Assembly (NCBI GenBank): GCA_019459525.1
Contig: JAIBEY010000052.1
Span: 145,114 to 209,113 of the forward strand
DNA length: 64,000 nt
Direction: 5' to 3'
DNA from: Prolixibacteraceae bacterium
GTDB lineage: Bacteria; Bacteroidota; Bacteroidia; Bacteroidales; Prolixibacteraceae
A model generated the notes under the pieces. That model saw nothing but the letters and a program-made list of their open reading frames with translations. It did not search any database and was not told the DNA's origin. A program made the position numbers and the translations under genes. This document shows positions 1 to 64,000 of this stretch, one piece after another (positions within the stretch are counted from its first letter, which is position 1; every line of letters begins with the position of its first letter).

Positions 1-739
1 ACATTTCGAGGTACAACCAGATTAAAGTTACCATCAGGCCAAAAGCACCAAACCATTCCATGTATTTTGGAGCACGGGCGTTGGCACCTTGCGTAATCAT
101 GTCGAAATCGAGAATCAGGTTGAGCGCGGCAACAACTACCACAAACAAGCTGATACCAATGGATAACATGCTGTTGCCATGTAAAAAGCTTACATTCACA
201 CCAAATAATCCGGCAATAAAACTACCCAGGTAAACCAAAGCAATACCGCCGGTTGCTGCGAAGATGATGGTTCTGAATCTTTCGGTTGCACGAATGGTTC
301 CTGAACGGTACAGCAAAAGCATAATGACAAATACTCCGAATGTGAGCGAAACGGCACGCATCACCAATCCGGGATACATGGCTTCGAACATGGCCGAAAC
401 TGCTCCCAGAAACAAACCTTCAAAAACAGCATAAATTGGGGCAGTCATCGCTGCACGCCGTGGGCTGAAAGTCGTAATCAGTGCCGTAATTAAACCGCCA
501 ATAGCGCCAACCATAGTCCAGATCATAATTCCCTGAGGCATTACTCCCGGTGTGGCAGGATCGATAGCACCAAAAAATTTGCGCCACGTAAATGTTGCCG
601 CAAAAATAACGATGAGCAGCATCAACCCAGTTTTATTAATCGTTCCGTTCACGGTCATCACTCCGTCGCTGGTACTGGTAGCCGCCTGACTAAATATGTT
701 CTTCCCGAAAACGGGATTCGATGATTTTGTAAGATTCAT
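1..739 (-). CDS. Bax inhibitor-1/YccA-like membrane protein (3' end outside window)
   Basis: The reading frame starts at ATG 739 on the minus strand and runs off the left edge, so the C-terminus is missing. About 246 residues are visible. A soluble N-terminal stretch of roughly 35 residues is followed by at least six hydrophobic segments, and the segment order and wording (for example AAMTAPIYAVFEGLFLGA and LNLILDFDMI) recall the Bax1-I/YccA family of integral membrane proteins. Members are linked to membrane-protein quality control or ion leak, but no function is proven here. A TAnnTTTG-type element lies about 45 bases upstream. The family call is from recognition of the pattern and is fairly firm; the function is open. 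Confidence 0.8.
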   Translation of the reverse strand, partial: MNLTKSSNPVFGKNIFSQAATSTSDGVMTVNGTINKTGLMLLIVIFAATFTWRKFFGAIDPATPGVMPQGIMIWTMVGAIGGLITALITTFSPRRAAMTAPIYAVFEGLFLGAVSAMFEAMYPGLVMRAVSLTFGVFVIMLLLYRSGTIRATERFRTIIFAATGGIALVYLGSFIAGLFGVNVSFLHGNSMLSIGISLFVVVVAALNLILDFDMITQGANARAPKYMEWFGAFGLMVTLIWLYLEM

Positions 740-782
740 TGTTTATCGTTTAAATGTTGTTTCTGTTGTATAAAAACTGTAC

Positions 783-790
783 CAAAAATA
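783..790 (-). promoter_or_regulatory. Putative Bacteroidetes -7 element for the Bax-inhibitor-like gene
   Basis: On the minus strand this reads TATTTTTG, an exact fit to TAnnTTTG. It lies 43 bases before the ATG at 739. A matching -33 TTTG box was not clear. Confidence 0.4.
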
Positions 791-818
791 ATCAGCCTTT
801 TCGAATGCCCATTCGACA

Positions 819-1529
819 TTAAGTATTCTTAACAAATGATTCCTGCACGTATTCACTTCTCAACTCAGACAATATCATTTCCGAAAGATTACGACTTTCC
901 TCTGAATCAAGCTCTTTCAGGCTTTCGGCAAATAAAACAGCCGTTTCGTTCATGTTTTTGCTTTTCATCCCCAGCAAAATAAACGAACGGTAAAAAACCT
1001 GTTTCAAATGTGGGTCTTTAGCCAAAGGTGACAAAACGTCGAAAAATGGCTCAAAAAGTTCGTCAATTGCTGACTTTTCGGCAATTGCCAACCGCCCCAT
1101 CAGGTTTAAACCTGCAAAACGGACCAAATGTTTCTTTCCGCGACACCATTCCAGCGATTTCACAAATGCGAATTTGGTCTTCGACCACAAATATGTGTTT
1201 AGTACTTCAGCAATTTCAGCAGTTTCCAGACTTTTTGTCCAGTAATCCATCTGTTCTTCGGTAACCTCAGCCGGAACGTCGAGCATGGCAGCCAAAATCA
1301 TCGTTTCGCGCCACTGCTTGTTCCACAATTTCAGCGCTAAAAGGTGATTGGGCTCATGTTGCCTGGCAATTTCGCGCAACGAAATGACCGACGCACCCCA
1401 GTTCAGTTTATAAACAAGCCCAAGCTTTTTCATCTGATCAACGGTCTCTCCATTTTTGGCTAAACGAATTTTTGCCAGAATCTGACGAAATTCCTGCTCC
1501 TGTTTCGGATCATCGATAATAAAATCCAT
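819..1529 (-). CDS. HEAT-like / DNA alkylation repair-like helical protein
   Basis: A 236-residue, all-helical soluble protein with no signal peptide. Amphipathic helices with repeated Trp/Leu patterns (KLWNKQWRETMILAAML, then ETAEIAEVLNTYLWSKTKF) recall the HEAT-like repeat fold of the AlkD-type DNA alkylation repair superfamily, which in Bacteroidetes contains many members without demonstrated glycosylase activity. I cannot identify catalytic residues, so a repair role is only suggested. The start codon at 1529 lies one base from the stop of the flippase gene upstream (1531), so the two are almost certainly cotranscribed. A plain hypothetical protein remains possible. Confidence 0.55.
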   Translation of the reverse strand: MDFIIDDPKQEQEFRQILAKIRLAKNGETVDQMKKLGLVYKLNWGASVISLREIARQHEPNHLLALKLWNKQWRETMILAAMLDVPAEVTEEQMDYWTKSLETAEIAEVLNTYLWSKTKFAFVKSLEWCRGKKHLVRFAGLNLMGRLAIAEKSAIDELFEPFFDVLSPLAKDPHLKQVFYRSFILLGMKSKNMNETAVLFAESLKELDSEESRNLSEMILSELRSEYVQESFVKNT

Positions 1530-1530
1530 G

Positions 1531-2838
1531 CTAATAAATTAGATATTCAATAACTATAAATTCAGTCAACAAAAGTAAAGAATAAAGCAAGTGTTGTTTC
1601 ACATTTAGATATGCAGACAAGCTAAAGCCGCAACTTTTCCTGACAAAAACAGTCAGGACAACTTTCTCAAAAACGTAGGCACAAACCGTTCCGTAAGCCA
1701 CACCGGCTAAACCCCAAAACTGCACAAACCACAAACTAAGTATCACATTTACAACAATCTCCAGAAACGAAGCCCACATTATTGCGTTGGTCTTCCGGAG
1801 GCCAATCAGGATGGTTTGCGGAAACAACAAACGACTAACAATCAACAACAAATAAATATTAAATATGGTGGCACTTGCCGCGAAACTGACATTAAAAATT
1901 ACAGGAAATGCCCAGTGCGACAAAAGCATTAAAACTCCTGATAAGGGGAAAAGCCAGAAACCTAATTTCTGCGAATTTTGCCTGATCGTTTCCAGATTAG
2001 ATTTCAGCATAGACCGATCGGCAAACCCGGGCAACATTGATGAGCTGAAAGCGTTGGCCAGCAACAAAACCAGCGGAAATTCACGCGCACCAAACCGGAA
2101 AACGGCAAAGGTAGCGTCGTCGAAATAACTGGTAATGATAAACCCATCGATATACTGGGCAGAGCCACTTAAAAACATGGAAAATACCAATGGGAAAGCA
2201 CATTTCAGGTGTTTCCGGATAAACAGGAAATCGGGATTTGGTTTGGAATTTTGAAACAATAAAACCAGCAACCAAACCAATCGGATGGCTGAACTGATGA
2301 CCAGGCCAATCATACTGTATTCGATGCTGTAACCGAGAACCGGAGGCAAAACTACCAGCAAAAACATTAAAACAAAGGTGACATATCCGTAAATCAGGAT
2401 GTTGCGACCCTGTTTTTTAATCAGATAAATGTATTCGACCAGGCTGGCTGGCGACGAAATCAGGATATAAACAATCAGGTAATTCAGAAAAGGGATTTGC
2501 GATCCGTGTAACAAATGTCCGGAGATAGCCTTTTCAAAAATTAAAATAAAAAGGACTGCCAATCCGGAGAATGTCGCGAGCAAATAAAATAGATTGAATA
2601 AAACCGGCGATTTGCCTGAGATCGATTTTTCGTCAACAGAAGGAAGGAATCCCTGAATCAAACCATTTAGCCAGAAAAAACTTACGGCTCCAGCTAAAAA
2701 AAGAAACGTTTCGTATTGCCCTATTTCTGAAGTCGGGAGTCCCGATTTTGTAAAAACTACACCAATCAGCAACAGCGTTGAAAAGCGGATAAGCTGAAAA
2801 AATTGTAAAGCCGAAATCTGGGTAATTTTAAAGTTCAC
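1531..2838 (-). CDS. Polysaccharide/lipid-linked oligosaccharide flippase (Wzx/MATE-like)
   Basis: A 435-residue polytopic membrane protein with about twelve hydrophobic helices spaced along its whole length, typical of the MOP superfamily (Wzx O-antigen flippases and relatives) that move undecaprenyl-linked oligosaccharides across the inner membrane. Recognisable elements include the N-terminal FFQLIRFSTLLLIGVVFTKSGL, the central FRFGAREFPLVLLLANAFS and the C-terminal pattern GLAGVAYGTVCAYVFEKVVL. No glycosyltransferase genes flank it, so the substrate cannot be inferred. It is the upstream gene of a two-gene unit with the HEAT-like protein. The family is secure; the transported molecule is unknown. 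Confidence 0.8.
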   Translation of the reverse strand: MNFKITQISALQFFQLIRFSTLLLIGVVFTKSGLPTSEIGQYETFLFLAGAVSFFWLNGLIQGFLPSVDEKSISGKSPVLFNLFYLLATFSGLAVLFILIFEKAISGHLLHGSQIPFLNYLIVYILISSPASLVEYIYLIKKQGRNILIYGYVTFVLMFLLVVLPPVLGYSIEYSMIGLVISSAIRLVWLLVLLFQNSKPNPDFLFIRKHLKCAFPLVFSMFLSGSAQYIDGFIITSYFDDATFAVFRFGAREFPLVLLLANAFSSSMLPGFADRSMLKSNLETIRQNSQKLGFWLFPLSGVLMLLSHWAFPVIFNVSFAASATIFNIYLLLIVSRLLFPQTILIGLRKTNAIMWASFLEIVVNVILSLWFVQFWGLAGVAYGTVCAYVFEKVVLTVFVRKSCGFSLSAYLNVKQHLLYSLLLLTEFIVIEYLIY

Positions 2839-2941
2839 TGACAGATGTTGAAACGTTTGCGTGACTCAAAACTACGAAAAAGCACGAAATGAGAAGCAGT
2901 TTATTGCTATTTACACGAAGAACTTATTCGAAAGATCGCTC

Positions 2942-3523
2942 TTAAACCAAATCGCAGGCATCGGCAGGCATCCATTTCCTGTCTTTGCCCTCCCATTTAA
3001 TGTTGCAGCCAATAGGGTTGGTTACCGGTACCGAAACCGGTTGACCGGAAAGTAACTCCGAAAGTGTACGATCGAGGTCGTTAACCGTTATTTTAGATGC
3101 ATCACGCGGCTGATCGACAGCACGACCCGTATAAACCAATTTCCGTTCCTGATCGAACACGTATAAATGCGGGGTTTTCAGCGCACCATAAGCCAAAGCA
3201 ATATCTTGCGTGTGGTCGTGAAGGTACACCCACGGAAAATGATTTTCGCTCATCCGGAGTACCATATTTTCAAAACTATCTTCTTCGTAGGTATTGGGGC
3301 TATTGGAGTTAATGGCCACCAAACAAACTCCATGCGCTTGAAAACGAAGAGCTGTCTGGCGTGTCACTTCATCACTTCCAAGTACATATGGACAGTGGTT
3401 GCAGGTGAAAAACACAACCAGAATTTTAGAATCGGCGAAATCACCAAGCTTATAAAACTTCCCATCGGTAGCTTTCAGACAAAAATCCGGCGCCTGATTT
3501 CCAATTTGCAAAGTATAAGCCAT
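2942..3523 (-). CDS. Thioredoxin-like redoxin (AhpC/TSA fold)
   Basis: A 193-residue cytosolic protein of the thioredoxin fold. The N-terminus ([17 protein letters not shown]) matches the usual peroxiredoxin/redoxin opening, and [16 protein letters not shown] carries a CxxC-type site (CNHC) in the position of the resolving redox motif. This CNHCPY subgroup is common in Bacteroidetes and is annotated as thioredoxin family protein; it probably reduces or senses peroxides or disulfides, but the substrate is not known. A longer frame begins 15 codons upstream (3568). I chose ATG 3523 because the homologous core begins there. Confidence 0.8.
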
Positions 3524-3579
3524 AAAATCAGATTTGAATAATTTAAAATCTAAACAAAATTCAGGCAAAAATGATCACA

Positions 3580-3626
3580 AAAAAAATCGCTGCCAGTACA
3601 AAATATGCACTGGCAACGATTTTTTA
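3580..3626 (-). terminator. Intrinsic terminator of the cytidylate kinase-like gene
   Basis: A near-perfect inverted repeat (AAAAATCG, one mismatch, TGCCAGT and complement) with an A-rich loop and a U-run in the minus direction lies 20 bases after the stop at 3646. Confidence 0.8.
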
Positions 3627-3645
3627 TAAATACGTTTTCCGGAGG

Positions 3646-4368
3646 CTAATCTTCTTCCGAGTTTGCAATTATTTTTTTGTTTTTCAGCACATTAACAATT
3701 ACATCAACAATATGGTCGTCGAGCATGGTTGAGTAATTAAAAATCAGGTCAAAATCGTTGTTATCCAATTTTCTTCCGGCCACATGCTCCACAAACAAAT
3801 TACGCTGACGGTCAATTTCCAGCACATATTCCTGAGCATCAGCCCACGACAGGTTACTGATCTGCATAATCCGGTTAATCCGCCAGTCGAGCGGTGCCTG
3901 AAGTTTAACACTTAAACGCTTCGGAATATCATGCGCAATAACGCTGGCCGCCCGTCCAACAATAATGTAATGCCCGTCTTCCGCAATACTCCGTACAACA
4001 GCTTTCACCGTATCAATCACCTGTTGGTCGTCGGCATCATAAACTTTAGAGGTAGAAAAAGCTGTGGTAACTTCGTGGATACTTTGTTTGGCTTCGCCTA
4101 AAAATACATTCTTGATTTTATTCGGATCCATTTCCAATTCCTGCGCGGCCAATTCAACCACTTCTTTACTTACCCATTTCCATTCCACATCGGTTTTTGT
4201 TTCCGAAAGGTAATTGTAACCGGTAAGAATTTTGGAGAGTTTTGTTGCAATACGTTTGGCCGAACAACCGCATTCCCTGGAAATGGTCACAACCGGACCA
4301 AGATGACGGGGTTTTCCATTGCTTTTCTGATCAGCATGATTCAGGTAACTACTTAAAAAATCTTTCAT
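3646..4368 (-). CDS. Cytidylate kinase-like family protein
   Basis: A 240-residue protein matching the cytidylate kinase-like (AAA_26) family that is widespread in Bacteroidetes and Firmicutes and distinct from Cmk. The N-terminal nucleotide-binding segment reads VVTISRECGCSAKRIA, where relatives usually carry a glycine-richer loop (ISREFGSGG type). GHYIIVGRAASVIAHD is the second conserved block (Walker-B-like strand plus GR-A motif). Its role is uncertain: nucleoside monophosphate phosphorylation is assumed from the family name only. It stands alone between terminators, with a terminator downstream and about 210 bases of featureless DNA upstream before truA. Confidence 0.7.
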   Translation of the reverse strand: MKDFLSSYLNHADQKSNGKPRHLGPVVTISRECGCSAKRIATKLSKILTGYNYLSETKTDVEWKWVSKEVVELAAQELEMDPNKIKNVFLGEAKQSIHEVTTAFSTSKVYDADDQQVIDTVKAVVRSIAEDGHYIIVGRAASVIAHDIPKRLSVKLQAPLDWRINRIMQISNLSWADAQEYVLEIDRQRNLFVEHVAGRKLDNNDFDLIFNYSTMLDDHIVDVIVNVLKNKKIIANSEED

Positions 4369-4582
4369 AAGTTATGTATTAATTTTAGGATGTCAGTTGT
4401 CAGAATTCAATAGTTAAAGCTACAAATGAAAAGCCCAACAACAAAGCTAAGCTGCTTTACAAAACTGTTATTTTCTTATGTTTTAAAACTGTTTTAAAAA
4501 ACATATGCGTTCAATAACACACGCACACAGTAAAGCAGCAATTACTTACCCGAATAAGATGGCATACTTCCCCAAAAAAGAG

Positions 4583-5362
4583 CTAAACTGTCCGGATAAA
4601 AACACTTTCAGGATATTCCACATCGGTTAAAAACAATCCATGCGCCGGAACAGACAATCCGGCAGCACTGCGGTCTTTCTGCTCAATAATTTTCCGGAAT
4701 TGATTTAAATCGATTTTACCAATTCCAACCTCTAAAATGGTTCCAACCAATGCCCGAACCATATTTCGCAGAAACCGGTCGGCCTTTACCGTAAAAACAA
4801 TAGCTGAGCCTGTCTGGGTCCATTCGGCCCTATACATTTTGCAGTTGTTGGTTTTTACATCGGTGTGCAATTTACTGAAGCTGGTAAAATCGATGTAATC
4901 AAATAAAACCCAGCTTGCTTCGTTCATTATTTCAAGATTGGGCTGATTGAAGAAATACCACGAAGTTTCCAGTGAAAAAGGGTCTTTTCGAAGATTGAGG
5001 TGATACTGGTAAGTTCTTGAAATAGCATCAAACCGCGCATGTGCTTCCGGGGTAACCTTTGAAATATTGAAAACAACCATATCCTTATTCAGGAAACTGT
5101 TCAGTTTGTGGGTAAAATCAGGATGATCGAGGGTGAGTTTCCCCGAGTCGAAATGCACCACAAAATAGCTGGCATGAACACCGGTATCCGTTCGCCCGGC
5201 GCCTGTTACTGAAATGGGTTCGCGGGTGATTGTCGATAACGCTTTCTCCAAACATTCCTGCACCGAAACAGCGTTTGGCTGAACCTGCCAACCATGAAAA
5301 TGAGTGCCTTTATAGGCAAGTTCTATGAAATACCTTTGTGTCAATGGTTTGATTTTTGGCAA
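4583..5362 (-). CDS. truA: tRNA pseudouridine(38-40) synthase TruA
   Basis: A 259-residue TruA, the normal family length. It isomerises uridines 38-40 in the tRNA anticodon arm. The catalytic motif GAGRTDTGVHA is intact with the nucleophile at Asp59, and the C-terminal RNA-binding block (ADRFLRNMVRALVGTILEVG) is present. The N-terminus has a slightly extended, basic leader before the conserved YFIELAYKGTHFHGWQ strand. It is separated from moxR by a 180-base divergent promoter region. Confidence 0.95.
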   Translation of the reverse strand: MPKIKPLTQRYFIELAYKGTHFHGWQVQPNAVSVQECLEKALSTITREPISVTGAGRTDTGVHASYFVVHFDSGKLTLDHPDFTHKLNSFLNKDMVVFNISKVTPEAHARFDAISRTYQYHLNLRKDPFSLETSWYFFNQPNLEIMNEASWVLFDYIDFTSFSKLHTDVKTNNCKMYRAEWTQTGSAIVFTVKADRFLRNMVRALVGTILEVGIGKIDLNQFRKIIEQKDRSAAGLSVPAHGLFLTDVEYPESVFIRTV

Positions 5363-5542
5363 AAATAAAAAAGTGAAAGCATATTCTGTTAAAGATCGCC
5401 GATTTTATTAATTTCACGGCCATTTTGGGCTCAAATAGCTTAACAAATTTTAACGAAAATTTATCCTTTTTCAGGCACGGATAGTTTATTTTCGTGTTCG
5501 CAAAAAAAAATCAGCATTCAAAATAATTTTATTCAAAAAAAT

Positions 5543-6538
5543 ATGAATCAAACAGTAGATATCCGCGAATTGAACGAAAGAATTCAAAGAGAGAGTTCGT
5601 TTGTCGACATCATCAGTATGGAGATGAACAAAGTGATTGTAGGTCAAAAACATTTGGTCGAAAGCCTTTTGGTTGGACTTCTGTCTGGTGGCCATATTTT
5701 ATTGGAAGGGGTGCCAGGATTGGCCAAAACATTAGCCATCAACACGTTGGCAACGAGTATTGACGCCAAGTTTGCCCGAATCCAGTTTACCCCCGATTTG
5801 TTACCTGCTGACTTGCTGGGAACCATGATTTACAGCCAGAAGAAAGAAGAATTCATTGTAAAAAAAGGCCCGATCTTTACCAACTTCGTACTGGCCGATG
5901 AAATTAACCGTGCACCCGCCAAAGTGCAGTCGGCACTGCTCGAAGCCATGCAGGAACGCCAGATTACCATTGGCGAAAACACGTATAAATTGCAGGAACC
6001 ATTTTTGGTAATGGCTACCCAAAACCCGATCGAGCAAGAAGGCACCTACCCGCTTCCAGAAGCGCAGGTTGACCGTTTTATGCTGAAAGTGGTGATCAAA
6101 TACCCAACTAAAGACGAAGAAAAACTGATCATACAGCAAAACTTACTGAAAGCTTTCCCAACGGCATCAAAAGTGATGCGTCCGGAAGATATTCTGAAGG
6201 CCCGCGATGTGGTAAAAGACGTGTATATGGACGAAAAAATCCAGAAATACATCGTTGATATTGTATTTGCCACCCGCGATCCGAAAGCTTACAAACTGGA
6301 TAAATACGTGGACATGATTTCATACGGAGGTTCGCCACGTGCAAGTATCAGTTTGGCTCAGGCGGCAAAGGCTTATGCGTTCATTAAACGCCGTGGTTAC
6401 GTTATTCCTGAAGATGTACGCGCGGTTTGCCCCGATGTCATGCGTCACCGTATCGGTTTGAGCTACGAAGCTGAGGCAAACAACATTACTTCAGAAGAAA
6501 TTATTGCGGAAATTTTGAATTCGGTAGAAGTTCCATAG
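5543..6538 (+). CDS. MoxR-family AAA+ ATPase (first gene of the Bat operon)
   Basis: A 331-residue MoxR AAA+ ATPase. Walker A is GVPGLAKT (residues 56-63), Walker B ends FVLADE (115-120), and MATQNPIEQEG forms sensor 1. MoxR proteins act as chaperone-like partners of von Willebrand factor A (VWA) proteins, helping metal-dependent complexes mature. Here the gene heads an eight-gene set of DUF58, a membrane partner, batA, batB, batC, batD and batE, the canonical Bacteroidetes aerotolerance cluster. The start has an A-rich upstream region and no strong ribosome binding site. Confidence 0.95.
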   Translation: MNQTVDIRELNERIQRESSFVDIISMEMNKVIVGQKHLVESLLVGLLSGGHILLEGVPGLAKTLAINTLATSIDAKFARIQFTPDLLPADLLGTMIYSQKKEEFIVKKGPIFTNFVLADEINRAPAKVQSALLEAMQERQITIGENTYKLQEPFLVMATQNPIEQEGTYPLPEAQVDRFMLKVVIKYPTKDEEKLIIQQNLLKAFPTASKVMRPEDILKARDVVKDVYMDEKIQKYIVDIVFATRDPKAYKLDKYVDMISYGGSPRASISLAQAAKAYAFIKRRGYVIPEDVRAVCPDVMRHRIGLSYEAEANNITSEEIIAEILNSVEVP

Positions 6539-6540
6539 CA

Positions 6541-6640
6541 GACACAAGTATCAAGATGCAAGTATTAAGACTCTTATCTTGATACCTGATACTTGAAGCC
6601 TGATACAACTTGGAATTTGGAACCTGAAACTTGGAACTTA
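6541..6640. repeat. Degenerate intergenic repeat between moxR and DUF58
   Basis: This 100-base spacer is made of near-repeating units (CAAGTATCAAGATGCAAGTA, then CTTGATACCTGATACTTG, then TTGGAACCTGAAACTTGGAAC). Similar CTTGGAA/CCTGAAAC units appear before batD (about 11416-11470), before batB (9557-9603) and near 35311-35347. The two halves can also pair with each other (AAGTATCAAGAT with ATCTTGATACC). No gene is encoded. Confidence 0.6.
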
Positions 6641-6645
6641 TTTAA

Positions 6646-7518
6646 ATGGAAACAAGCGAACTAATAAAACGAGTCCGAAGAATTGAAATTAAAACACGTG
6701 GACTGAGCCGCAACATTTTTGCAGGCGAGTACCACAGTGCGTTCAAAGGACGTGGGATGGCTTTCAGCGAGGTTCGTGAATACCAGTTTGGCGACGACAT
6801 CCGCAACATCGACTGGAATGTGACTGCACGGTACAATAAACCATTCGTCAAAATCTACGAAGAAGAACGTGAACTGACGGTGATGTTGCTGATTGATGTA
6901 AGCGGATCGCGCGAATTTGGCTCGACAGATAAGCTAAAAAAAAATATTGTTACCGAAATTGCTGCTGTCCTGGCATTTTCAGCCATTCAGAACAACGATA
7001 AAATCGGGGTTATTTTCTTTTCGAATAAAATTGAAAAGTTTATTCCGCCTAAAAAAGGGCGAAGCCACATTCTGCGAATTATTAGCGAATTAATTGATTT
7101 TGAACCACAGGAACGCGGGACCGACATTTCCGGAGCAATCCGGTATTTGACCAATGCCATCAAAAAAAGGTGTACCGCTTTTGTTATTTCCGATTTTATT
7201 CAGAAAGACGAGGCGTTGGAAAATGCCCTTTCGATAGCAAATAATCGGCACGACGTGGTTGCCCTTCGAATTTACGATGAGCGTGAAACAGAATTACCCA
7301 ACATCGGAATGATTAAACTGAAAGATGCTGAAACCGGTAATTACACCTGGGTGGACACATCCGACCGCAATGCCCGGGATATTTACCGAAAATGGTGGAT
7401 CAATTTATCGCAGCAGCTCGACAACAGTTTTAAAAGAAGCCGGGTCGATTATGTGAGCATAAGCACCAATCACGACTATGTAAAGTCGTTGATCAGCCTG
7501 TTTAAAAAACGTGCATAA
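6646..7518 (+). CDS. DUF58 domain protein with VWA-like fold
   Basis: A 290-residue DUF58 protein. The family signature (VREYQFGDDIRNIDWNVTAR, residues 43-62) is followed by a VWA-like domain whose metal-ion-dependent adhesion site reads DVSGS (Asp84, Ser86, Ser88). There is no signal peptide or membrane helix, so it probably acts in the cytoplasm with the upstream MoxR ATPase. MoxR-DUF58 pairs are thought to assemble or activate periplasmic or membrane complexes. It lies 107 bases after moxR across a repeat-bearing spacer and 12 bases before the next gene. Confidence 0.93.
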   Translation: METSELIKRVRRIEIKTRGLSRNIFAGEYHSAFKGRGMAFSEVREYQFGDDIRNIDWNVTARYNKPFVKIYEEERELTVMLLIDVSGSREFGSTDKLKKNIVTEIAAVLAFSAIQNNDKIGVIFFSNKIEKFIPPKKGRSHILRIISELIDFEPQERGTDISGAIRYLTNAIKKRCTAFVISDFIQKDEALENALSIANNRHDVVALRIYDERETELPNIGMIKLKDAETGNYTWVDTSDRNARDIYRKWWINLSQQLDNSFKRSRVDYVSISTNHDYVKSLISLFKKRA

Positions 7519-7530
7519 AACCAATTTCAA

Positions 7531-8526
7531 ATGAATCAAAGAATACTATATATCGTGCTATTTGTTTTGCTATCGGGCAGCATGCGCTCGCTCCAGGCTC
7601 AACAAGTTACGGTAAAAGCAAGTATCGACTCAACACATATTTTAATTGGGGATCAGATAAAGTTATTGTTCGAAATCGAAAAACCGAAAGATCTTGACAT
7701 CCGCTTTCCACAGGTTCCCGACACGTTCAGCGCTCACGTCGAAGTTATCAGCCGTTCGAAAATCGACACGCTGCAACTTGATGATAAAACGCGCGAAAAG
7801 CTAACCCAGAGCCTTTTCATTACCTCTTTCGACAGCGGGGCTTACCAGATCCCGCCATTCTATTTTAAACTGAAAGATGGTAAAGTGCTCGATTCTATTG
7901 CCAGCCGACGATTAGCATTTCAGGTTTACGGAATGAAAATTGACACGGCCAAAGGCCCTGTTGATATTAAAACCGTTTACAGTGCACCGGTTACCTTAAA
8001 AGAGGTTACACCTTACATTTTAGGGATAATCCTTATTGCGGCAATTATCTTTTTCATTTTTTATTACATCAAATGGAAAAGAAAAAACGTACCGTTGTTC
8101 AGCAAACCCGAAAAACCGGCAGAACCGGCACATATCGTTGCATTGCGCGAACTCGACCGTATAAAAACCCAGAAACTCTGGCAGCAGGAAAAAATCAAAC
8201 AATACTACAGCGAAGTGGCTGATACCATCCGTACTTATATTGAAAACCGTTTCGATATACAGGCTATGGAACAGACTTCGGCTGAAACCATTGGCACGTT
8301 CAGGAAAAAAATGGAGCTGGCCGACGAGAATTCGATCAACCAACTCCAGCACATCCTGAGTTTGGCCGATTTGGTGAAATTTGCGAAATACACACCACTG
8401 CCCGACGACAACAACCTGACTTTAATGAATGCCTATTTCTTTGTCAATCAAACCAAAAAAGAAGAATTAAAAGCTCCGGAAAAACCAACATCGGAGCCAG
8501 ATTCTGAAGAAATTACCGCACAATAA
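7531..8526 (+). CDS. Bat-operon membrane protein (BatD/DUF4381-like, small)
   Basis: A 331-residue protein with an N-terminal signal peptide (ending near LQAQQ, residue 25), an Ig-like extracytoplasmic domain rich in beta-strand pattern to about residue 150, one membrane helix (about 157-177, PYILGIILIAAIIFFIFYYI) and a basic, helical cytoplasmic tail. This architecture resembles a short BatD, and the tail (YTEV-like ADTIRTYIENRFDIQAMEQ) recurs in the longer BatD later in the operon (LWGYLSDKLTIPVADLNRE). It sits at the position occupied in Bacteroidetes Bat operons by a conserved hypothetical gene between DUF58 and batA. It probably links the cytoplasmic MoxR/DUF58 pair to the membrane VWA proteins. 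Confidence 0.75.
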   Translation: MNQRILYIVLFVLLSGSMRSLQAQQVTVKASIDSTHILIGDQIKLLFEIEKPKDLDIRFPQVPDTFSAHVEVISRSKIDTLQLDDKTREKLTQSLFITSFDSGAYQIPPFYFKLKDGKVLDSIASRRLAFQVYGMKIDTAKGPVDIKTVYSAPVTLKEVTPYILGIILIAAIIFFIFYYIKWKRKNVPLFSKPEKPAEPAHIVALRELDRIKTQKLWQQEKIKQYYSEVADTIRTYIENRFDIQAMEQTSAETIGTFRKKMELADENSINQLQHILSLADLVKFAKYTPLPDDNNLTLMNAYFFVNQTKKEELKAPEKPTSEPDSEEITAQ

Positions 8527-8535
8527 CCCAAAGAA

Positions 8536-9531
8536 ATGATGAACGGAATAAGCTTTAAAAATCCAGAATTTTTCTACCTCTTTCTGCTGTTATTGCCCAT
8601 GCTTGCGTGGTACATCTGGAAACAGAAAAAAGCTGGAGCCAGCATACAATTTTCGTCGGATATGGGATTTGCCAAAATTCCGAAAAACTGGAAATATTAC
8701 TTCAGGCACAGTGTTTTTGTGTTGGTGCTGATGAGTTTATCGGCCCTGATAATGGCTTTGGCTCGCCCTCAATCGTCAAATAGCTGGCAGAATGTGACCA
8801 CCGAAGGAATTGACATTGTGATTGCCCTCGATATTTCAAGTTCAATGTTGGCTATGGATTTCCAGCCCAACAGGCTGGAAGCTGCCAAAGACGTGGCTAC
8901 CCAGTTTATTTCGGGTAGGACCAATGATAAAATCGGGCTGGTGGTTTTTGCCGGCGAAAGTTTTACGCAATGTCCTTTGACTACCGATCATGCCACGGTG
9001 ATCAACCTGTTCAAAAATATCGAAAGTGGGATGATTGAAGATGGGACTGCCATTGGTAACGGTTTGGCCACAGCCATTTCGCGGTTGAAAGAAAGCACAG
9101 CCATCAGCAAAGTGGTTATTCTGCTTACCGACGGAGAAAATAACCGGGGAGAAATAGCTCCTGTAACTGCTGCCGAAATGGCTAAAACCTTCGGGATACG
9201 TGTTTATACGGTTGGGGTAGGAACCATTGGAACGGCTCCTTACCCGATGCAAACACCGTTTGGGCCACAAATCCGCGATGTGGAAGTTAAAATCGATGAA
9301 GCAACGCTTCAATCCATCGCATCAACCACCGATGGGAAATATTTCAGGGCAACCAACAATAACAAACTGGCCGAAATCTACCAGGAAATCGACAAATTGG
9401 AGAAGTCGAAGATAGACGTAAAAGAATTCAGCAAAAAAGAAGAAGAATACCTGAAATACGCTTTGGCCGGTGCATTCCTGTTGTTAATGGCACTGTTTCT
9501 GAAAACAACCATTTTCAGGAATATACCCTGA
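8536..9531 (+). CDS. batA: BatA: membrane VWA-domain protein
   Basis: A 331-residue protein with two N-terminal hydrophobic helices (about 12-27 and 58-76), a von Willebrand factor A domain and one C-terminal helix (about 308-326). The MIDAS motif DISSS (Asp99, Ser101, Ser103) is complete, as is the TDGENNRG block. BatA and BatB are integral inner-membrane proteins; in Bacteroides fragilis the bat genes contribute to aerotolerance. The start is a double Met (MMNG); either can serve. It is nine bases after the previous gene, so transcription is shared. Confidence 0.93.
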   Translation: MMNGISFKNPEFFYLFLLLLPMLAWYIWKQKKAGASIQFSSDMGFAKIPKNWKYYFRHSVFVLVLMSLSALIMALARPQSSNSWQNVTTEGIDIVIALDISSSMLAMDFQPNRLEAAKDVATQFISGRTNDKIGLVVFAGESFTQCPLTTDHATVINLFKNIESGMIEDGTAIGNGLATAISRLKESTAISKVVILLTDGENNRGEIAPVTAAEMAKTFGIRVYTVGVGTIGTAPYPMQTPFGPQIRDVEVKIDEATLQSIASTTDGKYFRATNNNKLAEIYQEIDKLEKSKIDVKEFSKKEEEYLKYALAGAFLLLMALFLKTTIFRNIP

Positions 9532-9605
9532 TAAATAATTGGCGATTATAATGAATATCCAGAAATCAATCTGGACTTTGAAATTGTAACTTTGAACTTG
9601 AGAAA

Positions 9606-10637
9606 ATGTTTAGAATAGCAAATCCGGAATATTTATATGCCTTACTGGTAATCCCGGTACTGATCGCTTTATTCTGGTATTCCAGAATTAGGAGAAAACA
9701 GGCGCTGGCACTGTTCGGACAGAAAGAAATACTGTCGGTTTTGATGCCCAACGTGAGCTCCGGTCGGCCCGTATTAAAATTCGTTATCCTGATGTTGGCT
9801 CTTGGCAGCATTATTATTGCCATAGCGCGCCCGCAATTTGGCTCGAAGCTGAAAACCGAAAAACGCAAAGGAATTGAACTGATTATTGCACTCGATGTGT
9901 CCAACAGCATGATGGCCGAAGACATCGAACCCAACCGGCTCGAACGGTCAAAACGTGCGATTTCGCAACTGGTTGACAAACTCAGCAACGATAAAATCGG
10001 ATTAATCGTTTTTGCAGGCGATGCCTACACGCAACTTCCAATCACGGCCGATTATGTGTCGGCCAAGTTATTCCTGAATTCGATAAGCACCAACATTGTA
10101 CCCACCCAGGGAACCGCTATTGGGGCAGCCATCGAGCTTGGGATGAAATCGTTTAATCCGCAGTTTCAGGGCAGTAAAGCCATGATCATCATCACCGATG
10201 GTGAAAACCATGAAGATGATGCCATTGGGGCAGCCAAAGCAGCCGCTGAACAAGGCATTGTTATTTATACCATTGGCATGGGGTTACCACAAGGAGGCCC
10301 AATTCCTGATTATTCGAACGGAATGAAAAGCTACCGGAAAGACAGGGAAGGTAATACTGTTGTAACTAAGCTTGATGAGCCGATGCTCCAGAAAATTGCT
10401 GAAGCAGGCAAAGGCGCCTACATCAGGGCAAATAACGCCCAGGTTGGACTGAATAATCTTTTTAATGAAGTAAATAAGATGGAAAAATCGGAACTCGAAA
10501 CACAGATATATGCCGATTACGACGACAAATTCCAATACTTTATTGGATTGGCATTGTTCCTTATTTTACTTGATTTTATGGTGCTTGAACGAAAAAATAA
10601 GTACCTGAAAAATTTCAAATTGTTTGCAGACAGATAA
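9606..10637 (+). CDS. batB: BatB: membrane VWA-domain protein
   Basis: A 343-residue paralog of BatA with the same plan: N-terminal helices (about 11-25 and 59-74), a VWA domain with MIDAS DVSNS (Asp97, Ser99, Ser101), ITDGENHEDD for the third metal loop and a final helix (YFIGLALFLILLDFMVLE). BatA and BatB usually form a pair with the TPR protein BatC. It follows batA after a 74-base spacer of degenerate repeat sequence. The gene overlaps the long reading frame of batC, but not batC from its preferred start. Confidence 0.93.
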   Translation: MFRIANPEYLYALLVIPVLIALFWYSRIRRKQALALFGQKEILSVLMPNVSSGRPVLKFVILMLALGSIIIAIARPQFGSKLKTEKRKGIELIIALDVSNSMMAEDIEPNRLERSKRAISQLVDKLSNDKIGLIVFAGDAYTQLPITADYVSAKLFLNSISTNIVPTQGTAIGAAIELGMKSFNPQFQGSKAMIIITDGENHEDDAIGAAKAAAEQGIVIYTIGMGLPQGGPIPDYSNGMKSYRKDREGNTVVTKLDEPMLQKIAEAGKGAYIRANNAQVGLNNLFNEVNKMEKSELETQIYADYDDKFQYFIGLALFLILLDFMVLERKNKYLKNFKLFADR

Positions 10638-10650
10638 TAACAGAAGAGCT

Positions 10651-11412
10651 ATGAAACGAGGATATTTATTCGTGTTATTCCTGATGGTTTGGGCAATGAC
10701 CACATGGGCCCAAAGCGAACGAAAGTTTGTTCGTCAGGGAAACAAATATTACGAGGCTGCCCTGAAAGACACCACCAGACAGGATACGGCTCAATACAAT
10801 AAAGCTGAAATTGAATACCGGAAAGCTTTGGAGAAAAAACCAGACGATCAGAAATGGAATTTCAACCTGGCCAATTCGCTTTACAAACAGAATAAGATGG
10901 AGGAGTCGGCTGAAAAATTCAAAGAAATAGCCGACAAAACCGAAAACAAAATTGAAAAAAGCCGGGCATTCCACAACATGGGCAATTCACTGCTGATGAA
11001 CAACAAACTGGATGAAAGTATAGATGCCTACAAAGAAGCATTGCGCAACAACCCCGGCGATCTGGAAACGAAATACAACCTGTTGTATGCCATGAATCTG
11101 AAGAAAAAACAGGAAGAGCAGAAAAAGAACCAGGATCAGGACAAAGACAAGAACAAAGATCAGAATAAGGATCAGGACAAGAATAAAGACAAAAATCAGG
11201 ATCAAAACAAGGATAAGAAAAAAGATCAAAACAAGAATCAGGATCAGCAAAATAAAGATCAGCAACAGCAGCCGCAACAAAGTAAAATATCAAAACAAAA
11301 TGCTGAACAAATGCTGCAGGCATTGGAAAACAGCGAAAAGAAAACTCAGGAAAAAGTAAAAAAGATTCAGGCCATGAAAGCCCAATCGAAAAAGGTAGAA
11401 AAAGATTGGTAG
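10651..11412 (+). CDS. batC: BatC: TPR protein with Lys/Asp/Gln/Asn low-complexity tail
   Basis: A 253-residue exported TPR protein. I start it at ATG 10651 because MKRGYLFVLFLMVWAMTTWAQ is a clean signal peptide; the frame is open nine codons further upstream into batB. Two or three TPR units follow (YNKAEIEYRKALEKKPDD; AFHNMGNSLLMNNKLDESID; KEALRNNPGDLETKYNLLYA). From about residue 150 the chain turns into a strongly charged run built from NKDQ/DKNKDQ units, about 60 residues long, before a basic helical end. BatC bridges BatA and BatB in the periplasm in the current model of the system. Confidence 0.9.
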   Translation: MKRGYLFVLFLMVWAMTTWAQSERKFVRQGNKYYEAALKDTTRQDTAQYNKAEIEYRKALEKKPDDQKWNFNLANSLYKQNKMEESAEKFKEIADKTENKIEKSRAFHNMGNSLLMNNKLDESIDAYKEALRNNPGDLETKYNLLYAMNLKKKQEEQKKNQDQDKDKNKDQNKDQDKNKDKNQDQNKDKKKDQNKNQDQQNKDQQQQPQQSKISKQNAEQMLQALENSEKKTQEKVKKIQAMKAQSKKVEKDW

Positions 11413-11508
11413 TAAATTTCAGGTTCCATGTCGGTGACCCGAAACTTGGAATTTGAAATCTGGAACTGTATTTTTAACCCGATTTTTGAAAAAAGAACCG
11501 AAAATACT

Positions 11509-13335
11509 ATGATCAAAAAATTTAAAGTACTGCTAATTTTGATGTTTGTAGGCTACCTTTCGATGGCCGACAACGTTCGGTTTATTATGGAAGGGCCCGA
11601 AGCCGTTACCGCAGGCGAACAGTTCAGGCTTGGCTTTACACTGAACGAAAGGGGAACCGATCTTCAATTGCCAGACTTGTCGAATTTCGATGTACTGATG
11701 GGGCCATCCACTTCTCAAAGTTCAAGCATTCAAATCATCAACGGAAAAACGACCCAAACATCGAGTTTTTCGTATATTTTCATCCTTCGCGCCAAGAAAG
11801 AGGGAAAATTTACGATTCGCCCGGCATCCATCAAGGTTGACGGTAAAACTTACGAATCAAACAGCCTGTCCATTCAGGTGGTAAAAGGCCAGCCACAACC
11901 ATCTGCCGGACAACAGGGAACTCAGCAGGGTAATCAGGCGCAGGAAGAAGTCGCCACCGGAAACATCAGTAAAGACAACCTGTTTGTACGGGTTACTGTC
12001 GATAAAACCAACGTATCGAAAGGCGAACAAATCCTTTCGACCGTAAAATTATACATCAGCCAGAATGTACCGCTTAACGGTTTCGATGAGGTAAAATTAC
12101 CGACTTACGAAGGCTTCTGGACCAAAGATATTGAGGTTCCAACCCAGGTAAACTTTACCCGTGAGGTTTACAACGGAAAAATTTATCAGGTCGGAATCCT
12201 GAAAAAAACCATTCTTTTTCCTCAGCAAACCGGAACAATCCGGATTAATCCTTTCGAAATTACGTGCCTAGTGCGGCAAAGAGTGCGCCAGCAGCAGGGG
12301 TTTTTCGACGATTTCTTCGACAATTACCGGGTAGTGAAAGCGAAAGTTGTCAGCGATCCGGTTGCAATCAATGTGAAAGATTTACCCAATCCACCGGCTA
12401 ATTTCTCCGGAGCGGTAGGGAATTTCAGCGTCAGCTCTTCGCTCGATAAAAATGCACTGAAATCGAACGAGGCGGTTACGCTAAAACTCACCGTGAATGG
12501 TAGTGGAAACCTTACCCTGATTAACGCCCCGAAAATTGAATTGCCTCAGGATTTTGAAGCCTACGAGCCTAAAACCAGCGATAATGTGGTTGCCAGCGAC
12601 AATGGTTTGAGCGGATCGGTTACATTCGAATATCTGTTTATTCCGCGTTTTGCAGGTAATTTTACGATTCCTGCCATTCAATTTGTTTTCTTTAATCCGG
12701 GTTCACGCCAGTTCGAAACCCGCACCACCGAAGCTTTTGATATTAAAGTAGAAAAAGGCAGCGACGACCAGAACTCCTCTGTGGTTAGTTCGTTCTCGAA
12801 AGAAAATGTAAAAATGATCGGGAAAGACATCCGCTTTATCAAGCAAAACGAATCGGAACTTAAACCCAAGGGAAGTTCTTTCTACGGCACCTTTGAGTTT
12901 TACATCATATACCTTTTGAGCCTTGCCGGATTTGCCGTTTTCTTTGTTGTAAACCGTAAAAAAATCAGGGAAAACGCGAATGTAGTACTTGTTCGTAACA
13001 AAAGAGCAAACAAAGTAGCGCTCAAACGTTTAAAAGAGGCTTCAGGATTCCTGAAAACCAATAAGCCGGAACAATTCTACGAAGCTGTAATTAAAGCGCT
13101 TTGGGGTTATCTGAGCGATAAACTAACCATTCCTGTGGCCGACCTGAACCGCGAAAAAGCATCAGAAAAGCTGTTGGGCAAGGGAATTGATCAGGAAACG
13201 GTAACCGAACTAATGAAAATAATTGACGACTGTGAATTTGCCCGTTATGCTCCGGCTGCTTTTTCAGGCACGATGACCGAAATTTACGACGGGGCTGCCA
13301 GGATAATGGGAATTTTCGAAAAACAAATTAAGTAA
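11509..13335 (+). CDS. batD: BatD: oxygen tolerance protein
   Basis: A 608-residue BatD. ATG 11509 (MIKKFKVLLILMFVGYLSMA) gives a proper signal peptide; the frame is open 27 codons upstream through repeat-like DNA, which I consider non-coding. The long periplasmic part consists of several Ig-like beta domains, with a Gln/Gly-rich linker near residue 135. One membrane helix follows near residues 468-485 (FYIIYLLSLAGFAVFFVV), then a basic cytoplasmic helical domain ending in SGTMTEIYDGAARIMGIFEK. Length and order agree with BatD of other Bacteroidetes. It probably supports BatA-BatB-BatC at the membrane. Confidence 0.92.
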   Translation: MIKKFKVLLILMFVGYLSMADNVRFIMEGPEAVTAGEQFRLGFTLNERGTDLQLPDLSNFDVLMGPSTSQSSSIQIINGKTTQTSSFSYIFILRAKKEGKFTIRPASIKVDGKTYESNSLSIQVVKGQPQPSAGQQGTQQGNQAQEEVATGNISKDNLFVRVTVDKTNVSKGEQILSTVKLYISQNVPLNGFDEVKLPTYEGFWTKDIEVPTQVNFTREVYNGKIYQVGILKKTILFPQQTGTIRINPFEITCLVRQRVRQQQGFFDDFFDNYRVVKAKVVSDPVAINVKDLPNPPANFSGAVGNFSVSSSLDKNALKSNEAVTLKLTVNGSGNLTLINAPKIELPQDFEAYEPKTSDNVVASDNGLSGSVTFEYLFIPRFAGNFTIPAIQFVFFNPGSRQFETRTTEAFDIKVEKGSDDQNSSVVSSFSKENVKMIGKDIRFIKQNESELKPKGSSFYGTFEFYIIYLLSLAGFAVFFVVNRKKIRENANVVLVRNKRANKVALKRLKEASGFLKTNKPEQFYEAVIKALWGYLSDKLTIPVADLNREKASEKLLGKGIDQETVTELMKIIDDCEFARYAPAAFSGTMTEIYDGAARIMGIFEKQIK

Positions 13336-13354
13336 CGATCTGGAACACATCTGT

Positions 13355-14104
13355 ATGAAACGACTATTCAATACCATACTGGCCATCCTAATCACCGTTT
13401 CGGTGTTTGCCCAGGCCGATCTGCTTCAGAAAGCAAATGAACTCTATACCAAAGATCAGTTTAAAGAAGCCATCGAGGTTTACAATCAAGTGCTGATGAC
13501 CAATCTGGAATCGCCGGAATTGTATTACAACCTGGGCAATGCGTACTATAAAACGAATCAATACACCTTGGCCATACTCAACTACGAGCGCGCCAAACTG
13601 CTGGCACCTGATGACGAAGACATTGAATTTAACTTACTGGTTGCCAATCAGAAAGTAGTCGATTCCATTCAGGAATTACCCGGAATATTTATTGTCCGCT
13701 GGTGGAATTCGCTGGTCAACAGCCAAACTACCGATACCTGGGCTGTTTTAAGCATCATCGGTTTTATTTTGTTTTTAACCTTGCTGGGCTTATACTTTTT
13801 TGCCCGTTCAGGAGACATTAAACGGATTTCGTTCTGGGCCGGCTGTTTCCTCATCGTGTTCACCATTTTCAGTTGGTCATTTGCTGCCAAACAAAAAAGC
13901 CGGATGGTTAACCATTCGTATGCCATTGTAATGCACCCAACTGTTACCGTAAAAAGTTCCCCTTCAGAAAAGGGGACGAATCTTTTTGTTGTGCACGAAG
14001 GCCTGAAAGTTAGAATTACCGATAAGCTCGGAGATTGGGTAGAAATTAAGCTGGCCGATGGAAATAAAGGATGGTTACTGACTGAATCGATCGAACGGAT
14101 TTAA
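13355..14104 (+). CDS. batE: BatE: TPR and SH3-domain membrane protein
   Basis: A 249-residue protein with a signal peptide (to about residue 19, VFAQ), TPR units (NELYTKDQFKEAIEVYNQVL; YYNLGNAYYKTNQYTLAILN), two membrane helices (about 127-147 and 158-174) and a C-terminal SH3-like domain (VKSSPSEKGTNLFVVHEGLKV...GDWVEIKLADGNKGWL). This matches BatE, the last gene of the Bat operon. It starts 19 bases after batD and is followed by a strong hairpin. Confidence 0.9.
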   Translation: MKRLFNTILAILITVSVFAQADLLQKANELYTKDQFKEAIEVYNQVLMTNLESPELYYNLGNAYYKTNQYTLAILNYERAKLLAPDDEDIEFNLLVANQKVVDSIQELPGIFIVRWWNSLVNSQTTDTWAVLSIIGFILFLTLLGLYFFARSGDIKRISFWAGCFLIVFTIFSWSFAAKQKSRMVNHSYAIVMHPTVTVKSSPSEKGTNLFVVHEGLKVRITDKLGDWVEIKLADGNKGWLLTESIERI

Positions 14105-14125
14105 GAAATTATCATTATTGATACC

Positions 14126-14160
14126 ATTGCCACTCCGATTCTATTGATCGGAGTGGCAAT
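14126..14160 (+). terminator. Hairpin ending the Bat operon
   Basis: A perfect 14-bp stem (ATTGCCACTCCGAT with its complement) and a 7-base loop lie 21 bases after the batE stop. The downstream sequence is T-rich but has no long U-run. Confidence 0.75.
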
Positions 14161-14296
14161 TTGCTTTAATTTACATCGTATTTTACAACCATTCTCTAAA
14201 TTGGTTGTTATTTACTGTTGTCTTAATAATTTTTGATTTTAATGGTCACATGAAATTCATCCCGCTTTCCGGGACTCATTTCATAAAATTTTAACT

Positions 14297-15169
14297 ATGG
14301 CTTATAATTTACTGAAAGGCAAAAGAGGAATTATTTTTGGTGCATTGAATGCCGATTCAATTGCCTGGAAAGTTGCTCAGAGAGCATTTGAGGAAGGTGC
14401 AACGTTTACTTTAACAAACACCGGAGTAGCAATGCGCATGGGCGATACAGCTCAGCTTGCTGAAGCTTGTAACACCGTTGCGATTGAAGCTGATGCAACA
14501 AGTGTGGAAGATTTGGAAAATCTTTTTAAACAATCGATGGAAGTACTGGGTGGCAAAATAGACTTTGTACTGCATTCCATCGGAATGTCGCCCAATGTTC
14601 GTAAAGGCCGCCATTACAGCGATCTGGATTATGGCTACCTAACCAAAACCCTCGACATTTCGGCGGTATCGTTTCACAAAGTGTTACAGGTCGCCCGTAA
14701 ACTGGATGCCATCAATCCATGGGGTTCGGTAGTTGCATTATCGTATGTAGCGGCGCAGCGTACATTCTACGGATACAACGACATGGCTGATGCCAAAGCA
14801 TTGCTGGAATCAATTGCCCGCAGTTTCGGATACATTTATGGTCGTGAACGCAACGTGCGTATCAATACCATTTCGCAGTCGCCAACCATGACAACTGCCG
14901 GTAGCGGAGTAAAAGGAATCGGTCAGTTGCTCGATTTCTCTGAACGCATGTCGCCGCTGGGCAATGCAACCGGCGACGAGTGTGCCGATTATTGCATCAC
15001 CCTGTTCTCCGACCTGACAAAGAAAGTGACGATGCAGAACCTGTTCCACGACGGAGGATTTTCTTCGATGGGTATGAGCCTGCGCGCGCTTCAGCAGTAC
15101 GAAAAAGGTTTGGGTTGCGATTGCGAATGTGGCAACGACGAACCTTGTGGCGAGCACAAATACGACTAG
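14297..15169 (+). CDS. fabI: Enoyl-[ACP] reductase FabI with cysteine-rich C-terminal tail
   Basis: A 290-residue FabI of the Bacteroidetes type, catalysing the last reduction of fatty-acid elongation with NAD(P)H. The nucleotide-binding opening (GKRGIIFGALNADSIAWKVA) and the catalytic FabI arrangement Tyr-x6-Lys (YGYNDMADAKALLES) are intact, and the LHSIGMSP and MQNLFHDGGFSSMGMS blocks are conserved. The C-terminus ends in CDCECGNDEPCGEH, with four cysteines and a histidine, replacing the acidic tail I remember from Bacteroides FabI. It could bind metal or simply be disordered. The gene stands alone between the batE hairpin and a bidirectional terminator. Confidence 0.93.
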   Translation: MAYNLLKGKRGIIFGALNADSIAWKVAQRAFEEGATFTLTNTGVAMRMGDTAQLAEACNTVAIEADATSVEDLENLFKQSMEVLGGKIDFVLHSIGMSPNVRKGRHYSDLDYGYLTKTLDISAVSFHKVLQVARKLDAINPWGSVVALSYVAAQRTFYGYNDMADAKALLESIARSFGYIYGRERNVRINTISQSPTMTTAGSGVKGIGQLLDFSERMSPLGNATGDECADYCITLFSDLTKKVTMQNLFHDGGFSSMGMSLRALQQYEKGLGCDCECGNDEPCGEHKYD

Positions 15170-15189
15170 CTGGAATTCTTTCCATAAAA

Positions 15190-15220
15190 ACAAAAACCGG
15201 TGATGAACCGGTTTTTTTGT
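15190..15220. terminator. Bidirectional terminator between fabI and the aldolase gene
   Basis: AAAACCGGT, a 5-base loop and ACCGGTTTT are flanked by A-run and T-run, so the hairpin can serve the convergent genes on both strands. Confidence 0.85.
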
Positions 15221-15247
15221 TTTATTCCTGAATCCAATCGAATTTCA

Positions 15248-15913
15248 TTAAAACTCGATATCGTACAAACCCTCTGAATCAAGTTCGAATTGCTTCACAC
15301 TGATGTCGGTCATCGGGTGTTTAATGAGCTGGTGTAGCAATTCAGGACTGATGGTCGCCGAGTGGGCTCCAGCCATGCTGGTCCGATAAATCTGGTCAAC
15401 AGTTTTAAAACTTGCCGCCAACACTTTGCCGTTCAAATTGTATAATGCAATGTTTTCTACAATATCACCTACCACTTCAATTCCGTGCGATGATATATTG
15501 TCCAGGCGGCTCACATACGGGGCAACAAAATCGGCACCGGCCTTCATGGCCACCAAAGCCTGCTGTTGTGTAAAAATAGCTGTTGCAGTCACATTGATTC
15601 CTGCATCTTTCAGGATTCGCATAGCTTTGTAGCCATTGGGAGTTACCGGGATTTTGGCATAAAAGTTATCCCCAAAATCAAAATAACTGCGGTATTTTTT
15701 TGCTTCACGAACCATGTCTTCCGACTCGGCCGAAATCATTTGTACGTGAACCATTCCTGAGCCTACCAACTCCTGAATTCCTTCAACCGCTACAGAAAGT
15801 TTATACCCTGAATTTTTTAAAATCGTTGGATTTGTTGTTACCCCCTCGAGCGGGAAAAATGTGTACAGCCTCCGAAGTTCATCCAGATCGGCTGTGTCGG
15901 CCATGTAAATCAT
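15248..15913 (-). CDS. Fructose-6-phosphate aldolase / small transaldolase (FSA-TalC type)
   Basis: A 221-residue class I aldolase of the small transaldolase family. The opening MIYMADTADLDELRRL and the block GVTTNPTILKNSG are typical, and the Schiff-base lysine is Lys87 in NFYAKIPVT. The length fits FSA/TalC (about 220) and not classical transaldolase (over 300). It may run a transaldolase step in the pentose phosphate pathway, since in Bacteroidetes this short form is often the only transaldolase, or cleave a ketose-6-phosphate from the sugar cassette upstream. A 210-base gap with a palindromic repeat separates it from the dehydrogenase gene, so cotranscription is uncertain. Confidence 0.85.
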   Translation of the reverse strand: MIYMADTADLDELRRLYTFFPLEGVTTNPTILKNSGYKLSVAVEGIQELVGSGMVHVQMISAESEDMVREAKKYRSYFDFGDNFYAKIPVTPNGYKAMRILKDAGINVTATAIFTQQQALVAMKAGADFVAPYVSRLDNISSHGIEVVGDIVENIALYNLNGKVLAASFKTVDQIYRTSMAGAHSATISPELLHQLIKHPMTDISVKQFELDSEGLYDIEF

Positions 15914-16028
15914 TGTTTTGTTTCTAATTGTTTATGCGGCAAAGGTACAGTATCAAAAGTAAGCACAGGAAAAAGAGACATCAGAATTTAAATATTAGAC
16001 AAAAGACTTAAGATAAAACAAACAGGTA

Positions 16029-16092
16029 CGTCATTGCAAGTAACGAAACAATCTGTCGATTTGCAGATTGCTTCACTTTGTTCGCAATGACG
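16029..16092. repeat. Palindromic intergenic repeat, copy 1 (CGTCATTGC family)
   Basis: A 64-base imperfect palindrome that begins CGTCATTGC and ends GCAATGACG, with inner arms CAATCTG and CAGATTG. Copy 2 lies at 17442-17503. Together they bracket the SorE-like gene. The same sequence family (CATTGCGAGGAACGAAGCAATC) recurs in many bacterial genomes as I remember it. Confidence 0.85.
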
Positions 16093-16123
16093 TTTCCTGA
16101 TGGTCGATTATCGAATACTTCTT

Positions 16124-17383
16124 CTAGTTTGCCAACAAATACTCTTCTGCCTCAACCGACCACAAACCCTGGTGATGATCACAAATTTCAGCCAGTTTCG
16201 CAAATAATGGATCAGTTTTTCCTTTTTCTGCAAAATCAGCAATGGCTGTCAGAGGCATTTCCAGATGGGTGTAAATCAGCTTTTTCCCACCCGGAATCTG
16301 AGGAAGATGCAGTGTCGTTTCAATCACTGCATTCAGTCCGCCAATGTGAGTTACCAGTCCGGCCGGATCAAGTCCTTTGGTCATCACATCCAGCGCTTCT
16401 TTCATGTCATCGGTGTTTCCTCCTGAAGTTCCTACGATGTGCGTATAAGCGTAGTGTACGTTGTAGAAATTCATTTTGGCCTGAAGATTCGGATCTGATG
16501 GACCGGCGAAGAAATTCAGACAGCCGTCGAAAGCCAGAATCGCATCACCCTGCTCAATCACAGGCGCAACCGGTGCAAACACGAATACATCATCGTAACC
16601 GGTATCTCCTGAAAGGCGTTTCAGTTCAGCAACCGGATCTTCAATTTTTGTATTCAGGTAAATCAGTTCAATGCCGCGTTTGGCAGCCTCTTCAACGGTA
16701 TAAATAGAAGCGGCGCGATCCAAGCGGGTTTGATCAATGTCGGTAACCACACACAACTTTGGCTTACGGTCGGCGCGATGGATGACGTAATTGATGGCTG
16801 CCAGTCCCATTGGACCAACGCCTGCCAGAATCGCCATTTTACCGTCGGCAACAATTTCCATGTTGTGTATGTACGAACCCGGCGTAGTGTGATAATTGGC
16901 ATGCATGGCGCCAATCACGCACGAAAGCGGTTCGGCCAGCGATGCAGGGTAAAAACCCGGTCCATCATAAGCCAGCAAACAATCCTGAACCAACACATCT
17001 TTCGGGATGATCACGTAAGTGGCATCGCCACCGATAAACTGGTACGAATATCCCGGAGCGCTCAATACGCCAACCGGACCTTCTTCGTAATAGATTGCTG
17101 GTTGGATGGAGAATTTTTGTCCGGCTTTGAATTTGTGTTTCCAATTTTCGCCAATTTCGACCAACTCGCCACTAAACTCGTGACCAATGATGATTGGATT
17201 TTCGGCCACATCATTCGGGATACGTTTATGATCGGTAGCTTGTTTGGCTGCCTTGTATGATGACATGCAAATGCTATCAGACACCACTTTTGCCAAAATT
17301 TCATCGGCTTTGATTGCCGGAAGTTCAAACTCTTCCAGTCTCAAATCTTCTTTTCCGTATAAACGAACTGCTTTTGTTTTCAT
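16124..17383 (-). CDS. Zinc-dependent alcohol dehydrogenase, L-sorbose-1-phosphate reductase (SorE)-like
   Basis: A 419-residue medium-chain dehydrogenase. I start it at ATG 17383 (MKTKAVRLYGKEDLRLE); the frame is open nine codons further. The GroES-like domain has NPIIIGHEFSGELVEIGENW, and the Rossmann block is AILAGVGPMGLAAINYV. The late blocks NFFAGPSDPNL and YAYTHIVGTSGGNTDDMKEAL resemble what I remember of Klebsiella SorE, which reduces L-sorbose-1-phosphate to glucitol-6-phosphate. The true substrate is likely a ketose-1-phosphate or polyol phosphate but is not proven. Palindromic repeats flank the gene on both sides. It lies downstream of the aldolase/SDR gene in the same direction. 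Confidence 0.75.
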   Translation of the reverse strand: MKTKAVRLYGKEDLRLEEFELPAIKADEILAKVVSDSICMSSYKAAKQATDHKRIPNDVAENPIIIGHEFSGELVEIGENWKHKFKAGQKFSIQPAIYYEEGPVGVLSAPGYSYQFIGGDATYVIIPKDVLVQDCLLAYDGPGFYPASLAEPLSCVIGAMHANYHTTPGSYIHNMEIVADGKMAILAGVGPMGLAAINYVIHRADRKPKLCVVTDIDQTRLDRAASIYTVEEAAKRGIELIYLNTKIEDPVAELKRLSGDTGYDDVFVFAPVAPVIEQGDAILAFDGCLNFFAGPSDPNLQAKMNFYNVHYAYTHIVGTSGGNTDDMKEALDVMTKGLDPAGLVTHIGGLNAVIETTLHLPQIPGGKKLIYTHLEMPLTAIADFAEKGKTDPLFAKLAEICDHHQGLWSVEAEEYLLAN

Positions 17384-17441
17384 ATTTTTTTTGTTTTGCC
17401 ACGGTGGCACAGTAATTTTCTAAAGTTTTTTAAGGGGTTCT

Positions 17442-17503
17442 CGTCATTGCGAGGAACGAAGCAATCCTTTCGAACAGATTGCTTCACTTCGTTCGCAATG
17501 ACG
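17442..17503. repeat. Palindromic intergenic repeat, copy 2 (CGTCATTGC family)
   Basis: A 62-base imperfect palindrome: CGTCATTGCGAGGAACGAAG at the left, CTTCACTTCGTTCGCAATGACG-type right arm, inner CAATC/GATTG. It sits 58 bases upstream of the SorE-like start and matches copy 1 at 16029-16092 over most of its length. Confidence 0.85.
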
Positions 17504-17556
17504 TTCTATTCAACTATTTCTCCGTGTCTTTGTGTCTCCGTGTTTAATTCAGTTTA

Positions 17557-19527
17557 CTAATTCAACATATTTTGACCTCCAGTTACCGGTACAGCCTGAC
17601 CAGTTTCATATTCCTGCTCGATGATGTAATACACGGCACGCATCACATCAAGCGGGGTGCAACCGCGACCTGCCGGAACCTGTGCTTCATAAAAACGTTT
17701 CACATCCGCTATGGTTTTGGCGCCCGGCACTTTACCCGCACGCAGGTATTGCACAAATAAACCATTCTCCGGATCGGCCCACAGCGGTCCATCGAAAAAA
17801 TTACCCGGACAAACCGAATTCACCTTGATTTTTGAAGGCATCAGTTCCATTGCAAACGACTGTGTTAGCCCAATTCCACCAAACTTACCACCGGCATATG
17901 CAAAATTTTTGTTACTGCCCTTCAATCCCGATTTGGAATTGATTTGGATGATATCGGTAAAATGATCGGTTTTAAATTTATTTTGAAGTTTCATCACCGC
18001 CGATGCATATTTGGCACACAGGAAGTAGGCCGAATAGTTCACTTTGGTCATCAATTCGAAGGTTTCCGGAGTCATTTCGTCGAGCCCACCGGCACGTAAA
18101 ATTCCGGCATTGCTGATGAAAATATCCAGTCCGCCAAATTCGCAAACCGTTTGAAACACCAGATTTTCGACTGATGCAGCATTCGACACATCAGCTTTCA
18201 CAAAAAAAGCTTTGTTTTTGCCTTTTCCTCCATTCAACGATTCGGCAAATTTTTTCCCTAATTCTTCATTCAGGTCGGCAATCACCACATTGGCACCATT
18301 TCCCATCAGGTTTTCCACGATTCCGGCGCCAAAACCCTGAGCGCCTCCGGTTACAATGGCAATTTTGCGGTCCACACGTCCGGCAGTAGCTCCCATGGCA
18401 ATAGCGCTACGGTATTGTTCTACTTCCCAGGTATCGATAAACTGAACCTGTCCGGCAGTCATCGGACTTTGTCCTCCAAATTTTTCGGAGTACAAACTTA
18501 CCAGGCAAGTATCCATCATTACGTCTTCCAAAGTGGCTACTGCCTGCGCATTGTCATTGGCCAAAATACAACCAATACCTTTAATGCAAATGATCTTTGG
18601 CGTTTTAGGCTGCGTTTCAGTGTATGTTTTTATTTTTCCTGAAAGATCATTCAGTAAAGCATCCACATCGCCTTTATATTCAGCATAAACGAACGACGAA
18701 TTGCAATACACAATTCCGTCAGGAATAAATGGCAAAGCTATTTTCTGAAATTCAGTTTCCGAAGAAAGGAACCGCTCGTAGTAATTGTTATTGATGACTT
18801 TCAGCGTTTTCAGTCCGTTGGCAGAAAGCAGCATTCGAATGGCAGGGATAATTTTAGCGGCAACAGGATCAATCGGTAAACTGACGGCTGGTTCAATTTC
18901 GCCAATGGCAGAATCCAGCAAACTGATCACTTCGGTATAAATCTTCCTGATTTCATCGGTAGTATCAGCAGCCACAAAAATACCGTGATTCTGCAACAGA
19001 ATAATCTTCGGTTCCTTCCCCGTTCTGGAACGATAGGCATTGATGCGGTTTTCGACCTCCTTAAACAGGATGTATCCCGGATCGACATACGGTACATAAA
19101 CCACCGTATCGCCAAACAGTACAGTGGTCAGCCGTTCTGCATTGGTACTACACATCAGTCCATTTACTTTGGTGCTATGGGTATGAACCACAAAACGAAA
19201 AGCGATCAAATCGTGCAACGAGGTTTCAACCGATGGGCGTTGCCCTTTCTCGGGATGAACACGGGCATTCAGCAAATCGTTTTTGATCTGGTTTTCGCGC
19301 TCCATCACATCTTCTGAATAGGTTTTCCCGGCGATTAACTGCAACCCCTTCCGGTCGAGCTGAGCAAAACCGTCTTCGCCAATTGTAGATAAACTGTGTC
19401 CACTGGCTTTGATATACAGATGATTTTCGTCTTTGTACGAGGTATTTCCCCCTCCGGCAATTACAAAATCCTTCTGTTTCCCATAGAACTGTGATATTTC
19501 TATTAATTCCTTAATTTCTGGTTTCAT
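17557..19527 (-). CDS. Bifunctional class II aldolase / short-chain dehydrogenase
   Basis: A 656-residue fusion. Residues about 1-250 are a class II (RhaD/FucA-type) aldolase/epimerase domain with the zinc-site pattern VVHTHSTKVNGL and later LLQNHGIFVAA. Residues about 385-656 are an SDR with Rossmann motif TGGAQGFGAGIVENL, the NAGILRAGG strand and an active-site pair YAGGKFG (Tyr-x3-Lys). Such fusions (RhaD/alcohol dehydrogenase family) cleave a deoxy-ketose-1-phosphate and oxidise the resulting lactaldehyde, or act in related polyol pathways. It is probably cotranscribed with the PHP-like gene upstream (60-base gap carrying a 30-bp palindrome) and with the SorE-like gene downstream. Confidence 0.85.
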   Translation of the reverse strand: MKPEIKELIEISQFYGKQKDFVIAGGGNTSYKDENHLYIKASGHSLSTIGEDGFAQLDRKGLQLIAGKTYSEDVMERENQIKNDLLNARVHPEKGQRPSVETSLHDLIAFRFVVHTHSTKVNGLMCSTNAERLTTVLFGDTVVYVPYVDPGYILFKEVENRINAYRSRTGKEPKIILLQNHGIFVAADTTDEIRKIYTEVISLLDSAIGEIEPAVSLPIDPVAAKIIPAIRMLLSANGLKTLKVINNNYYERFLSSETEFQKIALPFIPDGIVYCNSSFVYAEYKGDVDALLNDLSGKIKTYTETQPKTPKIICIKGIGCILANDNAQAVATLEDVMMDTCLVSLYSEKFGGQSPMTAGQVQFIDTWEVEQYRSAIAMGATAGRVDRKIAIVTGGAQGFGAGIVENLMGNGANVVIADLNEELGKKFAESLNGGKGKNKAFFVKADVSNAASVENLVFQTVCEFGGLDIFISNAGILRAGGLDEMTPETFELMTKVNYSAYFLCAKYASAVMKLQNKFKTDHFTDIIQINSKSGLKGSNKNFAYAGGKFGGIGLTQSFAMELMPSKIKVNSVCPGNFFDGPLWADPENGLFVQYLRAGKVPGAKTIADVKRFYEAQVPAGRGCTPLDVMRAVYYIIEQEYETGQAVPVTGGQNMLN

Positions 19528-19544
19528 TATATTTTGTTTTTTTT

Positions 19545-19574
19545 TGTAGAGACGCGATTAATCGCGTCTCTACA
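19545..19574. repeat. Perfect 30-bp palindrome
   Basis: TGTAGAGACGCGATT followed exactly by its reverse complement AATCGCGTCTCTACA, with no loop. It fills most of the 60-base gap between the PHP-like and aldolase/SDR genes. It may be a mobile intergenic repeat (I recall GTAGAGACGCG palindromes from many genomes), or an operator for the cassette. Confidence 0.85.
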
Positions 19575-19587
19575 TCGCGTATTATTT

Positions 19588-20826
19588 TTATTTACTGATG
19601 AAATATGAAATTACCGCCTTCCCTAATTCAACGAACGAATCGTATTCTTTTGTTTTGGCGTCGCCGTCGGCATTCAGATAACCTTGTTCGCCTTTGGCTA
19701 TCAGGTACTGGTGGGCAGCAATGATGCAGGCGCCTTCGAATCCGATTTGTTCCAGTTCTTCGTCAAGTTCAACGCCACCGCTGCACGAAACTTTTACCGG
19801 ATCGAGTTGCGGCGTATTGTGCTCGGTGCCAAACGTGATCAGGAAGTTTTTTGACCGGAAGAAGCTTACAAACTCTTTCAGTACGGCAAACGTATTACGC
19901 CCCGGAATCAACTCCAGACTATATACGCCTTTGCTTCTGAGCGTTTCGTAAAGTTTCACAAAGTCGCCTTCGTAATCGGTAAAGTTTCCTTTGGCATCGT
20001 CGAGCAGCACCGGATAACATGGAATTCCACCGGCTGTGATAATAATGTCTTTCACCTGTTCGAGACTCAAAAATGCCTTCGGATCTTCAGAAACAAAAGC
20101 ACGGCCTCCAGCTTTAAGCAAATTTCCACGAATTTCGTTTTCCAGACCAGCTATATCGGTCAGTTTCGATTTTACCTCTTTTCCAGAAAAAACCTTTGTA
20201 TAGAATGCTTTTTTATCTTCCGGATTACTGAATTTTTCGTCAATAGCAATGCGTAAAGCCTTGGCAATATGCCTTTCGCGCAACATGTTTTTGGCATATT
20301 TAGCTTTCAGGGAATCAAAACTAAAGCTGAAGCCAGCATTCAGTTCGGCCAGCAATTCATTCAGCTTCTCCACCATTTCAGCCGTCTGCACATTGCTCTC
20401 GTGCTGAACCTGTTCCAACAAGCTCAACTGTTCGCCAGCCAAAACCAACGGACTAGTCAAACCTTTTCCGGAGAAATAGGTGCGCCCCGGGTTGGCCGGA
20501 TCATTCACCCGAACTCCGGCATTCTGCAAATCTTTTTGCAGCGACATAAATTCGATATTGAAAAGTGGAAAAATTTTGTATTTCAGGGCTAGTTCTGCAA
20601 ATTCTGCATATCCGTCGGTGGTGTAAAAATCGTTGATCCCAAGCACCTGAACACCTTCAGCTTCGGCCAATTGAAACACCTGATCAATTTTAGCAAACGC
20701 ACTGAAAGAGAATGGAGTATGAAAATGTCCGTTCACCAGAAGCGTACTCTGAATCCCTTTGTTTTTCAGGTCTTGCAGCAAAATTTGTTTGCCGGGGTAA
20801 TTGGCAAATAAGGATTGATTACTCAT
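19588..20826 (-). CDS. PHP-domain-like metal-dependent hydrolase of unknown substrate
   Basis: A 412-residue soluble protein. The opening strand LVNGHFHTPFSFSAF looks like the first PHP metal motif (HxH), QVLGINDFYTTDGYAEFAEL resembles the second (in PHP proteins, a DH.. or ND... loop), and FGTEHNTPQLDPV near residue 350 carries another candidate metal ligand. A middle helical insertion (about residues 125-230) is unusual. PHP proteins hydrolyse phosphate esters such as histidinol phosphate or nucleotide phosphates. The position as first gene of the aldolase/dehydrogenase cassette suggests a sugar-phosphate phosphatase, which is an inference only. Confidence 0.6.
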   Translation of the reverse strand: MSNQSLFANYPGKQILLQDLKNKGIQSTLLVNGHFHTPFSFSAFAKIDQVFQLAEAEGVQVLGINDFYTTDGYAEFAELALKYKIFPLFNIEFMSLQKDLQNAGVRVNDPANPGRTYFSGKGLTSPLVLAGEQLSLLEQVQHESNVQTAEMVEKLNELLAELNAGFSFSFDSLKAKYAKNMLRERHIAKALRIAIDEKFSNPEDKKAFYTKVFSGKEVKSKLTDIAGLENEIRGNLLKAGGRAFVSEDPKAFLSLEQVKDIIITAGGIPCYPVLLDDAKGNFTDYEGDFVKLYETLRSKGVYSLELIPGRNTFAVLKEFVSFFRSKNFLITFGTEHNTPQLDPVKVSCSGGVELDEELEQIGFEGACIIAAHQYLIAKGEQGYLNADGDAKTKEYDSFVELGKAVISYFISK

Positions 20827-21026
20827 CGTATCTTAGATTAAAAAGTTTCTGAATTTCCATCTAAAAGTAACTAAAATTGCAACAGCCGGCATCCTTTGCT
20901 ATCCTGTTTATGTCGGAAATTACCTAGCCCTAATCCGGAAAACAAACCACATCAAACCCAATGATATCCAGATTATTTCATAAATTTATTCTCGTAATTT
21001 TTACATTCATACTAATTGAAAAACTT

Positions 21027-21578
21027 ATGAAAAAAGCACATTACCTCATTCTCTGTTGCTTACTTCTTTTTTTAGGGTGCGCCAAAGAAACCCCTGTCGA
21101 AAATGAATTTCTGATGTTGAAAAAAGCGGGACTTCCCATACCTATGAAATTTGATTTTTCTGCCATACCTGACCTTACTTTTCCACTTACCGCATGTTCA
21201 CCAATTGAAGGTAAAATTTATCTGCCAGGGAAACAATGGTTAAGTGGAACAACGTCGTATTTTGGCAACATTGATGCTACAAAAAGCTATATACTCAATA
21301 CCCAGTGTGATTTTATTGACAGCTACAACATTAAAGAACATTTCACAGGGGTGATCGCCACATCAACCGGTGATAATTTGAACTTTACAGGTTGGATACA
21401 GATTGATGTTTCAAAAGCCATTTCAACCCAATCCATACCGGTTTCAGGCGAGATTGTGGTAAGCAGTGGGACGGGCGTTTTTGCCGGAGTTAGCGGTTCG
21501 GTGAGCATGAGTGGTACAGCCAATTACACCAATGGATCCATTGGCTGGAGCGGAAACGGCTCGTTGATTTATAATTAG
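21027..21578 (+). CDS. Lipoprotein of unknown function
   Basis: A 183-residue lipoprotein. ATG 21027 gives MKKAHYLILCCLLLFLGCAK, a type II signal with lipobox LFLGC; the frame is open 22 codons upstream but that extension would spoil the signal. The mature part has Gly/Ser-rich beta-strand repeats at the end (GEIVVSSGTGVFAGVSGSVSMSGTANY), resembling the beta-sandwich of allene-oxide-cyclase-like or similar secreted proteins in which a gradient of the motif SGTGxFxG occurs. I do not recognise a function. It faces ilvA and shares a bidirectional terminator with it. Confidence 0.7.
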   Translation: MKKAHYLILCCLLLFLGCAKETPVENEFLMLKKAGLPIPMKFDFSAIPDLTFPLTACSPIEGKIYLPGKQWLSGTTSYFGNIDATKSYILNTQCDFIDSYNIKEHFTGVIATSTGDNLNFTGWIQIDVSKAISTQSIPVSGEIVVSSGTGVFAGVSGSVSMSGTANYTNGSIGWSGNGSLIYN

Positions 21579-21610
21579 CCGACCCAATTTAGCTACGATA
21601 GTACATAAAG

Positions 21611-21664
21611 GAAACGACCATCATCAAAAATACACTTTCATTTGATGATGGTCGTTTCGTTTTA
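21611..21664. terminator. Bidirectional terminator between lipoprotein gene and ilvA
   Basis: A perfect 18-bp stem (GAAACGACCATCATCAAA and complement) encloses a 12-base loop. T-rich sequence follows on the plus side and A/T-rich sequence on the other, so both convergent genes can use it. Confidence 0.85.
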
Positions 21665-21689
21665 AAATAATATAGAAAGAAACAAAAAA

Positions 21690-22961
21690 TCAAGATCGGA
21701 TTAGCAACTGAAATAAATCAGGACGATCGTTGATGTATTCGGAAATAAACCCGTTTTCCTCCATACGCTGCACCAATCCGGCATAATCTTCTTTATCCTG
21801 AAGTTCAATCCCGATCAAAGCCGGACCTTGTTCACGGTTCGTTTTTTTCGAATACTCGAACATGGTAATATCGTCGTTGGGCCCGAGCACTTTATCTACA
21901 AAATCACGCAAAGCTCCGGCGCGCTGCGGAAAACGGACGATAAAATAATGTTTCAGCCCTTCATAAAGAAGTGACCGTTCTTTGATTTCCTCCGTTCGGG
22001 TAATGTCGTTGTTACTGCCCGAAACCATACAAACTACATTTTTACCGGCAATCTGTTCCCTGTAAAAATCGAGTGCTGCAATTGATAATGCCCCGGCAGG
22101 TTCAACCACAATAGCGTCCTGATTGTACAATTCCAGAATCGTCGTACAAACTTTTCCTTCAGGAACCGTAACAATATCATCAACAACCTGCTGGCAAACC
22201 TTAAAAGTTAGGTCGCCCACACGCTGCACCGCAGCTCCGTCAACAAATTTATCGATATCTTTTAGCGGAGTTACTTCGCCATTTGCGAGGCTCATTTTCA
22301 TCGAAGGCGCGCCGGCTGGCTCAACCCCTATGATTTTTGTATTTGGGCTAATTTGCTTGAAATACGCCCCTACCCCAGCCGCCAGACCACCACCGCCTAT
22401 CGGGAGAAAAAGATAATCAATAGTTCCCGCAAAATCCTGAAGTATTTCAACGCCGGCAGTTGCCTGTCCTTCAATAATTTGAGGATCGTCGAACGGATGA
22501 ATATATACCATTCCTGTTTTCAGGCTGTTAATATGGGCGGCATCCGAAGCAGCATCGTAAGTATCGCCCACCAGAACAACCTCAATTTTGTCTTTGCCGA
22601 ACATTTTTACCTGAGTAATTTTCTGTTTGGGTGTAGTGGTGGGCATGTAAATTTTGCCTTTTATGCCAAGCAACTGGCACGAATAAGCCACTCCCTGAGC
22701 ATGGTTTCCTGCACTGGCGCAAACCACGCCACGCAACCGTTCTTCTTCGCTTAATCCCGAAATTTTATTGTATGCCCCCCTGATTTTATAGGAACGTACA
22801 ATCTGTAAATCTTCACGTTTCAGGAATACATTCGAGGAATACCGTTCTGAAAGATTTGTATTTCTCAGGAGTGGCGTAGAAACCACGATCGGGTTCAGGG
22901 TTAATTTGGCCTGGGTAATATTTTGAAGTGTTGGATAATAATTCTGTTTCTGCTGTGTCAT
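21690..22961 (-). CDS. ilvA: Threonine ammonia-lyase (biosynthetic, with ACT-like domain)
   Basis: A 423-residue PLP enzyme that turns threonine into 2-oxobutyrate, the first step of isoleucine synthesis. The PLP lysine is Lys59 in RSYKIRGAYNK; GSNND (phosphate-binding, SGSNNDITRTEEI) is present. Residues about 325-423 form a single ACT-like regulatory domain (HYFIVRFPQRAGALRDFVDK), giving the intermediate length seen in Bacteroidetes and Corynebacterium, shorter than the 510-residue E. coli form. It supplies isoleucine synthesis alongside the leu cluster 12 kb away. It is a single-gene unit with a TAnnTTTG element 32 bases upstream. Confidence 0.93.
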   Translation of the reverse strand: MTQQKQNYYPTLQNITQAKLTLNPIVVSTPLLRNTNLSERYSSNVFLKREDLQIVRSYKIRGAYNKISGLSEEERLRGVVCASAGNHAQGVAYSCQLLGIKGKIYMPTTTPKQKITQVKMFGKDKIEVVLVGDTYDAASDAAHINSLKTGMVYIHPFDDPQIIEGQATAGVEILQDFAGTIDYLFLPIGGGGLAAGVGAYFKQISPNTKIIGVEPAGAPSMKMSLANGEVTPLKDIDKFVDGAAVQRVGDLTFKVCQQVVDDIVTVPEGKVCTTILELYNQDAIVVEPAGALSIAALDFYREQIAGKNVVCMVSGSNNDITRTEEIKERSLLYEGLKHYFIVRFPQRAGALRDFVDKVLGPNDDITMFEYSKKTNREQGPALIGIELQDKEDYAGLVQRMEENGFISEYINDRPDLFQLLIRS

Positions 22962-22992
22962 GGTTAATCTTTCTGTTTTTGGATAGCGCGGG

Positions 22993-23000
22993 CAAAATTA
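22993..23000 (-). promoter_or_regulatory. Putative Bacteroidetes -7 element of ilvA
   Basis: TAATTTTG on the minus strand, 32 bases before the ilvA ATG, fits TAnnTTTG. A TTG lies 16 bases further upstream. Confidence 0.45.
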
Positions 23001-23110
23001 AACTGAAAACCCGAAACAATGTGCATTTTTGACTGAAAACAGCAGCCCGAAACAATTGTTTAAAACTGCACCGAAGGTGAACACGATAACATGGAAACGG
23101 ACCAATTGCC

Positions 23111-23146
23111 ATAAAAAAAGCTCCCTGCTTTTGCAAAGAGCCTCCG
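23111..23146 (-). terminator. Intrinsic terminator of the YeeE/YedE gene
   Basis: On the minus strand GGCTCTTTGC, loop AAAA, GCAGGGAGCT and seven T. The same stem sequence ends leuB at 33314-33350. Confidence 0.8.
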
Positions 23147-23168
23147 GTTCATCCGTCGAAATCCATTT

Positions 23169-24173
23169 TTATTTTTTGTAGAATAATTTTCCGGTGATTA
23201 GCAGTCCGGCAAAAACGAATGCCCCGAACAATAAGCTGCTGGCAGCAATTTGCATTCCGCCTGAAATTACATGCCCGCTCGTACAGCCACCAGCCATACG
23301 CGCACCTATCAGCATGATGAAACCACCGATAAATGACCAGACAATACGTTTTACAGGAGAAGAACCTTCCGTTTTGGCCCAGCCGGTGTGGATCAACTGA
23401 ATTTTGAAATCTTTCCGCATCAAAGAGATAACCAATCCCGACAAAACAGAGCCTGCCAGAAAAATCAGCTCCCACCGACCTGCTTTAACAGTAGATGCGA
23501 AATAATCGTTTTGTGTTAATCCGGTCAGTAAATCGCCCACATACGGATAAGTGGTTGAAGCGCCAATCTGACGATCGAATACTGCGGTCAGAAAAACGAT
23601 ACAATTCAGAACGGCCAGCCCGATTCCGGCAAAGAGCCAGTTGTAGTTTTTCTTGTTCTCCAATTTATTGAGCAAAAAAGCAATCCCCACCAATGCCAGT
23701 CCGAACACAAACGTTAACAGGTAATAAAGTGCACCTCCACCCAGAGCACTCTGAAGGGTATGTTTACCTAAATCAGGCCCAAGCATTCCCTGAATAGCTG
23801 GTTGAATGAGGGTATAAACAATCCCGCCGATAATCCCGCCGATAATCCCGATCAAGGCATCAACAGAACCTTCGCCCAAAGAAATAGGCAACGTTCCGGG
23901 ACAGTAGCCCAAAATGGCCATTCCGGCTCCAAAGATGAGTCCGCCAACAGCAATTCCGGCCAAAAGTATGGGTTTGGTATGCCACGAAGCATAGCCGAGA
24001 CCGATTTCCACACTCAGCAAAATGGCACCAACACCAACGGCAACAGCAATAGCTTTAGCCACTGTGTAATCTTCGAGCCGGGCCATTCCGCTAATAGTGT
24101 TGTATTTATTCAGTTTGGCGCTTTGCAGAAGGGCTCCGAACAGGAAGCCGAACAGGAGGATTAATAAAGTCAT
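23169..24173 (-). CDS. YeeE/YedE-type sulfur-compound transporter
   Basis: A 334-residue membrane protein with about nine helices in two pseudo-repeated halves, as in the YeeE/YedE (DUF395, TsuA-like) family that imports thiosulfate or related sulfur compounds. The two hallmark cysteine loops are present: GYCPGT in the first half and GGCTSGH in the second. No rhodanese or TusA gene is adjacent. The gene is transcribed alone and divergently from the ECF sigma gene; the 156-base gap holds the promoters of both. Confidence 0.88.
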   Translation of the reverse strand: MTLLILLFGFLFGALLQSAKLNKYNTISGMARLEDYTVAKAIAVAVGVGAILLSVEIGLGYASWHTKPILLAGIAVGGLIFGAGMAILGYCPGTLPISLGEGSVDALIGIIGGIIGGIVYTLIQPAIQGMLGPDLGKHTLQSALGGGALYYLLTFVFGLALVGIAFLLNKLENKKNYNWLFAGIGLAVLNCIVFLTAVFDRQIGASTTYPYVGDLLTGLTQNDYFASTVKAGRWELIFLAGSVLSGLVISLMRKDFKIQLIHTGWAKTEGSSPVKRIVWSFIGGFIMLIGARMAGGCTSGHVISGGMQIAASSLLFGAFVFAGLLITGKLFYKK

Positions 24174-24272
24174 ATCAATGAAATTTATAGTTTATCAATT
24201 CGAATGCGCAATTTACAATTTATGAAGCTCAGTTGCCAATAATTTCGGGCAATGTTTTTTTTGAACATTTGT

Positions 24273-24300
24273 GCAAGTTTCAATAAAAACAGGTGTCAAA
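24273..24300 (+). promoter_or_regulatory. Candidate ECF sigma promoter, copy 1 (GCAAGTTT-N12-GTGTCAAA)
   Basis: GCAAGTTT at 24273-24280 and GTGTCAAA at 24293-24300, with 12 bases between, 29 bases ahead of the sigma gene. The identical two 8-mers at identical spacing recur at 24917-24944, before the anti-sigma gene. Box shape and distance fit ECF -35/-10 elements, suggesting autoregulation. Confidence 0.6.
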
Positions 24301-24329
24301 TACATTAAATTCACACTTGATAAATTTTA

Positions 24330-24911
24330 ATGGACGAATCCGAACTGATAAAAGGCATACAGCAAGGCGACCACAGGTCTTTTCAAACACTGGTTGATAC
24401 CTACCAGCGAAAGGTTGTGAATACCTGTTTGGTAATTGTTCACAACACGGCCGATGCTGAAGATCTGGCTCAGGATGTTTTCCTTGAAATATTTCGGACT
24501 GCCGGTAACTTTAGAGGAGAAGCCAGACTATCGACCTGGTTATACCGGATTGCGACCAACCGCTCGCTGAATCATATTCGCAACAAAAAGCGGAAAGGCT
24601 TTTTTCAGTCGCTGGAAGAAACTTTTACAGGAGGCAAAAACAGGAACAGCGAAATTTCGGAAAACGGTGACGATCAACCCGACCATCGCATTACCGACCG
24701 GCAGCGAAGCGATTTGTTGCATCGTGCTATCGACCATCTTCCTGAAAAACAACGCGTAGCCTTTACCCTGAATAAATACGAAGAATTGCCGTACCAGCAA
24801 ATTGCCGAAATCATGGAAATATCCCTGGCTTCGGTTGAATCGCTCATACACCGGGCAAAAAAGAACCTTCAGGAACAGCTTTACGAATGTTACCGAAAAA
24901 AATGTGTATAA
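24330..24911 (+). CDS. ECF RNA polymerase sigma factor
   Basis: A 193-residue sigma-70 family factor of the ECF class. Region 2 (NTADAEDLAQDVFLEIFRTAGNFRGEARLSTWLYRIATNR type, residues about 32-75) and region 4 (HLPEKQRVAFTLNKYEELPYQQIAEIMEISLASVESLIHRAKKNL) are complete, joined by a charged linker. The next gene encodes a zinc-finger anti-sigma factor, so activity is probably held in check by that partner. Candidate target promoters lie directly before this gene and before the anti-sigma gene. Confidence 0.93.
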   Translation: MDESELIKGIQQGDHRSFQTLVDTYQRKVVNTCLVIVHNTADAEDLAQDVFLEIFRTAGNFRGEARLSTWLYRIATNRSLNHIRNKKRKGFFQSLEETFTGGKNRNSEISENGDDQPDHRITDRQRSDLLHRAIDHLPEKQRVAFTLNKYEELPYQQIAEIMEISLASVESLIHRAKKNLQEQLYECYRKKCV

Positions 24912-24916
24912 ACAAT

Positions 24917-24944
24917 GCAAGTTTTTGTACCGAATAGTGTCAAA
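24917..24944 (+). promoter_or_regulatory. Candidate ECF sigma promoter, copy 2 (GCAAGTTT-N12-GTGTCAAA)
   Basis: GCAAGTTT (24917-24924), 12 bases, GTGTCAAA (24937-24944), located in the 51-base gap between the sigma and anti-sigma genes, 19 bases before the anti-sigma ATG. It is an exact copy, in both boxes and spacing, of the element before the sigma gene. Confidence 0.6.
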
Positions 24945-24962
24945 CTTTAAACGACGAAAGAA

Positions 24963-25385
24963 ATGAAATGCAAAACGCTACATAAGGACTTGATTTTTTA
25001 TCTCGACAATGAGTTGCCGATCGAAAAACGGAAAGAAATTGAGAGACACCTCGAAATGTGTGCCGATTGCAGGAATTTTTACTCTTTTCTTCAAGCCGAA
25101 ATGCAAATAATCGGGAAAGAAAAAAATCCGGAACCTTCGCCTTTCTTCTTTACCCGCTTAAGTGCCAGAATAGATGAACGGCCAGATTTCAGGCAACAAA
25201 GTTTGTGGAACCGCGTAGCACAACCCGCATTTTTTTCGCTGATCCTGATTGCCGGAATTTATGGCGGACTAAGATTTGGAAGTCATGCTTCTTCCGGAGC
25301 AATTCACCAAACAAGCTCCTCATCCGTTCAGTTATTGAACGATTTTGAATCGGAACCTATCGAATCTTTTTTACTCGACCAATGA
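24963..25385 (+). CDS. Membrane anti-sigma factor with zinc finger
   Basis: A 140-residue protein. The N-terminal anti-sigma domain carries HxxxCxxC (His29, Cys33, Cys36 in ERHLEMCADCRNF), the zf-HC2/ZAS signature. One membrane helix follows (about 76-95, AFFSLILIAGIYGGLRFG), leaving about 45 residues outside. It should bind the preceding ECF sigma factor at the membrane and release it after an envelope signal. Its stop overlaps the start of the Spy-like gene by four bases (ATGA), so these two are translationally coupled. Confidence 0.88.
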   Translation: MKCKTLHKDLIFYLDNELPIEKRKEIERHLEMCADCRNFYSFLQAEMQIIGKEKNPEPSPFFFTRLSARIDERPDFRQQSLWNRVAQPAFFSLILIAGIYGGLRFGSHASSGAIHQTSSSSVQLLNDFESEPIESFLLDQ

Positions 25386-25918
25386 TGAACCCAACAAATA
25401 AAAACCGAATACTAATCTGGATCATTGTTATCCTGGTTGCAACCAATCTTTCAACCATTGGTTCGTTTTACTATCACCGGATTACTGAGTTGAAAACAAC
25501 GACTCCAAAACAAGAAGAACAGACTACGCTTCCGGGAGAACAGCGTACCCGTTTTTTCAGAGACGAATTGAATCTAAGCAATGAACAGATTGACCAGTTC
25601 CGCGACATTAACCGAACTTTTAACCGAACGGCCCGCAACATTGAAGCAGATTTGGCCAGACTGCGAAAAGAACTGATAGACGAACTCGGAACTCAAAATC
25701 CGGACAACAACAAACTTGATAAACTGGCTATAGAAATTGGCGAAAATCACCGCAAACTCAAGCAAGTTACAACCACTTTTTATCTGGACATGAAGGCGAT
25801 TTGCAACACGGGGCAGCAGGAAAAACTGCATGAAATCTTTCAGTCGATGCTCAACAAAGATAACCAGGTAAATCTTCCCCGACCCGGAAATCAGGGAGGC
25901 CGATGGCGTAACCCATAA
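25382..25918 (+). CDS. Membrane-anchored Spy/CnrX-like periplasmic sensor protein
   Basis: A 178-residue protein with an N-terminal membrane anchor (about 9-28, ILIWIIVILVATNLSTIGSF) and a helical periplasmic domain. The pattern LNLSNEQIDQFRDINRTFNR and the paired charged helices recall the LTxxQ (Spy/CpxP/ZraP/CnrX) group that senses metals or unfolded proteins. The end is Gly/Asn/Arg-rich (NQGGRWRNP). Four-base overlap with the anti-sigma gene implies that it modulates sigma release, as CnrX does for CnrY-CnrH; this is an inference from architecture. Confidence 0.75.
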   Translation: MMNPTNKNRILIWIIVILVATNLSTIGSFYYHRITELKTTTPKQEEQTTLPGEQRTRFFRDELNLSNEQIDQFRDINRTFNRTARNIEADLARLRKELIDELGTQNPDNNKLDKLAIEIGENHRKLKQVTTTFYLDMKAICNTGQQEKLHEIFQSMLNKDNQVNLPRPGNQGGRWRNP

Positions 25919-26055
25919 ACATTTATTCTAATAGTTCCAATACGGAAACAAGTCGGTTTAATCGGGTTGATGGGTCATTCCTTGTCCTAATTTCGAAAGA
26001 ATAAGAACACCCAATTAATTAAACAACAAACATTTAACAATTAAAAACAAAGATT

Positions 26056-26346
26056 ATGAAAGTAAAGATTTTTTTAGCTGGATTCGCCCTGGTGGCAGTA
26101 ACAGCTTTGGCAAGTGCACAAAATCCGGTTGCCGGGAGAGGAAATGGCAACGGGACATCGAAAAGCGCAGCTTTTGTTGACGCCAATAAAAATGGCATTT
26201 GCGACACGTACGAAAACCGCGCAAGCCAAACATCAGTTGGCAAAAGAAATGGAACTGGAAATTGCGTTGGACAAGGCAACAGAAAAGGAAACAATTCAGG
26301 GAAAAGACAAGGTTCAGGCAACGGAAGCTGTCGCCGTTTGCAATAA
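26056..26346 (+). CDS. Small secreted Gly/Asn-rich protein with EF-hand-like loop
   Basis: A 96-residue exported protein: signal peptide to about residue 21 (VTALASA|Q), then a Gly/Asn-rich stretch, a loop DANKNGICDTYE (Asp1, Asn3, Asn5, Gly6, Asp9, Glu12 of an EF-hand/dockerin-type calcium loop) and a basic Gly/Asn/Arg tail with three cysteines in the mature part. I know no named family for it. It lies between the Spy-like gene and the DUF2202 gene, 137 bases after the former and 37 before the latter. An overlapping second frame is open across it because of the skewed composition; the signal peptide decides for this one. Confidence 0.7.
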   Translation: MKVKIFLAGFALVAVTALASAQNPVAGRGNGNGTSKSAAFVDANKNGICDTYENRASQTSVGKRNGTGNCVGQGNRKGNNSGKRQGSGNGSCRRLQ

Positions 26347-26383
26347 ACAATCACATTTTATTCATTCAAAAAATTCAAGAGTA

Positions 26384-27160
26384 ATGAAAACAAAAAACAT
26401 GATTTTCGGATTGATGCTAGTTGCATCAGCAGCTTTCGGGTTTATTTCGTGCAACAACTCTCCTGCTGTTGACAATGAACTGATTGAAAAGTCGGCTACT
26501 ATGGATTTGATCACCAATTTTCCGGTACTGGTTTCGGGCGAAGATGCCGGCATCCTGCTAATGCGCGAAGAAGAAAAAATGGCCCACGACGTTTATACCG
26601 TTTTTGGCAATAGCTACGACCTCCCCATTTTCAATAACATTGCCAACAGCGAAACCAACCATTACAACGCCATGGGGACACTGATTTCTACCTACCAACT
26701 TACTGATCCTTCGACCGGGATAGCTGGAACATTCACCAACATCACCATTTCCAACCTTTACGCACAACTGGTTGAAGCGGGCTCCGGTTCGGTTGAAGAA
26801 GCTCTGAAAACCGGCGCATACATTGAAGAATACGACATTGTTGACCTTGAAAAACTGATTGCAGCTACCAGGAATACCGCACTTCAGCAGATATACGGCA
26901 ACCTGCTGCGCGGTTCGCGTAACCACTTGCGCGCATTTGTAGCTACACTCAAAACCTACCAGGTGACCTACGTTCCGGAAGTTATGAGCGCCGAAGATTT
27001 CGAGACCATCATCAGCAATCCAATGGAACCCGGGAACCAAAACGGAATGATGAACGGAAACGGGAATAAAAATGGCAAGGGAAAAGGAGGAAATGGCAAC
27101 AAAGGTGCCGGTGGGCAAAAAGGACAGGGAACCGGTACTGGCGTTTGCATTAACGGATAA
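26384..27160 (+). CDS. DUF2202 ferritin-like lipoprotein with Gly/Asn/Lys-rich tail
   Basis: A 258-residue lipoprotein. The start is ATG 26384 because MKTKNMIFGLMLVASAAFGFISC ends in a lipobox; the frame is open 90 codons upstream but only as an overlap of the previous gene. Residues about 45-200 are a DUF2202 domain, a ferritin-like four-helix fold (REEEKMAHDVYTVFGN, ANSETNHYNAMGTLI, LRGSRNHLRAFVATLKTY) whose Glu and His residues could form a di-metal site. The tail from about 220 is built of NGNGNKNGKGKGG-type repeats like those of the preceding small protein. It is the last gene of the sigma module and is followed by a strong terminator. Confidence 0.85.
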   Translation: MKTKNMIFGLMLVASAAFGFISCNNSPAVDNELIEKSATMDLITNFPVLVSGEDAGILLMREEEKMAHDVYTVFGNSYDLPIFNNIANSETNHYNAMGTLISTYQLTDPSTGIAGTFTNITISNLYAQLVEAGSGSVEEALKTGAYIEEYDIVDLEKLIAATRNTALQQIYGNLLRGSRNHLRAFVATLKTYQVTYVPEVMSAEDFETIISNPMEPGNQNGMMNGNGNKNGKGKGGNGNKGAGGQKGQGTGTGVCING

Positions 27161-27190
27161 ACCGCTTCCAAACTGATTACTTTTAACTAA

Positions 27191-27233
27191 CCGAAAAGCC
27201 TTTCATTTCATCGAGAGGCTTTTCGGATTTTTT
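27191..27233 (+). terminator. Terminator after the DUF2202 gene
   Basis: CCGAAAAGCCT, 11-base interior, AGGCTTTTCGG and six T, starting 30 bases after the stop. Confidence 0.9.
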
Positions 27234-27382
27234 AACAACAACCAAAGCTGTTTTTCATTCATACAAAAAAACAGATGGTCAGCTTCAACGAAAGCCTGAA
27301 GAAGGAGTAGAAATAGAAAGCAATATAAAGAAAACGAATGGTGCGAAAAACCATTCCTTTATCTATCCTGTCGGGTATATTT

Positions 27383-27443
27383 AAAAATAATCTCCATTAA
27401 AAGCCAAGATGTTTCCTGGCTTTTAATGGAGATTATTTTTTAG
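27383..27443 (-). terminator. Very long perfect hairpin downstream of the LEA-like gene
   Basis: Left arm 27383-27406 and right arm 27417-27440 are perfect 24-base complements around a 10-base loop. In the minus direction it follows the stop at 27468, so it is read as that gene's terminator; the A/T ends would let it work in both directions. The rest of 27234-27382 shows no gene. Confidence 0.8.
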
Positions 27444-27467
27444 AAACTGAACTATTCAAGTATAAAA

Positions 27468-27971
27468 TTACCAGTTCGACTCGTCAAGGACTTCTTCACT
27501 TTCAGCAGTTTTAGCGGCAGTCTTCAATGCTTTAACAGTTTTAGAAGTCTTGGCAGTGCCCTCGGTCTTTTTCGTATCCTTTGCTTCAACTTTTCCACCT
27601 TTAGCGGTATTTTTGGCATCGTTTACAGTACTCTTCGCATCGTTGGCCGTACTTTTGGCGTCTTCAACAGTGCTCTTTGCTTCGTCCACCGTGGCCTTGG
27701 TAACTTCGATAGCAGCTTTCGGGTTTTTTAGAAAAGCTTTTGGGTTGGTGGCCATAAATTTTGCAGTGTTCAAAACCCCTTTCCCTTTTTTGGCAGTTGC
27801 CTTCCCCTTTTCTACCGTTTCTTGTCCTTTCACTACCGTTGCGGCCCCATTTTCTACTGTAGCTTTCGCTTTTTTGCCTTTTGATACCTGAGCGTCCTGT
27901 GCCTGAACATGGCTTTGACACACCACAAGCACAAATAATACAACGAATAATACTTTGCAATAATTTTTCAT
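27468..27971 (-). CDS. Secreted Lys/Ala-rich repeat protein (LEA-like)
   Basis: A 167-residue protein with a signal peptide (FVVLFVLVVCQSHVQAQ, to about residue 25). The rest is almost only Ala, Lys, Thr, Val, Glu and Asp in helical repeats; between about residues 90 and 125 a heptad repeats as DEAKSTV, EDAKSTA, NDAKSTV, NDAKNTA. Such repeats resemble group 3 late-embryogenesis-abundant (LEA) desiccation proteins, but a coiled-coil cell-wall spacer is equally possible. No enzyme motif is present. It is transcribed alone, divergently to nothing recognisable on its left side. Confidence 0.65.
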   Translation of the reverse strand: MKNYCKVLFVVLFVLVVCQSHVQAQDAQVSKGKKAKATVENGAATVVKGQETVEKGKATAKKGKGVLNTAKFMATNPKAFLKNPKAAIEVTKATVDEAKSTVEDAKSTANDAKSTVNDAKNTAKGGKVEAKDTKKTEGTAKTSKTVKALKTAAKTAESEEVLDESNW

Positions 27972-28244
27972 TTTTCGAATTGATTTAATGATGATTGGGT
28001 TTTTATGGTTGAATTGATTGATTTTTTGTTTGTCGGTAAAATCGGACTGCTTCGTTTTTTCTGACCGGTTGGCCGTTTTAAATCAGGTGAGAACGCCGAA
28101 TAGACCAAGGCTCAAAACTAAAGATGATTTACCAGAAGACAGAAAAACAGGATAAGACAAAAAGTGGACAATTGGAAAAACCGCATCTATATCTGTAAAA
28201 ATTCAGAAGGGCAAACGATCAAAATCCCGGGCTATGGGTTGGAC
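27972..28244. other. Gene-free stretch
   Basis: No supported gene between the LEA-like start and the methyltransferase terminator. A plus-strand frame (28164-28514) is open here but has no homologous look and overlaps a real gene. The DNA is plain A/T-rich and probably holds the promoter of the LEA-like gene. Confidence 0.6.
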
Positions 28245-28300
28245 GAAAAAATGGGGCTGTCCCAAAGTCAAAAAATTGTTTTGACCTTTGAAACAGCCCC
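28245..28300 (-). terminator. Terminator of the methyltransferase gene
   Basis: A long interrupted inverted repeat: GGGGCTGT at 28253-28260 pairs with ACAGCCCC at 28293-28300, and AAAGTCAAAA pairs with TTTTGACCTTT inside. In the minus direction it ends in CCATTTTTT. It starts 20 bases after the stop at 28321. Confidence 0.75.
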
Positions 28301-28320
28301 AGTAAAACTAGAAGTACCGG

Positions 28321-29094
28321 TTAAATCTTCTTCCCGATATAAAATACATAACCATAGTACGCCTTGTATTTGGCGTACAATTGCGCTTCATGGCGCTGAA
28401 ATGCGACGAGTTCTTCGGCAGTGGTATTGCCTGCATGCTTCTTTAAGAAAGCTTCCTGCACCGAAATTTGCGGAGCATGGTAGTGGTCTGTCCAGCAGTT
28501 TTCAGGCAAAATAAACGATGCCACCGGAACATAACCGGTCTTTTGCATAATCGCAACGTTATTCGGAATGGTATCAATTTCAGGATAAGCTGCCATCCAA
28601 AATTCACTGATCTCAGCAGGTCGTGTTTCGGTAAACCACGATGCTTCTGAAACGGCAACATATCCTCCTGTTTTCAGAAATTTCCGCCATTCGGTCAGTC
28701 CACGTTCGAACCCAATGTTGTAAATCGCACCTTCCGACCATATCAGGTCTAATTCTTCCTCCTGAAAAGGCAGGTCGTCCATTGAACCAACGATGCCCCC
28801 TACCCTTTCCTGAAGGTTCAGCTTCGTCGCATTTTGGTTAAATCGGCTAATGAAATCGGGAAACAAGTCAAGCCCGGTGATTTGACCGGGTGCATTTTGC
28901 GCTAAAGTCATGGTTTGTCCGCCTGTTCCGCAGCCCAAATCGACAATGCGCGATTCCGGAGTTAAGTTGTCTATAAAGCTCAACGCTTTAATTGTGGCTT
29001 CAGGACTACCGGGGCCTTGTCGTTCTGTACTTGAAAAATATTCGCAGATTAAACTAATGTCGAATTCGTGTATAGTTTTATTTTCGTTACTCAT
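28321..29094 (-). CDS. Class I SAM-dependent methyltransferase
   Basis: A 257-residue methyltransferase. ATG 29094 ([20 protein letters not shown]) is preferred over a start 15 codons upstream because the family's N-terminal helix begins there. Motif I is [11 protein letters not shown] and the acidic strand-2 end is [27 protein letters not shown] corresponds to the motif IV region. It resembles small-molecule methyltransferases related to UbiE/ARM-type enzymes. No neighbour hints at the substrate. The gene is transcribed alone. Confidence 0.85.
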
Positions 29095-29170
29095 GATGTT
29101 TAAATTTAAATGTTGGGCAACAGCAAAAGTTAATCTCACTTTTGCGTGCCATTTTTATAAATATATAGAC

Positions 29171-29251
29171 GTGAAAATAACTCTGACCTGAACAGGCCTG
29201 AGTTTGCTAAGGGATAACCGAAGGCGGAATGCCCAGGGTTATTTACTTCAC
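29171..29251. repeat. 81-bp imperfect palindrome able to fold as a three-way junction
   Basis: The ends GTGAA and TTCAC close an outer stem (GTGAA.ATAA with TTAT..TTCAC). Inside are two hairpins, AACTC...CCTGAACAGG...GAGTT (29179-29204) and ATAACC...GGCGGAATGCC...GGTTAT (29214-29241). It lies between divergent genes at 29094 and 29536. It could be a mobile palindromic element or a structured leader RNA; I do not recognise a known riboswitch consensus. The remainder of this 441-base gap shows no gene. Confidence 0.5.
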
Positions 29252-29436
29252 ACTATCCGAAATTAAATTAAACATCCAAAGTTTTTAGAAGCGGCAAATG
29301 TAAGTTTTTTTTGTATTGTGTCTTTAATTACCTCTGCCTTTTCTCACACATATTCTTTTTAATTGATACTTCCCAATCAGAAAATTTCTTAATCAAAACA
29401 TAATCTCACAAGTAACCGGAAACAAAATATTGATTG

Positions 29437-29444
29437 TACTTTTG
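29437..29444 (+). promoter_or_regulatory. Putative -7 element for the zincin lipoprotein gene
   Basis: TACTTTTG fits TAnnTTTG and lies 91 bases before ATG 29536, giving a long untranslated leader. Confidence 0.4.
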
Positions 29445-29535
29445 CCACCGAAAACAAAAACAATTCGGGAAAAACCTCATGAAATTCAGAGTCGGGTTTC
29501 AGGTTTCGGTGTCCCTTTCACGAAAACACGAAAAC

Positions 29536-30336
29536 ATGAAAAACACATTACTTTTATTGATGTTGTTCCTGATTGGCTTTACCGGATGTAAAGACGATTC
29601 GGGATCAACAATGCTCGATGGCCCGTGGGTCACCACTTCGCAAGGCTTAATTACCTTGCATACCCGTCCGGCAGGTTACGGATACGGCGCTTCGCCCGAC
29701 CAAACGGCCATCGACTCAACCCTCGTTCACCAGAATGCTTTTATTGGGCTAATCAACCAAAAGCTAAACACCGGATTCGATGAAAAATTGGAGATTTATT
29801 TCTTCAACAAAGATGAGGTAGAATTAAAACTGGGTGTAAAGGCCGGAGGAAGTACCAATCCAAAACGAAAGGAGATTTACTATTCATTTGGCTACCACCA
29901 ATACTACCCCAACCTGAAATTATATGATTATCTGGGTGTACATGAGATGGTTCACATGGTTGCCGAAAATACGATCGGACAGGGAGGAACAACGATGATT
30001 ATTGAGGGATTGGCTGTTGCCATCGACGGAACTTTAGGAAATGTGGGCGAAACCCGGAAACTGATTGGCGAATGGATGGCTGAATACCAGAATGCAGGCA
30101 ACATTTATACCCCAACGCAGTTGCTCGAAAAACCATCAGCGATCACCGACATTGAATTTTACGCCCAATCGGGGAATTTTGTAAACTGGCTTCTTCAAAA
30201 GTTTGGGGCATCCGAAATTGCCCAATTGTATCAACTGAACAAAGACCAGTTCAAATCTGAATTCCAAAAAATCACCGGACAAACCTATACTTCCATGGAA
30301 GCAGACTATCTGGATGAAACCAGGGAGAAACAATAA
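29536..30336 (+). CDS. Putative zinc metallopeptidase lipoprotein (gluzincin-like)
   Basis: A 266-residue lipoprotein. ATG 29536 (MKNTLLLLMLFLIGFTGCKDD) gives a lipobox FTGC; 34 upstream codons are open but improbable. The zinc motif HEMVH (His136, Glu137, His140) is followed by IIEGLAV, where Glu157 could be the third ligand in gluzincin fashion, as in peptidase MA-like domains. It would face the periplasm or the cell surface. The substrate is unknown. It is followed by an independent L,D-transpeptidase gene, 98 bases on. Confidence 0.75.
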   Translation: MKNTLLLLMLFLIGFTGCKDDSGSTMLDGPWVTTSQGLITLHTRPAGYGYGASPDQTAIDSTLVHQNAFIGLINQKLNTGFDEKLEIYFFNKDEVELKLGVKAGGSTNPKRKEIYYSFGYHQYYPNLKLYDYLGVHEMVHMVAENTIGQGGTTMIIEGLAVAIDGTLGNVGETRKLIGEWMAEYQNAGNIYTPTQLLEKPSAITDIEFYAQSGNFVNWLLQKFGASEIAQLYQLNKDQFKSEFQKITGQTYTSMEADYLDETREKQ

Positions 30337-30409
30337 AACACTACATCTGCAAATCTGGTTTTGCAACAAAAACCAAAATCAGGAGTTAAATATATGAATT
30401 GTTTTACAC

Positions 30410-30417
30410 TATTTTTG
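30410..30417 (+). promoter_or_regulatory. Putative -7 element for the L,D-transpeptidase gene
   Basis: TATTTTTG, 17 bases before ATG 30435, fits TAnnTTTG. Confidence 0.4.
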
Positions 30418-30434
30418 CCCCAATTTTTATTTGC

Positions 30435-31181
30435 ATGAAACATTTAATCATCCTCTTTTTCTTGGGTTCGCTCTTGTTGGAAACACCGCCAAGTTCGTTC
30501 CGCGAGAAACAGTTAAATTTCACACGTGTCAGGGAAGCCTACCATTCCAAGGAAAAGATTGTAACCAAAACACTTACTGAACACGGTATTTCGCGCGATA
30601 GCCTACAGATTTACCTCCGGGCTTTTAAAACCGAAAAAAAGGTTGAAGTGTGGGGAAAAAACAACTGCGACTCCGCCTACACCTTAATCAAAGAAATTCC
30701 GATTTGCGAAATATCGGGCGTGATTGGCCCCAAACGACGCTCGCAGGATTTGCAGGTTCCGGAAGGTTTTTATCGCATCAACGAATTAAACCCGTACAGC
30801 AAATATTATTTGTCGATGAAGATCAACTATCCGAATGCGTCTGATAGTATTCGCGGAGTAAAAGGGCGGCTGGGTAACCTGATTTACATTCACGGCGGCT
30901 GCGAATCATCAGGGTGCATCTCCATTGCCGACGATAAAATCAAGGAGTTGTTTGTGTATTGCATCGAAGCCTACAACGCAGGTCAGAAAGAAATCAACAT
31001 TGCCATTTATCCGGCCCGTCTCGACGATAAAACTTACGCCCGGCTAACAACAGGATACAGTAAAAACAAAGATAAAATCAGCCTGTGGGCCGACCTCAAA
31101 AAAAGCTACGATTTGTTTAATCAGAAGAAAGTTCCGCCTACGGTGAAATACAATACCGATGGAACACATGAGGTGAATTGA
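30435..31181 (+). CDS. L,D-transpeptidase (YkuD family), exported
   Basis: A 248-residue exported protein; ATG 30435 (MKHLIILFFLGSLLLETPPS) gives a short signal sequence. The YkuD active site reads HGGCESSGCISI, with His153, Ser159 and nucleophile Cys161. YAFK-like spacing (GPKRRSQDLQVPEGFYRI before it) matches the L,D-transpeptidase subgroup that includes YafK and cleaves or makes peptidoglycan-lipoprotein/3-3 crosslinks. The GPKRRSQDLQVPEG block is a hallmark of that subgroup. Transcribed from its own promoter; cotranscription with the downstream Crp gene is unlikely but possible. Confidence 0.88.
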   Translation: MKHLIILFFLGSLLLETPPSSFREKQLNFTRVREAYHSKEKIVTKTLTEHGISRDSLQIYLRAFKTEKKVEVWGKNNCDSAYTLIKEIPICEISGVIGPKRRSQDLQVPEGFYRINELNPYSKYYLSMKINYPNASDSIRGVKGRLGNLIYIHGGCESSGCISIADDKIKELFVYCIEAYNAGQKEINIAIYPARLDDKTYARLTTGYSKNKDKISLWADLKKSYDLFNQKKVPPTVKYNTDGTHEVN

Positions 31182-31218
31182 TTTATTTGATACCTTTCTC
31201 TTTTTAAAGTACATCTAA

Positions 31219-31791
31219 ATGTATCCTAATTTCATCAGTCATATTCGCAAATATGTAGAACTCGACGATCATTCAGTTGCCCGATTAAATCAATACATAT
31301 CTCCCCTGAAATTAAAGCGGAAGGAGTTTTTACTGAAGGAAGGTCAAATTTGCCAATCCATTTATTTTGTAGAGAAGGGTTGTCTAAGGATGTATTTTAT
31401 CGACGACAAGCTAAACGAGCAGATTACTCAATTTGCCTTGGAACATTGGTGGATAGCCGACCATTTTAGCTTTCTGGACAATAAACCATCACCCTACTTT
31501 ATACAAACCATCGAAAAATCGGAAATCCTTGCAATTAGCACAACTTCGTTTGAAGAAATGCTACGTGAACTCCCGCAAATGGAGCGCTATTTCAGGATAA
31601 TTGTGCAACGGGCGGTGGCAGCCTCACAACTCCGCCTTAAATACATGTACGAGATGTCAAAAGAGGAATTCTACCAACATTTCAGCACTACCTTCCCCGA
31701 ATTCGTTCAGCGCGTTCCGCAATATATGATTGCTTCTTACCTGGGCCTTACCCCGCAATACGTAAGCGAACTCCGAAAAAAGAAATTGTAG
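31219..31791 (+). CDS. Crp/Fnr family transcriptional regulator
   Basis: A 190-residue regulator with an N-terminal cyclic-nucleotide-binding-like domain (LKRKEFLLKEGQICQSIYFVEKGCLRMYFI) and a short C-terminal helix-turn-helix (QYMIASYLGLTPQYVSELRKKK). This is the common size of Bacteroidetes Crp/Fnr proteins with no FNR cysteine cluster. It sits 82 bases before a flavin-binding pyridoxamine-oxidase-like gene that has its own promoter element and is the most likely target. Confidence 0.88.
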   Translation: MYPNFISHIRKYVELDDHSVARLNQYISPLKLKRKEFLLKEGQICQSIYFVEKGCLRMYFIDDKLNEQITQFALEHWWIADHFSFLDNKPSPYFIQTIEKSEILAISTTSFEEMLRELPQMERYFRIIVQRAVAASQLRLKYMYEMSKEEFYQHFSTTFPEFVQRVPQYMIASYLGLTPQYVSELRKKKL

Positions 31792-31837
31792 GCTTCATTT
31801 CTTAAACCAGCTTAATTTTTTATTGCGTTCGCACGGA

Positions 31838-31845
31838 TAGTTTTG
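31838..31845 (+). promoter_or_regulatory. Putative -7 element of the flavin-binding protein gene
   Basis: TAGTTTTG fits TAnnTTTG, 28 bases before ATG 31874. Confidence 0.45.
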
Positions 31846-31873
31846 TACTCACAAACAATCTGAAAATAATACT

Positions 31874-32260
31874 ATGAGCGAAAACAGAAAGCTATCCGAA
31901 AAATTTCATGAAGTATTGAAACATGAAGGCGTTGTTTCCATTGTATCCTGGGGAGTTGAACCCCATGTAGTAAACACCTGGAACTCGTTTCTGGTGATAA
32001 CGGAAGATGAGCGGATTCTGATTCCGGCCTACGGATTCAGGAAAACAGAGAAAAACGTAAATGTAAATAACCAGGTAAAACTCACTCTGGGAACCAAAGA
32101 AGTATTGGGGCACAACAATTACCAGGGAACAGGGTTTCTGATTAATGGTACGGCCAGATACCTTGCTTCGGGTGACGAATTTGATTTTATGAAAGAAAAA
32201 TTTTCGTTCCTGACCAGAGTATTTGAAGTAACCGTCGATAAGGCCAAACAAATGCTTTAA
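31874..32260 (+). CDS. Pyridoxamine 5'-phosphate oxidase-like FMN-binding protein
   Basis: A 128-residue single-domain split-barrel protein of the pyridoxamine oxidase-like group (MSENRKLSEKFHEVLKHEGVVSIVSWG; VKLTLGTKEVLGHNNYQGTGFLINGTARYL). These usually bind FMN or a heme-like cofactor and reduce small electrophiles. It follows the Crp/Fnr gene and probably answers to it. Confidence 0.8.
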   Translation: MSENRKLSEKFHEVLKHEGVVSIVSWGVEPHVVNTWNSFLVITEDERILIPAYGFRKTEKNVNVNNQVKLTLGTKEVLGHNNYQGTGFLINGTARYLASGDEFDFMKEKFSFLTRVFEVTVDKAKQML

Positions 32261-32280
32261 TTAGGAATATTCAGTTTTAG

Positions 32281-32308
32281 TGATCCGATACTTAAGTTCA
32301 TCGGATCA
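32281..32308. repeat. Hairpin after the flavin-binding gene
   Basis: TGATCCGAT and ATCGGATCA are a perfect 9-bp stem around a 10-base loop, 20 bases past the stop. No U-run follows, so it may be a weak terminator or a boundary of the AT-rich AbiC-like insert. Confidence 0.55.
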
Positions 32309-32433
32309 AGTGATGAAATATGCTCAAACAAATACATAGTCGCTAAAAAGAGGCAGTCCCCAAGCTGAAGTTTTCTACAATAGTATATTGCTAACCAGAA
32401 ACAAAATGAGTAGGTTTGGAGAAACTTATTCTT

Positions 32434-33216
32434 ATGGAAAACAAGGAACTATCGTCCGAGCATAAAATTAAAATTGAGCTCAAAAAGCTTGATCAATATG
32501 CTTGGTATATCGGCGGAGTTGGAATGATCTTTCTGTTTGGATTTACCATATTCGCAACTCAATTTCATATATGGTTTGATTTTACAAATACTGGGCAAAT
32601 TGGAGATACTATCGGTGGTTTAACTACCCCAATAATTGGAATTTTTTCTGCATTGTTGATTTATTTTTCTTTTCGTGCTCAGATTAAAGCTAATTACATC
32701 GTTCAAAGTCAAATTGATCGACAACGGCTAGAAGAGACTGAAAAAAGAGAGTACAATTACCAGATGGAAATCTGTAATCATGTCAAGGAAATGATTAATA
32801 ATTACGATAAAATATACAAGAGGTTTAATGATTCCGATTTAAAAGGTCCAATTGCATTAAGCATTATTCTAAAAAGTTTGATAAATAAAAAGGAGAATGA
32901 TTTTGTTGATGAAAATTTATTAAAATCGCTATATAAAATATTATACCCGATAGACTCAGTCATTAAAAGTTTTAAAAATGCTGAGTTTAATAATTTAGAT
33001 ATCAGGCTCCCTATTGAAATAATATGTTTTATTTTTGAAGCACATATAGTAGGCGAAATTAGAGACCATATAAGTGACGCTTTATCAAAAGATACCTTAG
33101 TTCCAGAAAATGTTTATAACCTGTACAAGTTTATAGATACACTTGACAAAGAACTCGACCATCTGTATATAGCTCAACAATTTAGCCACGAAGTGATACC
33201 ATTTATAAAAAATTAG
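32434..33216 (+). CDS. AbiC-like putative phage abortive infection membrane protein
   Basis: A 260-residue protein with two membrane helices (about 25-47 and 68-87) and a long helical cytosolic tail. The block between them, FDFTNTGQIGDTIGGLTTP, is the signature I associate with the putAbiC family (putative phage abortive infection proteins), usually anchored in the membrane. The frame is open six codons upstream from a TTG (32416); ATG 32434 is the plausible start. The gene is visibly richer in A/T than its neighbours and stands between non-matching flanks, which suggests horizontal transfer. Anti-phage function is an inference from the family name. Confidence 0.75.
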   Translation: MENKELSSEHKIKIELKKLDQYAWYIGGVGMIFLFGFTIFATQFHIWFDFTNTGQIGDTIGGLTTPIIGIFSALLIYFSFRAQIKANYIVQSQIDRQRLEETEKREYNYQMEICNHVKEMINNYDKIYKRFNDSDLKGPIALSIILKSLINKKENDFVDENLLKSLYKILYPIDSVIKSFKNAEFNNLDIRLPIEIICFIFEAHIVGEIRDHISDALSKDTLVPENVYNLYKFIDTLDKELDHLYIAQQFSHEVIPFIKN

Positions 33217-33313
33217 TCCTTACTCTTTAGATTACCTATTGCAGCATAGCAACATGAGCCGCAAATACAACTTCGATAAATTTCTTGATGTACTTTCCTA
33301 GGACAGTTACAAA

Positions 33314-33350
33314 GCAAAAAGGCTCCCTGCTTACGCAAAGAGCCTTTCCC
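33314..33350 (-). terminator. Intrinsic terminator of leuB and the leu operon
   Basis: In the minus direction AAAGGCTCTTTGC, loop GTAA, GCAGGGAGCCTTTTT, with a GNRA tetraloop and U-run, 20 bases after the leuB stop. Stem sequence is shared with 23111-23146. Confidence 0.9.
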
Positions 33351-33368
33351 TATAATTTCTGAAAAATC

Positions 33369-34433
33369 TTAGTTCTTACTTACCCATTCGGCAATCCAGT
33401 CACCTACTTCTGAAGTGGAGTATGGTTTTTCAGTTGAAATATCCACGGTTACCACTTTGGCATCCAGCGAAGCATCAACTGCTTTACGGATGATGGCGCC
33501 TTCAGCCTGAAGATCGAACGCGTATTCGAACATCATGGCAGCCGACAAAATGGTTGCAACCGGGTTGGCAATATTTTTACCGGCAGCTTGCGGATACGAA
33601 CCGTGAATAGGCTCGAACACCGAAGTGTGAATACCGATGGAAGCTGATGGGGACAAACCAAGCGAACCGGTAATTACGCTGGCCTCGTCGGTCAGGATAT
33701 CGCCGAACATGTTTTCGGTCACCATCACATCAAAGTTCTTTGGCCACTGGATAATCTGCATAGCGGCGTTATCAACGAACATGTATTCTGTCGTTACTTC
33801 CGGATAAGTTGGAGCCATTTCCTGAGCCACTTCGCGCCACAGACGTGAACTTTCCAACACGTTGGCTTTGTCAACTACAGTCAATTTTTTGTTGCGTTTC
33901 ATCGCATATTCGTAACCCAATTTCAGGATACGTTCCACTTCCATGCGGGTATAAACACAAACATCGAATGCGGTATTGCCATCGTCTTTTCGGCCTTTTT
34001 CACCGAAATAAATACCTCCAGTTAATTCGCGAATAGCCACAAAATCGGCGCCTTCAATCAGCTCGCGGCGAAGCGGTGATTTATGCAACAACGATGGGAA
34101 AGTTACTACCGGGCGAATGTTGGCATACAAGCCAAGTTTTTTGCGCATCAGCAACAAACCTTGTTCCGGGCGAACGGTTGCTTTCGGGTTGTTGTCGTAT
34201 TTCGGGTCGCCGATGGCACCAAACAATACGGCATCCGATTTCATACACAATTCGTGGGTTGAATCAGGATACGGAGCGCCCAATTCGTCAATGGCGCACG
34301 CGCCAGTCAACGCGTATTCGTATTCCAACTCGTGGTTGAATTTGGCAGCAACCGCTTTTACAACTTTCATGGCCTGATCGATAATTTCAGGACCGATCCC
34401 GTCGCCGGGAAGAATGGCTAATTTTAACTTCAT
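33369..34433 (-). CDS. leuB: 3-isopropylmalate dehydrogenase
   Basis: A 354-residue LeuB, catalysing NAD-dependent oxidative decarboxylation of 3-isopropylmalate. The N-terminal strand [17 protein letters not shown], the catalytic block (TGGIYFG), the substrate-binding [13 protein letters not shown] and the NAD loop [14 protein letters not shown] with the following [12 protein letters not shown] are all present. The length is standard. It is the last gene of the leu operon and is followed by an intrinsic terminator. Confidence 0.96.
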
Positions 34434-34503
34434 ATTTTTGGTTTTATTTATTTCGTTTTAAACCACATAGACGTATAGTTCACATAGAAAATAAAAATGT
34501 GTT

Positions 34504-35247
34504 CTATGTAACTATGTGGTTCCTATTTTTCCTTGCGCCGAAGGCTGCAAAGTTAAAATGTTTATGCAATACTATTGTTTCAGAAAATCCAACCTGTTTC
34601 ATCAGGTCAAACTGATACGACAAAGTTCGCGGTGTATCTTCCGATTCGTAGCGTTGCATGTACATTTCAATTTCTTCCTGACTAACTTGTTTCTTCAACA
34701 TGCTGATCCAACCTTCCAACATCATCTGATTAATCTCATCGGTTTCGCCAATTACGATATCGTTGATCCAGAATGTTCCACCGGGTTTCAGCGCATTGAA
34801 AACCTTCGCGAAAACCGATTCCCATTCCTGATCTTCACGCAGGTGATGAAGCGTTGTTCCGGCGGTAATCACATCGTAGCAGTTTTCGCCCAAGTCAATG
34901 TCGCGATAGTCGCCCTGAATGACAGTTACGGTTCCATTAATATTTTCACGAACGCGTTCTTCGGCTTTAGCCAGCATGTTCGCACTCAGGTCAATTAAGG
35001 TACAATCAACATCGGGAAGAAACGATGTAACTTTCACTGCATAATTTCCGCCTCCGCAACCCAAATCCAGAATTTTTGCTGCCTCCGGATTTAACAAAGC
35101 GGCCGTACGAGCTACCAACTCCATGCACAAAGGCGAATCGATGGCGGTAGTTTGGCCGGTCTCAATATTCGAAAACCGATCTACCTGCTGGTCGAAATTA
35201 TTCCGAATGGCTTCCGGGGTTGATTTTGTATGTTGAGGGATCATCAA
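34504..35247 (-). CDS. SAM-dependent methyltransferase inside the leu operon
   Basis: A 247-residue class I methyltransferase: motif I ILDLGCGGGNYA, acidic VDCTLIDLSANML, then VIQGDYRDIDLG and a helical C-terminal cap. The motif set resembles ubiquinone/tetrahydrofolate or small-acid methyltransferases, and perhaps isoprenoid O-methyltransferases. It lies between the second LeuA-like gene and leuB in the same direction, with 70 and 100 bases of spacing, so it should rise and fall with leucine enzymes. No known leucine step needs methylation; trans-aconitate-type carboxyl methylation of a leu intermediate would be one idea. Confidence 0.8.
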   Translation of the reverse strand: MMIPQHTKSTPEAIRNNFDQQVDRFSNIETGQTTAIDSPLCMELVARTAALLNPEAAKILDLGCGGGNYAVKVTSFLPDVDCTLIDLSANMLAKAEERVRENINGTVTVIQGDYRDIDLGENCYDVITAGTTLHHLREDQEWESVFAKVFNALKPGGTFWINDIVIGETDEINQMMLEGWISMLKKQVSQEEIEMYMQRYESEDTPRTLSYQFDLMKQVGFSETIVLHKHFNFAAFGARKNRNHIVT

Positions 35248-35310
35248 TTTTTAAAAATATCCAATAATAAATATCCAATGCTCAATATTCAAAACGTCTC
35301 ACTTCGCAAT

Positions 35311-35347
35311 CGAAACCTGAAACTTGGAACTTGGAACCTGAAACTTC
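35311..35347. repeat. GAAACCTGAAACTTGGAAC intergenic repeat
   Basis: Short tandem-like units (CCTGAAACTTGGAAC twice) lie just after the stop of the LeuA-like gene. The same unit type appears before DUF58 (6608-6638) and before batB and batD. Confidence 0.55.
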
Positions 35348-36886
35348 TTATTTTTCAATCAAATTCAGCATTCGCATAGTGGCTTTAATCGCAGCGGCGG
35401 TCTGGTCAGAATCGAGTCCGCGGGTTTTAAATTCGTGCCCCAATTCCCAGGTAATTAAAGTTTCAACCAACGCATCAGTTTGTCCTCCCGGAGGAATGGT
35501 AACCGAATAATCGAGTAATTTGGGGAAAGGCTTATCCAGTTCCCGGTACACCGACTGAACGGCATTCATAAAGGCATCATACTGACCATCACCGGCAGCA
35601 GTGGCCTCGTATTTCTCACCCTTCAGCATAAAGCTTACTGTGGCAGAAGGGCGCAGGCCCATGGCATGAGACAAGGAATAATTCACCAATTTAATAGCCG
35701 TTTCGCCATCCTCGTAATTCAGCACATCAGCCACAATATAAGGCAGATCTTCAATGGTTACAGTCTCTTTGCGGTCGCCCAGCTCAATAATCCGGTCGGT
35801 AACCAGTTTCAGGGAAGCAGCATCAAGCTCAATGCCCAAATCTTCGAGATTATTCTTAATATTTGCTTTTCCTGAAGTTTTTCCCAATGCATAAACACGG
35901 GTACGGCCAAACCGTTCAGGCAGCAAATCGTTGAAATACAAATTGTTTTTACTATCGCCATCAGCATGAATTCCACTGCATTGCGTAAATACGAATTCGC
36001 CGATCAGTGGCTTGTTGGTCGGGATGCGGATTCCGGAAAACGACTCAACCAGCTTCGAAATTTTATTGAGCATGGTTTCGTTCACACGTGTTTCCATTTT
36101 CATGTGATCTTTCACCGTTGCAATTACGCTCGAAAGCGGTGCGTTACCGGCCCGTTCGCCCAGTCCGTTAACGGTGGTGTGCACGGTGCGGATTCCTGCT
36201 TTTATGGCATGAAAAACATTGGCTATCGCCAAATCATAATCGTTGTGAGCATGAAAATCGAATCGGGCTTCCGGATAAGTTTCAATCATTTCGCGACAGA
36301 ACTCATAGGTCTCATCCGGATCGAGAATACCCAACGTGTCGGGCAACATGATACGATCGACATGCAGCTTCAGCAATTCAGAAACCATAAAATGAACGTA
36401 ATCTTTTGAATTACGCATCCCGTTCGACCAGTCTTCGAGGTAAACATTCACCCGAATGCCCAGTTCATCGGCATAATCAATCGACCTTTTAATGTCTTCG
36501 ATATGCTGTTCAGGGGTCTTCCGTAGTTGCTGGGTAACATGCCTGTACGAGCCTTTGCAAAGCAGGTTCAGCACTTTACCTCCGGCAGAATTGATCCAGT
36601 CGAGCGAGGTTTTCCCATCTACAAAACCAAGAATTTCAACCTGAGGTAAACGACCTTTATCTTTCGCCCATTCCATCACCCGTTTAGCGGCAAGAAATTC
36701 ACCGTCGGAAACGCGTGCCGATGCTATTTCGATACGATCAACCTTTACATCTTCCAACAGAATACGGGCAACACTCAGTTTTTCCATATCGGTGAATGAT
36801 ACTCCCGAGGTTTGCTCCCCATCCCGCAGTGTCGTATCCATGATACTTAGCACCTGATCCTTCACTTCAATTATTTTTCCTGTCAT
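35348..36886 (-). CDS. Second LeuA-like enzyme: 2-isopropylmalate or (R)-citramalate synthase
   Basis: A 512-residue enzyme of the HMGL-like/LeuA superfamily. The catalytic core opens with [18 protein letters not shown], the metal-site HAHNDYDLAIAN follows, and the C-terminal about 120 residues form a LeuA-type allosteric domain. It differs from the first LeuA of this operon ([15 protein letters not shown]) and contains the run GERAGNAPL. In Bacteroidetes this second copy is annotated either as IPM synthase or as citramalate synthase, which would make 2-oxobutyrate from pyruvate and acetyl-CoA. Its stop lies 100 bases from the methyltransferase start, its start eight bases from leuD. Confidence 0.8.
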   Translation of the reverse strand: MTGKIIEVKDQVLSIMDTTLRDGEQTSGVSFTDMEKLSVARILLEDVKVDRIEIASARVSDGEFLAAKRVMEWAKDKGRLPQVEILGFVDGKTSLDWINSAGGKVLNLLCKGSYRHVTQQLRKTPEQHIEDIKRSIDYADELGIRVNVYLEDWSNGMRNSKDYVHFMVSELLKLHVDRIMLPDTLGILDPDETYEFCREMIETYPEARFDFHAHNDYDLAIANVFHAIKAGIRTVHTTVNGLGERAGNAPLSSVIATVKDHMKMETRVNETMLNKISKLVESFSGIRIPTNKPLIGEFVFTQCSGIHADGDSKNNLYFNDLLPERFGRTRVYALGKTSGKANIKNNLEDLGIELDAASLKLVTDRIIELGDRKETVTIEDLPYIVADVLNYEDGETAIKLVNYSLSHAMGLRPSATVSFMLKGEKYEATAAGDGQYDAFMNAVQSVYRELDKPFPKLLDYSVTIPPGGQTDALVETLITWELGHEFKTRGLDSDQTAAAIKATMRMLNLIEK

Positions 36887-36894
36887 AATACGGT

Positions 36895-37479
36895 TTATTT
36901 TTCGAAGGCAGCGATCTCTTCTTTCATGCTGATCAAATAATCAATATCGTCGAGTCCATGAGTCAAACAATGTTTTTTGTACGGATTGATTGTAAAATCT
37001 GCCGATTCGCCAGTTGCTTTGATCGTAAATTTTTGATTCTGAAGATCAACTTCGAACTGTGCGTTATTGTCTGCACCAATGGCTGCAAATATCTTTTCCA
37101 GAAACTCAGGTGATACAACCACCGGAAGGATGCCATTGTTCAAAGCATTTCCCTGAAAGATGTCGGCAAAGAAGCTGGAAACCACTACGCGAAAGCCGTA
37201 GTCGTAAATGGCCCAGGCTGCATGTTCTCGACTCGAACCACTTCCGAAATTTTTGCCTCCAACCAATATTTCGCCTGAATATTTCGCCTGATTCAGCGGA
37301 AAATCGGCAATTGGCTGGTTGCTTTTATCGTAACGCCAGTCTCGGAACAGGTTATCGCCAAAACCTTTGCGCTCAACGGCTTTCAGAAAACGAGCCGGAA
37401 TAATCTGGTCAGTATCAATATTTTCTATGGGCAGCGGAACTGCCGAAGATGTTAATGTTGTAAATTTATCGTAAGCCAT
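36895..37479 (-). CDS. leuD: 3-isopropylmalate dehydratase small subunit
   Basis: A 194-residue LeuD, the small subunit that completes the aconitase-type isomerase with LeuC. The family's start ([25 protein letters not shown]) and the [13 protein letters not shown] loop that binds the substrate carboxylate are intact. The order leuC-leuD is interrupted by a four-helix-bundle gene and repeat DNA, although the two subunits are normally adjacent. Confidence 0.96.
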
Positions 37480-37484
37480 TTTTA

Positions 37485-37525
37485 AAATATTAGAATGTTA
37501 GAATATTAGAATCTTGAATGACAGA
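37485..37525. repeat. TTAGAATATTAGAATCTTGAATG repeat, left copy
   Basis: Short direct repeats of TTAGAAT and CTTGAATG between leuD and the four-helix gene. The right copy (37913-38000) carries the same units, so the four-helix gene is bracketed. Confidence 0.65.
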
Positions 37526-37533
37526 AAACCGGA

Positions 37534-37908
37534 TTATTTATGTGAGTTATTTTGCAATGTCATTCTTGATTTTATTAAAATTGATGCGATTTCGTGAGCC
37601 TCATTCATTAAAGAAGAACCATTTGAGTTTGAATTTAAACCTTCATCCAAAGCAAATTCAATCCAGAATTCACTTTCATCAACTTCCTCAATCGCGATGC
37701 TCATTTTGCTTATCAACACCGGAACCGTTTGCGCAATGCAAGATGCCCAGTAATTGGCTGCTACTGAAGTTGAACATCGTATTAATTGACCACTGATGTG
37801 TCTCCCAAGTTGATCATTTGGAAGATCCAATGAAAACTTGACACAATCATGAGCAAACTTTTTTGTTCGCTTTTTGAGTTGATCTTTAAACAATGACAAA
37901 TCAGACAT
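37534..37908 (-). CDS. Four-helix bundle protein (23S rRNA intervening-sequence type)
   Basis: A 124-residue helical protein. The pattern FKDQLKKRTKKFAHDCVKFSLDLPND...LIRCSTSVAANYWAS is the familiar four-helix bundle/S23-type protein found in rRNA intervening sequences and scattered singly over Bacteroidetes genomes; the function is unknown. Here it sits in the leu operon between leuC and leuD, bracketed by TTAGAAT-type repeats, and so looks like an insertion. There is no rRNA gene nearby. Confidence 0.85.
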   Translation of the reverse strand: MSDLSLFKDQLKKRTKKFAHDCVKFSLDLPNDQLGRHISGQLIRCSTSVAANYWASCIAQTVPVLISKMSIAIEEVDESEFWIEFALDEGLNSNSNGSSLMNEAHEIASILIKSRMTLQNNSHK

Positions 37909-37912
37909 TTCA

Positions 37913-38118
37913 GAAGATTAGAAGGTTAAATTTAAAAATCTAGAATGTTAGAATATTAAAATCTTGAATGTTAGAATCTTGAATATTAGAATATCAGAAG
38001 CCAGATTCTTTTCATTCGAGATTCAAGACTTAAGATTTGAGACACTTTTTCATTCAAAACTCAAGATTCATCATTCGAGACTCTTTTTCACTTAAGATTC
38101 GAGACTCATAATTCAAGA
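37913..38118. repeat. Degenerate repeat block between four-helix gene and leuC
   Basis: About 200 bases of degenerate tandem units: first TTAGAATATT / CTTGAATG (37913-38000), then the inverted sense ATTCAAGACTTAAGATTYGAGACTC (38015-38118). The two halves are roughly reverse complements. The left half matches the repeat at 37485-37525. No gene is encoded. Confidence 0.65.
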
Positions 38119-38121
38119 TTC

Positions 38122-39522
38122 CTAAAGGAACTCTCTCGGATCAGTAATCTTTCCTGTTACGGCGGCGGCAGCGGCGGTTAGCGGACTGGCGAGCAAGGTG
38201 CGGGCGCCTGGTCCCTGACGACCTTCGAAGTTGCGGTTCGAGGTGGATACCGAATATTTTCCTTCCGGAATTTTATCGTCGTTCATGGCTAAACATGCTG
38301 AACATCCCGGCTGACGCAGTTCGAAACCTGCTTCATTCAGAATTTCAACCAAACCTTCAGCAATGATTTGTTTCTCTACAGCACGTGATCCGGGAACAAT
38401 CCAGGCAGTCACATTGTCGGCTTTCTTTTTGCCTTTCACAAATTGTGCAAAAGCGCGGAAATCTTCAATGCGGCCATTGGTGCAACTTCCAACGAAAACA
38501 TAGTCGATTTGTTTGCCAACCATTTTGTCGCCTTCTGTGTAACCCATGTATTTCAACGACTTTTCGTAAGTCAGCTTGTCGTTGCCAATTAAACCGGCAC
38601 TGGTCGGAACATTTTTCGAAATGCCAATTCCCATTCCCGGATTGGTTCCAAAAGTGATCATCGGTTCGATATTGGCTGCATCAAATTCATAGACTGTATC
38701 GAAAACTGCATCAGCATCCGATTTCAATGTTTTCCAGTAAGCCAAAGTTTTATCCCATGCTTCGCCTTTTGGTGCAAATTCGCGACCTTTCACGTAGTCG
38801 AAAGTAGTCTGATCAGGAGCAATCATCCCGCCACGCGCACCACATTCGATGCTCATGTTGCAAAGTGTCATACGTCCTTCCATGGTCAGGCTTTCAATGG
38901 CCGATCCAGCAAACTCAACAAAATGGCCAGTTCCGCCAGATGTTGAAATCTGAGCGATTACATATAAAGCGATATCTTTTGCTGTAACGCCTTTGTTGAG
39001 CTTACCGTTTACCGAGATCAGCATTTTCTTTGGTTTCGGCTGCATGATACACTGACTGGCCAACACCATTTCCACTTCACTGGTACCGATTCCGAATGCA
39101 ATTGCTCCGAAAGCACCGTGAGTAGATGTGTGGCTATCGCCGCAAACAATGGTCATTCCGGGTTGGGTAATCCCCATTTCAGGACCAATGATGTGAACAA
39201 CTCCGTGCCCTTCGGTTCCTAGCCCATGATAAACGATGCCATGTTTGGCGCAGTTTTTCTTCAGCATTTCCACCTGATTGCGCGACAACTCGTCTTTAAT
39301 ACTCAGGTGCTGATCGATGGTTGGCACGTTGTGGTCGGGGGTTGCAACCGTTTTTTCGGGGCGGAGCACTTTCGCACCGCGTTTTTCCAATCCCAAAAAT
39401 GCAACCGGACTCGTCACTTCGTGGATAAAATGACGGTCGATGTAAATTACGCTTGGGCCGCCTTCAACCTCTTTCACTACATGCGAATCCCAAATTTTGT
39501 CGAATAAAGTTTTTGCTTCCAT
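38122..39522 (-). CDS. leuC: 3-isopropylmalate dehydratase large subunit
   Basis: A 466-residue LeuC, the [4Fe-4S] subunit that isomerises 2- to 3-isopropylmalate. The cluster cysteines appear in [13 protein letters not shown] and GCSACLAMN, and the opening [12 protein letters not shown] is standard. Length is normal. Between its start and leuA lies 253 bases of repeat-like DNA without genes. Confidence 0.96.
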
Positions 39523-39602
39523 TATACTTTTGTTCTTCTCTCCTGAAAAACAATGATCCAGAAGATTTCAGTTAATTATTTCTCTTTTAATCGTTTTGCT
39601 CA

Positions 39603-39733
39603 TTCCGTCCGAAAAGAGGTCTTCACTTTTCCGATTACCATTTCGCGGACGGACTTTTCGCCTTTTACCGTTTCCCCGGGGTTTCGCTACGCTGCACCCC
39701 GGGCTATTGATATTTAACCCTTTCAGGGTAACA
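39603..39733. repeat. GC-rich palindromic intergenic element between leuA and leuC
   Basis: Two inverted repeats: CCGTCCG with CGGACGG in the left part, and CCCCGGGG...CACCCCGGG-type arms at 39674-39730 followed by TTTAACCC...GGGT. The GC content is well above the surroundings. I remember similar CCCCGGGGTTTCGCTNCGCTGC elements from Bacteroidetes intergenic regions. It might form a transcriptional pause inside the operon. Confidence 0.55.
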
Positions 39734-39775
39734 CAATTTTCAAATCTTTTTTACTGATAACTGAGACTGCGACTT

Positions 39776-41296
39776 TCACCCCTGAACAGCTTTTGTGGCT
39801 CCAGGAATTTTGTTAATCGCATCCAGGAAAGCTTCGACCGATGCGGTGATGATGTCGGTATTGGCGCCAAATCCGTGGTAAATACCTTCTTCGTGTTTTA
39901 CCTGCATGTGCACTTTTCCCAAATCGTCGCTACCGCGATTAATGGCCTGTATCAAAAATTCTTCCAACACCACTTTACGGTGAATGATTTTCTTAACTGC
40001 TTTCAACGCTGCATCAACCGGACCGTTTCCTGAAGCTGTGGCATCCAGAATTTCACCCGCAATATTCAGGCGGACATTGGCAATCGGCACCAATCCTTTT
40101 CCGGTAACCACTTGCAGAAAGTCCAATTTCACACGACGTTCTTTCTGTGTAACGTCGCCCAATAAAGCAGCTACGTCGTCGTCTTTAATATCTTTTTTCT
40201 TATCAGCCAATTTCAGGAACTGATCGTAAACTTCATCAAGCTTTTCTTTGTCCAGTTCGAAACCCATCAGTTCAAGCCGGTGTTTCAACGCTGCGCGTCC
40301 GCTGCGGGCTGTCAACACAATGCTCGATTCGTTGATACCCACATCATTTGGATCCATGATTTCATAGTTTTCGCGGTTCTTCAACACTCCATCCTGATGA
40401 ATTCCGGAGGAATGAGCAAAAGCATTGCGCCCTACAATTGCTTTGTTGGGCTGAACCGGCATATTCATCAGGTTTGAAACCAAACGGCTTGTTTTGTAAA
40501 TGTTCTTCGTATTGATATTGGTGTCGATATTTAAAATCGCATAACGGCTTTTCAGGATCATCACCACTTCTTCCAACGAAGTATTTCCGGCACGTTCGCC
40601 AATCCCGTTGATGGTCACCTCGGCCTGACGGGCTCCGTTCATGATCCCCGCAATGGTATTGGCAGTGGCCATCCCTAAGTCGTTGTGGCAGTGAGTTGAT
40701 AAAATCGCTTTATGCACGTTTGGCACGTTATCAATCAGGTATTTTATTTTGGCGCCAAATTCGTGCGGCATAGTATAACCTGTTGTATCCGGAATATTCA
40801 CTACCGTTGCACCAGCTTTAATTACCGCTTCAACCACACGGGCCAGGTACTCGTTTTCGGTACGTCCGGCATCTTCAGCGTAAAACTCTACATCTTCGAC
40901 ATACTTTTTGGCATATTTTACAGCCGCAATCGCACGTTCAATAATTTCATCCTGATTCGAGTTCAGCTTGTAATGAATATGGTAAAACGAAGTTCCGATA
41001 CCAGTGTGAATACGTCCTTTCTTTGCAAATTTGAGAGCTTCGGCTGCAACATCAATGTCTTTTTCGACTGCGCGGGTGAGGGCACAAATGGTTGGCCAGG
41101 TAACCGCTTTTGAAATTTCTACTACCGAATTGAAATCGCCAGGACTTGAAATCGGGAAGCCAGCTTCGATGACATCAACACCAAGTTCTTCCAAAGCTCG
41201 TGCAACTTCAATTTTCTCAACTGTGTTCAACTGACACCCGGGAACTTGTTCCCCATCGCGCAAAGTGGTGTCAAAAATGTACAATCTGTCGCTCAT
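39776..41296 (-). CDS. leuA: 2-isopropylmalate synthase
   Basis: A 506-residue LeuA, condensing acetyl-CoA with 2-oxoisovalerate. ATG 41296 ([20 protein letters not shown]) matches the family start; 16 codons upstream are open but lie inside the leader terminator region and have no homology. The metal motif [12 protein letters not shown] and [12 protein letters not shown] are intact, and the C-terminal LeuA dimer regulatory domain (about residues 385-506) is complete, so leucine feedback inhibition is expected. A leucine attenuator precedes the gene. Confidence 0.96.
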
Positions 41297-41330
41297 AACT
41301 ATTTGTTTTATTGTTATTTCTATATGGTAT

Positions 41331-41364
41331 AAAAAAAAAGCCATTCCCTGATTTGAGAATGGCC
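41331..41364 (-). terminator. Leu leader terminator (attenuator hairpin)
   Basis: In the minus direction GGCCATTC, loop, GAATGGC and nine T. The 5' arm (CCATTCTCAA, 41353-41362) is also the partner of the antiterminator at 41394-41403. It lies 35 bases before the leuA ATG. Confidence 0.92.
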
Positions 41365-41393
41365 TTATTTAAGCTCTTATAGTTTTACCCATA

Positions 41394-41403
41394 CCATTCT
41401 CAA
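41394..41403 (-). promoter_or_regulatory. Antiterminator segment overlapping the leader stop codon
   Basis: TTGAGAATGG on the minus strand contains the TGA stop of the leader peptide and is a perfect 10-base complement of CCATTCTCAA, the first arm of the terminator. A ribosome finishing the leader would hide it; a ribosome stalled at the leucine codons would leave it free. Confidence 0.9.
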
Positions 41404-41471
41404 TCGCGCATCCAAATTAGAAGAATACCGAGAAGGAGACCTAGAAGGGAAATGTTAGCAAAACCTGTCAT
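41400..41471 (-). CDS. leuL: Leucine operon leader peptide
   Basis: A 23-codon frame, ATG 41471 to TGA 41402-41400, encoding M T G F A N I S L L G L L L G I L L I W M R D. Seven of 23 residues are leucine, five of them in LLGLLL and the rest in ILLI, written with CTT, CTA and CTC codons rather than CTG. Ribosome stalling at these codons when Leu-tRNA is scarce would let the antiterminator (41394-41403) block the terminator (41331-41364) and allow transcription of leuA and the following genes. It is the classical leader-peptide attenuation design. The sequence is too short for automatic gene calling. An A/T-rich promoter region precedes it. Confidence 0.92.
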   Translation of the reverse strand: MTGFANISLLGLLLGILLIWMRD

Positions 41472-41712
41472 TTTTGAATAATTTGATGCAAATATGAACA
41501 TTATTTTTTAAAATGAAAACAAAACAAACATTTTTATTCGGATTACGAAGAAAAAGATAAAAATATCCGAATCTATACCCATCCTGTGGTTTTGTTCCTC
41601 AAAAACTGAAACAAAGATTTTGGAAGAAGGTTCGTAGCATGCTCGGAATGGAGATTAAAGTTTAATTTCCTCGTTCAGGCAGCCTCACTAAAATTGTAGA
41701 AATATGAAATAA

Positions 41713-41750
41713 GAAAAGCCGTCACAATTTTTAATTTGCGACGGCTTTTC
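41713..41750 (-). terminator. Terminator of the OmpA-family gene
   Basis: GAAAAGCCGTC and GACGGCTTTTC (11 bp) around an A/T loop, 20 bases after the stop at 41770. Confidence 0.8.
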
Positions 41751-41769
41751 ATACAAAATCAGCAATTAA

Positions 41770-43092
41770 TTATTTTGTTTTAATCACTTCAAATTCAACT
41801 CTGCGGTTTAAAGCACGACCTTCAGGAGTATCATTTGTAGCAGCAGGAGTAGTTTCACCTAAACCTTTCTGTGAGGCAATACGGTTCTTTTTAACTTTGC
41901 TTGAAGTTATTGCCTTTACAACTGCGTTGGCTCTGATTTTAGACAAATTCATGTTGTAATTATCTTCGCCCTGACTGTCAGCATGACCCGTAATGTTAAC
42001 TTTGTAATCTTCGTTTTCTTTCAACAAGTTAACTAATTTGTCAACTTTTACTTTTTCGTCAGCAGTAAAGGTGGTTTTGTTTGAGTCAAAATAAACTGGC
42101 TCAACTTTCATTTTCTGAGCTTCCAGTTCTTCAGCAGTCAATTCTTTTTTCGGGCACCCTTTGTTTTCTTTTAATCCGGCAACGGTAGGACACTCATCTT
42201 CTTCATCCACCACACCATCCTTATCAGTATCAAGCGGACAACCAGTTGCATCTACTTTATACCCCTTTTTAGTACCAGGGCATTTGTCGTTAGCATCAGT
42301 AACACCGTCACCATCAGCATCCGGACAACCTTTGAGGCTTGCAACACCGGCAACTTCAGGACAAGCATCATCCTTATCGGCAATACCGTCTTTATCGGTA
42401 TCAGGACATCCTTTTAAAGAGGTTAAGCCAGCAACAGTAGGGCAATCGTCAATATAATCTGCAACGCCATCGCCATCGGAATCAATCGGACAACCATTTT
42501 CGTCAACAGCAACACCGGTCGGTGTATTGGGACACTTATCCTTTTTATCAGATACGCCATCCATGTCGGAATCTGCTGTTTTCCCGAAATCATATTCAAT
42601 GCCTAAAGTGGCTTTCCAAAAATTATCACGAACAGTTTTACTGGCAACTGTAGTTTCAATGCCATTAATATAACCAGCATCCAGATACAATGCCGTATTC
42701 GGGTTAAAATAATATTTACCTCCTAAACCCAAATCAAAATTCAGACCTGTTTCTGAATTGTCAGCAAGAAAACCCGGTCCGGCAAAAAGATAAGGACGGA
42801 ACTTTTTACTCTCATCTGTAAGTTTATATCTCAGATTCAAGAAAGCATTAGCTAAATCCAGGTTACTGTTAAGTTTAGAGTTAAAAACGCCGAGATCGCC
42901 CTTTAGCATTAAATCCAGTTTTGGACTAAGATACCGACTTAAATACAACTCCGGCATTAATCCTAAACCGCCATCGTTTAGAGAACCGTAACCACCAACG
43001 CCAGCAGCTATTCCCCATTTTTTATCAACCGTTTGGGCATTTACTGTTAAAGCAAATGCCACGATTAAAGAAAGTAAAAGTACTTTTTTCAT
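41770..43092 (-). CDS. OmpA-family outer-membrane protein with thrombospondin type-3 repeats
   Basis: A 440-residue protein in four parts: a signal peptide (to about residue 19, VNAQT), an N-terminal beta-barrel (to about 175), five or so calcium-binding thrombospondin type-3 repeats (DSDMDGVSDKKDKCPNTPTG, then DSDGDGVADYIDDCPTVAGL and further DxDxDG units) and a C-terminal OmpA peptidoglycan-binding domain (NITGHADSQGEDNYNMNLSKIRANAV). This is a common abundant Bacteroidetes surface protein tying the outer membrane to peptidoglycan. It is monocistronic, with a 206-base upstream region. Confidence 0.93.
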   Translation of the reverse strand: MKKVLLLSLIVAFALTVNAQTVDKKWGIAAGVGGYGSLNDGGLGLMPELYLSRYLSPKLDLMLKGDLGVFNSKLNSNLDLANAFLNLRYKLTDESKKFRPYLFAGPGFLADNSETGLNFDLGLGGKYYFNPNTALYLDAGYINGIETTVASKTVRDNFWKATLGIEYDFGKTADSDMDGVSDKKDKCPNTPTGVAVDENGCPIDSDGDGVADYIDDCPTVAGLTSLKGCPDTDKDGIADKDDACPEVAGVASLKGCPDADGDGVTDANDKCPGTKKGYKVDATGCPLDTDKDGVVDEEDECPTVAGLKENKGCPKKELTAEELEAQKMKVEPVYFDSNKTTFTADEKVKVDKLVNLLKENEDYKVNITGHADSQGEDNYNMNLSKIRANAVVKAITSSKVKKNRIASQKGLGETTPAATNDTPEGRALNRRVEFEVIKTK

Positions 43093-43298
43093 GATTATTC
43101 GTTTTTGGTTTCCTAAAGATAATAATTTTTACTTATTGTTTTAAATTTATGATTAAACAACTACAATTAGATATTGTTGATTTAGCGTTCGACTTATAAA
43201 GGATTTTTTAATCTTTACGCAAAGTTAATGCGATTCCAAACGCTCAGCTTATTTAACAAGCTTAAAGTTACAAAATGTTTGATAAAAATCACAATTAA

Positions 43299-43838
43299 TT
43301 GTACGCAATTATTGACATAGAAACAACAGGGCAGGCTGCATCGACTGGTAAAATTACCGAAATTGCCATTTTCGTGCACGACGGGTTTCAGATTATTGAC
43401 TCGTTTTCAAGCTTAATAAATCCGGAATGTTATATTCCGGGATTTATTACCAGCTTAACCGGAATTGATAACGAAATGGTAAGAAATTCACCCAAATTTT
43501 ATGAGGTTGCCCGCCGGATTGTTGAAATGACTCAGGATAAATTTTTTGTCGCTCACAATGTTAGTTTCGACTATAAATTTATTCAGGAAGAATTCAAACG
43601 ATTGGGGTATGATTACCAGCGAAAAACGATGTGTACGGTTCGGATGGGCAGGAAATTTTTGCCAGGGCATCAATCGTATTCGTTGGGAAAGTTATGTGAT
43701 GAACTTGGAATATTCATCAATGGGCGACATCGTGCCGCTGGCGACGCGTTAGCTACAGTAAAACTTTTTGAAATTATTCTTGCCCGGAAAGCCGAAAAAG
43801 AAACGAAACAACCACCCGGACAACTACGATTGTTTTAA
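43299..43838 (+). CDS. DnaQ-type 3'-5' exonuclease domain protein (TTG start)
   Basis: A 179-residue DEDDh exonuclease. The first motif is MYAIIDIETTG with Asp6 and Glu8, the second AHNVSFDYKFI and the last HRAAGDALATVKLF. The only start consistent with the motif is TTG at 43299, because an in-frame stop TAA lies directly before it. It is short compared with Bacteroidetes relatives that carry an added GIY-YIG domain, so this is an exonuclease-only form. It may trim DNA ends in repair. Confidence 0.85.
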   Translation: MYAIIDIETTGQAASTGKITEIAIFVHDGFQIIDSFSSLINPECYIPGFITSLTGIDNEMVRNSPKFYEVARRIVEMTQDKFFVAHNVSFDYKFIQEEFKRLGYDYQRKTMCTVRMGRKFLPGHQSYSLGKLCDELGIFINGRHRAAGDALATVKLFEIILARKAEKETKQPPGQLRLF

Positions 43839-43840
43839 AT

Positions 43841-43872
43841 AAAAAAACCGCATGTTTGAATGCGGTTTTTTA
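43841..43872. terminator. Bidirectional terminator between exonuclease gene and DUF5606 gene
   Basis: AAAAAACCGCAT, 6-base loop, ATGCGGTTTTTT; usable from both strands by the convergent genes. Confidence 0.92.
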
Positions 43873-43873
43873 T

Positions 43874-44284
43874 TTATTCTTCAGTTTCTTTTTCTTCGTT
43901 TTTTTCCTCTTCAGTTTCTACCAGCAGGTCTTTTTCGTTGAGTAACTGGTACCATTGAAAAATCTTCTTCATATCAGAAACATACACCCGATCTTTATCA
44001 TATTCAGGCAAAACCTCTTCAAAAAAGGCCTTTATTTCAGCATTCGAAGCTTTAGCTGAAATCACTTTCCCATTCTCCTGAATACGTTTAAACAAATCCT
44101 TTAGTTGAATTTCAGCAGTCTCGGTAAAAACTGAGATATCCGATAATGCACTGATTTTTGATGTTGAATAGGCTGGAATGCGTTTACCTGTAAGCAATGA
44201 TTCAACAATAATGCTATTTTTTGCTTCGGTCACCATTTTAAATAATCCGGGCTGACCACTAATTGCTAATATTCCTTTTAACAT
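43874..44284 (-). CDS. DUF5606 domain protein
   Basis: A 136-residue soluble protein of the Bacteroidetes-specific DUF5606 family: the conserved opening MLKGILAISGQPGLFKMV and the block TKRIPAYSTSKISALSDISV-like (residues about 34-55) are present. The end is highly acidic (EEEKNEEKETEE). The function is unknown; the family is widely conserved in the phylum and often near housekeeping genes. Confidence 0.85.
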   Translation of the reverse strand: MLKGILAISGQPGLFKMVTEAKNSIIVESLLTGKRIPAYSTSKISALSDISVFTETAEIQLKDLFKRIQENGKVISAKASNAEIKAFFEEVLPEYDKDRVYVSDMKKIFQWYQLLNEKDLLVETEEEKNEEKETEE

Positions 44285-44361
44285 ACGTTCTAATTTTTTT
44301 CGGTGGGCGAAGATAATATTTTCCCTGAAGTAAAAAAACGACTAAACCCGAAAGACCGAAT

Positions 44362-46401
44362 TTACCTGAACCTGATTTGGTGACTAATTCCAATGCTGAT
44401 CCATCGGCCTGGCTGCTGCAAAGTCCCCAGATCAAAATAGGTGGTGTCGAAAAGATTGGCTGCCGTAGCATAAATTTCGGTTGATTGAGTTTTCCAGACC
44501 ACACGGGCATTGACCAACCAGAACGGATCATAGGCTTCCGTTTTTGTACGCATCCCATTTCGGTCCTGATAACTAACTCTCCATGAGCCGGTCACATTCT
44601 TCCAGATTCTGTGATTAACTTCAACATCTAATTTGTGCTTTAAATTATCAAGTACATAATTCGAGAAGAAATTATTGCCTCCCTTATCCAGATTCACGTA
44701 GGCGTAATTAACACCCAGCTTGGTCAGGAAAATCCTGGTATTCCATATTTTTTCAGGAAAAATATTCCCACTGAATTCGATCCCGGTGGTGTTGATTCTG
44801 GTCAGGTTTTTAGTTTGCCACTTATCGGTTTCATTTTCTCGCACCCAGTCAATCAGATCTTTCCCTTTTCGATAATAAACTCCTGCGTGACCAGTAAACC
44901 CTTTTAGGTTAAGTTTCAATCCGCCTTCGTAATTAACAGATTTCTCCGGTTTCAGGTCAGGGTTACCCAGATTGGTCGCTCCGCTATAAAACAAATCGGT
45001 AAATGTTGGCATCCGAAGGCTGGAACTAGCCGACGCATATATTTTTAATTGTTCTGAAATTGCATACGAAGCATCAATTCCAGGGTAAATATTCCATCCA
45101 AAACCAAGATCAGAAATCCAGTTGGTCATAGCTCCCCCGGAAAACGTAAACCGCTCCAGATAAACCGAGTGTTCAGCAAAATAGGAAATGATGGTTCGCG
45201 AATATGACTTGGTAAAAAACTGACCCGATTCACCTGGAACAGCAATTGGGGTAGTTAAAATCTCACCCAGTACATTACTCCATACATTTTCAGTCCTGAT
45301 TTCGGCGCCAAAAGCGGTTTTGCCCAAACGCGATGAAAACCAGGCATTCAGGTTGCTTCCGAATACATCAGTCAAATGATAATTGTGCCCTTTATAAAAA
45401 GCAGGCCATGTTGATGGTTCACTCCTGAAAAGCTCGAACCGGTCCTGATGACGACGCCAATAAACAGAAGGAGTCAGGTGGATTTTGGTACCCGATTCAA
45501 ATTTCACCGATGCGAAAGTTGTCTTAGTCGCCTCAAATTGGTTGGGATAAGCTGCTGAATAAAACCCATTAGCCCCAAATGCTTTATTGGTCCTACCCAC
45601 CTGAAAATCGAGTTTCCCAGGCTTGGTGTTCAGTGATGTTTGGTAGAAAGCATTCCAGGTCTTAAAGTCGGTATTGTCAATATAACCGTCAGACGACATA
45701 CGATTAAACGCAGCAAACTGGGTCCAGGCACCGGAACTCAGGTTGCCCGAAACATTCAGATCAGCCAATTGATGCTGACCAGCCGACACATCGAATTTCA
45801 AACTGGAATTTCCCTCCGAACTGGTAATTATATTAATAGCACCCGAAAATGCGTTGGGGCCAAATACCCTGGCAGCAGGGCCTTCGAGAATCTCAATACG
45901 CTGGATGTTTTTAAAACTGACCGGAAGGTTGAGGGCATGGTGCCCGGTCTGGGGATCGGAGATGTTGATGCCATTAAGTAGGATGAGCGTTTGATCGAAA
46001 GATCCGCCCCTGACCGAGATATCGGCCTGAACGCCATGAACACCGCGCTGGCGGACATCAATACTCAGCGCGTATTCCAATAGTTCCTGAATACTTTGGA
46101 CGGGAGCCGCCTCAATTTCTTCTCTGCTGATCACGGAGACAATCCGTGCCACCTGCGAGAACGCAACAGGTGCTCTTTGGGCGCTGACCTCAACTTCGTC
46201 AAGATCATACTCCATGTTTACTTTGGTACTGTCGGTTTGGGCAAACACAAATTCAGGCTCTGCAACGGTAGTATAAACAGTCAGCAGTACACCGATACGA
46301 ACCGGCTTTTTTATGGCACTGAATAATGAATATGCTTTTCCACCCCAACGTTTGAAAGTAAACATTTCAGCCCGATTACTAAATCCGGATGTTTGTTTCA
46401 T
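44362..46401 (-). CDS. TonB-dependent outer-membrane receptor
   Basis: A 679-residue receptor with a plug domain (DEVEVSAQRAPVAFSQVARI, then IQELLEYALSIDVRQRG and GGSFDQTLILLNGINI) and a beta-barrel ending in aromatic ISIGISHQIRFR. BtuB-like size. The apparent leader is long (about 55 residues); a second Met at residue 13 (MFTFKRWGGK) may be the true start. No SusD partner, no cobalamin riboswitch and no transport genes are adjacent, so the substrate (siderophore, cobalamin or other) is open. It is monocistronic. Confidence 0.9.
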   Translation of the reverse strand: MKQTSGFSNRAEMFTFKRWGGKAYSLFSAIKKPVRIGVLLTVYTTVAEPEFVFAQTDSTKVNMEYDLDEVEVSAQRAPVAFSQVARIVSVISREEIEAAPVQSIQELLEYALSIDVRQRGVHGVQADISVRGGSFDQTLILLNGINISDPQTGHHALNLPVSFKNIQRIEILEGPAARVFGPNAFSGAINIITSSEGNSSLKFDVSAGQHQLADLNVSGNLSSGAWTQFAAFNRMSSDGYIDNTDFKTWNAFYQTSLNTKPGKLDFQVGRTNKAFGANGFYSAAYPNQFEATKTTFASVKFESGTKIHLTPSVYWRRHQDRFELFRSEPSTWPAFYKGHNYHLTDVFGSNLNAWFSSRLGKTAFGAEIRTENVWSNVLGEILTTPIAVPGESGQFFTKSYSRTIISYFAEHSVYLERFTFSGGAMTNWISDLGFGWNIYPGIDASYAISEQLKIYASASSSLRMPTFTDLFYSGATNLGNPDLKPEKSVNYEGGLKLNLKGFTGHAGVYYRKGKDLIDWVRENETDKWQTKNLTRINTTGIEFSGNIFPEKIWNTRIFLTKLGVNYAYVNLDKGGNNFFSNYVLDNLKHKLDVEVNHRIWKNVTGSWRVSYQDRNGMRTKTEAYDPFWLVNARVVWKTQSTEIYATAANLFDTTYFDLGTLQQPGRWISIGISHQIRFR

Positions 46402-46679
46402 TTCAATTAATTAGTGAAAAATTTGAGGCGGCTAAAGTAGTAATTATTTGGGAACCCGATTTAAACCTGTTTATTCATAATGTACGAAAATTACTTCTCA
46501 TTTCCAATTCAAATCGTCACAGAAATATTTGTTTAAGAACATCATACATTCAACAAACATAGTTATGTAAACACTCGTACAACAAAAACTTTCTGTCGCA
46601 TATAAATTTTCTTTATATGCAATAAAGAATATTGAAGAATAAAAGACTCAAAAATCCTTTATTTGAAATTTTGATTGCA
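46402..46679. other. Divergent intergenic region between TonB receptor and sigma gene
   Basis: About 280 A/T-rich bases without a supported gene. The frame upstream of the sigma gene start (46632-46718) would place its start upstream of a good -7 element, so I regard it as non-coding. The receptor's promoter must lie here; no riboswitch hallmarks were seen. Confidence 0.6.
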
Positions 46680-46687
46680 TATATTTG
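46680..46687 (+). promoter_or_regulatory. Putative -7 element of the orphan sigma gene
   Basis: TATATTTG, an exact TAnnTTTG match, 31 bases before ATG 46719. It supports that start over the upstream TTG. Confidence 0.5.
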
Positions 46688-46718
46688 TATCAACATTAAC
46701 AATCAAAAAACGAACGCC

Positions 46719-47222
46719 ATGACACAGCTTCAATTTAACACCGCTCTATTAGGCCTGCAAGACAAGTTGTTGTACTATGCACTAAGTCTTACATCTGATC
46801 AGGAAAAGGCACAGGATTTACTCCAGGAAACTTTTCTGAAAGCGCTAACATATCGTGATAAGTTTACTCAAAATACCAATTTCAAAGCATGGATTTACAC
46901 CATCATGAAAAATACATTTATTAATAACTACCGCCGGAATGTGAAAGCAAAAAACACTTTCGACGGAGCCAACAACGATTTCCATCTGAAATTCCAGAAC
47001 GACAAAAGTTATCCATCACCAGAATCGGTCTATAGTTCAAAAGAAATCATCAAATCCATTAACGCATTGGAAGATGAATATAAAGTTCCGTTCAATATGT
47101 TTCTTGATGGATTTAAATACAAAGAAATAGCAGAACAACTGGAGTTGCCGCTTGGCACAGTTAAAAGCCGGATTTTCTTTACCAGAAAAAAACTCGAAAA
47201 AACGTTGAAAGACTACGCTTCA
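46719..47222 (+). CDS. ECF-type RNA polymerase sigma factor (no adjacent anti-sigma gene)
   Basis: A 168-residue sigma factor with regions 2 (TSDQEKAQDLLQETFLKALTYRDKF, then FKAWIYTIMKNTFINNYRR) and 4 (EDEYKVPFNMFLDGFKYKEIAEQLELPLGTVKSRIFFTRKKLEKTL). ATG 46719 is chosen because the region-2 start and a -7 element agree; the frame is open 29 codons upstream. No anti-sigma gene follows: the next gene is a DJ-1 protein on the far side of a terminator. It belongs to the short constitutive-type ECF group often found in Bacteroidetes. Confidence 0.88.
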
Positions 47223-47265
47223 TAATACGAATTTATTTTGTTCAGATTTAAGTTGATTTTACGGG

Positions 47266-47300
47266 TAAAAATGATTCACAAATTGTGAATCATTTTTTTT
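47266..47300 (+). terminator. Terminator after the orphan sigma gene
   Basis: AAAAATGATTCA and TGAATCATTTTT around a short loop with an eight-T run, 43 bases after the stop. Confidence 0.92.
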
Positions 47301-47314
47301 GCCCGCCAATGACT

Positions 47315-47322
47315 TATCTTTG
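47315..47322 (+). promoter_or_regulatory. Putative -7 element of the DJ-1 gene
   Basis: TATCTTTG fits TAnnTTTG, 18 bases before ATG 47341. Confidence 0.45.
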
Positions 47323-47340
47323 AAATAAAAAAACTGAACC

Positions 47341-47892
47341 ATGAAAAGAAAGATTGCAGTTCATTTAGCCGACGGCTTTGAAGAAATTGAAGCGGTCAGT
47401 ATTATCGATGTTTTGCGCAGGGCCGATTTAGATGTCCGTGTAGTTTCAGTTACCGGTCAGCTTGCTGTCACAGGTGCCCACCAACTTCAGGTTATTGCGG
47501 ATATGTTATTTGAGCAGGTGGATTACAACACGATTTACATGATTGTTCTGCCTGGAGGAATGCCAGGAGCATCGAACCTGGATGCACATTCAGGACTAAA
47601 GAAACAAATCAAACAGTTTAATGCTGCCAACAAAGAACTTGCAGCTATTTGTGCAGCGCCATTGGTTTTTGGTAATTTAGGAATTCTGGAAGGCAAGCCA
47701 GCAGTTTGTTATCCGGGATTCGAAAAATTCCTGAAAGGGGCCGATGTGCTTATGCTTCCGGTTGTTGAATCAGGAAACATCATCACAGGCCGGGGAATTG
47801 GAGCTGCAATAACGTTTGCGTTGAAGATTGTTGAGAAAGCCGTTTCAGCAGAAAAAGCACAATTACTTGCCCGCCAAATGCTTGTGGAATAA
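47341..47892 (+). CDS. DJ-1/PfpI family protein (ThiJ/YajL-like)
   Basis: A 183-residue DJ-1 superfamily protein. The nucleophilic-elbow cysteine is Cys104 in ELAAICAAPLVFG, and the acidic partner sits in DGFEEIEAVS (Glu14-Glu15). Length and motifs match the YajL/DJ-1 group, which protects against carbonyl stress and oxidative damage. It faces the histidine kinase gene convergently, with only six bases between the stops. Confidence 0.9.
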   Translation: MKRKIAVHLADGFEEIEAVSIIDVLRRADLDVRVVSVTGQLAVTGAHQLQVIADMLFEQVDYNTIYMIVLPGGMPGASNLDAHSGLKKQIKQFNAANKELAAICAAPLVFGNLGILEGKPAVCYPGFEKFLKGADVLMLPVVESGNIITGRGIGAAITFALKIVEKAVSAEKAQLLARQMLVE

Positions 47893-47898
47893 ACTCCC

Positions 47899-49920
47899 TT
47901 ACGCCAAAGCTCTGGAAGGGATAGTGATGGAGAACGAACTTCCTTCGCCTAAATTACTTTTTACCCGAATAGCACCTTGATTCTTTTCGACAAATTCCTT
48001 GCAAAGAATAAGGCCAAGCCCGGAACCATCTTCATTGTTGGTTCCTTTCCGTTTTACTTTTGAATCTATCCGAAATAAATTCTGAAGATCTTCTTCAGCA
48101 ATTCCAACTCCAGTATCTTTTACACTGATTTCAACTTCTTCACCAAGTGAAACAGCAGCAATCTCAATTGTTCCATGTTCAGGAGTGAATTTAATGGCGT
48201 TGTTTATTAAATTTCGCAGCACCGTTTCAATCATTACAGGATCGGCAAATACTTTAATGTCTTCCCTGTAACTGTATATGAGTTTGATCTTCTTCTGCTC
48301 GGCCAGTGCGTGCAAAACACTTACCGAACTTTCCAGAACCCTTTTAAATTCAACTTCAAGCGGTGTAAACTTAAGCCGCCCGGTTTGAGACCTCGACCAT
48401 TCCAACAGATTTTGCAATAGCCTGAAAATACTATTTGTAGATTGATTAATATCTACAGCAAACCGTTTTCGTTCCTCCTCGGTAAACTTATCGTAATCCT
48501 TACTAAGCAAATACGAATAGCCCATGACGTTATGAAACGGATTTTTAAGATCGTGGGCAATGATCGAGAAAAATTTATTCTTAGCAGCATTTAATATTCG
48601 GAGTTCCTGCTCACTTTTTTCAATAATTTGATTTTTCTCTTCCAGCAACTGATTGGATTTGATTTTTTCAAAATATTTCATCAAAACAAAAAACACAAAA
48701 ATAAGAAGCAACGTAGCTGTTATAAATCCAAGCTGTTTGAGCTGTTTGTTCTTGCTCAGTTGTATATCTGTCAATTCCTGTTTGGCATGTAACCGAATAA
48801 TTTCATTTTCTTTTTTTTCGGTTTCATACTGCTTTTCGAGGTTTGCAATTTGCTCGTACTTTTGTTTCTCGAACAAACTGTCGTTGTATTGTGTAAATAA
48901 AATGTGGTGATCCAATGCCTTTTTGTATTCTCCTTTTGTCTGATAAACCTCTGAGAGGGCAAGATGGATTTGTTTTTTCATCAATAATTCCCGATTAAAC
49001 CGGTGAGCCAGTTCGATACTCTTTTTTAAGGACGAAATAGCCTCGTCATACCTGCCTTTTTTAACCAAAACATTTGCAATACCCAAAAGAATGTCAGCCT
49101 CGTAATGCAACCATCCCAACTCCTGAAATTGAGCCCAGGCCATATTGAAATAGGTGATTGCTTTGTCCAGACTATCCGGATAATTGGGAAAAACGTTGGC
49201 GATATTAGTCAAGGAAACGGCATATCGATCCTTTTTTTTCATTTTTTTGAATAGATGGAGCGCTTTATGGTAATTTACCACCGCTGAATCAGGCATTTTC
49301 AATCCGTTATAAGAAATTCCGAGATAATCGTAATTTATGGCCATACTTCCCGAGTCTCCAATGGATTTGTTGATTTTCAACGCCTTTTTATAATAATTGA
49401 TCGCTTCAACAGAATTATTCATTTCGTCGTGTACCAACCCTATATTCGCCAGCAATTCAGCACTATAATCCGGGTCATTTTTGCTCAGCTTTAATCCTTC
49501 GATGTAACTGGCTATAGCCTCTTTGCTTTTCGATATATTAAAATTAGATATTCCGATGTAACTATAACAAGTAGTCATCGAGGTCGTATCATTTATTTGC
49601 CGGTAAAGAGGTATCGCTTGTTCGTAGAGTTTGATCGCTTCGGTAAACTCTCTGGCAGTAAACTGAATTTTAGCTGATTGATAAACGGACTTTGCCTGTT
49701 CAGGCATCTGTTCATTGGCTACAGCCAGGCGATAAGCCTTTTTATTATAAAAGTTACTCAACGCTGAATCCTGAATAGTAATTCTGGAAAGTTGTAAATA
49801 CAGGCTTGTCTTTTGAATATCGTCTGCTTTTTCGCAAAGTTTCAACAAGCTATCTACCTTATTCTGTGCAAAAGCAGCTAAAGAAAATACAAGACCTATA
49901 AAAACGAGTAATGCCCTCAT
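47899..49920 (-). CDS. TPR-containing sensor histidine kinase, paralog A
   Basis: A 673-residue kinase. Signal peptide (to about residue 18, AFAQ), then a TPR array (residues about 80-360) that must face the periplasm, one membrane helix (about 396-413, LGFITATLLLIFVFFVLM), a coiled-coil linker, HisKA with His456 in FFSIIAHDLKNPFHNV, and HATPase_c (N box NLINNAIKFTPE, G1 VKDTGVGIAEED, G2 GSGLGLILCKEF). No response regulator is adjacent, so the partner is elsewhere. It is next to a paralog with near-identical central sequence. Confidence 0.92.
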   Translation of the reverse strand: MRALLVFIGLVFSLAAFAQNKVDSLLKLCEKADDIQKTSLYLQLSRITIQDSALSNFYNKKAYRLAVANEQMPEQAKSVYQSAKIQFTAREFTEAIKLYEQAIPLYRQINDTTSMTTCYSYIGISNFNISKSKEAIASYIEGLKLSKNDPDYSAELLANIGLVHDEMNNSVEAINYYKKALKINKSIGDSGSMAINYDYLGISYNGLKMPDSAVVNYHKALHLFKKMKKKDRYAVSLTNIANVFPNYPDSLDKAITYFNMAWAQFQELGWLHYEADILLGIANVLVKKGRYDEAISSLKKSIELAHRFNRELLMKKQIHLALSEVYQTKGEYKKALDHHILFTQYNDSLFEKQKYEQIANLEKQYETEKKENEIIRLHAKQELTDIQLSKNKQLKQLGFITATLLLIFVFFVLMKYFEKIKSNQLLEEKNQIIEKSEQELRILNAAKNKFFSIIAHDLKNPFHNVMGYSYLLSKDYDKFTEEERKRFAVDINQSTNSIFRLLQNLLEWSRSQTGRLKFTPLEVEFKRVLESSVSVLHALAEQKKIKLIYSYREDIKVFADPVMIETVLRNLINNAIKFTPEHGTIEIAAVSLGEEVEISVKDTGVGIAEEDLQNLFRIDSKVKRKGTNNEDGSGLGLILCKEFVEKNQGAIRVKSNLGEGSSFSITIPSRALA

Positions 49921-50121
49921 CTAGTTTAGTTTTTCCGGAGGGCGAAAATTAGTTATTTTCCGGAGATTGTAATAGCCCGATTTATCTTTTACAGCAAAGA
50001 AAAACAGCATATAACATTCAGTTTATCAACAACCAAACATTCATACAGCCAACTCAGCATGCCGATGACCAATCAAACATCCTAAATCATACATATGAAA
50101 TTGTTTTCGTGTAACAGCCAA

Positions 50122-52146
50122 TCACGTCATCGGCTGGACCGGAATGGTAAAAAAGAATGAACTACCCTGATCCGGAGCACTTTTCACCCAGATTGAACCA
50201 TTGTTTTTATGCACAAATTCCTTGCAAAGAATAAGCCCAAGCCCAGAGCCATCTTCGTCGTTGGTTCCTTTTCGTTTTACTTTAGAGTCGATACGAAATA
50301 AATTAAGGCAGTCTGTTTCAGAAATACCGACACCATTATCGGCGATGCAAACCTCAACCTCATTCTGATTTTGTTTTGCCGTAACCAGAATTTCACCATT
50401 CTCTGGAGTAAACTTTATAGCATTGTTGATGAGATTCCGAAGTACAGTTTCGATCATTAACGGATCGGCAAATACTTTCAATTCTTCATCGTATTTCAGG
50501 CTGATCGTAATATTTTTTTGTTCGGCCATGGAAAAATGCACATTTATAGAATCGGAAAGCAGTTTTTTTAATTCTATTTCAAGAGGCAAAAATGTTAACC
50601 TGCCGGTTTGCGATCTGGCCCATTCCAGGAGGTTCTGCAATAATCTGAAGATATTTGTTGTTGATTGGTTAATATCTTTGGCAAACCGTTTTCGTTCCTC
50701 CTCGGTAAACTTGTCGTAATCCTTACTAAGCAAATACGAATAGCCCATAACGTTATGAAACGGATTTTTCAGATCGTGGGCAATGATGGAGAAAAATTTA
50801 TTCTTAGCAGCATTTAATAATCGAAGTTCCTGCTCGCTTTTCTCAATGATCTGGTTTTTCTCTTCCAATAGCTCGTTCGATTTTAGTTTTTCGAAATATT
50901 TAACAAGAACAAAGAATACCAACACGAGCAGTAAGGTGGCTGCAATAAATCCAAGTTGTTTGAGCTGTTTGTTTTTGCTTAGTTGTATATCCAGCAATTC
51001 CTGTTTGGCATGCAACCGAATAATTTCATTTTCCTTTTTTTCGGTTTCATACTGCTTTTCAATGCTAACCAGCTTTTCGTACTTTTCTTTTTGGCTCAGG
51101 CTATCGGAATATTGAGCAAAAAGAATGTGGTTTTTCAGGGCCGATTTATAATCGCCAATCAAACTGTAGGTGGTTGCAATTTTCTGATAAGTAGATTTTT
51201 TAAGCCCAAATCCCCGGTCAAAATGCTCGGTTAGCCTCAGGCTTTCATTGTAAAATTCAATGGCTTCCTTGTATTTACCCTGCCGACTTAAAATATCGCC
51301 CAATCCTTCCTTTATTTCAGCTTCGTATTGATTCCATCCCAATTCCTGAAACTTCGCCCAGGCCTGATTAAAAGCATAGTAAGCTTTTTCTAAACTATCA
51401 GGATAATCGGTGTAAATAGTTCCGAGATTGGCGAGTGCAATGGCCTGGTAACCTGACTGGTTTAATTTTCCGAAAAGTTGATTCGCTTTTTGAAGATACA
51501 AAACTGCTGAATCAGCCTGATTTAAACTGATAAATGAATTTCCGATGCCATTATAAGTTACGGCCAGACTAACCGAATCTCCTATCTGTATGTTTATATT
51601 TTTTGCCTTCTTGAAATAGCTAATGGCCTCCTTCTCATTTTCCATCTTATGATGCACATTACCAATATTGTGCAACAATTCGGCGGCATATTCCTGGTTC
51701 CGGTCACACAACTTTAGCCCCTCAATAAACTGTTCAATAGCCTTCTCACCCTGATCCATATTGTGGTAGCAAAGACCGACAGAGCTATAGCAATTGGTCA
51801 GATAGAAAGTATCCTTTAACTGTTCAAAAAGAGTTTTTGCTTTCTCATAGGAAGGAATCGCATGAATATACTCACGTGCATAGAAATCGGTTTCTCCCAG
51901 ATAGTAAAATGATCTGGCCTGTTCCAAAAGCTGCTTGTGCTTCACTGCGAGCTGATAAGCCATCCGGGAATACGAATTGCTTTTGGCAGTATCTTCCCTG
52001 GTAAAAAATGACAATTCCAGATAAAGACCTGATTTCTGTTTTTCGGTGGCTTTTTCTGTCAGATTTAATAAACTGTCAACTTCAGTTTGTGCCAATGCAG
52101 CAATTGAAATAACTATTGTACCCAGAAAGAGACAGAATTTCTTCAT
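50122..52146 (-). CDS. TPR-containing sensor histidine kinase, paralog B
   Basis: A 674-residue paralog of the neighbouring kinase with the same architecture: signal peptide (ALAQT), TPR array, one membrane helix (about 396-414), coiled coil, HisKA with His457, HATPase_c ending IPVQPMT. The central segment from the last TPR helix to HisKA is nearly identical to paralog A in protein and DNA, whereas the TPRs diverge (about half identical by eye). The genes are 201 bases apart in the same direction; that gap holds no other gene. They probably sense different cues through a shared output module. Confidence 0.92.
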   Translation of the reverse strand: MKKFCLFLGTIVISIAALAQTEVDSLLNLTEKATEKQKSGLYLELSFFTREDTAKSNSYSRMAYQLAVKHKQLLEQARSFYYLGETDFYAREYIHAIPSYEKAKTLFEQLKDTFYLTNCYSSVGLCYHNMDQGEKAIEQFIEGLKLCDRNQEYAAELLHNIGNVHHKMENEKEAISYFKKAKNINIQIGDSVSLAVTYNGIGNSFISLNQADSAVLYLQKANQLFGKLNQSGYQAIALANLGTIYTDYPDSLEKAYYAFNQAWAKFQELGWNQYEAEIKEGLGDILSRQGKYKEAIEFYNESLRLTEHFDRGFGLKKSTYQKIATTYSLIGDYKSALKNHILFAQYSDSLSQKEKYEKLVSIEKQYETEKKENEIIRLHAKQELLDIQLSKNKQLKQLGFIAATLLLVLVFFVLVKYFEKLKSNELLEEKNQIIEKSEQELRLLNAAKNKFFSIIAHDLKNPFHNVMGYSYLLSKDYDKFTEEERKRFAKDINQSTTNIFRLLQNLLEWARSQTGRLTFLPLEIELKKLLSDSINVHFSMAEQKNITISLKYDEELKVFADPLMIETVLRNLINNAIKFTPENGEILVTAKQNQNEVEVCIADNGVGISETDCLNLFRIDSKVKRKGTNDEDGSGLGLILCKEFVHKNNGSIWVKSAPDQGSSFFFTIPVQPMT

Positions 52147-52151
52147 CAGTT

Positions 52152-52874
52152 TTATACAACAAGCAGATTTTCGACAGGTATGATATTTTCACCTTTGTAC
52201 CGCAACATCAGGTTGGCCAATGCAAGCGTGTCTTTTTCGCAATACCTGATGATGCGGTCCAGGTCACCATCCTGGTAATATACACGCGCAACCTGGCTTC
52301 CGTCAATGTCGTCTTTGGGAGTAGGAATATTGAATACGGCGCACAACAAATCAAGTGAAGTATAATTTTTATAGTCGCCGAATTTCCACATTTGCAGCGT
52401 GTCGAGCAGCCGATCTTTAACTTCCCAAGGTTTTGCCCCGGCCACATCCAGAATTTTGGGTATCCTGAGCCCGTTAATCAAAGTGCGGCGCGCAATGTAC
52501 GGATAGTCAAATTCCTGTCCGTTATGGGCGCAAAGTTTTTTGCCGGAATGTGAGGTGAATTTTTCGAGCATATCGTTAAACGAGAGCAGTAATTTTTTCT
52601 CATCATCATCATAAAATGATTTTACCCGATACCATCGTTCACCGTTTTTCTGGATAATAACACCTGCCGAAATACAAATAATCCGGCCAAATTCAGCATA
52701 GATTCCTGCCCGTTCATATACATCAGAGGCAAGTTGGTTTTCATCCCTGAAATGGATTGATTTTTTATCCCACAACTGCTGGAAATGCTCCGACAGCTCA
52801 GCAAATTCGGGCTTTTGAGGCGCAGTTTCAATATCGATGAACAGAATATCTTCGGATGAGAGTGATTCGAACAT
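52152..52874 (-). CDS. PolB-like predicted 3'-5' exonuclease
   Basis: A 240-residue ribonuclease-H-like exonuclease of the predicted PolB-like group. The first metal motif is FIDIETAPQ (Asp14, Glu16), the second CAHNGQEFDYPYIARR and the third YCEKDTLALANL. This group occurs singly in Bacteroidetes and is thought to process DNA; no polymerase domain is attached. Start and stop abut the uridine kinase gene (stop 52875), so they share a transcript. Confidence 0.88.
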   Translation of the reverse strand: MFESLSSEDILFIDIETAPQKPEFAELSEHFQQLWDKKSIHFRDENQLASDVYERAGIYAEFGRIICISAGVIIQKNGERWYRVKSFYDDDEKKLLLSFNDMLEKFTSHSGKKLCAHNGQEFDYPYIARRTLINGLRIPKILDVAGAKPWEVKDRLLDTLQMWKFGDYKNYTSLDLLCAVFNIPTPKDDIDGSQVARVYYQDGDLDRIIRYCEKDTLALANLMLRYKGENIIPVENLLVV

Positions 52875-53483
52875 TTACTTGAGATTTTGTTGGATGTAAT
52901 TGGTTAGGATATTAATGGCAACCAGATTGTTACCACCCTGAGGCACAATAATGTCGGCAAATTGTTTGGTAGGCTCAATAAACTGGATATGGCTTGGACG
53001 TACGGTTTTCTCATAACGATCCAAAACCATCTGCACATTTCTTCCCCGTTCAATAATATCCCGCTGAATCACACGAGATAAACGCAGGTCCGAATCGCAG
53101 TCAACAAATACTTTTATACCCATCTGCTCACGGAGAATTGCCGGCGATAAAACAAGAATCCCTTCAATAATAACAACCGCTTTAGGCTGTATCTCCCGGG
53201 TTTCTTCGGAACGGGTGCAAGTGAGGTACGAATAGATAGGCTCCTGAACTGGATGCCCGGCTTTCAGTTTAATAATGTGCTCAACGAGCAGTTCAAATTC
53301 GATAGACGCCGGATGGTCGTAATTGATTTTCTGTCTTTCGTCCATCGGTAAATGACTATTGTCTTTATAGTACGAATCTTGCGAAATTACAGCAACTTCG
53401 CCAGCCGGAAGCTTTTCGATAATCTTCTTAACTACAGTTGTTTTACCCGATCCGGTTCCACCGGCAATTCCAATAACAAGCAT
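52875..53483 (-). CDS. udk: Uridine kinase
   Basis: A 202-residue uridine/cytidine kinase. ATG 53483 (MLVIGIAGGTGSGKTTVVKK) is used, since the P-loop GGTGSGKT (residues 8-15) must be near the start; 17 codons upstream are open. It has the base-binding SQDSYYKDNSHLPMDERQKINYDHP segment and IERGRNVQ. Length is normal. It is followed directly by the PolB-like exonuclease gene. Confidence 0.94.
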   Translation of the reverse strand: MLVIGIAGGTGSGKTTVVKKIIEKLPAGEVAVISQDSYYKDNSHLPMDERQKINYDHPASIEFELLVEHIIKLKAGHPVQEPIYSYLTCTRSEETREIQPKAVVIIEGILVLSPAILREQMGIKVFVDCDSDLRLSRVIQRDIIERGRNVQMVLDRYEKTVRPSHIQFIEPTKQFADIIVPQGGNNLVAINILTNYIQQNLK

Positions 53484-53603
53484 AAAAATGTTTTTTTTCA
53501 AAGATAATGAAGTGAATGGCTTTTCAGCAAGCAAAATTATACGTTGTGGAACAGAGGTCAGAAAATGTTAACTTCGCAGTGAAAACGTTAAAACCATATC
53601 GTT

Positions 53604-53906
53604 ATGATTAACCATATTGTATTGTTTAAACTGAAAAAATACGACACCGAAAGCGAAAAGCAAGACGTGATCGGCGCTATTGAGGATGCTTTGCTTAGCT
53701 TAAAAGATAAAATTACCGAACTGAAATACATTGAGGTTGGAGTAAATTACGAATTAGCTGCCAAATCATACGATGTTTGTTTAATTTCTCATTTCGAGAC
53801 CATCGAACAGCTTGATTCCTACCGGATCCATCCGGAACATGTGAAAGTTGCTGAACTTATTGGACAGCACGCTGTTGAACGTGCAGCAGTAGATTTTGAA
53901 TTTTAA
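53604..53906 (+). CDS. Dabb (stress-responsive alpha/beta barrel) family protein
   Basis: A 100-residue dimeric alpha/beta barrel protein: MINHIVLFKLKKYDTESEKQ and SYRIHPEHVKVAELIG are the hallmark strands with the conserved His. These are small stress-induced or olivetolic-acid-cyclase-like folds of unclear function. It precedes the mannose-6-phosphate isomerase gene by 52 bases. Confidence 0.88.
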   Translation: MINHIVLFKLKKYDTESEKQDVIGAIEDALLSLKDKITELKYIEVGVNYELAAKSYDVCLISHFETIEQLDSYRIHPEHVKVAELIGQHAVERAAVDFEF

Positions 53907-53958
53907 TCTGCTACCGAGTTTCAAAAAACGATTTCTAAATTTAATTATTCCTTAACGC

Positions 53959-54942
53959 ATGGAAGGATTGTATCCACTGAAGTTTACACCCATTTTCAAA
54001 GATAAAATATGGGGTGGCAATAAAATAAAATCGATCTTGAACAAAGATTTTGGCCATTTGCCAAACTGTGGCGAAAGTTGGGAACTTTCGGGTGTCGAAG
54101 GCAACATTTCGGTTGTATCGAATGGTTTTTTAGCCGGAAATACGCTCGAAGAGCTGATCGAAATATACATGGGCGACTTGGTTGGTGAGGGTATTTTTGA
54201 AACCTATGGAATAGAGTTTCCCCTACTCATTAAATTCATCGATGCCAACGACGATTTGTCTATCCAGGTTCACCCGGATGACGAAATGTCGAAAGAACGC
54301 CACAATGCCTTTGGCAAAACAGAAATGTGGTATGTGATGCAGGCTGATCAGGGCTCAAAACTTCAGTCCGGATTTAATCAGCAGGTCGATCAGGACAAAT
54401 ACCTTTTTAAGTTAGAACACAACGAACTGACCGACATCCTGAATTTTGAAGAAGTTGCTGCTGGTGATGTCTTTTTTATTCCTGCCGGAAGAGTACATGC
54501 CATCGGGAAAGGAATCCTGCTGGCCGAAATTCAGCAAACCTCAGATATAACTTACCGGATATACGATTACGACCGCCGCGATAACGAAGGCAATCCGCGT
54601 GAACTGCACACCGAACTGGCATTAGACGCTATCGATTATACGCTTTCACCGGAATACAAAACCCGTTACGAATCAAAACTAAACGAGTCGGTAGAATTGG
54701 CTAAATGTAAATATTTTACAACCAACGTATTAGATCTCAATACCATTGTCGAAAAAGATTACAACAAACTCGATTCGTTTGTTATTTATATTTGTTTGGA
54801 TGGTGAATTGCAAATCGAAACAGAATCTGGTTCAGAAACGGTACAGAAAGGTGAAACGATACTGATACCGGCTTCTATCGAAAATGTACAGCTTAAACCC
54901 TTATCGGCTACGGTAAAATTACTCGAAGTTTATATTGGTTAA
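53959..54942 (+). CDS. Class I mannose-6-phosphate isomerase
   Basis: A 327-residue type I phosphomannose isomerase of the short Bacteroidetes/Bacillus form (ManA/Pmi). The zinc ligands lie in IQVHPDDEMSKERH and GKTEMWYVMQ, and PAGRVHAIGKGILLAEIQQTSD carries the active-site Arg/His. It links fructose-6-phosphate with mannose-6-phosphate for GDP-mannose and glycan synthesis. A candidate start at 53959 matches MEGLYPLKFTPIFKDKIWGG. The gene ends 107 bases before engB. Confidence 0.92.
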   Translation: MEGLYPLKFTPIFKDKIWGGNKIKSILNKDFGHLPNCGESWELSGVEGNISVVSNGFLAGNTLEELIEIYMGDLVGEGIFETYGIEFPLLIKFIDANDDLSIQVHPDDEMSKERHNAFGKTEMWYVMQADQGSKLQSGFNQQVDQDKYLFKLEHNELTDILNFEEVAAGDVFFIPAGRVHAIGKGILLAEIQQTSDITYRIYDYDRRDNEGNPRELHTELALDAIDYTLSPEYKTRYESKLNESVELAKCKYFTTNVLDLNTIVEKDYNKLDSFVIYICLDGELQIETESGSETVQKGETILIPASIENVQLKPLSATVKLLEVYIG

Positions 54943-55049
54943 CCTGGTTATTGGTTGTCGTTAAATTTGCACCAGCAATTAACCTACAACATTTGACTAC
55001 AGAGTAACAACAGAAGGCCATTTCTTAAAATTTAACGCAGCAATATTGA

Positions 55050-55643
55050 ATGATCAAACAAGCCAGATTTTTAATCAGTAATACCGATGTCCGAAAGTGT
55101 CCTGCACCGGATAAGCCTGAATATGCTTTTATCGGGCGGTCTAATGTAGGCAAATCGTCGCTCATCAATATGCTTGTTGGTCAAAACAATCTGGCAAAAG
55201 TTTCAGTACGTCCTGGCAAAACTCAACTCATTAATCATTTTATTGTTGATGAAAGTTGGTATCTGGTCGATCTTCCCGGTTACGGATACGCCAAAATTGC
55301 AATTTCGGTAAAGGAAAAGTTCCAGAAGTTAATCAGCCGGTACATCCTTGAACGTGAAAATCTATACTGCTTGTTTGTGCTGATAGATATCCGGCATGCA
55401 CCACAAAAGATTGATGTGGAATTTATAACCTGGCTGGGCGAAAACAACATTCCGTTCGCTATTATTTTTACCAAAGCAGATAAATTAGGAAAAGTGACAG
55501 CGGCTAAAAATGTAGCTGCTTACTCGCAGGAACTTAAAAAGTTATGGGAAGAATTACCTCCAATGCTGGTTAGTTCATCGCACGACAACACTGGGCGCGA
55601 AGAGATTATTTCGTACATCCAAAACATTAATAATTCACAATAA
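55050..55643 (+). CDS. engB: Ribosome biogenesis GTPase EngB (YsxC)
   Basis: A 197-residue essential GTPase that helps assemble the 50S subunit. The G1 loop is GRSNVGKSS (residues 29-37), G3 DLPGYGYA, G4 TKADK and G5 SS near the end (LVSSSHDNTG). The length is typical. It lies between mannose-6-phosphate isomerase and prs, all rightward. Confidence 0.95.
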   Translation: MIKQARFLISNTDVRKCPAPDKPEYAFIGRSNVGKSSLINMLVGQNNLAKVSVRPGKTQLINHFIVDESWYLVDLPGYGYAKIAISVKEKFQKLISRYILERENLYCLFVLIDIRHAPQKIDVEFITWLGENNIPFAIIFTKADKLGKVTAAKNVAAYSQELKKLWEELPPMLVSSSHDNTGREEIISYIQNINNSQ

Positions 55644-55747
55644 AAACATTCATTACCAAACACTTAAATAAAAATAAAATTTACTTTTATTTCCGGTAAA
55701 TGTTAACTTATACCGTAAATACAAGGGGATATGAGTAAGTTTTTTAT

Positions 55748-55755
55748 ACCTTTGC
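55748..55755 (+). promoter_or_regulatory. Putative -7 element of prs
   Basis: TACCTTTG fits TAnnTTTG, 36 bases before ATG 55792. Confidence 0.5.
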
Positions 55756-55791
55756 CCGCATTCCAGAAACACAAATTTTAAAAAGGAAGAA

Positions 55792-56730
55792 ATGTCAAGA
55801 AAAGCTCCTCTCAAGATTTTTCCGTGTACAAAAAGTGTGGATTTAACCAAACGGATTTGCGATGGTTTGGGGGTTGAAATAGGAAAAACTTCCTGTCCGA
55901 TTTTCTCGGATGGCGAGTTTGAACCTTGCTACGAAGAAACAATCCGCGGTTCGCATGTATTTATTATCCAGTCAACTCCCCCACCGGCTGATAACCTGAT
56001 GGAATTATTACTCATGATTGACGCTGCAAAACGTGCGTCAGCCTATAAGACCATTGCAGTTATCCCCTACTTTGGTTATGCCCGGCAAGACCGGAAAGAT
56101 AAACCACGTGTTTCAATTGGTGCCAAGCTGATAGCCGATTTGCTTTCAACTGCCGGAGCCGATCGTATCATCACCATGGATCTCCATGCCGATCAGATTC
56201 AGGGTTTCTTTAATGTGCCGGTTGACCATTTGTATGCATCATCACTTTTTATTCCATTCATTGGTCAAATGGGATTAGAGAACCTGGTTGTTGCATCGCC
56301 CGATGTGGGCGGTACCAAACGGGCCAATACCTACGCCAAAATGCTTGGAACCGACATGGTTATTTGCCACAAGTCGCGCGCAAAAGCAAATGTTGTTGAC
56401 AGCATGACTTTAATTGGTGATGTGAAAGGCAAAGATGTGATTATTGTTGACGACTTAATTGATACCGCCGGTACAATTGCCAAAGCTGCCGACCTGATGA
56501 TGGACAAAGGCGCCCATAGCGTTCGTGCCTTTGCTGCACATGGCGTATTATCAGGCCCGGCTTACGAAAGAATCGAAAATTCAGCATTAACCGAAGTCTA
56601 TTTTACCGACTCCATTCCCGGAAAACAAGAATCATCAAAGATTAAATATATCCCGATTGCAAAGGCTTTAGGCGAGGCAATTGAAAGAGTTTATAAAAAT
56701 CAGTCAATTAGTTCGATGTATTACGGCTAA
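55792..56730 (+). CDS. prs: Ribose-phosphate pyrophosphokinase
   Basis: A 312-residue PRPP synthetase. The ribose-5-phosphate loop VVIVDDLIDTAGTIAKAA-like (DVIIVDDLIDTAGTI) and the flexible catalytic block (FGYARQDRKDKPR) are present, as are the ATP-binding elements. It supplies PRPP for purine, pyrimidine, His and Trp synthesis. It has its own promoter and is followed by rplY, which has a separate one overlapping the prs stop. Confidence 0.95.
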   Translation: MSRKAPLKIFPCTKSVDLTKRICDGLGVEIGKTSCPIFSDGEFEPCYEETIRGSHVFIIQSTPPPADNLMELLLMIDAAKRASAYKTIAVIPYFGYARQDRKDKPRVSIGAKLIADLLSTAGADRIITMDLHADQIQGFFNVPVDHLYASSLFIPFIGQMGLENLVVASPDVGGTKRANTYAKMLGTDMVICHKSRAKANVVDSMTLIGDVKGKDVIIVDDLIDTAGTIAKAADLMMDKGAHSVRAFAAHGVLSGPAYERIENSALTEVYFTDSIPGKQESSKIKYIPIAKALGEAIERVYKNQSISSMYYG

Positions 56731-56735
56731 TTGTA

Positions 56736-56743
56736 TATATTTG
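56736..56743 (+). promoter_or_regulatory. Putative -7 element of the L25 gene
   Basis: TATATTTG, an exact TAnnTTTG match, begins six bases after the prs stop and 103 bases before the L25 ATG, leaving a long leader. Confidence 0.5.
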
Positions 56744-56788
56744 CACCGCTTTTTCCATAAGCACATGTTATGCATGCTGTTTGCCCTT

Positions 56789-56806
56789 TCAACGTAAAGG
56801 GAGGAC
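56789..56806 (+). other. Hairpin in the L25 leader
   Basis: CCCTTT, loop, AAAGGG within the about 90-base untranslated leader between the promoter and the L25 ATG. It might be an autoregulatory ribosomal-protein site; no known leader family is recognised. Confidence 0.35.
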
Positions 56807-56838
56807 TGAGTACCATAATTTTAAACAAAAAAAGTAAG

Positions 56839-57414
56839 ATGAAATCAATTTCGATTAAAGGCACTAAAAGAGAAGTCGTAGGTAAAAAAGAGGCCAAAAG
56901 ACTTCGTAAAGAAGCATTAGTTCCCGGAGTATTGTACGGTGGCGAGGAACCCATCCATTTTTATGCTCCTGAAAAAGAATTTAAATCGCTGATTTACACA
57001 CCAAACGTTTACCTGGTTGATTTAGACATCGACGGTACTGTTTACCAGTCGATTATTCAGGATGCACAATTTCACCCGGTTGAAGAACAACTGATGCACG
57101 TTGACTTCCTGCGTACTTCTGATGACAAAATGGTAAAAGTTGAAATCCCTGTAAAAACGGAAGGATTTGCAAAAGGTATCCGTAAAGGGGGTAAATTAAA
57201 ACTGAACCTTCGTACCTTGAAAGTTAAAGCAATGGTAAAACATCTTCCGGATGCCATCACCATTAATGTTGATGATTTGGATTTGGGTCAGAGTTACAAA
57301 GTAGGTTCTTTAGTTAGAGAAAATCTCGAATTTTTGAATGCAAAAGCGGTACCAGTGGTAACTATCATGATTACCAGAGCTGCTAAAGCTGCTAAAGCTG
57401 GTGGTAAAGGTTAA
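56839..57414 (+). CDS. rplY: 50S ribosomal protein L25 (general stress/Ctc type)
   Basis: A 191-residue L25/Ctc protein that binds 5S rRNA. ATG 56839 (MKSISIKGTKREVVGKKEAKRLR) is the family start; 23 codons upstream are open but belong to the leader. The N-terminal 5S-binding domain (PGVLYGGEEPIHF) and the CTC-type beta domain (VDFLRTSDDKMVKVEIPVKT) are both present. The end is Ala/Lys-rich. Pth follows 17 bases later, so the two are cotranscribed, a frequent arrangement. Confidence 0.94.
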   Translation: MKSISIKGTKREVVGKKEAKRLRKEALVPGVLYGGEEPIHFYAPEKEFKSLIYTPNVYLVDLDIDGTVYQSIIQDAQFHPVEEQLMHVDFLRTSDDKMVKVEIPVKTEGFAKGIRKGGKLKLNLRTLKVKAMVKHLPDAITINVDDLDLGQSYKVGSLVRENLEFLNAKAVPVVTIMITRAAKAAKAGGKG

Positions 57415-57431
57415 TTCTTAAAAGCACTATT

Positions 57432-57998
57432 TTGAAATACCTGATTGCAGGATTAGGAAATCCGGGGAAAGAATACGAAAATACCCGGCATAATATAGGA
57501 TTTAAAATATTGGACGCTCTTGCAGATGCGTCCAATATTGTTTTTAGCGATGAACGTCACGGTTGGGTTACCGAATATAAATTTAAAAGCCGTACGTTTA
57601 TTTTGCTGAAACCTTCCACATACATGAATTTGAGTGGAAAGGCTGTAAATTACTGGATGCAGAAAGAAAGTATTGCCATCGAAAATCTTTTGGTAGTCGT
57701 TGATGATCTGTCGCTTCCACTGGGTTCGCTACGACTTCGTGCCAAAGGAAGCGATGCCGGTCATAATGGACTGAAAAACATTACTCAGGTAATCGGCAGC
57801 CAGGATTATGCCCGTCTTCGGTTTGGAATTGGCGATAATTTCAGGCAAGGCCAACAAGTTGATTATGTGTTGGGCGAATGGGATAAACAGGAAAAACTTG
57901 AACTTCCGGCACTGATTGATACGTCCATCGAAATCATCAAAAGCTTCGGCACCATTGGCGTAAGCCAAACCATGACCTTTTTTAACAAACGGAAATAA
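57432..57998 (+). CDS. pth: Peptidyl-tRNA hydrolase (TTG start)
   Basis: A 188-residue Pth, which releases peptides from prematurely detached peptidyl-tRNA. The catalytic His20 in ENTRHNIGFK and KPSTYMNLSGKAV (Asn) are present, and GSDAGHNGLKNITQVIGSQDYARLRFGIG is standard. The conserved start MKYLIAGLGNPGKEY falls on a TTG codon; no ATG is in frame upstream. The rplY-pth-S4 gene order is shared with many Bacteroidetes. Confidence 0.94.
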   Translation: MKYLIAGLGNPGKEYENTRHNIGFKILDALADASNIVFSDERHGWVTEYKFKSRTFILLKPSTYMNLSGKAVNYWMQKESIAIENLLVVVDDLSLPLGSLRLRAKGSDAGHNGLKNITQVIGSQDYARLRFGIGDNFRQGQQVDYVLGEWDKQEKLELPALIDTSIEIIKSFGTIGVSQTMTFFNKRK

Positions 57999-58004
57999 AC
58001 AAAA

Positions 58005-58382
58005 ATGGCAGAAGGGATTCGCATTGACAAATGGCTTTTTGCTGTGCGTCTGTACAAAACGCGCAGCCTGGCATCCGAAGAATGTAGAAAAGGAAAAGTT
58101 ACGATCAATGGGATGAACGTAAAACCTTCGCGCGAGATAAAAGAAGGCGAAACCATCCAACTTCGACGCCCTCCCATTACACGGAGCTACAAAGTGATTG
58201 CCCTGACTGAAAATCGGATGTCGGCCAAACTGGTTCCTGAATTTATGGTTGAAACAACACCTGCCTCGGAACTGGAGATTTTGGAGGTTCAGAAAAACAT
58301 GAGCATTTATAATCGTGAACGTGGAACCGGCAGGCCCACAAAAAAAGAACGCCGCGACCTGGATGATTTTTTTAATGTTTGA
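58005..58382 (+). CDS. S4-domain RNA-binding protein (HslR-like)
   Basis: A 125-residue protein whose first 60 residues are an S4 RNA-binding domain (RIDKWLFAVRLYKTRSLASEECRKGKVTINGMNVKPSREIKEGETI), followed by a basic, mostly helical tail (RGTGRPTKKERRDLDDFF). HslR/Hsp15-like proteins bind free 50S subunits with blocked nascent chains. It starts seven bases after pth, consistent with the ribosome-rescue theme. Confidence 0.9.
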   Translation: MAEGIRIDKWLFAVRLYKTRSLASEECRKGKVTINGMNVKPSREIKEGETIQLRRPPITRSYKVIALTENRMSAKLVPEFMVETTPASELEILEVQKNMSIYNRERGTGRPTKKERRDLDDFFNV

Positions 58383-58399
58383 TTTAAGCCTTCAACACC

Positions 58400-58945
58400 A
58401 TGCTGGTAGCACACGAAAAACGGAAAACAAATATTGCTGAATATATTTTGTACATGTGGCAGATAGAGGATTTGCTGCGTGCCTGTTCATTCGATCCGGA
58501 AATTATCGGACAGCAACTGGTAGCCCGGTTTCAGGCAAATAAAAATACCGAAAAAGAAATAACCGATTGGTACTTAAGTCTGGCTTCAGCGATGAACAAG
58601 GAAAACATTCGGGAAAAAGGCCACCTGCTGGCTATTACCAACAACCTGAACGATTTGAATGAATTTCATCTCAAAATGCTTGAACAACAGAACGATCAGG
58701 AATATTTACACTTGTACCGAGTCAACAGCGGAGCCATTGCTGAACTGATGCAGCGCTCGGGCAACTCTGCCCAAAATGAAATTGAAGCTTGTTTGAATGC
58801 TTTATATGGACTGATGACATTGAAATTAAAAAAAGCAGAAATTTCTGAATCAACACAGAAAACGGTACAGGGATTTGGGCAGTTGATCGGTCATTTATCG
58901 GCCCGGTACATTCAATTCGAGAACGACGAATTCGATTTCAGATAA
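58400..58945 (+). CDS. DUF4924 family protein
   Basis: A 181-residue soluble helical protein of the Bacteroidetes DUF4924 family: KTNIAEYILYMWQIEDLLRA, EITDWYLSLASAMNKENIREKGHL and the repeated acidic helices are typical. The function is unknown; it usually neighbours pth/L25/S4 genes in the phylum. Its 3' end overlaps the end of the convergent DCC gene by eight bases. Confidence 0.85.
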   Translation: MLVAHEKRKTNIAEYILYMWQIEDLLRACSFDPEIIGQQLVARFQANKNTEKEITDWYLSLASAMNKENIREKGHLLAITNNLNDLNEFHLKMLEQQNDQEYLHLYRVNSGAIAELMQRSGNSAQNEIEACLNALYGLMTLKLKKAEISESTQKTVQGFGQLIGHLSARYIQFENDEFDFR

Positions 58946-59321
58946 ATCTTTCACGTTCTCTTTCTTCAGGCAAATAACAGGACTTACGCAATCCAAAAAA
59001 TCGGTAACGATTTTTTGCCACCCACAAATACAGGTTTTTCCTCCACCTGGCTGGGAGTATTTTAAAAACAGCGATTAACCGGTAAATTCCACCCAATTCG
59101 TATCCGATCTTGAGTACCGCATCAAAATAGCAGTACGTTTTTTGTCCATCGTTTACAATAACCGTATCGAACAACTGATCCGATACGGTTGGCTGAAGTG
59201 TTTGAAAAAGGAACTTTTGCTTTCGGTCGGCCTTCAGAATAAATCGTACGGTGCCGCTGCAAAGGATGCACATCCCATCAAACTGGATAAGCATTTTACC
59301 TTCAGGTATGACTGTGCTCAT
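58938..59321 (-). CDS. DCC-type thiol-disulfide oxidoreductase family protein (DUF393)
   Basis: A 127-residue DCC protein with the family motif DGMCILC (Asp, Cys-x-x-Cys) in MLIQFDGMCILCSGTVRF and the later SYFDAVLKIGYELGGIY-type block. YuxK-like proteins are thioredoxin-fold with unknown redox partners. Its start overlaps the end of the amidase gene by four bases, and its end overlaps DUF4924 by eight. Confidence 0.88.
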   Translation of the reverse strand: MSTVIPEGKMLIQFDGMCILCSGTVRFILKADRKQKFLFQTLQPTVSDQLFDTVIVNDGQKTYCYFDAVLKIGYELGGIYRLIAVFKILPARWRKNLYLWVAKNRYRFFGLRKSCYLPEERERERFI

Positions 59322-60394
59322 TTGACGCTCTTTTTATAATCCTCGATTAATCCATCGCGCAGCCAGTTCGATACAGCCTGCCGGTTATCTGAAATAATAA
59401 ATCGTTTCTGATCGCGGGTGTGATTAATATTCCCCAACTCGATAAAAACGGAAGGGACAACCGCGTTTTTAATCACATACAGGTTTCGTTCAGAAACACT
59501 TCCTTCGTATCCCCGATTGGGTTGGTGTATGGCATACTTTTGCATGAACGTTTTCATCAGCGTATTGGCAAGCCGTTTTCCGGTATTGCTTCCGTGGTCG
59601 TAATAGAAAAACACATCAATATTTTCCTTTTTGCTTCTCGAATCAACGTGAATGACTACATGCCGCTCAAATTTCCCTTTGTTCCTGACGTGTAAATTAT
59701 TCACAGCATTGGTGCTCTGTCTTAACCGTGCCAATTGACTCAGCGGAATCACACTGTTCGGATAGCAAACTTCGTCTCTGTCTGGTTTCAGAAATGGCTC
59801 ATCACGAATACCGTCATTGGGATCACGAATAATCATATATACGGTTGCTCCCCGTTCTATCAGATTCCGGGCCAGCCGAAGGGTCACATCGTATGCATAC
59901 TCATCTTCGCACAACTGATGACCCTCCAAAATTCCAATTGCTCCGGGATCCGGTCCGCCATGTCCGCTTGCCAGGTAATATACAGCGCCCGAAAGCTCTT
60001 TGCTTTTTTCTGTAATTTCACGATACTTCGGTCCAAAAACCTCGTATGCTACTTTTTTCCCAACCTTTCTACTTGAAACCTCAGGCAGGACTTTTGAATT
60101 TACCACGGTAGCAACGGAATCTTTCTTCAACGGCAACCGGTATTGACGACCAATTATCAACGCATTGTTTTTACCCAGTTTTGACTGGTTCAGCTCAACG
60201 AATTCATTCAGATATTCGTTGGGAGCATAACCATTTTGTTTCAGGACGGAGTAAATTCCATCTCCATTTTTTGCCTTTATCGTTGTATAATCCTGAGCCG
60301 ATAGCTGCAGACAAATAAAAAGCAAAACAGTAACACAGGTAAATTTTCGGCAAACAGGTGGTATGTTGTCTGATATAAAACAGGACTTCATCAA
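59318..60394 (-). CDS. N-acetylmuramoyl-L-alanine amidase with LysM domain
   Basis: A 358-residue exported amidase. After the signal sequence (CVTVLLFICLQLSAQ, about residues 19-33), a LysM unit (TTIKAKNGDGIYSVLKQNGYAPNEYLNEF) binds peptidoglycan. The Amidase_3 catalytic domain follows: the zinc His lies in YYLASGHGGPDPGAIG, the Glu in the LEGHQLCEDEYAYDV segment and later FIELGNINHTRDQKRF. HVVIHVDS replaces the usual HxNA block. It probably cleaves septal peptidoglycan, as AmiC does. It is head-on to the 5'-nucleotidase genes and divergent from them. Confidence 0.9.
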   Translation of the reverse strand: MMKSCFISDNIPPVCRKFTCVTVLLFICLQLSAQDYTTIKAKNGDGIYSVLKQNGYAPNEYLNEFVELNQSKLGKNNALIIGRQYRLPLKKDSVATVVNSKVLPEVSSRKVGKKVAYEVFGPKYREITEKSKELSGAVYYLASGHGGPDPGAIGILEGHQLCEDEYAYDVTLRLARNLIERGATVYMIIRDPNDGIRDEPFLKPDRDEVCYPNSVIPLSQLARLRQSTNAVNNLHVRNKGKFERHVVIHVDSRSKKENIDVFFYYDHGSNTGKRLANTLMKTFMQKYAIHQPNRGYEGSVSERNLYVIKNAVVPSVFIELGNINHTRDQKRFIISDNRQAVSNWLRDGLIEDYKKSVK

Positions 60395-60496
60395 AAAAAG
60401 TATTTTTTAACAAACGAATATTAATACATTTTGTTTTTATCTTTATGCATGTTGTTTCACGAAATACTAAAGAATTTTATTTTTAAATATACTTCA

Positions 60497-61255
60497 ATGC
60501 CTCGTTTATTCATAAGCCTTTCATTAATTTTTATATTATTTTCATGCACCCACCATTTGACAGTAAGTCAGATTAATACAAAAAATATTCAGGTTGACAG
60601 TCAAACGGCCTCTGTCGATTCGTTGGTGCAATCGGTTGTAAAACCATTTCGCGACAGCATCGAAACGGACATGTCGAAATTGGTTGGCTACACCGCAACA
60701 TCATTAGTTAAAGGTAAACCCGAGAGCAATCTCACCAATCTGGTTGCCGATATTTTGCTTGAATCCGGAATTGATTATTGTACGAAACTAAACCCGACGA
60801 TCAAACCCGACGCCTCGTATGTGAATTATGGAGGCTTGCGGGCATCGATTCCAAAGGGTGAAATAACTGTAGGAAATATTTTTGAACTAATGCCTTTTGA
60901 AAATGAGATCGTGTTGATCAAAATCTCAGGCAAATCCTTTTTTAAAATGGCTGAACGAATCGCTGCCCGGGGAGGGGAAGGTGTTTCAGGATTTAAAATG
61001 GGAATCAGGAATGAAAAACCGGGAACGTTGAAAATTGGCGGAAAAGATGTCGCTCCCAACGCCATGTATTGGTTGGTAACCAACGATTACATTGCCAACG
61101 GTGGCGACCAGATGAATATGCTTTTGAATCCTGTAGAAAGAATAGATACCAAAATAAAAATCAGGGATATTCTGATTCAGGCTATTGGAAACCGTTACAA
61201 AGCGGATGGAATAATTGAAATAAAAGTGGATGGGAGGATTTACAATGAGCAATAG
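60497..61255 (+). CDS. 5'-nucleotidase C-terminal domain lipoprotein (split UshA-like half)
   Basis: A 252-residue lipoprotein; ATG 60497 (MPRLFISLSLIFILFSC) ends in a lipobox FSC at residue 17. The rest is the substrate-specificity (C-terminal) domain of UshA-like 5'-nucleotidases: NLTNLVADILLESGIDYCTK, NYGGLRASIPKGEITVGNIFELMPFENEI and ANGGDQMN. The metallophosphatase half is in the next gene, overlapping by 11 bases. Both halves together would hydrolyse nucleoside monophosphates or UDP-sugars outside the cytoplasm. Confidence 0.9.
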   Translation: MPRLFISLSLIFILFSCTHHLTVSQINTKNIQVDSQTASVDSLVQSVVKPFRDSIETDMSKLVGYTATSLVKGKPESNLTNLVADILLESGIDYCTKLNPTIKPDASYVNYGGLRASIPKGEITVGNIFELMPFENEIVLIKISGKSFFKMAERIAARGGEGVSGFKMGIRNEKPGTLKIGGKDVAPNAMYWLVTNDYIANGGDQMNMLLNPVERIDTKIKIRDILIQAIGNRYKADGIIEIKVDGRIYNEQ

Positions 61256-62156
61256 ACGCACTTTTTTAAAGCAAGCCGCGATGAGTGGCGGAGCATTATC
61301 GTTAGGACTTTTCCCGAAAGAATTGTTTGCCTCGGGTGAATTAGTAAAGCTTACCATTATGCACACCAATGACATGCATTGCCACCTCGACCCATTTCCT
61401 GAAGACCATGCGGAATACCCAGGAAAGGGCGGATTGGTTCGTATTGCCTCCATGGTAAATGAAGCCCGCAAAGAAAATCCGAACCTGTTATTGCTCGATG
61501 GTGGTGACATGTTTCAGGGAACTCCATATTTTAATTATTTCAAAGGCGAACTGATTGTAAAAGTTATGAGCAAGATGGGTTACGATGCCGGAACCATCGG
61601 AAACCACGAATTTGATAACGGTCTCAACGACATTCTGGCCGCATTAAAATTTGCAAACTTTCCGCACATATCGAGCAACTACGATTTCGCTGACACGGTT
61701 TTATCCGGACACATTAAGCGCTACCACATCATAAAGAAAGATGGGTTGAAAATAGGCATTTACGGGCTAGGGATTGAGTTGGATGGCCTGGTTGGGAAAC
61801 TGAATTATGGCAACACGGTATATCGGGATCCATTGGAAACGGCACTTGAAATGGAACAGTTGTTAAAAAAAGACCATGCCTGCGATTTGGTTATATGCCT
61901 TTCTCATTTAGGTTATTCGTACGAACACAGCAAAATATCTGATGTAACACTGGCGCCCCATACTAAATATACCGACTTAATTGTGGGTGGACATACGCAT
62001 TCTTTTCTGGAAAAACCTACCGTATTGAAAAATGCTTCAGGAAACCCTGTTCTTATCAATCAGGCTGGTTGGGCTGCATTGGCTATCGGGAAAATTGAAT
62101 TTGTGTTCGATCGCACTGGCAAGTTAAAAAATCCGTTAATCGTTGATAATGCTTAG
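61245..62156 (+). CDS. 5'-nucleotidase metallophosphatase half with Tat-type signal
   Basis: A 303-residue metallophosphoesterase. The start ATG 61245 gives MSNRRTFLKQAAMSGG, a twin-arginine (Tat) signal (RRTFLK), and lies inside the preceding gene. The dinuclear metal site opens with HTNDMHCHLDP (Asp43, His45), followed by LLLDGGDMFQGTP, GNHEFDNG and GGHTHSF. The C-terminal domain usually fused to it is in the preceding gene. Such splits of UshA-like enzymes are common in Bacteroidetes. The 11-base overlap suggests coupled translation and heterodimer assembly. Confidence 0.92.
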   Translation: MSNRRTFLKQAAMSGGALSLGLFPKELFASGELVKLTIMHTNDMHCHLDPFPEDHAEYPGKGGLVRIASMVNEARKENPNLLLLDGGDMFQGTPYFNYFKGELIVKVMSKMGYDAGTIGNHEFDNGLNDILAALKFANFPHISSNYDFADTVLSGHIKRYHIIKKDGLKIGIYGLGIELDGLVGKLNYGNTVYRDPLETALEMEQLLKKDHACDLVICLSHLGYSYEHSKISDVTLAPHTKYTDLIVGGHTHSFLEKPTVLKNASGNPVLINQAGWAALAIGKIEFVFDRTGKLKNPLIVDNA

Positions 62157-62181
62157 CTAAATTTGTGTCAATAAACTTTTC

Positions 62182-63777
62182 ATGACAAGGAAACAACTCT
62201 TTTTCCTTTCGATTACTTCTGGACTATTATTGTGTCTTCCCTGGCTATTTTCGTTCATGGGATGGATACTGCTTATTGCTTTTGTCCCTTTATTGCTGGC
62301 CGAAGAACAGGTAATACAGCGAAAAAACGAAAGGAATTTATACCATTTATTTCTTCTTGCATTCCCAGCTTTTCTTACGTGGAATTTATGCTCAACCTGG
62401 TGGATTGGATATGTTTCCTGGGGAGGAATGTTTCTGATTGCCATACTTAATTCCCTTTTGATGACATCTGTGTGGTGGTTAAGACATCTGGTTCGCATGC
62501 AGGTTGGAGCTATCTCTTCACTTTTTTCGTTACCCGCATTCTGGCTTACGTTTGAATATTTACATCACCATTGGGACATGCCATGGCCTTGGCTATCGTT
62601 GGGCAACGGACTGGCAAACTGGGTAAAAATCATTCAATGGTACGAATTCTCAGGAGTTTTGGGTGGATCGCTTTGGATTTTAGTCTCAAATATTTTTATT
62701 TTTTTATTGATCCGAAGCCTTTCATGCAAAACAATTATACAATCTGCGAAGCTTGCAATTTGCATCATTTTCATTCTTTTGCTTCCGATTTATTGGTCAA
62801 TTTCCAGATATTCCAATTACAAAGAATCCGGATCTGCCCTAAACGTAGTTGTTTTGCAGCCCAACATTGATCCTTATACCGAAAAATTTTCAGGAATAAG
62901 CCCGGAAGAACAGGTTGAAAAACTCATTTCGCTGACCAGATCAGTTGGCTTCGATTCCACAGCTATTTTTGTTGCTCCGGAAACAGCTTTGCCTGAAATG
63001 TGGGAAGATTCCCTATCCAATCAACATCCGGCCATACCGTCTTTCTCCCAAATTTTCAGCAAAAATCCTGGTGTCAGCATGGTTGCAGGAGCAATGACGA
63101 AACGCAGATTCAGGAACGATGAACCGCTTTCATCAACAGCCAGAAAATCCGGTGATGGGAATTATTATTTCGACGTTTATAATTCTGCACTTTTAATCAA
63201 TCAAACCTCAGCAATACAGTACTGCCATAAAAGCATATTGGTTAGCGGAGTGGAGATGATGCCCTTTCAGAAATATTTATCTTTTCTGAGCAAACACCTG
63301 CTTCAGATTGGTGGAGTAAGCGGAAGCCTGGGCGCGGCAGAACAACCAACGGTTTTTACAGTTAATGAAAGTGTTCAGGTTGGCCCGGTAATTTGTTTTG
63401 AATCAGCCTTTGGGGAGCATTGCGGTAAACTTGTAAAACTTGGAGCATCCATGCTGATTGTAATTACCAATGATGGTTGGTGGAAAGCTTCACCCGGGAG
63501 CTGGCAGCATTTTAGCTATTCCAGAATTCGTGCTATTGAAACCCGCAGAAGCGTTGCCCGTAGTGCCAATACGGGCGTTTCGGGTTTTATTAATCAGCGG
63601 GGTGATGTACTAAAAAAAACAAGCCTAAATACGTCGTCGACACTACAAGCATCAATACACCTAAACACTACACTGACATTCTACTCCAAACATGGCGATT
63701 GGATTGGTAAGATTAGCTCCATGTGGTCAGGAATGATTTTACTATTTATGGCATGGGGCTGGTACAAAAAAAAATGA
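62182..63777 (+). CDS. lnt: Apolipoprotein N-acyltransferase
   Basis: A 531-residue Lnt that adds the third acyl chain to lipoproteins in the inner membrane. Six or more hydrophobic helices cover the first about 210 residues, then the nitrilase-like domain: VVVLQPNIDPY, the Glu of VAPETALPEMW, the Lys of YCHKSILVSGVEMMPF and the Cys of GPVICFESAFGEH form the Glu-Lys-Cys triad. A final helix closes the protein. It starts 25 bases after the 5'-nucleotidase gene, with which it is probably cotranscribed. Confidence 0.94.
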   Translation: MTRKQLFFLSITSGLLLCLPWLFSFMGWILLIAFVPLLLAEEQVIQRKNERNLYHLFLLAFPAFLTWNLCSTWWIGYVSWGGMFLIAILNSLLMTSVWWLRHLVRMQVGAISSLFSLPAFWLTFEYLHHHWDMPWPWLSLGNGLANWVKIIQWYEFSGVLGGSLWILVSNIFIFLLIRSLSCKTIIQSAKLAICIIFILLLPIYWSISRYSNYKESGSALNVVVLQPNIDPYTEKFSGISPEEQVEKLISLTRSVGFDSTAIFVAPETALPEMWEDSLSNQHPAIPSFSQIFSKNPGVSMVAGAMTKRRFRNDEPLSSTARKSGDGNYYFDVYNSALLINQTSAIQYCHKSILVSGVEMMPFQKYLSFLSKHLLQIGGVSGSLGAAEQPTVFTVNESVQVGPVICFESAFGEHCGKLVKLGASMLIVITNDGWWKASPGSWQHFSYSRIRAIETRRSVARSANTGVSGFINQRGDVLKKTSLNTSSTLQASIHLNTTLTFYSKHGDWIGKISSMWSGMILLFMAWGWYKKK

Positions 63778-63920
63778 TTCGCAATAAGTAAAAATGAACC
63801 TAATCGCAGATTATCAAACACATAACTCCATGTTAACATTTAACTTTTGGGCATAAAAAAGGATCAATCGGGAATGTTGTGGAGGAGGATAAAAGTTTTT
63901 TTCTTTGAAGGAAAAAACGA
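63778..63920. other. Gene-free approach to the right-edge transposase
   Basis: About 140 bases of A/T-rich DNA between lnt and the truncated transposase gene. The left end of the insertion sequence should lie here, but no terminal repeat can be fixed without the right end. Confidence 0.5.
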
Positions 63921-64000
63921 ATGGGATCAGCAGCAGACAAGAATTTTTTGGATTTGATTTTACCCCAAGGGATATTAGAATATTTTTTGCTTACCGATTT
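63921..64000 (+). mobile_element. Start of an ISAon1-type transposase gene (cut by window edge)
   Basis: From ATG 63921 the frame reads M G S A A D K N F L D L I L P Q G I L E Y F L L T D and runs off the edge. The segment LDLILPQGILEYF resembles the N-terminal region of ISAon1-family transposases as I remember them. Only 26 codons are visible. Confidence 0.6.

Follow-up and report, generated by a model that had tools for sequence, protein, structure and literature searches.

The window analysed here, a stretch of 64,000 nucleotides from a Prolixibacteraceae bacterium, carries on its minus strand an operon for leucine biosynthesis in which leuA is followed by leuC, a gene for a four-helix-bundle protein, leuD, genes for a citramalate-synthase-like protein and a methyltransferase, and leuB (Table 1). 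The citramalate-synthase-like gene would represent a route to an isoleucine precursor, if the activity holds. The start of leuA that is common to relatives lies at 41296 (MSDRLYIF); a second in-frame ATG, at 41344 and within the terminator described below, was chosen by the mechanical ORF caller. On the minus strand, the region ahead of leuA holds, in this order, a putative −7 box, a leader ORF, an arm that overlaps the leader stop, a GGTATG block, a spacer, the complement of the arm with the terminator, and a run of nine T.

Table 1. Features of the leu operon and of the region upstream of leuA, with positions in the window.
Feature	Position	Strand	Basis or remarks
Predicted −7 promoter element CATATTTG	41489..41496	-	1 mismatch to TAnnTTTG; 17 nt 5' of the leader ATG
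Leader peptide ORF MTGFANISLLGLLLGILLIWMRD	41400..41471	-	Open frame in 18/18 genus loci compared; deletions are of whole codons
Control codons 9-19, LLGLLLGILLI	41415..41447	-	7 Leu and 2 Ile; CTA twice
Antiterminator 5' arm TTGAGAATGG	41394..41403	-	Holds the leader stop TGA (41402-41400)
GGTATG block, 3' edge of antiterminator 5' arm	41390..41395	-	Conserved in 58 loci
Antiterminator 3' arm CCATTCTCAA	41353..41362	-	Exact complement of TTGAGAATGG; bases common to terminator 5' arm
Terminator 5' arm GCCATTC	41357..41363	-	Sequence, folding and alignment
Terminator 3' arm GAATGGC	41340..41346	-	Sequence, folding and alignment
T9 run, end of intrinsic terminator	41331..41339	-	Direct read-back
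leuA, 2-isopropylmalate synthase, first operon gene	39776..41296	-	NCBIfam NF002086, 754.6 bits; TIGR00973, 700.3 bits; both above cut-off
leuC, 3-isopropylmalate dehydratase large subunit	38122..39522	-	TIGR00170, 656.8 bits
Four-helix-bundle protein, between leuC and leuD	37534..37908	-	TIGR02436, 64.6 bits
leuD, 3-isopropylmalate dehydratase small subunit	36895..37479	-	TIGR00171, 192.6 bits
Citramalate-synthase-like protein	35348..36886	-	Best family NF042433 CimA, 656 bits, under the cut-off of 950
Methyltransferase, unassigned role	34504..35247	-	Below cut-off among the 25 matches listed; best TIGR02072, 69.6 bits
leuB, 3-isopropylmalate dehydrogenase	33369..34433	-	TIGR00169, 439.5 bits

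Read directly, the leader consists of 23 codons and a TGA stop, and its seven leucines are encoded by CTT (three), CTC (two) and CTA (two). The coordinates and sequence given in a preliminary description of this DNA were right on read-back, as were its claims that the stop-containing arm (41403-41394) is exactly complementary to 41362-41353 and that the latter leads into a GCCATTC/GAATGGC terminator with nine T. Three of the features by which the attenuator class is recognised were found here: an intrinsic terminator stands 5' of the first gene of the operon, a short ORF carries a run of codons for the operon's own amino acid, and an alternative pairing excludes the terminator, as judged from pairing and geometry, with masking by the ribosome being modelled. 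Folding of the single leader gave z = −2.1 and recovered the terminator. The −7 promoter consensus of the Bacteroidota type is TAnnTTTG, and within 60 nt 5' of the leader in 58 loci the box was exact in 32, had one mismatch in 24 and was absent from two, counts that carry no chance control. Because such a box lies 5' of the leader at most loci, a transcription start downstream of 41331 is unlikely, given these predicted elements.

Among the 555 small ORFs (14-45 aa) of the 64-kb window, the leader ORF is alone in having, at the stop, an exact 9-nt arm paired with a T-run terminator; when the window was resampled 120 times with a first-order Markov model, the arrangement never appeared. No other small ORF of the window has six or more Leu in 10 residues. 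A Leu-rich small ORF is by itself not rare: by chance, a mean of 0.90 per resample was obtained at six or more Leu in 10 residues, and of 0.07 at seven or more.

Relatives were searched with a covariance model, R1, trained on leuA leaders that include those of the window's own genome (G000) and of genomes G023, G026 and G030. A match of at least 59 bits was found in 22 of the 23 genomes of the window's genus; the exception, G002, is 76% complete and has no leuA match better than 9e-21. The frame is open in the 18 genus leaders, three of which are shorter by one codon, and changes of their Leu codons are mainly synonymous or to Ile; three genus leaders given as 33 codons were counted from the outer ATG. 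Thus, the loss of the frame or of the pairing in close relatives, which would have told against an attenuator, did not occur, and both are kept. Further afield, an R1 match on the leuA strand upstream of leuA was detected at E 0.05 in 45 of 80 named leuA loci (the best 80 of 594 matches, many of which also trained R1), among them loci of Bacteroides gallinarum, Phocaeicola, Parabacteroides, Prevotella and Draconibacterium, and at the same threshold and on the same strand 35 of the 80 had none. Likewise, of the 55 leuA matches found in the order, three short ones were excluded, and 30 of the 52 near-full ones had no R1 match within 400 nt at E 0.001. At some leuA loci without an R1 match, divergent versions of the leader are visible by eye. 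Judging from these comparisons, the arrangement of leader, arm and terminator is conserved across much of the Bacteroidales.

An alignment of leuA upstream regions from relatives, as proposed in the preliminary description, revealed covariation in both the antiterminator and the terminator. This alignment, A1, holds 58 leuA leader segments, 57 of them distinct, and was obtained from 109 upstream regions that gave 66 segments, some of which were removed by name. Two loci (L034 and L035) were excluded as duplicates of L011 and L019, and eight of the 66 segments, with weak or odd pairing (L033, L041, L043, L055, L061, L069, L106 and L113) were left out, which favours the pairing count. In A1, which leans towards pairing since 47 of the 58 loci came through an automatic paired-arm scan and 11 by eye, the antiterminator was paired in 85.0% of cells, as against 40.8-48.0% when slid by 1-3 columns, and changes on both sides were seen at six of 15 pairs, with 39 such cells versus 17.2 in shuffles. 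The terminator was paired in 90.0% of cells, with changes on both sides at nine of 13 pairs. Because A1 was partly selected by a pairing scan, the count was repeated on A2, an alignment of 27 ilvD leaders, none of which had been used in training the model. A2 comprises 27 of 28 ilvD loci (L208 is absent), and was aligned by R1, which encodes the terminator pairs and not those of the antiterminator. In A2, whose loci were found by R1 and therefore lean towards the arm letters held in its consensus, the antiterminator was paired in 82.2% of cells, versus 43.2-52.9% when slid, with changes on both sides at seven of 14 pairs. At one position, where A-T and T-A alternate, the antiterminator arm and the terminator 3' arm change in concert, because the same base is the partner of both.

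The choice of codons in the leader is also unusual. All seven Leu codons of the window leader are CTT, CTC or CTA, codons that encode 39 of the 192 leucines of the seven operon genes (P about 1.4e-5), and CTA, used twice, is the rarest Leu codon of the operon. That the leader never uses CTG, as had been pointed out, is true in the window and weak taken alone (P about 0.085 from operon usage). As a general rule the avoidance of CTG was rejected, as leaders from outside the genus use CTG for 36 of 183 leucines; the rule is an enrichment of CTA. This codon accounts for 88 of 280 leader Leu codons, whereas leuA at the same loci uses it for 27 of 1928 (Fisher P 1.7e-60, a value that ignores kinship), and its share is higher in the leader than in the leuA gene at 56 of 58 loci.

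The spacing between codons and arm is nearly fixed: the last Leu or Ile codon lies 13-16 nt 5' of the arm in 48 of 58 loci, with the start of the arm taken as column 19 for the window's type and column 15 for the others. A stalled ribosome reaches about 13-16 nt in front of its A site, and the observed distance is about that at which a stalled ribosome would just clear the arm. The position of the stop is less constant, being inside the arm at 30 of the 58 loci, 10-29 nt beyond it at 25 and 5-8 nt before it at three. At the 25 loci with a late stop, the arm is frequently translated as GSE or GSD, and we infer that a terminating ribosome would cover at least part of it. Since the position of the stop relative to the arm varies, the RNA is kept where the reading frame is not.

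Across 15 genus leaders that have the same length, Ile is found 14 times at codon 13 and seven times at codon 14; codons 9, 12, 17 and 18 are Leu throughout. It is quite possible, without being probable, that the same device responds to isoleucine or to all branched-chain amino acids and not to leucine, with the charging of the Leu and Ile tRNAs measured together because the operon likely feeds both pathways. Ile codons are present in all 58 leuA leaders, several Prevotella leaders have runs such as IIII and few Leu, codons 10, 13 and 14 alternate between Leu and Ile within the genus, and the operon includes the citramalate-synthase-like gene. However, the bias towards a rare codon falls on leucine (CTA), leuA is the first gene, the four invariant codons of the genus leaders are all for Leu, and the assignment of the cimA-like gene is under the cut-off. 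Thus, a leader dependent on leucine, as first proposed, agrees with the Leu-rich codons and with the enrichment of CTA, but Leu alone is not conserved and is often replaced by Ile. Because many relatives swap Leu for Ile and because the operon has a citramalate-synthase-like gene, the sensed signal, as far as codons and gene content indicate, is probably Leu plus Ile.

The leader frame, the stop-containing antiterminator arm and the terminator very probably act together as a ribosome-mediated attenuator of leu operon transcription. The reading of this region as a leader-peptide attenuator had been a prediction, and it is supported by the conservation of frame and pairing, the covariation, the enrichment of CTA, the spacing and the match between the amino acids of leaders and the operons behind them. 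When leucyl-tRNA, and probably isoleucyl-tRNA, is charged, a ribosome following RNA polymerase would reach the stop codon and cover 41403-41394; with the arm covered, the terminator would form and transcription would stop at the T run. When charging is low, above all that of the CTA-reading tRNA, the ribosome would stall on codons 9-19 and the arm would stay free to pair with 41362-41353 before the terminator 3' arm exists, resulting in read-through into leuA-leuC-leuD-cimA-like-leuB. We infer that transcription begins from the upstream box, that the leader is translated, that ribosomes stall on it and that regulation follows.

This scheme was modelled by folding the RNA with the ribosome represented as a blocked footprint from −18 to +11 of the A-site codon, which is an assumption. 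Before the terminator 3' arm exists, the antiterminator had a mean pair probability of 0.96 with no ribosome or with a stall at any of the seven Leu codons, and of 0.00 with the ribosome at the stop. At full length, the terminator won in every modelled ribosome state (−16.1 kcal/mol, against −14.3 for the antiterminator hairpin), and therefore the switch must be kinetic.

Enterobacterial attenuators of the four-segment type (trp, leu) form a protector hairpin, 1:2, besides 2:3 and 3:4. In our loci, pairing of the arm with the leader before its target is made was predicted at a mean of 0.78 versus 0.55 with shuffled leaders; 55 of the 58 loci exceeded their respective controls, and the window did not (0.62 versus 0.67). 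The consensus of the 18 genus leaders contains such a hairpin, with 15 pairs and none with changes on both sides, and the consensus of 25 wider loci contains no arm-leader hairpin. The GGTRTG block that borders the arm may belong to a protector hairpin or act as a polymerase pause site, the latter being a guess. The consensus of elemental pauses is G at −10/−11, Y at −1 and G at +1, and the block fits these positions together in 47 of 58 loci, with at most eight doing so at any other spacer column tested. The idea of a pause is weakened because, in several loci, GGTRTG is also predicted to pair with the leader.

Matching leaders stand before other operons as well. A search with R1 over 129 genomes of the order, each at least 90% complete, yielded 52 matches at E 0.001, spread over 33 genomes. 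Twenty-three are before leuA, 22 of them 18-58 nt upstream of the leuA match and the other (L200) before a gene read by eye as leuA broken by unread letters. The remaining matches include 22 before ilvD and four before gltB, genes named by eye except that NCBIfam was used for L173, L194 and L182; a pair at G435:C9, on both strands of one palindromic place, is without a leader, and one match (G525:C9) was left uninspected. The mean of V/(V+L+I) is 0.04 in the 58 leuA leaders versus 0.35 in 28 ilvD leaders (Mann-Whitney P 5e-13); valine occurs in 27 of the 28 ilvD leaders, and 40 of the 58 leuA leaders have none 5' of the arm. R1 found leaders with the fitting amino acid before trpE, thrA, ilvE and metY in the wider phylum and before trpB and pheA within the order; one locus per gene type was checked, with pheA just under its cut-off and the thrA match cut by the end of the locus. 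Of 29 R1 loci from the wider phylum (L144-L172), 17 have a fitting leader and in 12 none was seen; because leaders are mixed with plain terminators, matches across the phylum were not counted as members.

Some of these loci merit separate mention. In four genomes, the gltB-like genes (L182, L196, L205, L211) have the same arm and terminator upstream, and the peptides show no run of Glu or Gln (for example, MKTKHTSFANKHAYKHNKIVQ). Upstream of metY, coding for O-acetylhomoserine sulfhydrylase (L172, G323:C130), a Met/Cys-rich frame ending in MKPVMMQMCMMMCCCMRGTCENVLLPS is accompanied by arm and terminator. Thr/Ile-rich leaders lie ahead of aspartokinase-homoserine dehydrogenase genes at L154, L160, L164 and L171, where the Rfam model Thr_leader scored 29.4-40.6 bits, under its cut-off of 55. 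At L178 (G024:C26), ilvD is preceded by two attenuators in tandem, both of which have a separate Ile/Val/Leu-rich leader and terminator.

Within the window's own genome we read the regions upstream of leuA, ilvD, trpE, hisG, four aspartokinase-type genes and pheA, a weak kinase match (L218) being left out. The ilvD-ilvB locus (L173, G000:C101:70637-70719, minus strand) has the same scaffold, with the leader MKNISIISLVIVSVVVLLRAE, the run IISLVIVSVVVLL and, at the stop, an 11-nt arm, GCTGAATGAGA/TCTCATTCAGT, with one G-U pair. The trpE leader (L213), with IWWWH, and the hisG leader (L220), with HYGHHH, both precede a T-run terminator; of their arms, that of hisG is fair (GGTAGGC/GCTTACC) and that of trpE weak (AAGTAGCT/AGCGGCTT, one mismatch). 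No such leader was seen by eye within about 320 nt of the aspartokinase genes L214-L216 or of pheA (L219). The aspartokinase-type gene L217 is preceded by a Met-rich small ORF ending in MMSMYMIMR and then by a 9-bp stem without a T run.

We tentatively raise the possibility, which we hold to be somewhat doubtful, that one ancestral attenuator scaffold was re-keyed by codon swaps, operon by operon, across the Bacteroidota. Its common parts would be the leader frame, an arm of the GTGAGAxxGGT type that overlaps or adjoins the stop, the GGTRTG block, which may pause RNA polymerase, and the terminator. Equally tentatively, the keys would be Leu/Ile for leuA, Val/Leu/Ile for ilvD, Thr/Ile for thrA, Trp for trpE and trpB, Phe/Tyr for pheA and Met/Cys for metY.

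These leaders also bear on whether the peptide itself has a function. Judged by eye, the hydrophobicity of LLGLLLGILLIW would suffice for one membrane helix, and the peptide is kept within the genus, as would be expected if the frame coded for a small membrane protein and the hairpin were a plain terminator with fixed read-through. This seems very unlikely, as R1, whose training set was leuA leaders, also picks up leaders rich in Trp, Thr or Val ahead of matching operons, the trpE and hisG leaders of the same genome are rich in Trp and His, and such leaders are unlike one another as proteins; nor would the enrichment of CTA, the near-fixed distance from codons to arm or the compensatory changes in the antiterminator be expected. 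Slightly less probable still is a fortuitous frame within a riboswitch or T-box-like element, which would detect a ligand or a tRNA with no need for translation. An intrinsic terminator with an alternative pairing before an amino acid operon would suit such an element, but it is the frame itself that occupies the sequence 5' of the arm, and its codon content tracks the operon. Rfam models gave no match at the gathering threshold over the whole window, and at 28 leuA loci, not all of which have a leader, the leader position was without a match even at E up to 1; a T-box or riboswitch was rejected on these grounds. That the hairpin, which does lie downstream of the gene at 41770-43092 on the same strand, is the terminator of that gene with chance features around it has a negligible probability and was rejected, as the gene has its own inverted repeat and T run shortly past its stop (AAAAGCCGTCGCAA...TTGTGACGGCTTTTCTT) and leader and terminator stay with leuA in relatives.

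If the attenuator reading is true, the element would be a direct control point for leucine and valine output in the Bacteroidales, the order to which Bacteroides, Prevotella and Parabacteroides, major gut bacteria, belong. It would add a case in which CTA serves as control codon, as in the enterobacterial leu leader. In the Bacteroidota, a phylum in which Shine-Dalgarno signals are little used, it would also offer a set of natural attenuators that differ in the amino acid to which they are keyed. Leader peptides of such length are missed by routine gene calling, and the leu and ilv leaders that were compared with Rfam (the leuA loci and the ilvD loci L149 and L173) had no matching family.

Leader-peptide attenuation is a textbook mechanism, and in the enterobacterial leu attenuator (leuL; Rfam Leu_leader) a Leu-rich leader with rare CUA codons precedes leuA. 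The element described here is like it in the Leu-rich leader before leuA, in the use of CUA, in the mutually exclusive terminator and antiterminator and in that the position of the ribosome would be the switch. It is unlike it in that the stop codon lies within the antiterminator arm and Ile codons are mixed in, and the protector hairpin is here a prediction. With the Leu_leader covariance model and a limit of E 1, none of 28 leuA loci, the window's among them, was matched. Lopatovskaya, Seliverstov and Lyubetsky (2010) reportedly surveyed many phyla and may list cases from Bacteroidetes. Four of our loci (L044, L048, L052 and L064) are presumably from termite guts, going by the names of the isolates. 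The motif Termite-leu (RF01730), which appears as a row in a table of PMC2864571, was rejected as the same motif, as it had no match in these four loci.

Naville and Gautheret (2010) stated that, to their knowledge and with ermC set aside, their case in Firmicutes was the first such attenuator to be demonstrated beyond Proteobacteria and Actinobacteria (PMC2965389). In Staphylococcus aureus, a Leu-rich attenuator peptide backed by mutants precedes ilvD, whose expression increases upon Leu depletion and in attenuator mutants (PMC5794164). As described there, that attenuator shares with ours a short Leu-rich peptide, with three Ile in it, and a terminator and antiterminator, but it belongs to another phylum, precedes ilvD and not leuA, and acts with CodY (PMC5794164). 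Closer in descent, passages of a study of Flavobacterium psychrophilum report "strong clues", from mapped 5' regions, of leader-peptide attenuators before amino acid operons (PMC9723704). These cases are from the same phylum and concern amino acid biosynthesis operons, and the passages name no leucine or leuA case (PMC9723704). Also from this phylum is Rfam RF01692, Bacteroid-trp, the "Bacteroidete tryptophan peptide leader RNA", which matches the WWW leader before trpB at L185 (63.4 bits, cut-off 49), a site that R1 found as well. At E up to 1, RF01692 had no match in the 28 leuA loci, the ilvD loci L149 and L173, four trpE loci or the trpE locus of the window's genome. No attenuator for leucine or leuA in Bacteroidota was among the open-access literature matches listed. 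The suggestion in the preliminary description that no leucine attenuator had been described in Bacteroidota thus agrees with those matches, but leader-peptide attenuation had already been noted in the phylum, by RF01692 and in the passages cited above (PMC9723704). RF01692 and the leuA leader are alike in layout and phylum and differ in the amino acid, which for RF01692 is tryptophan; the leuA leader is very likely a new, widely conserved case of a known attenuator class, sensing Leu and probably Ile.
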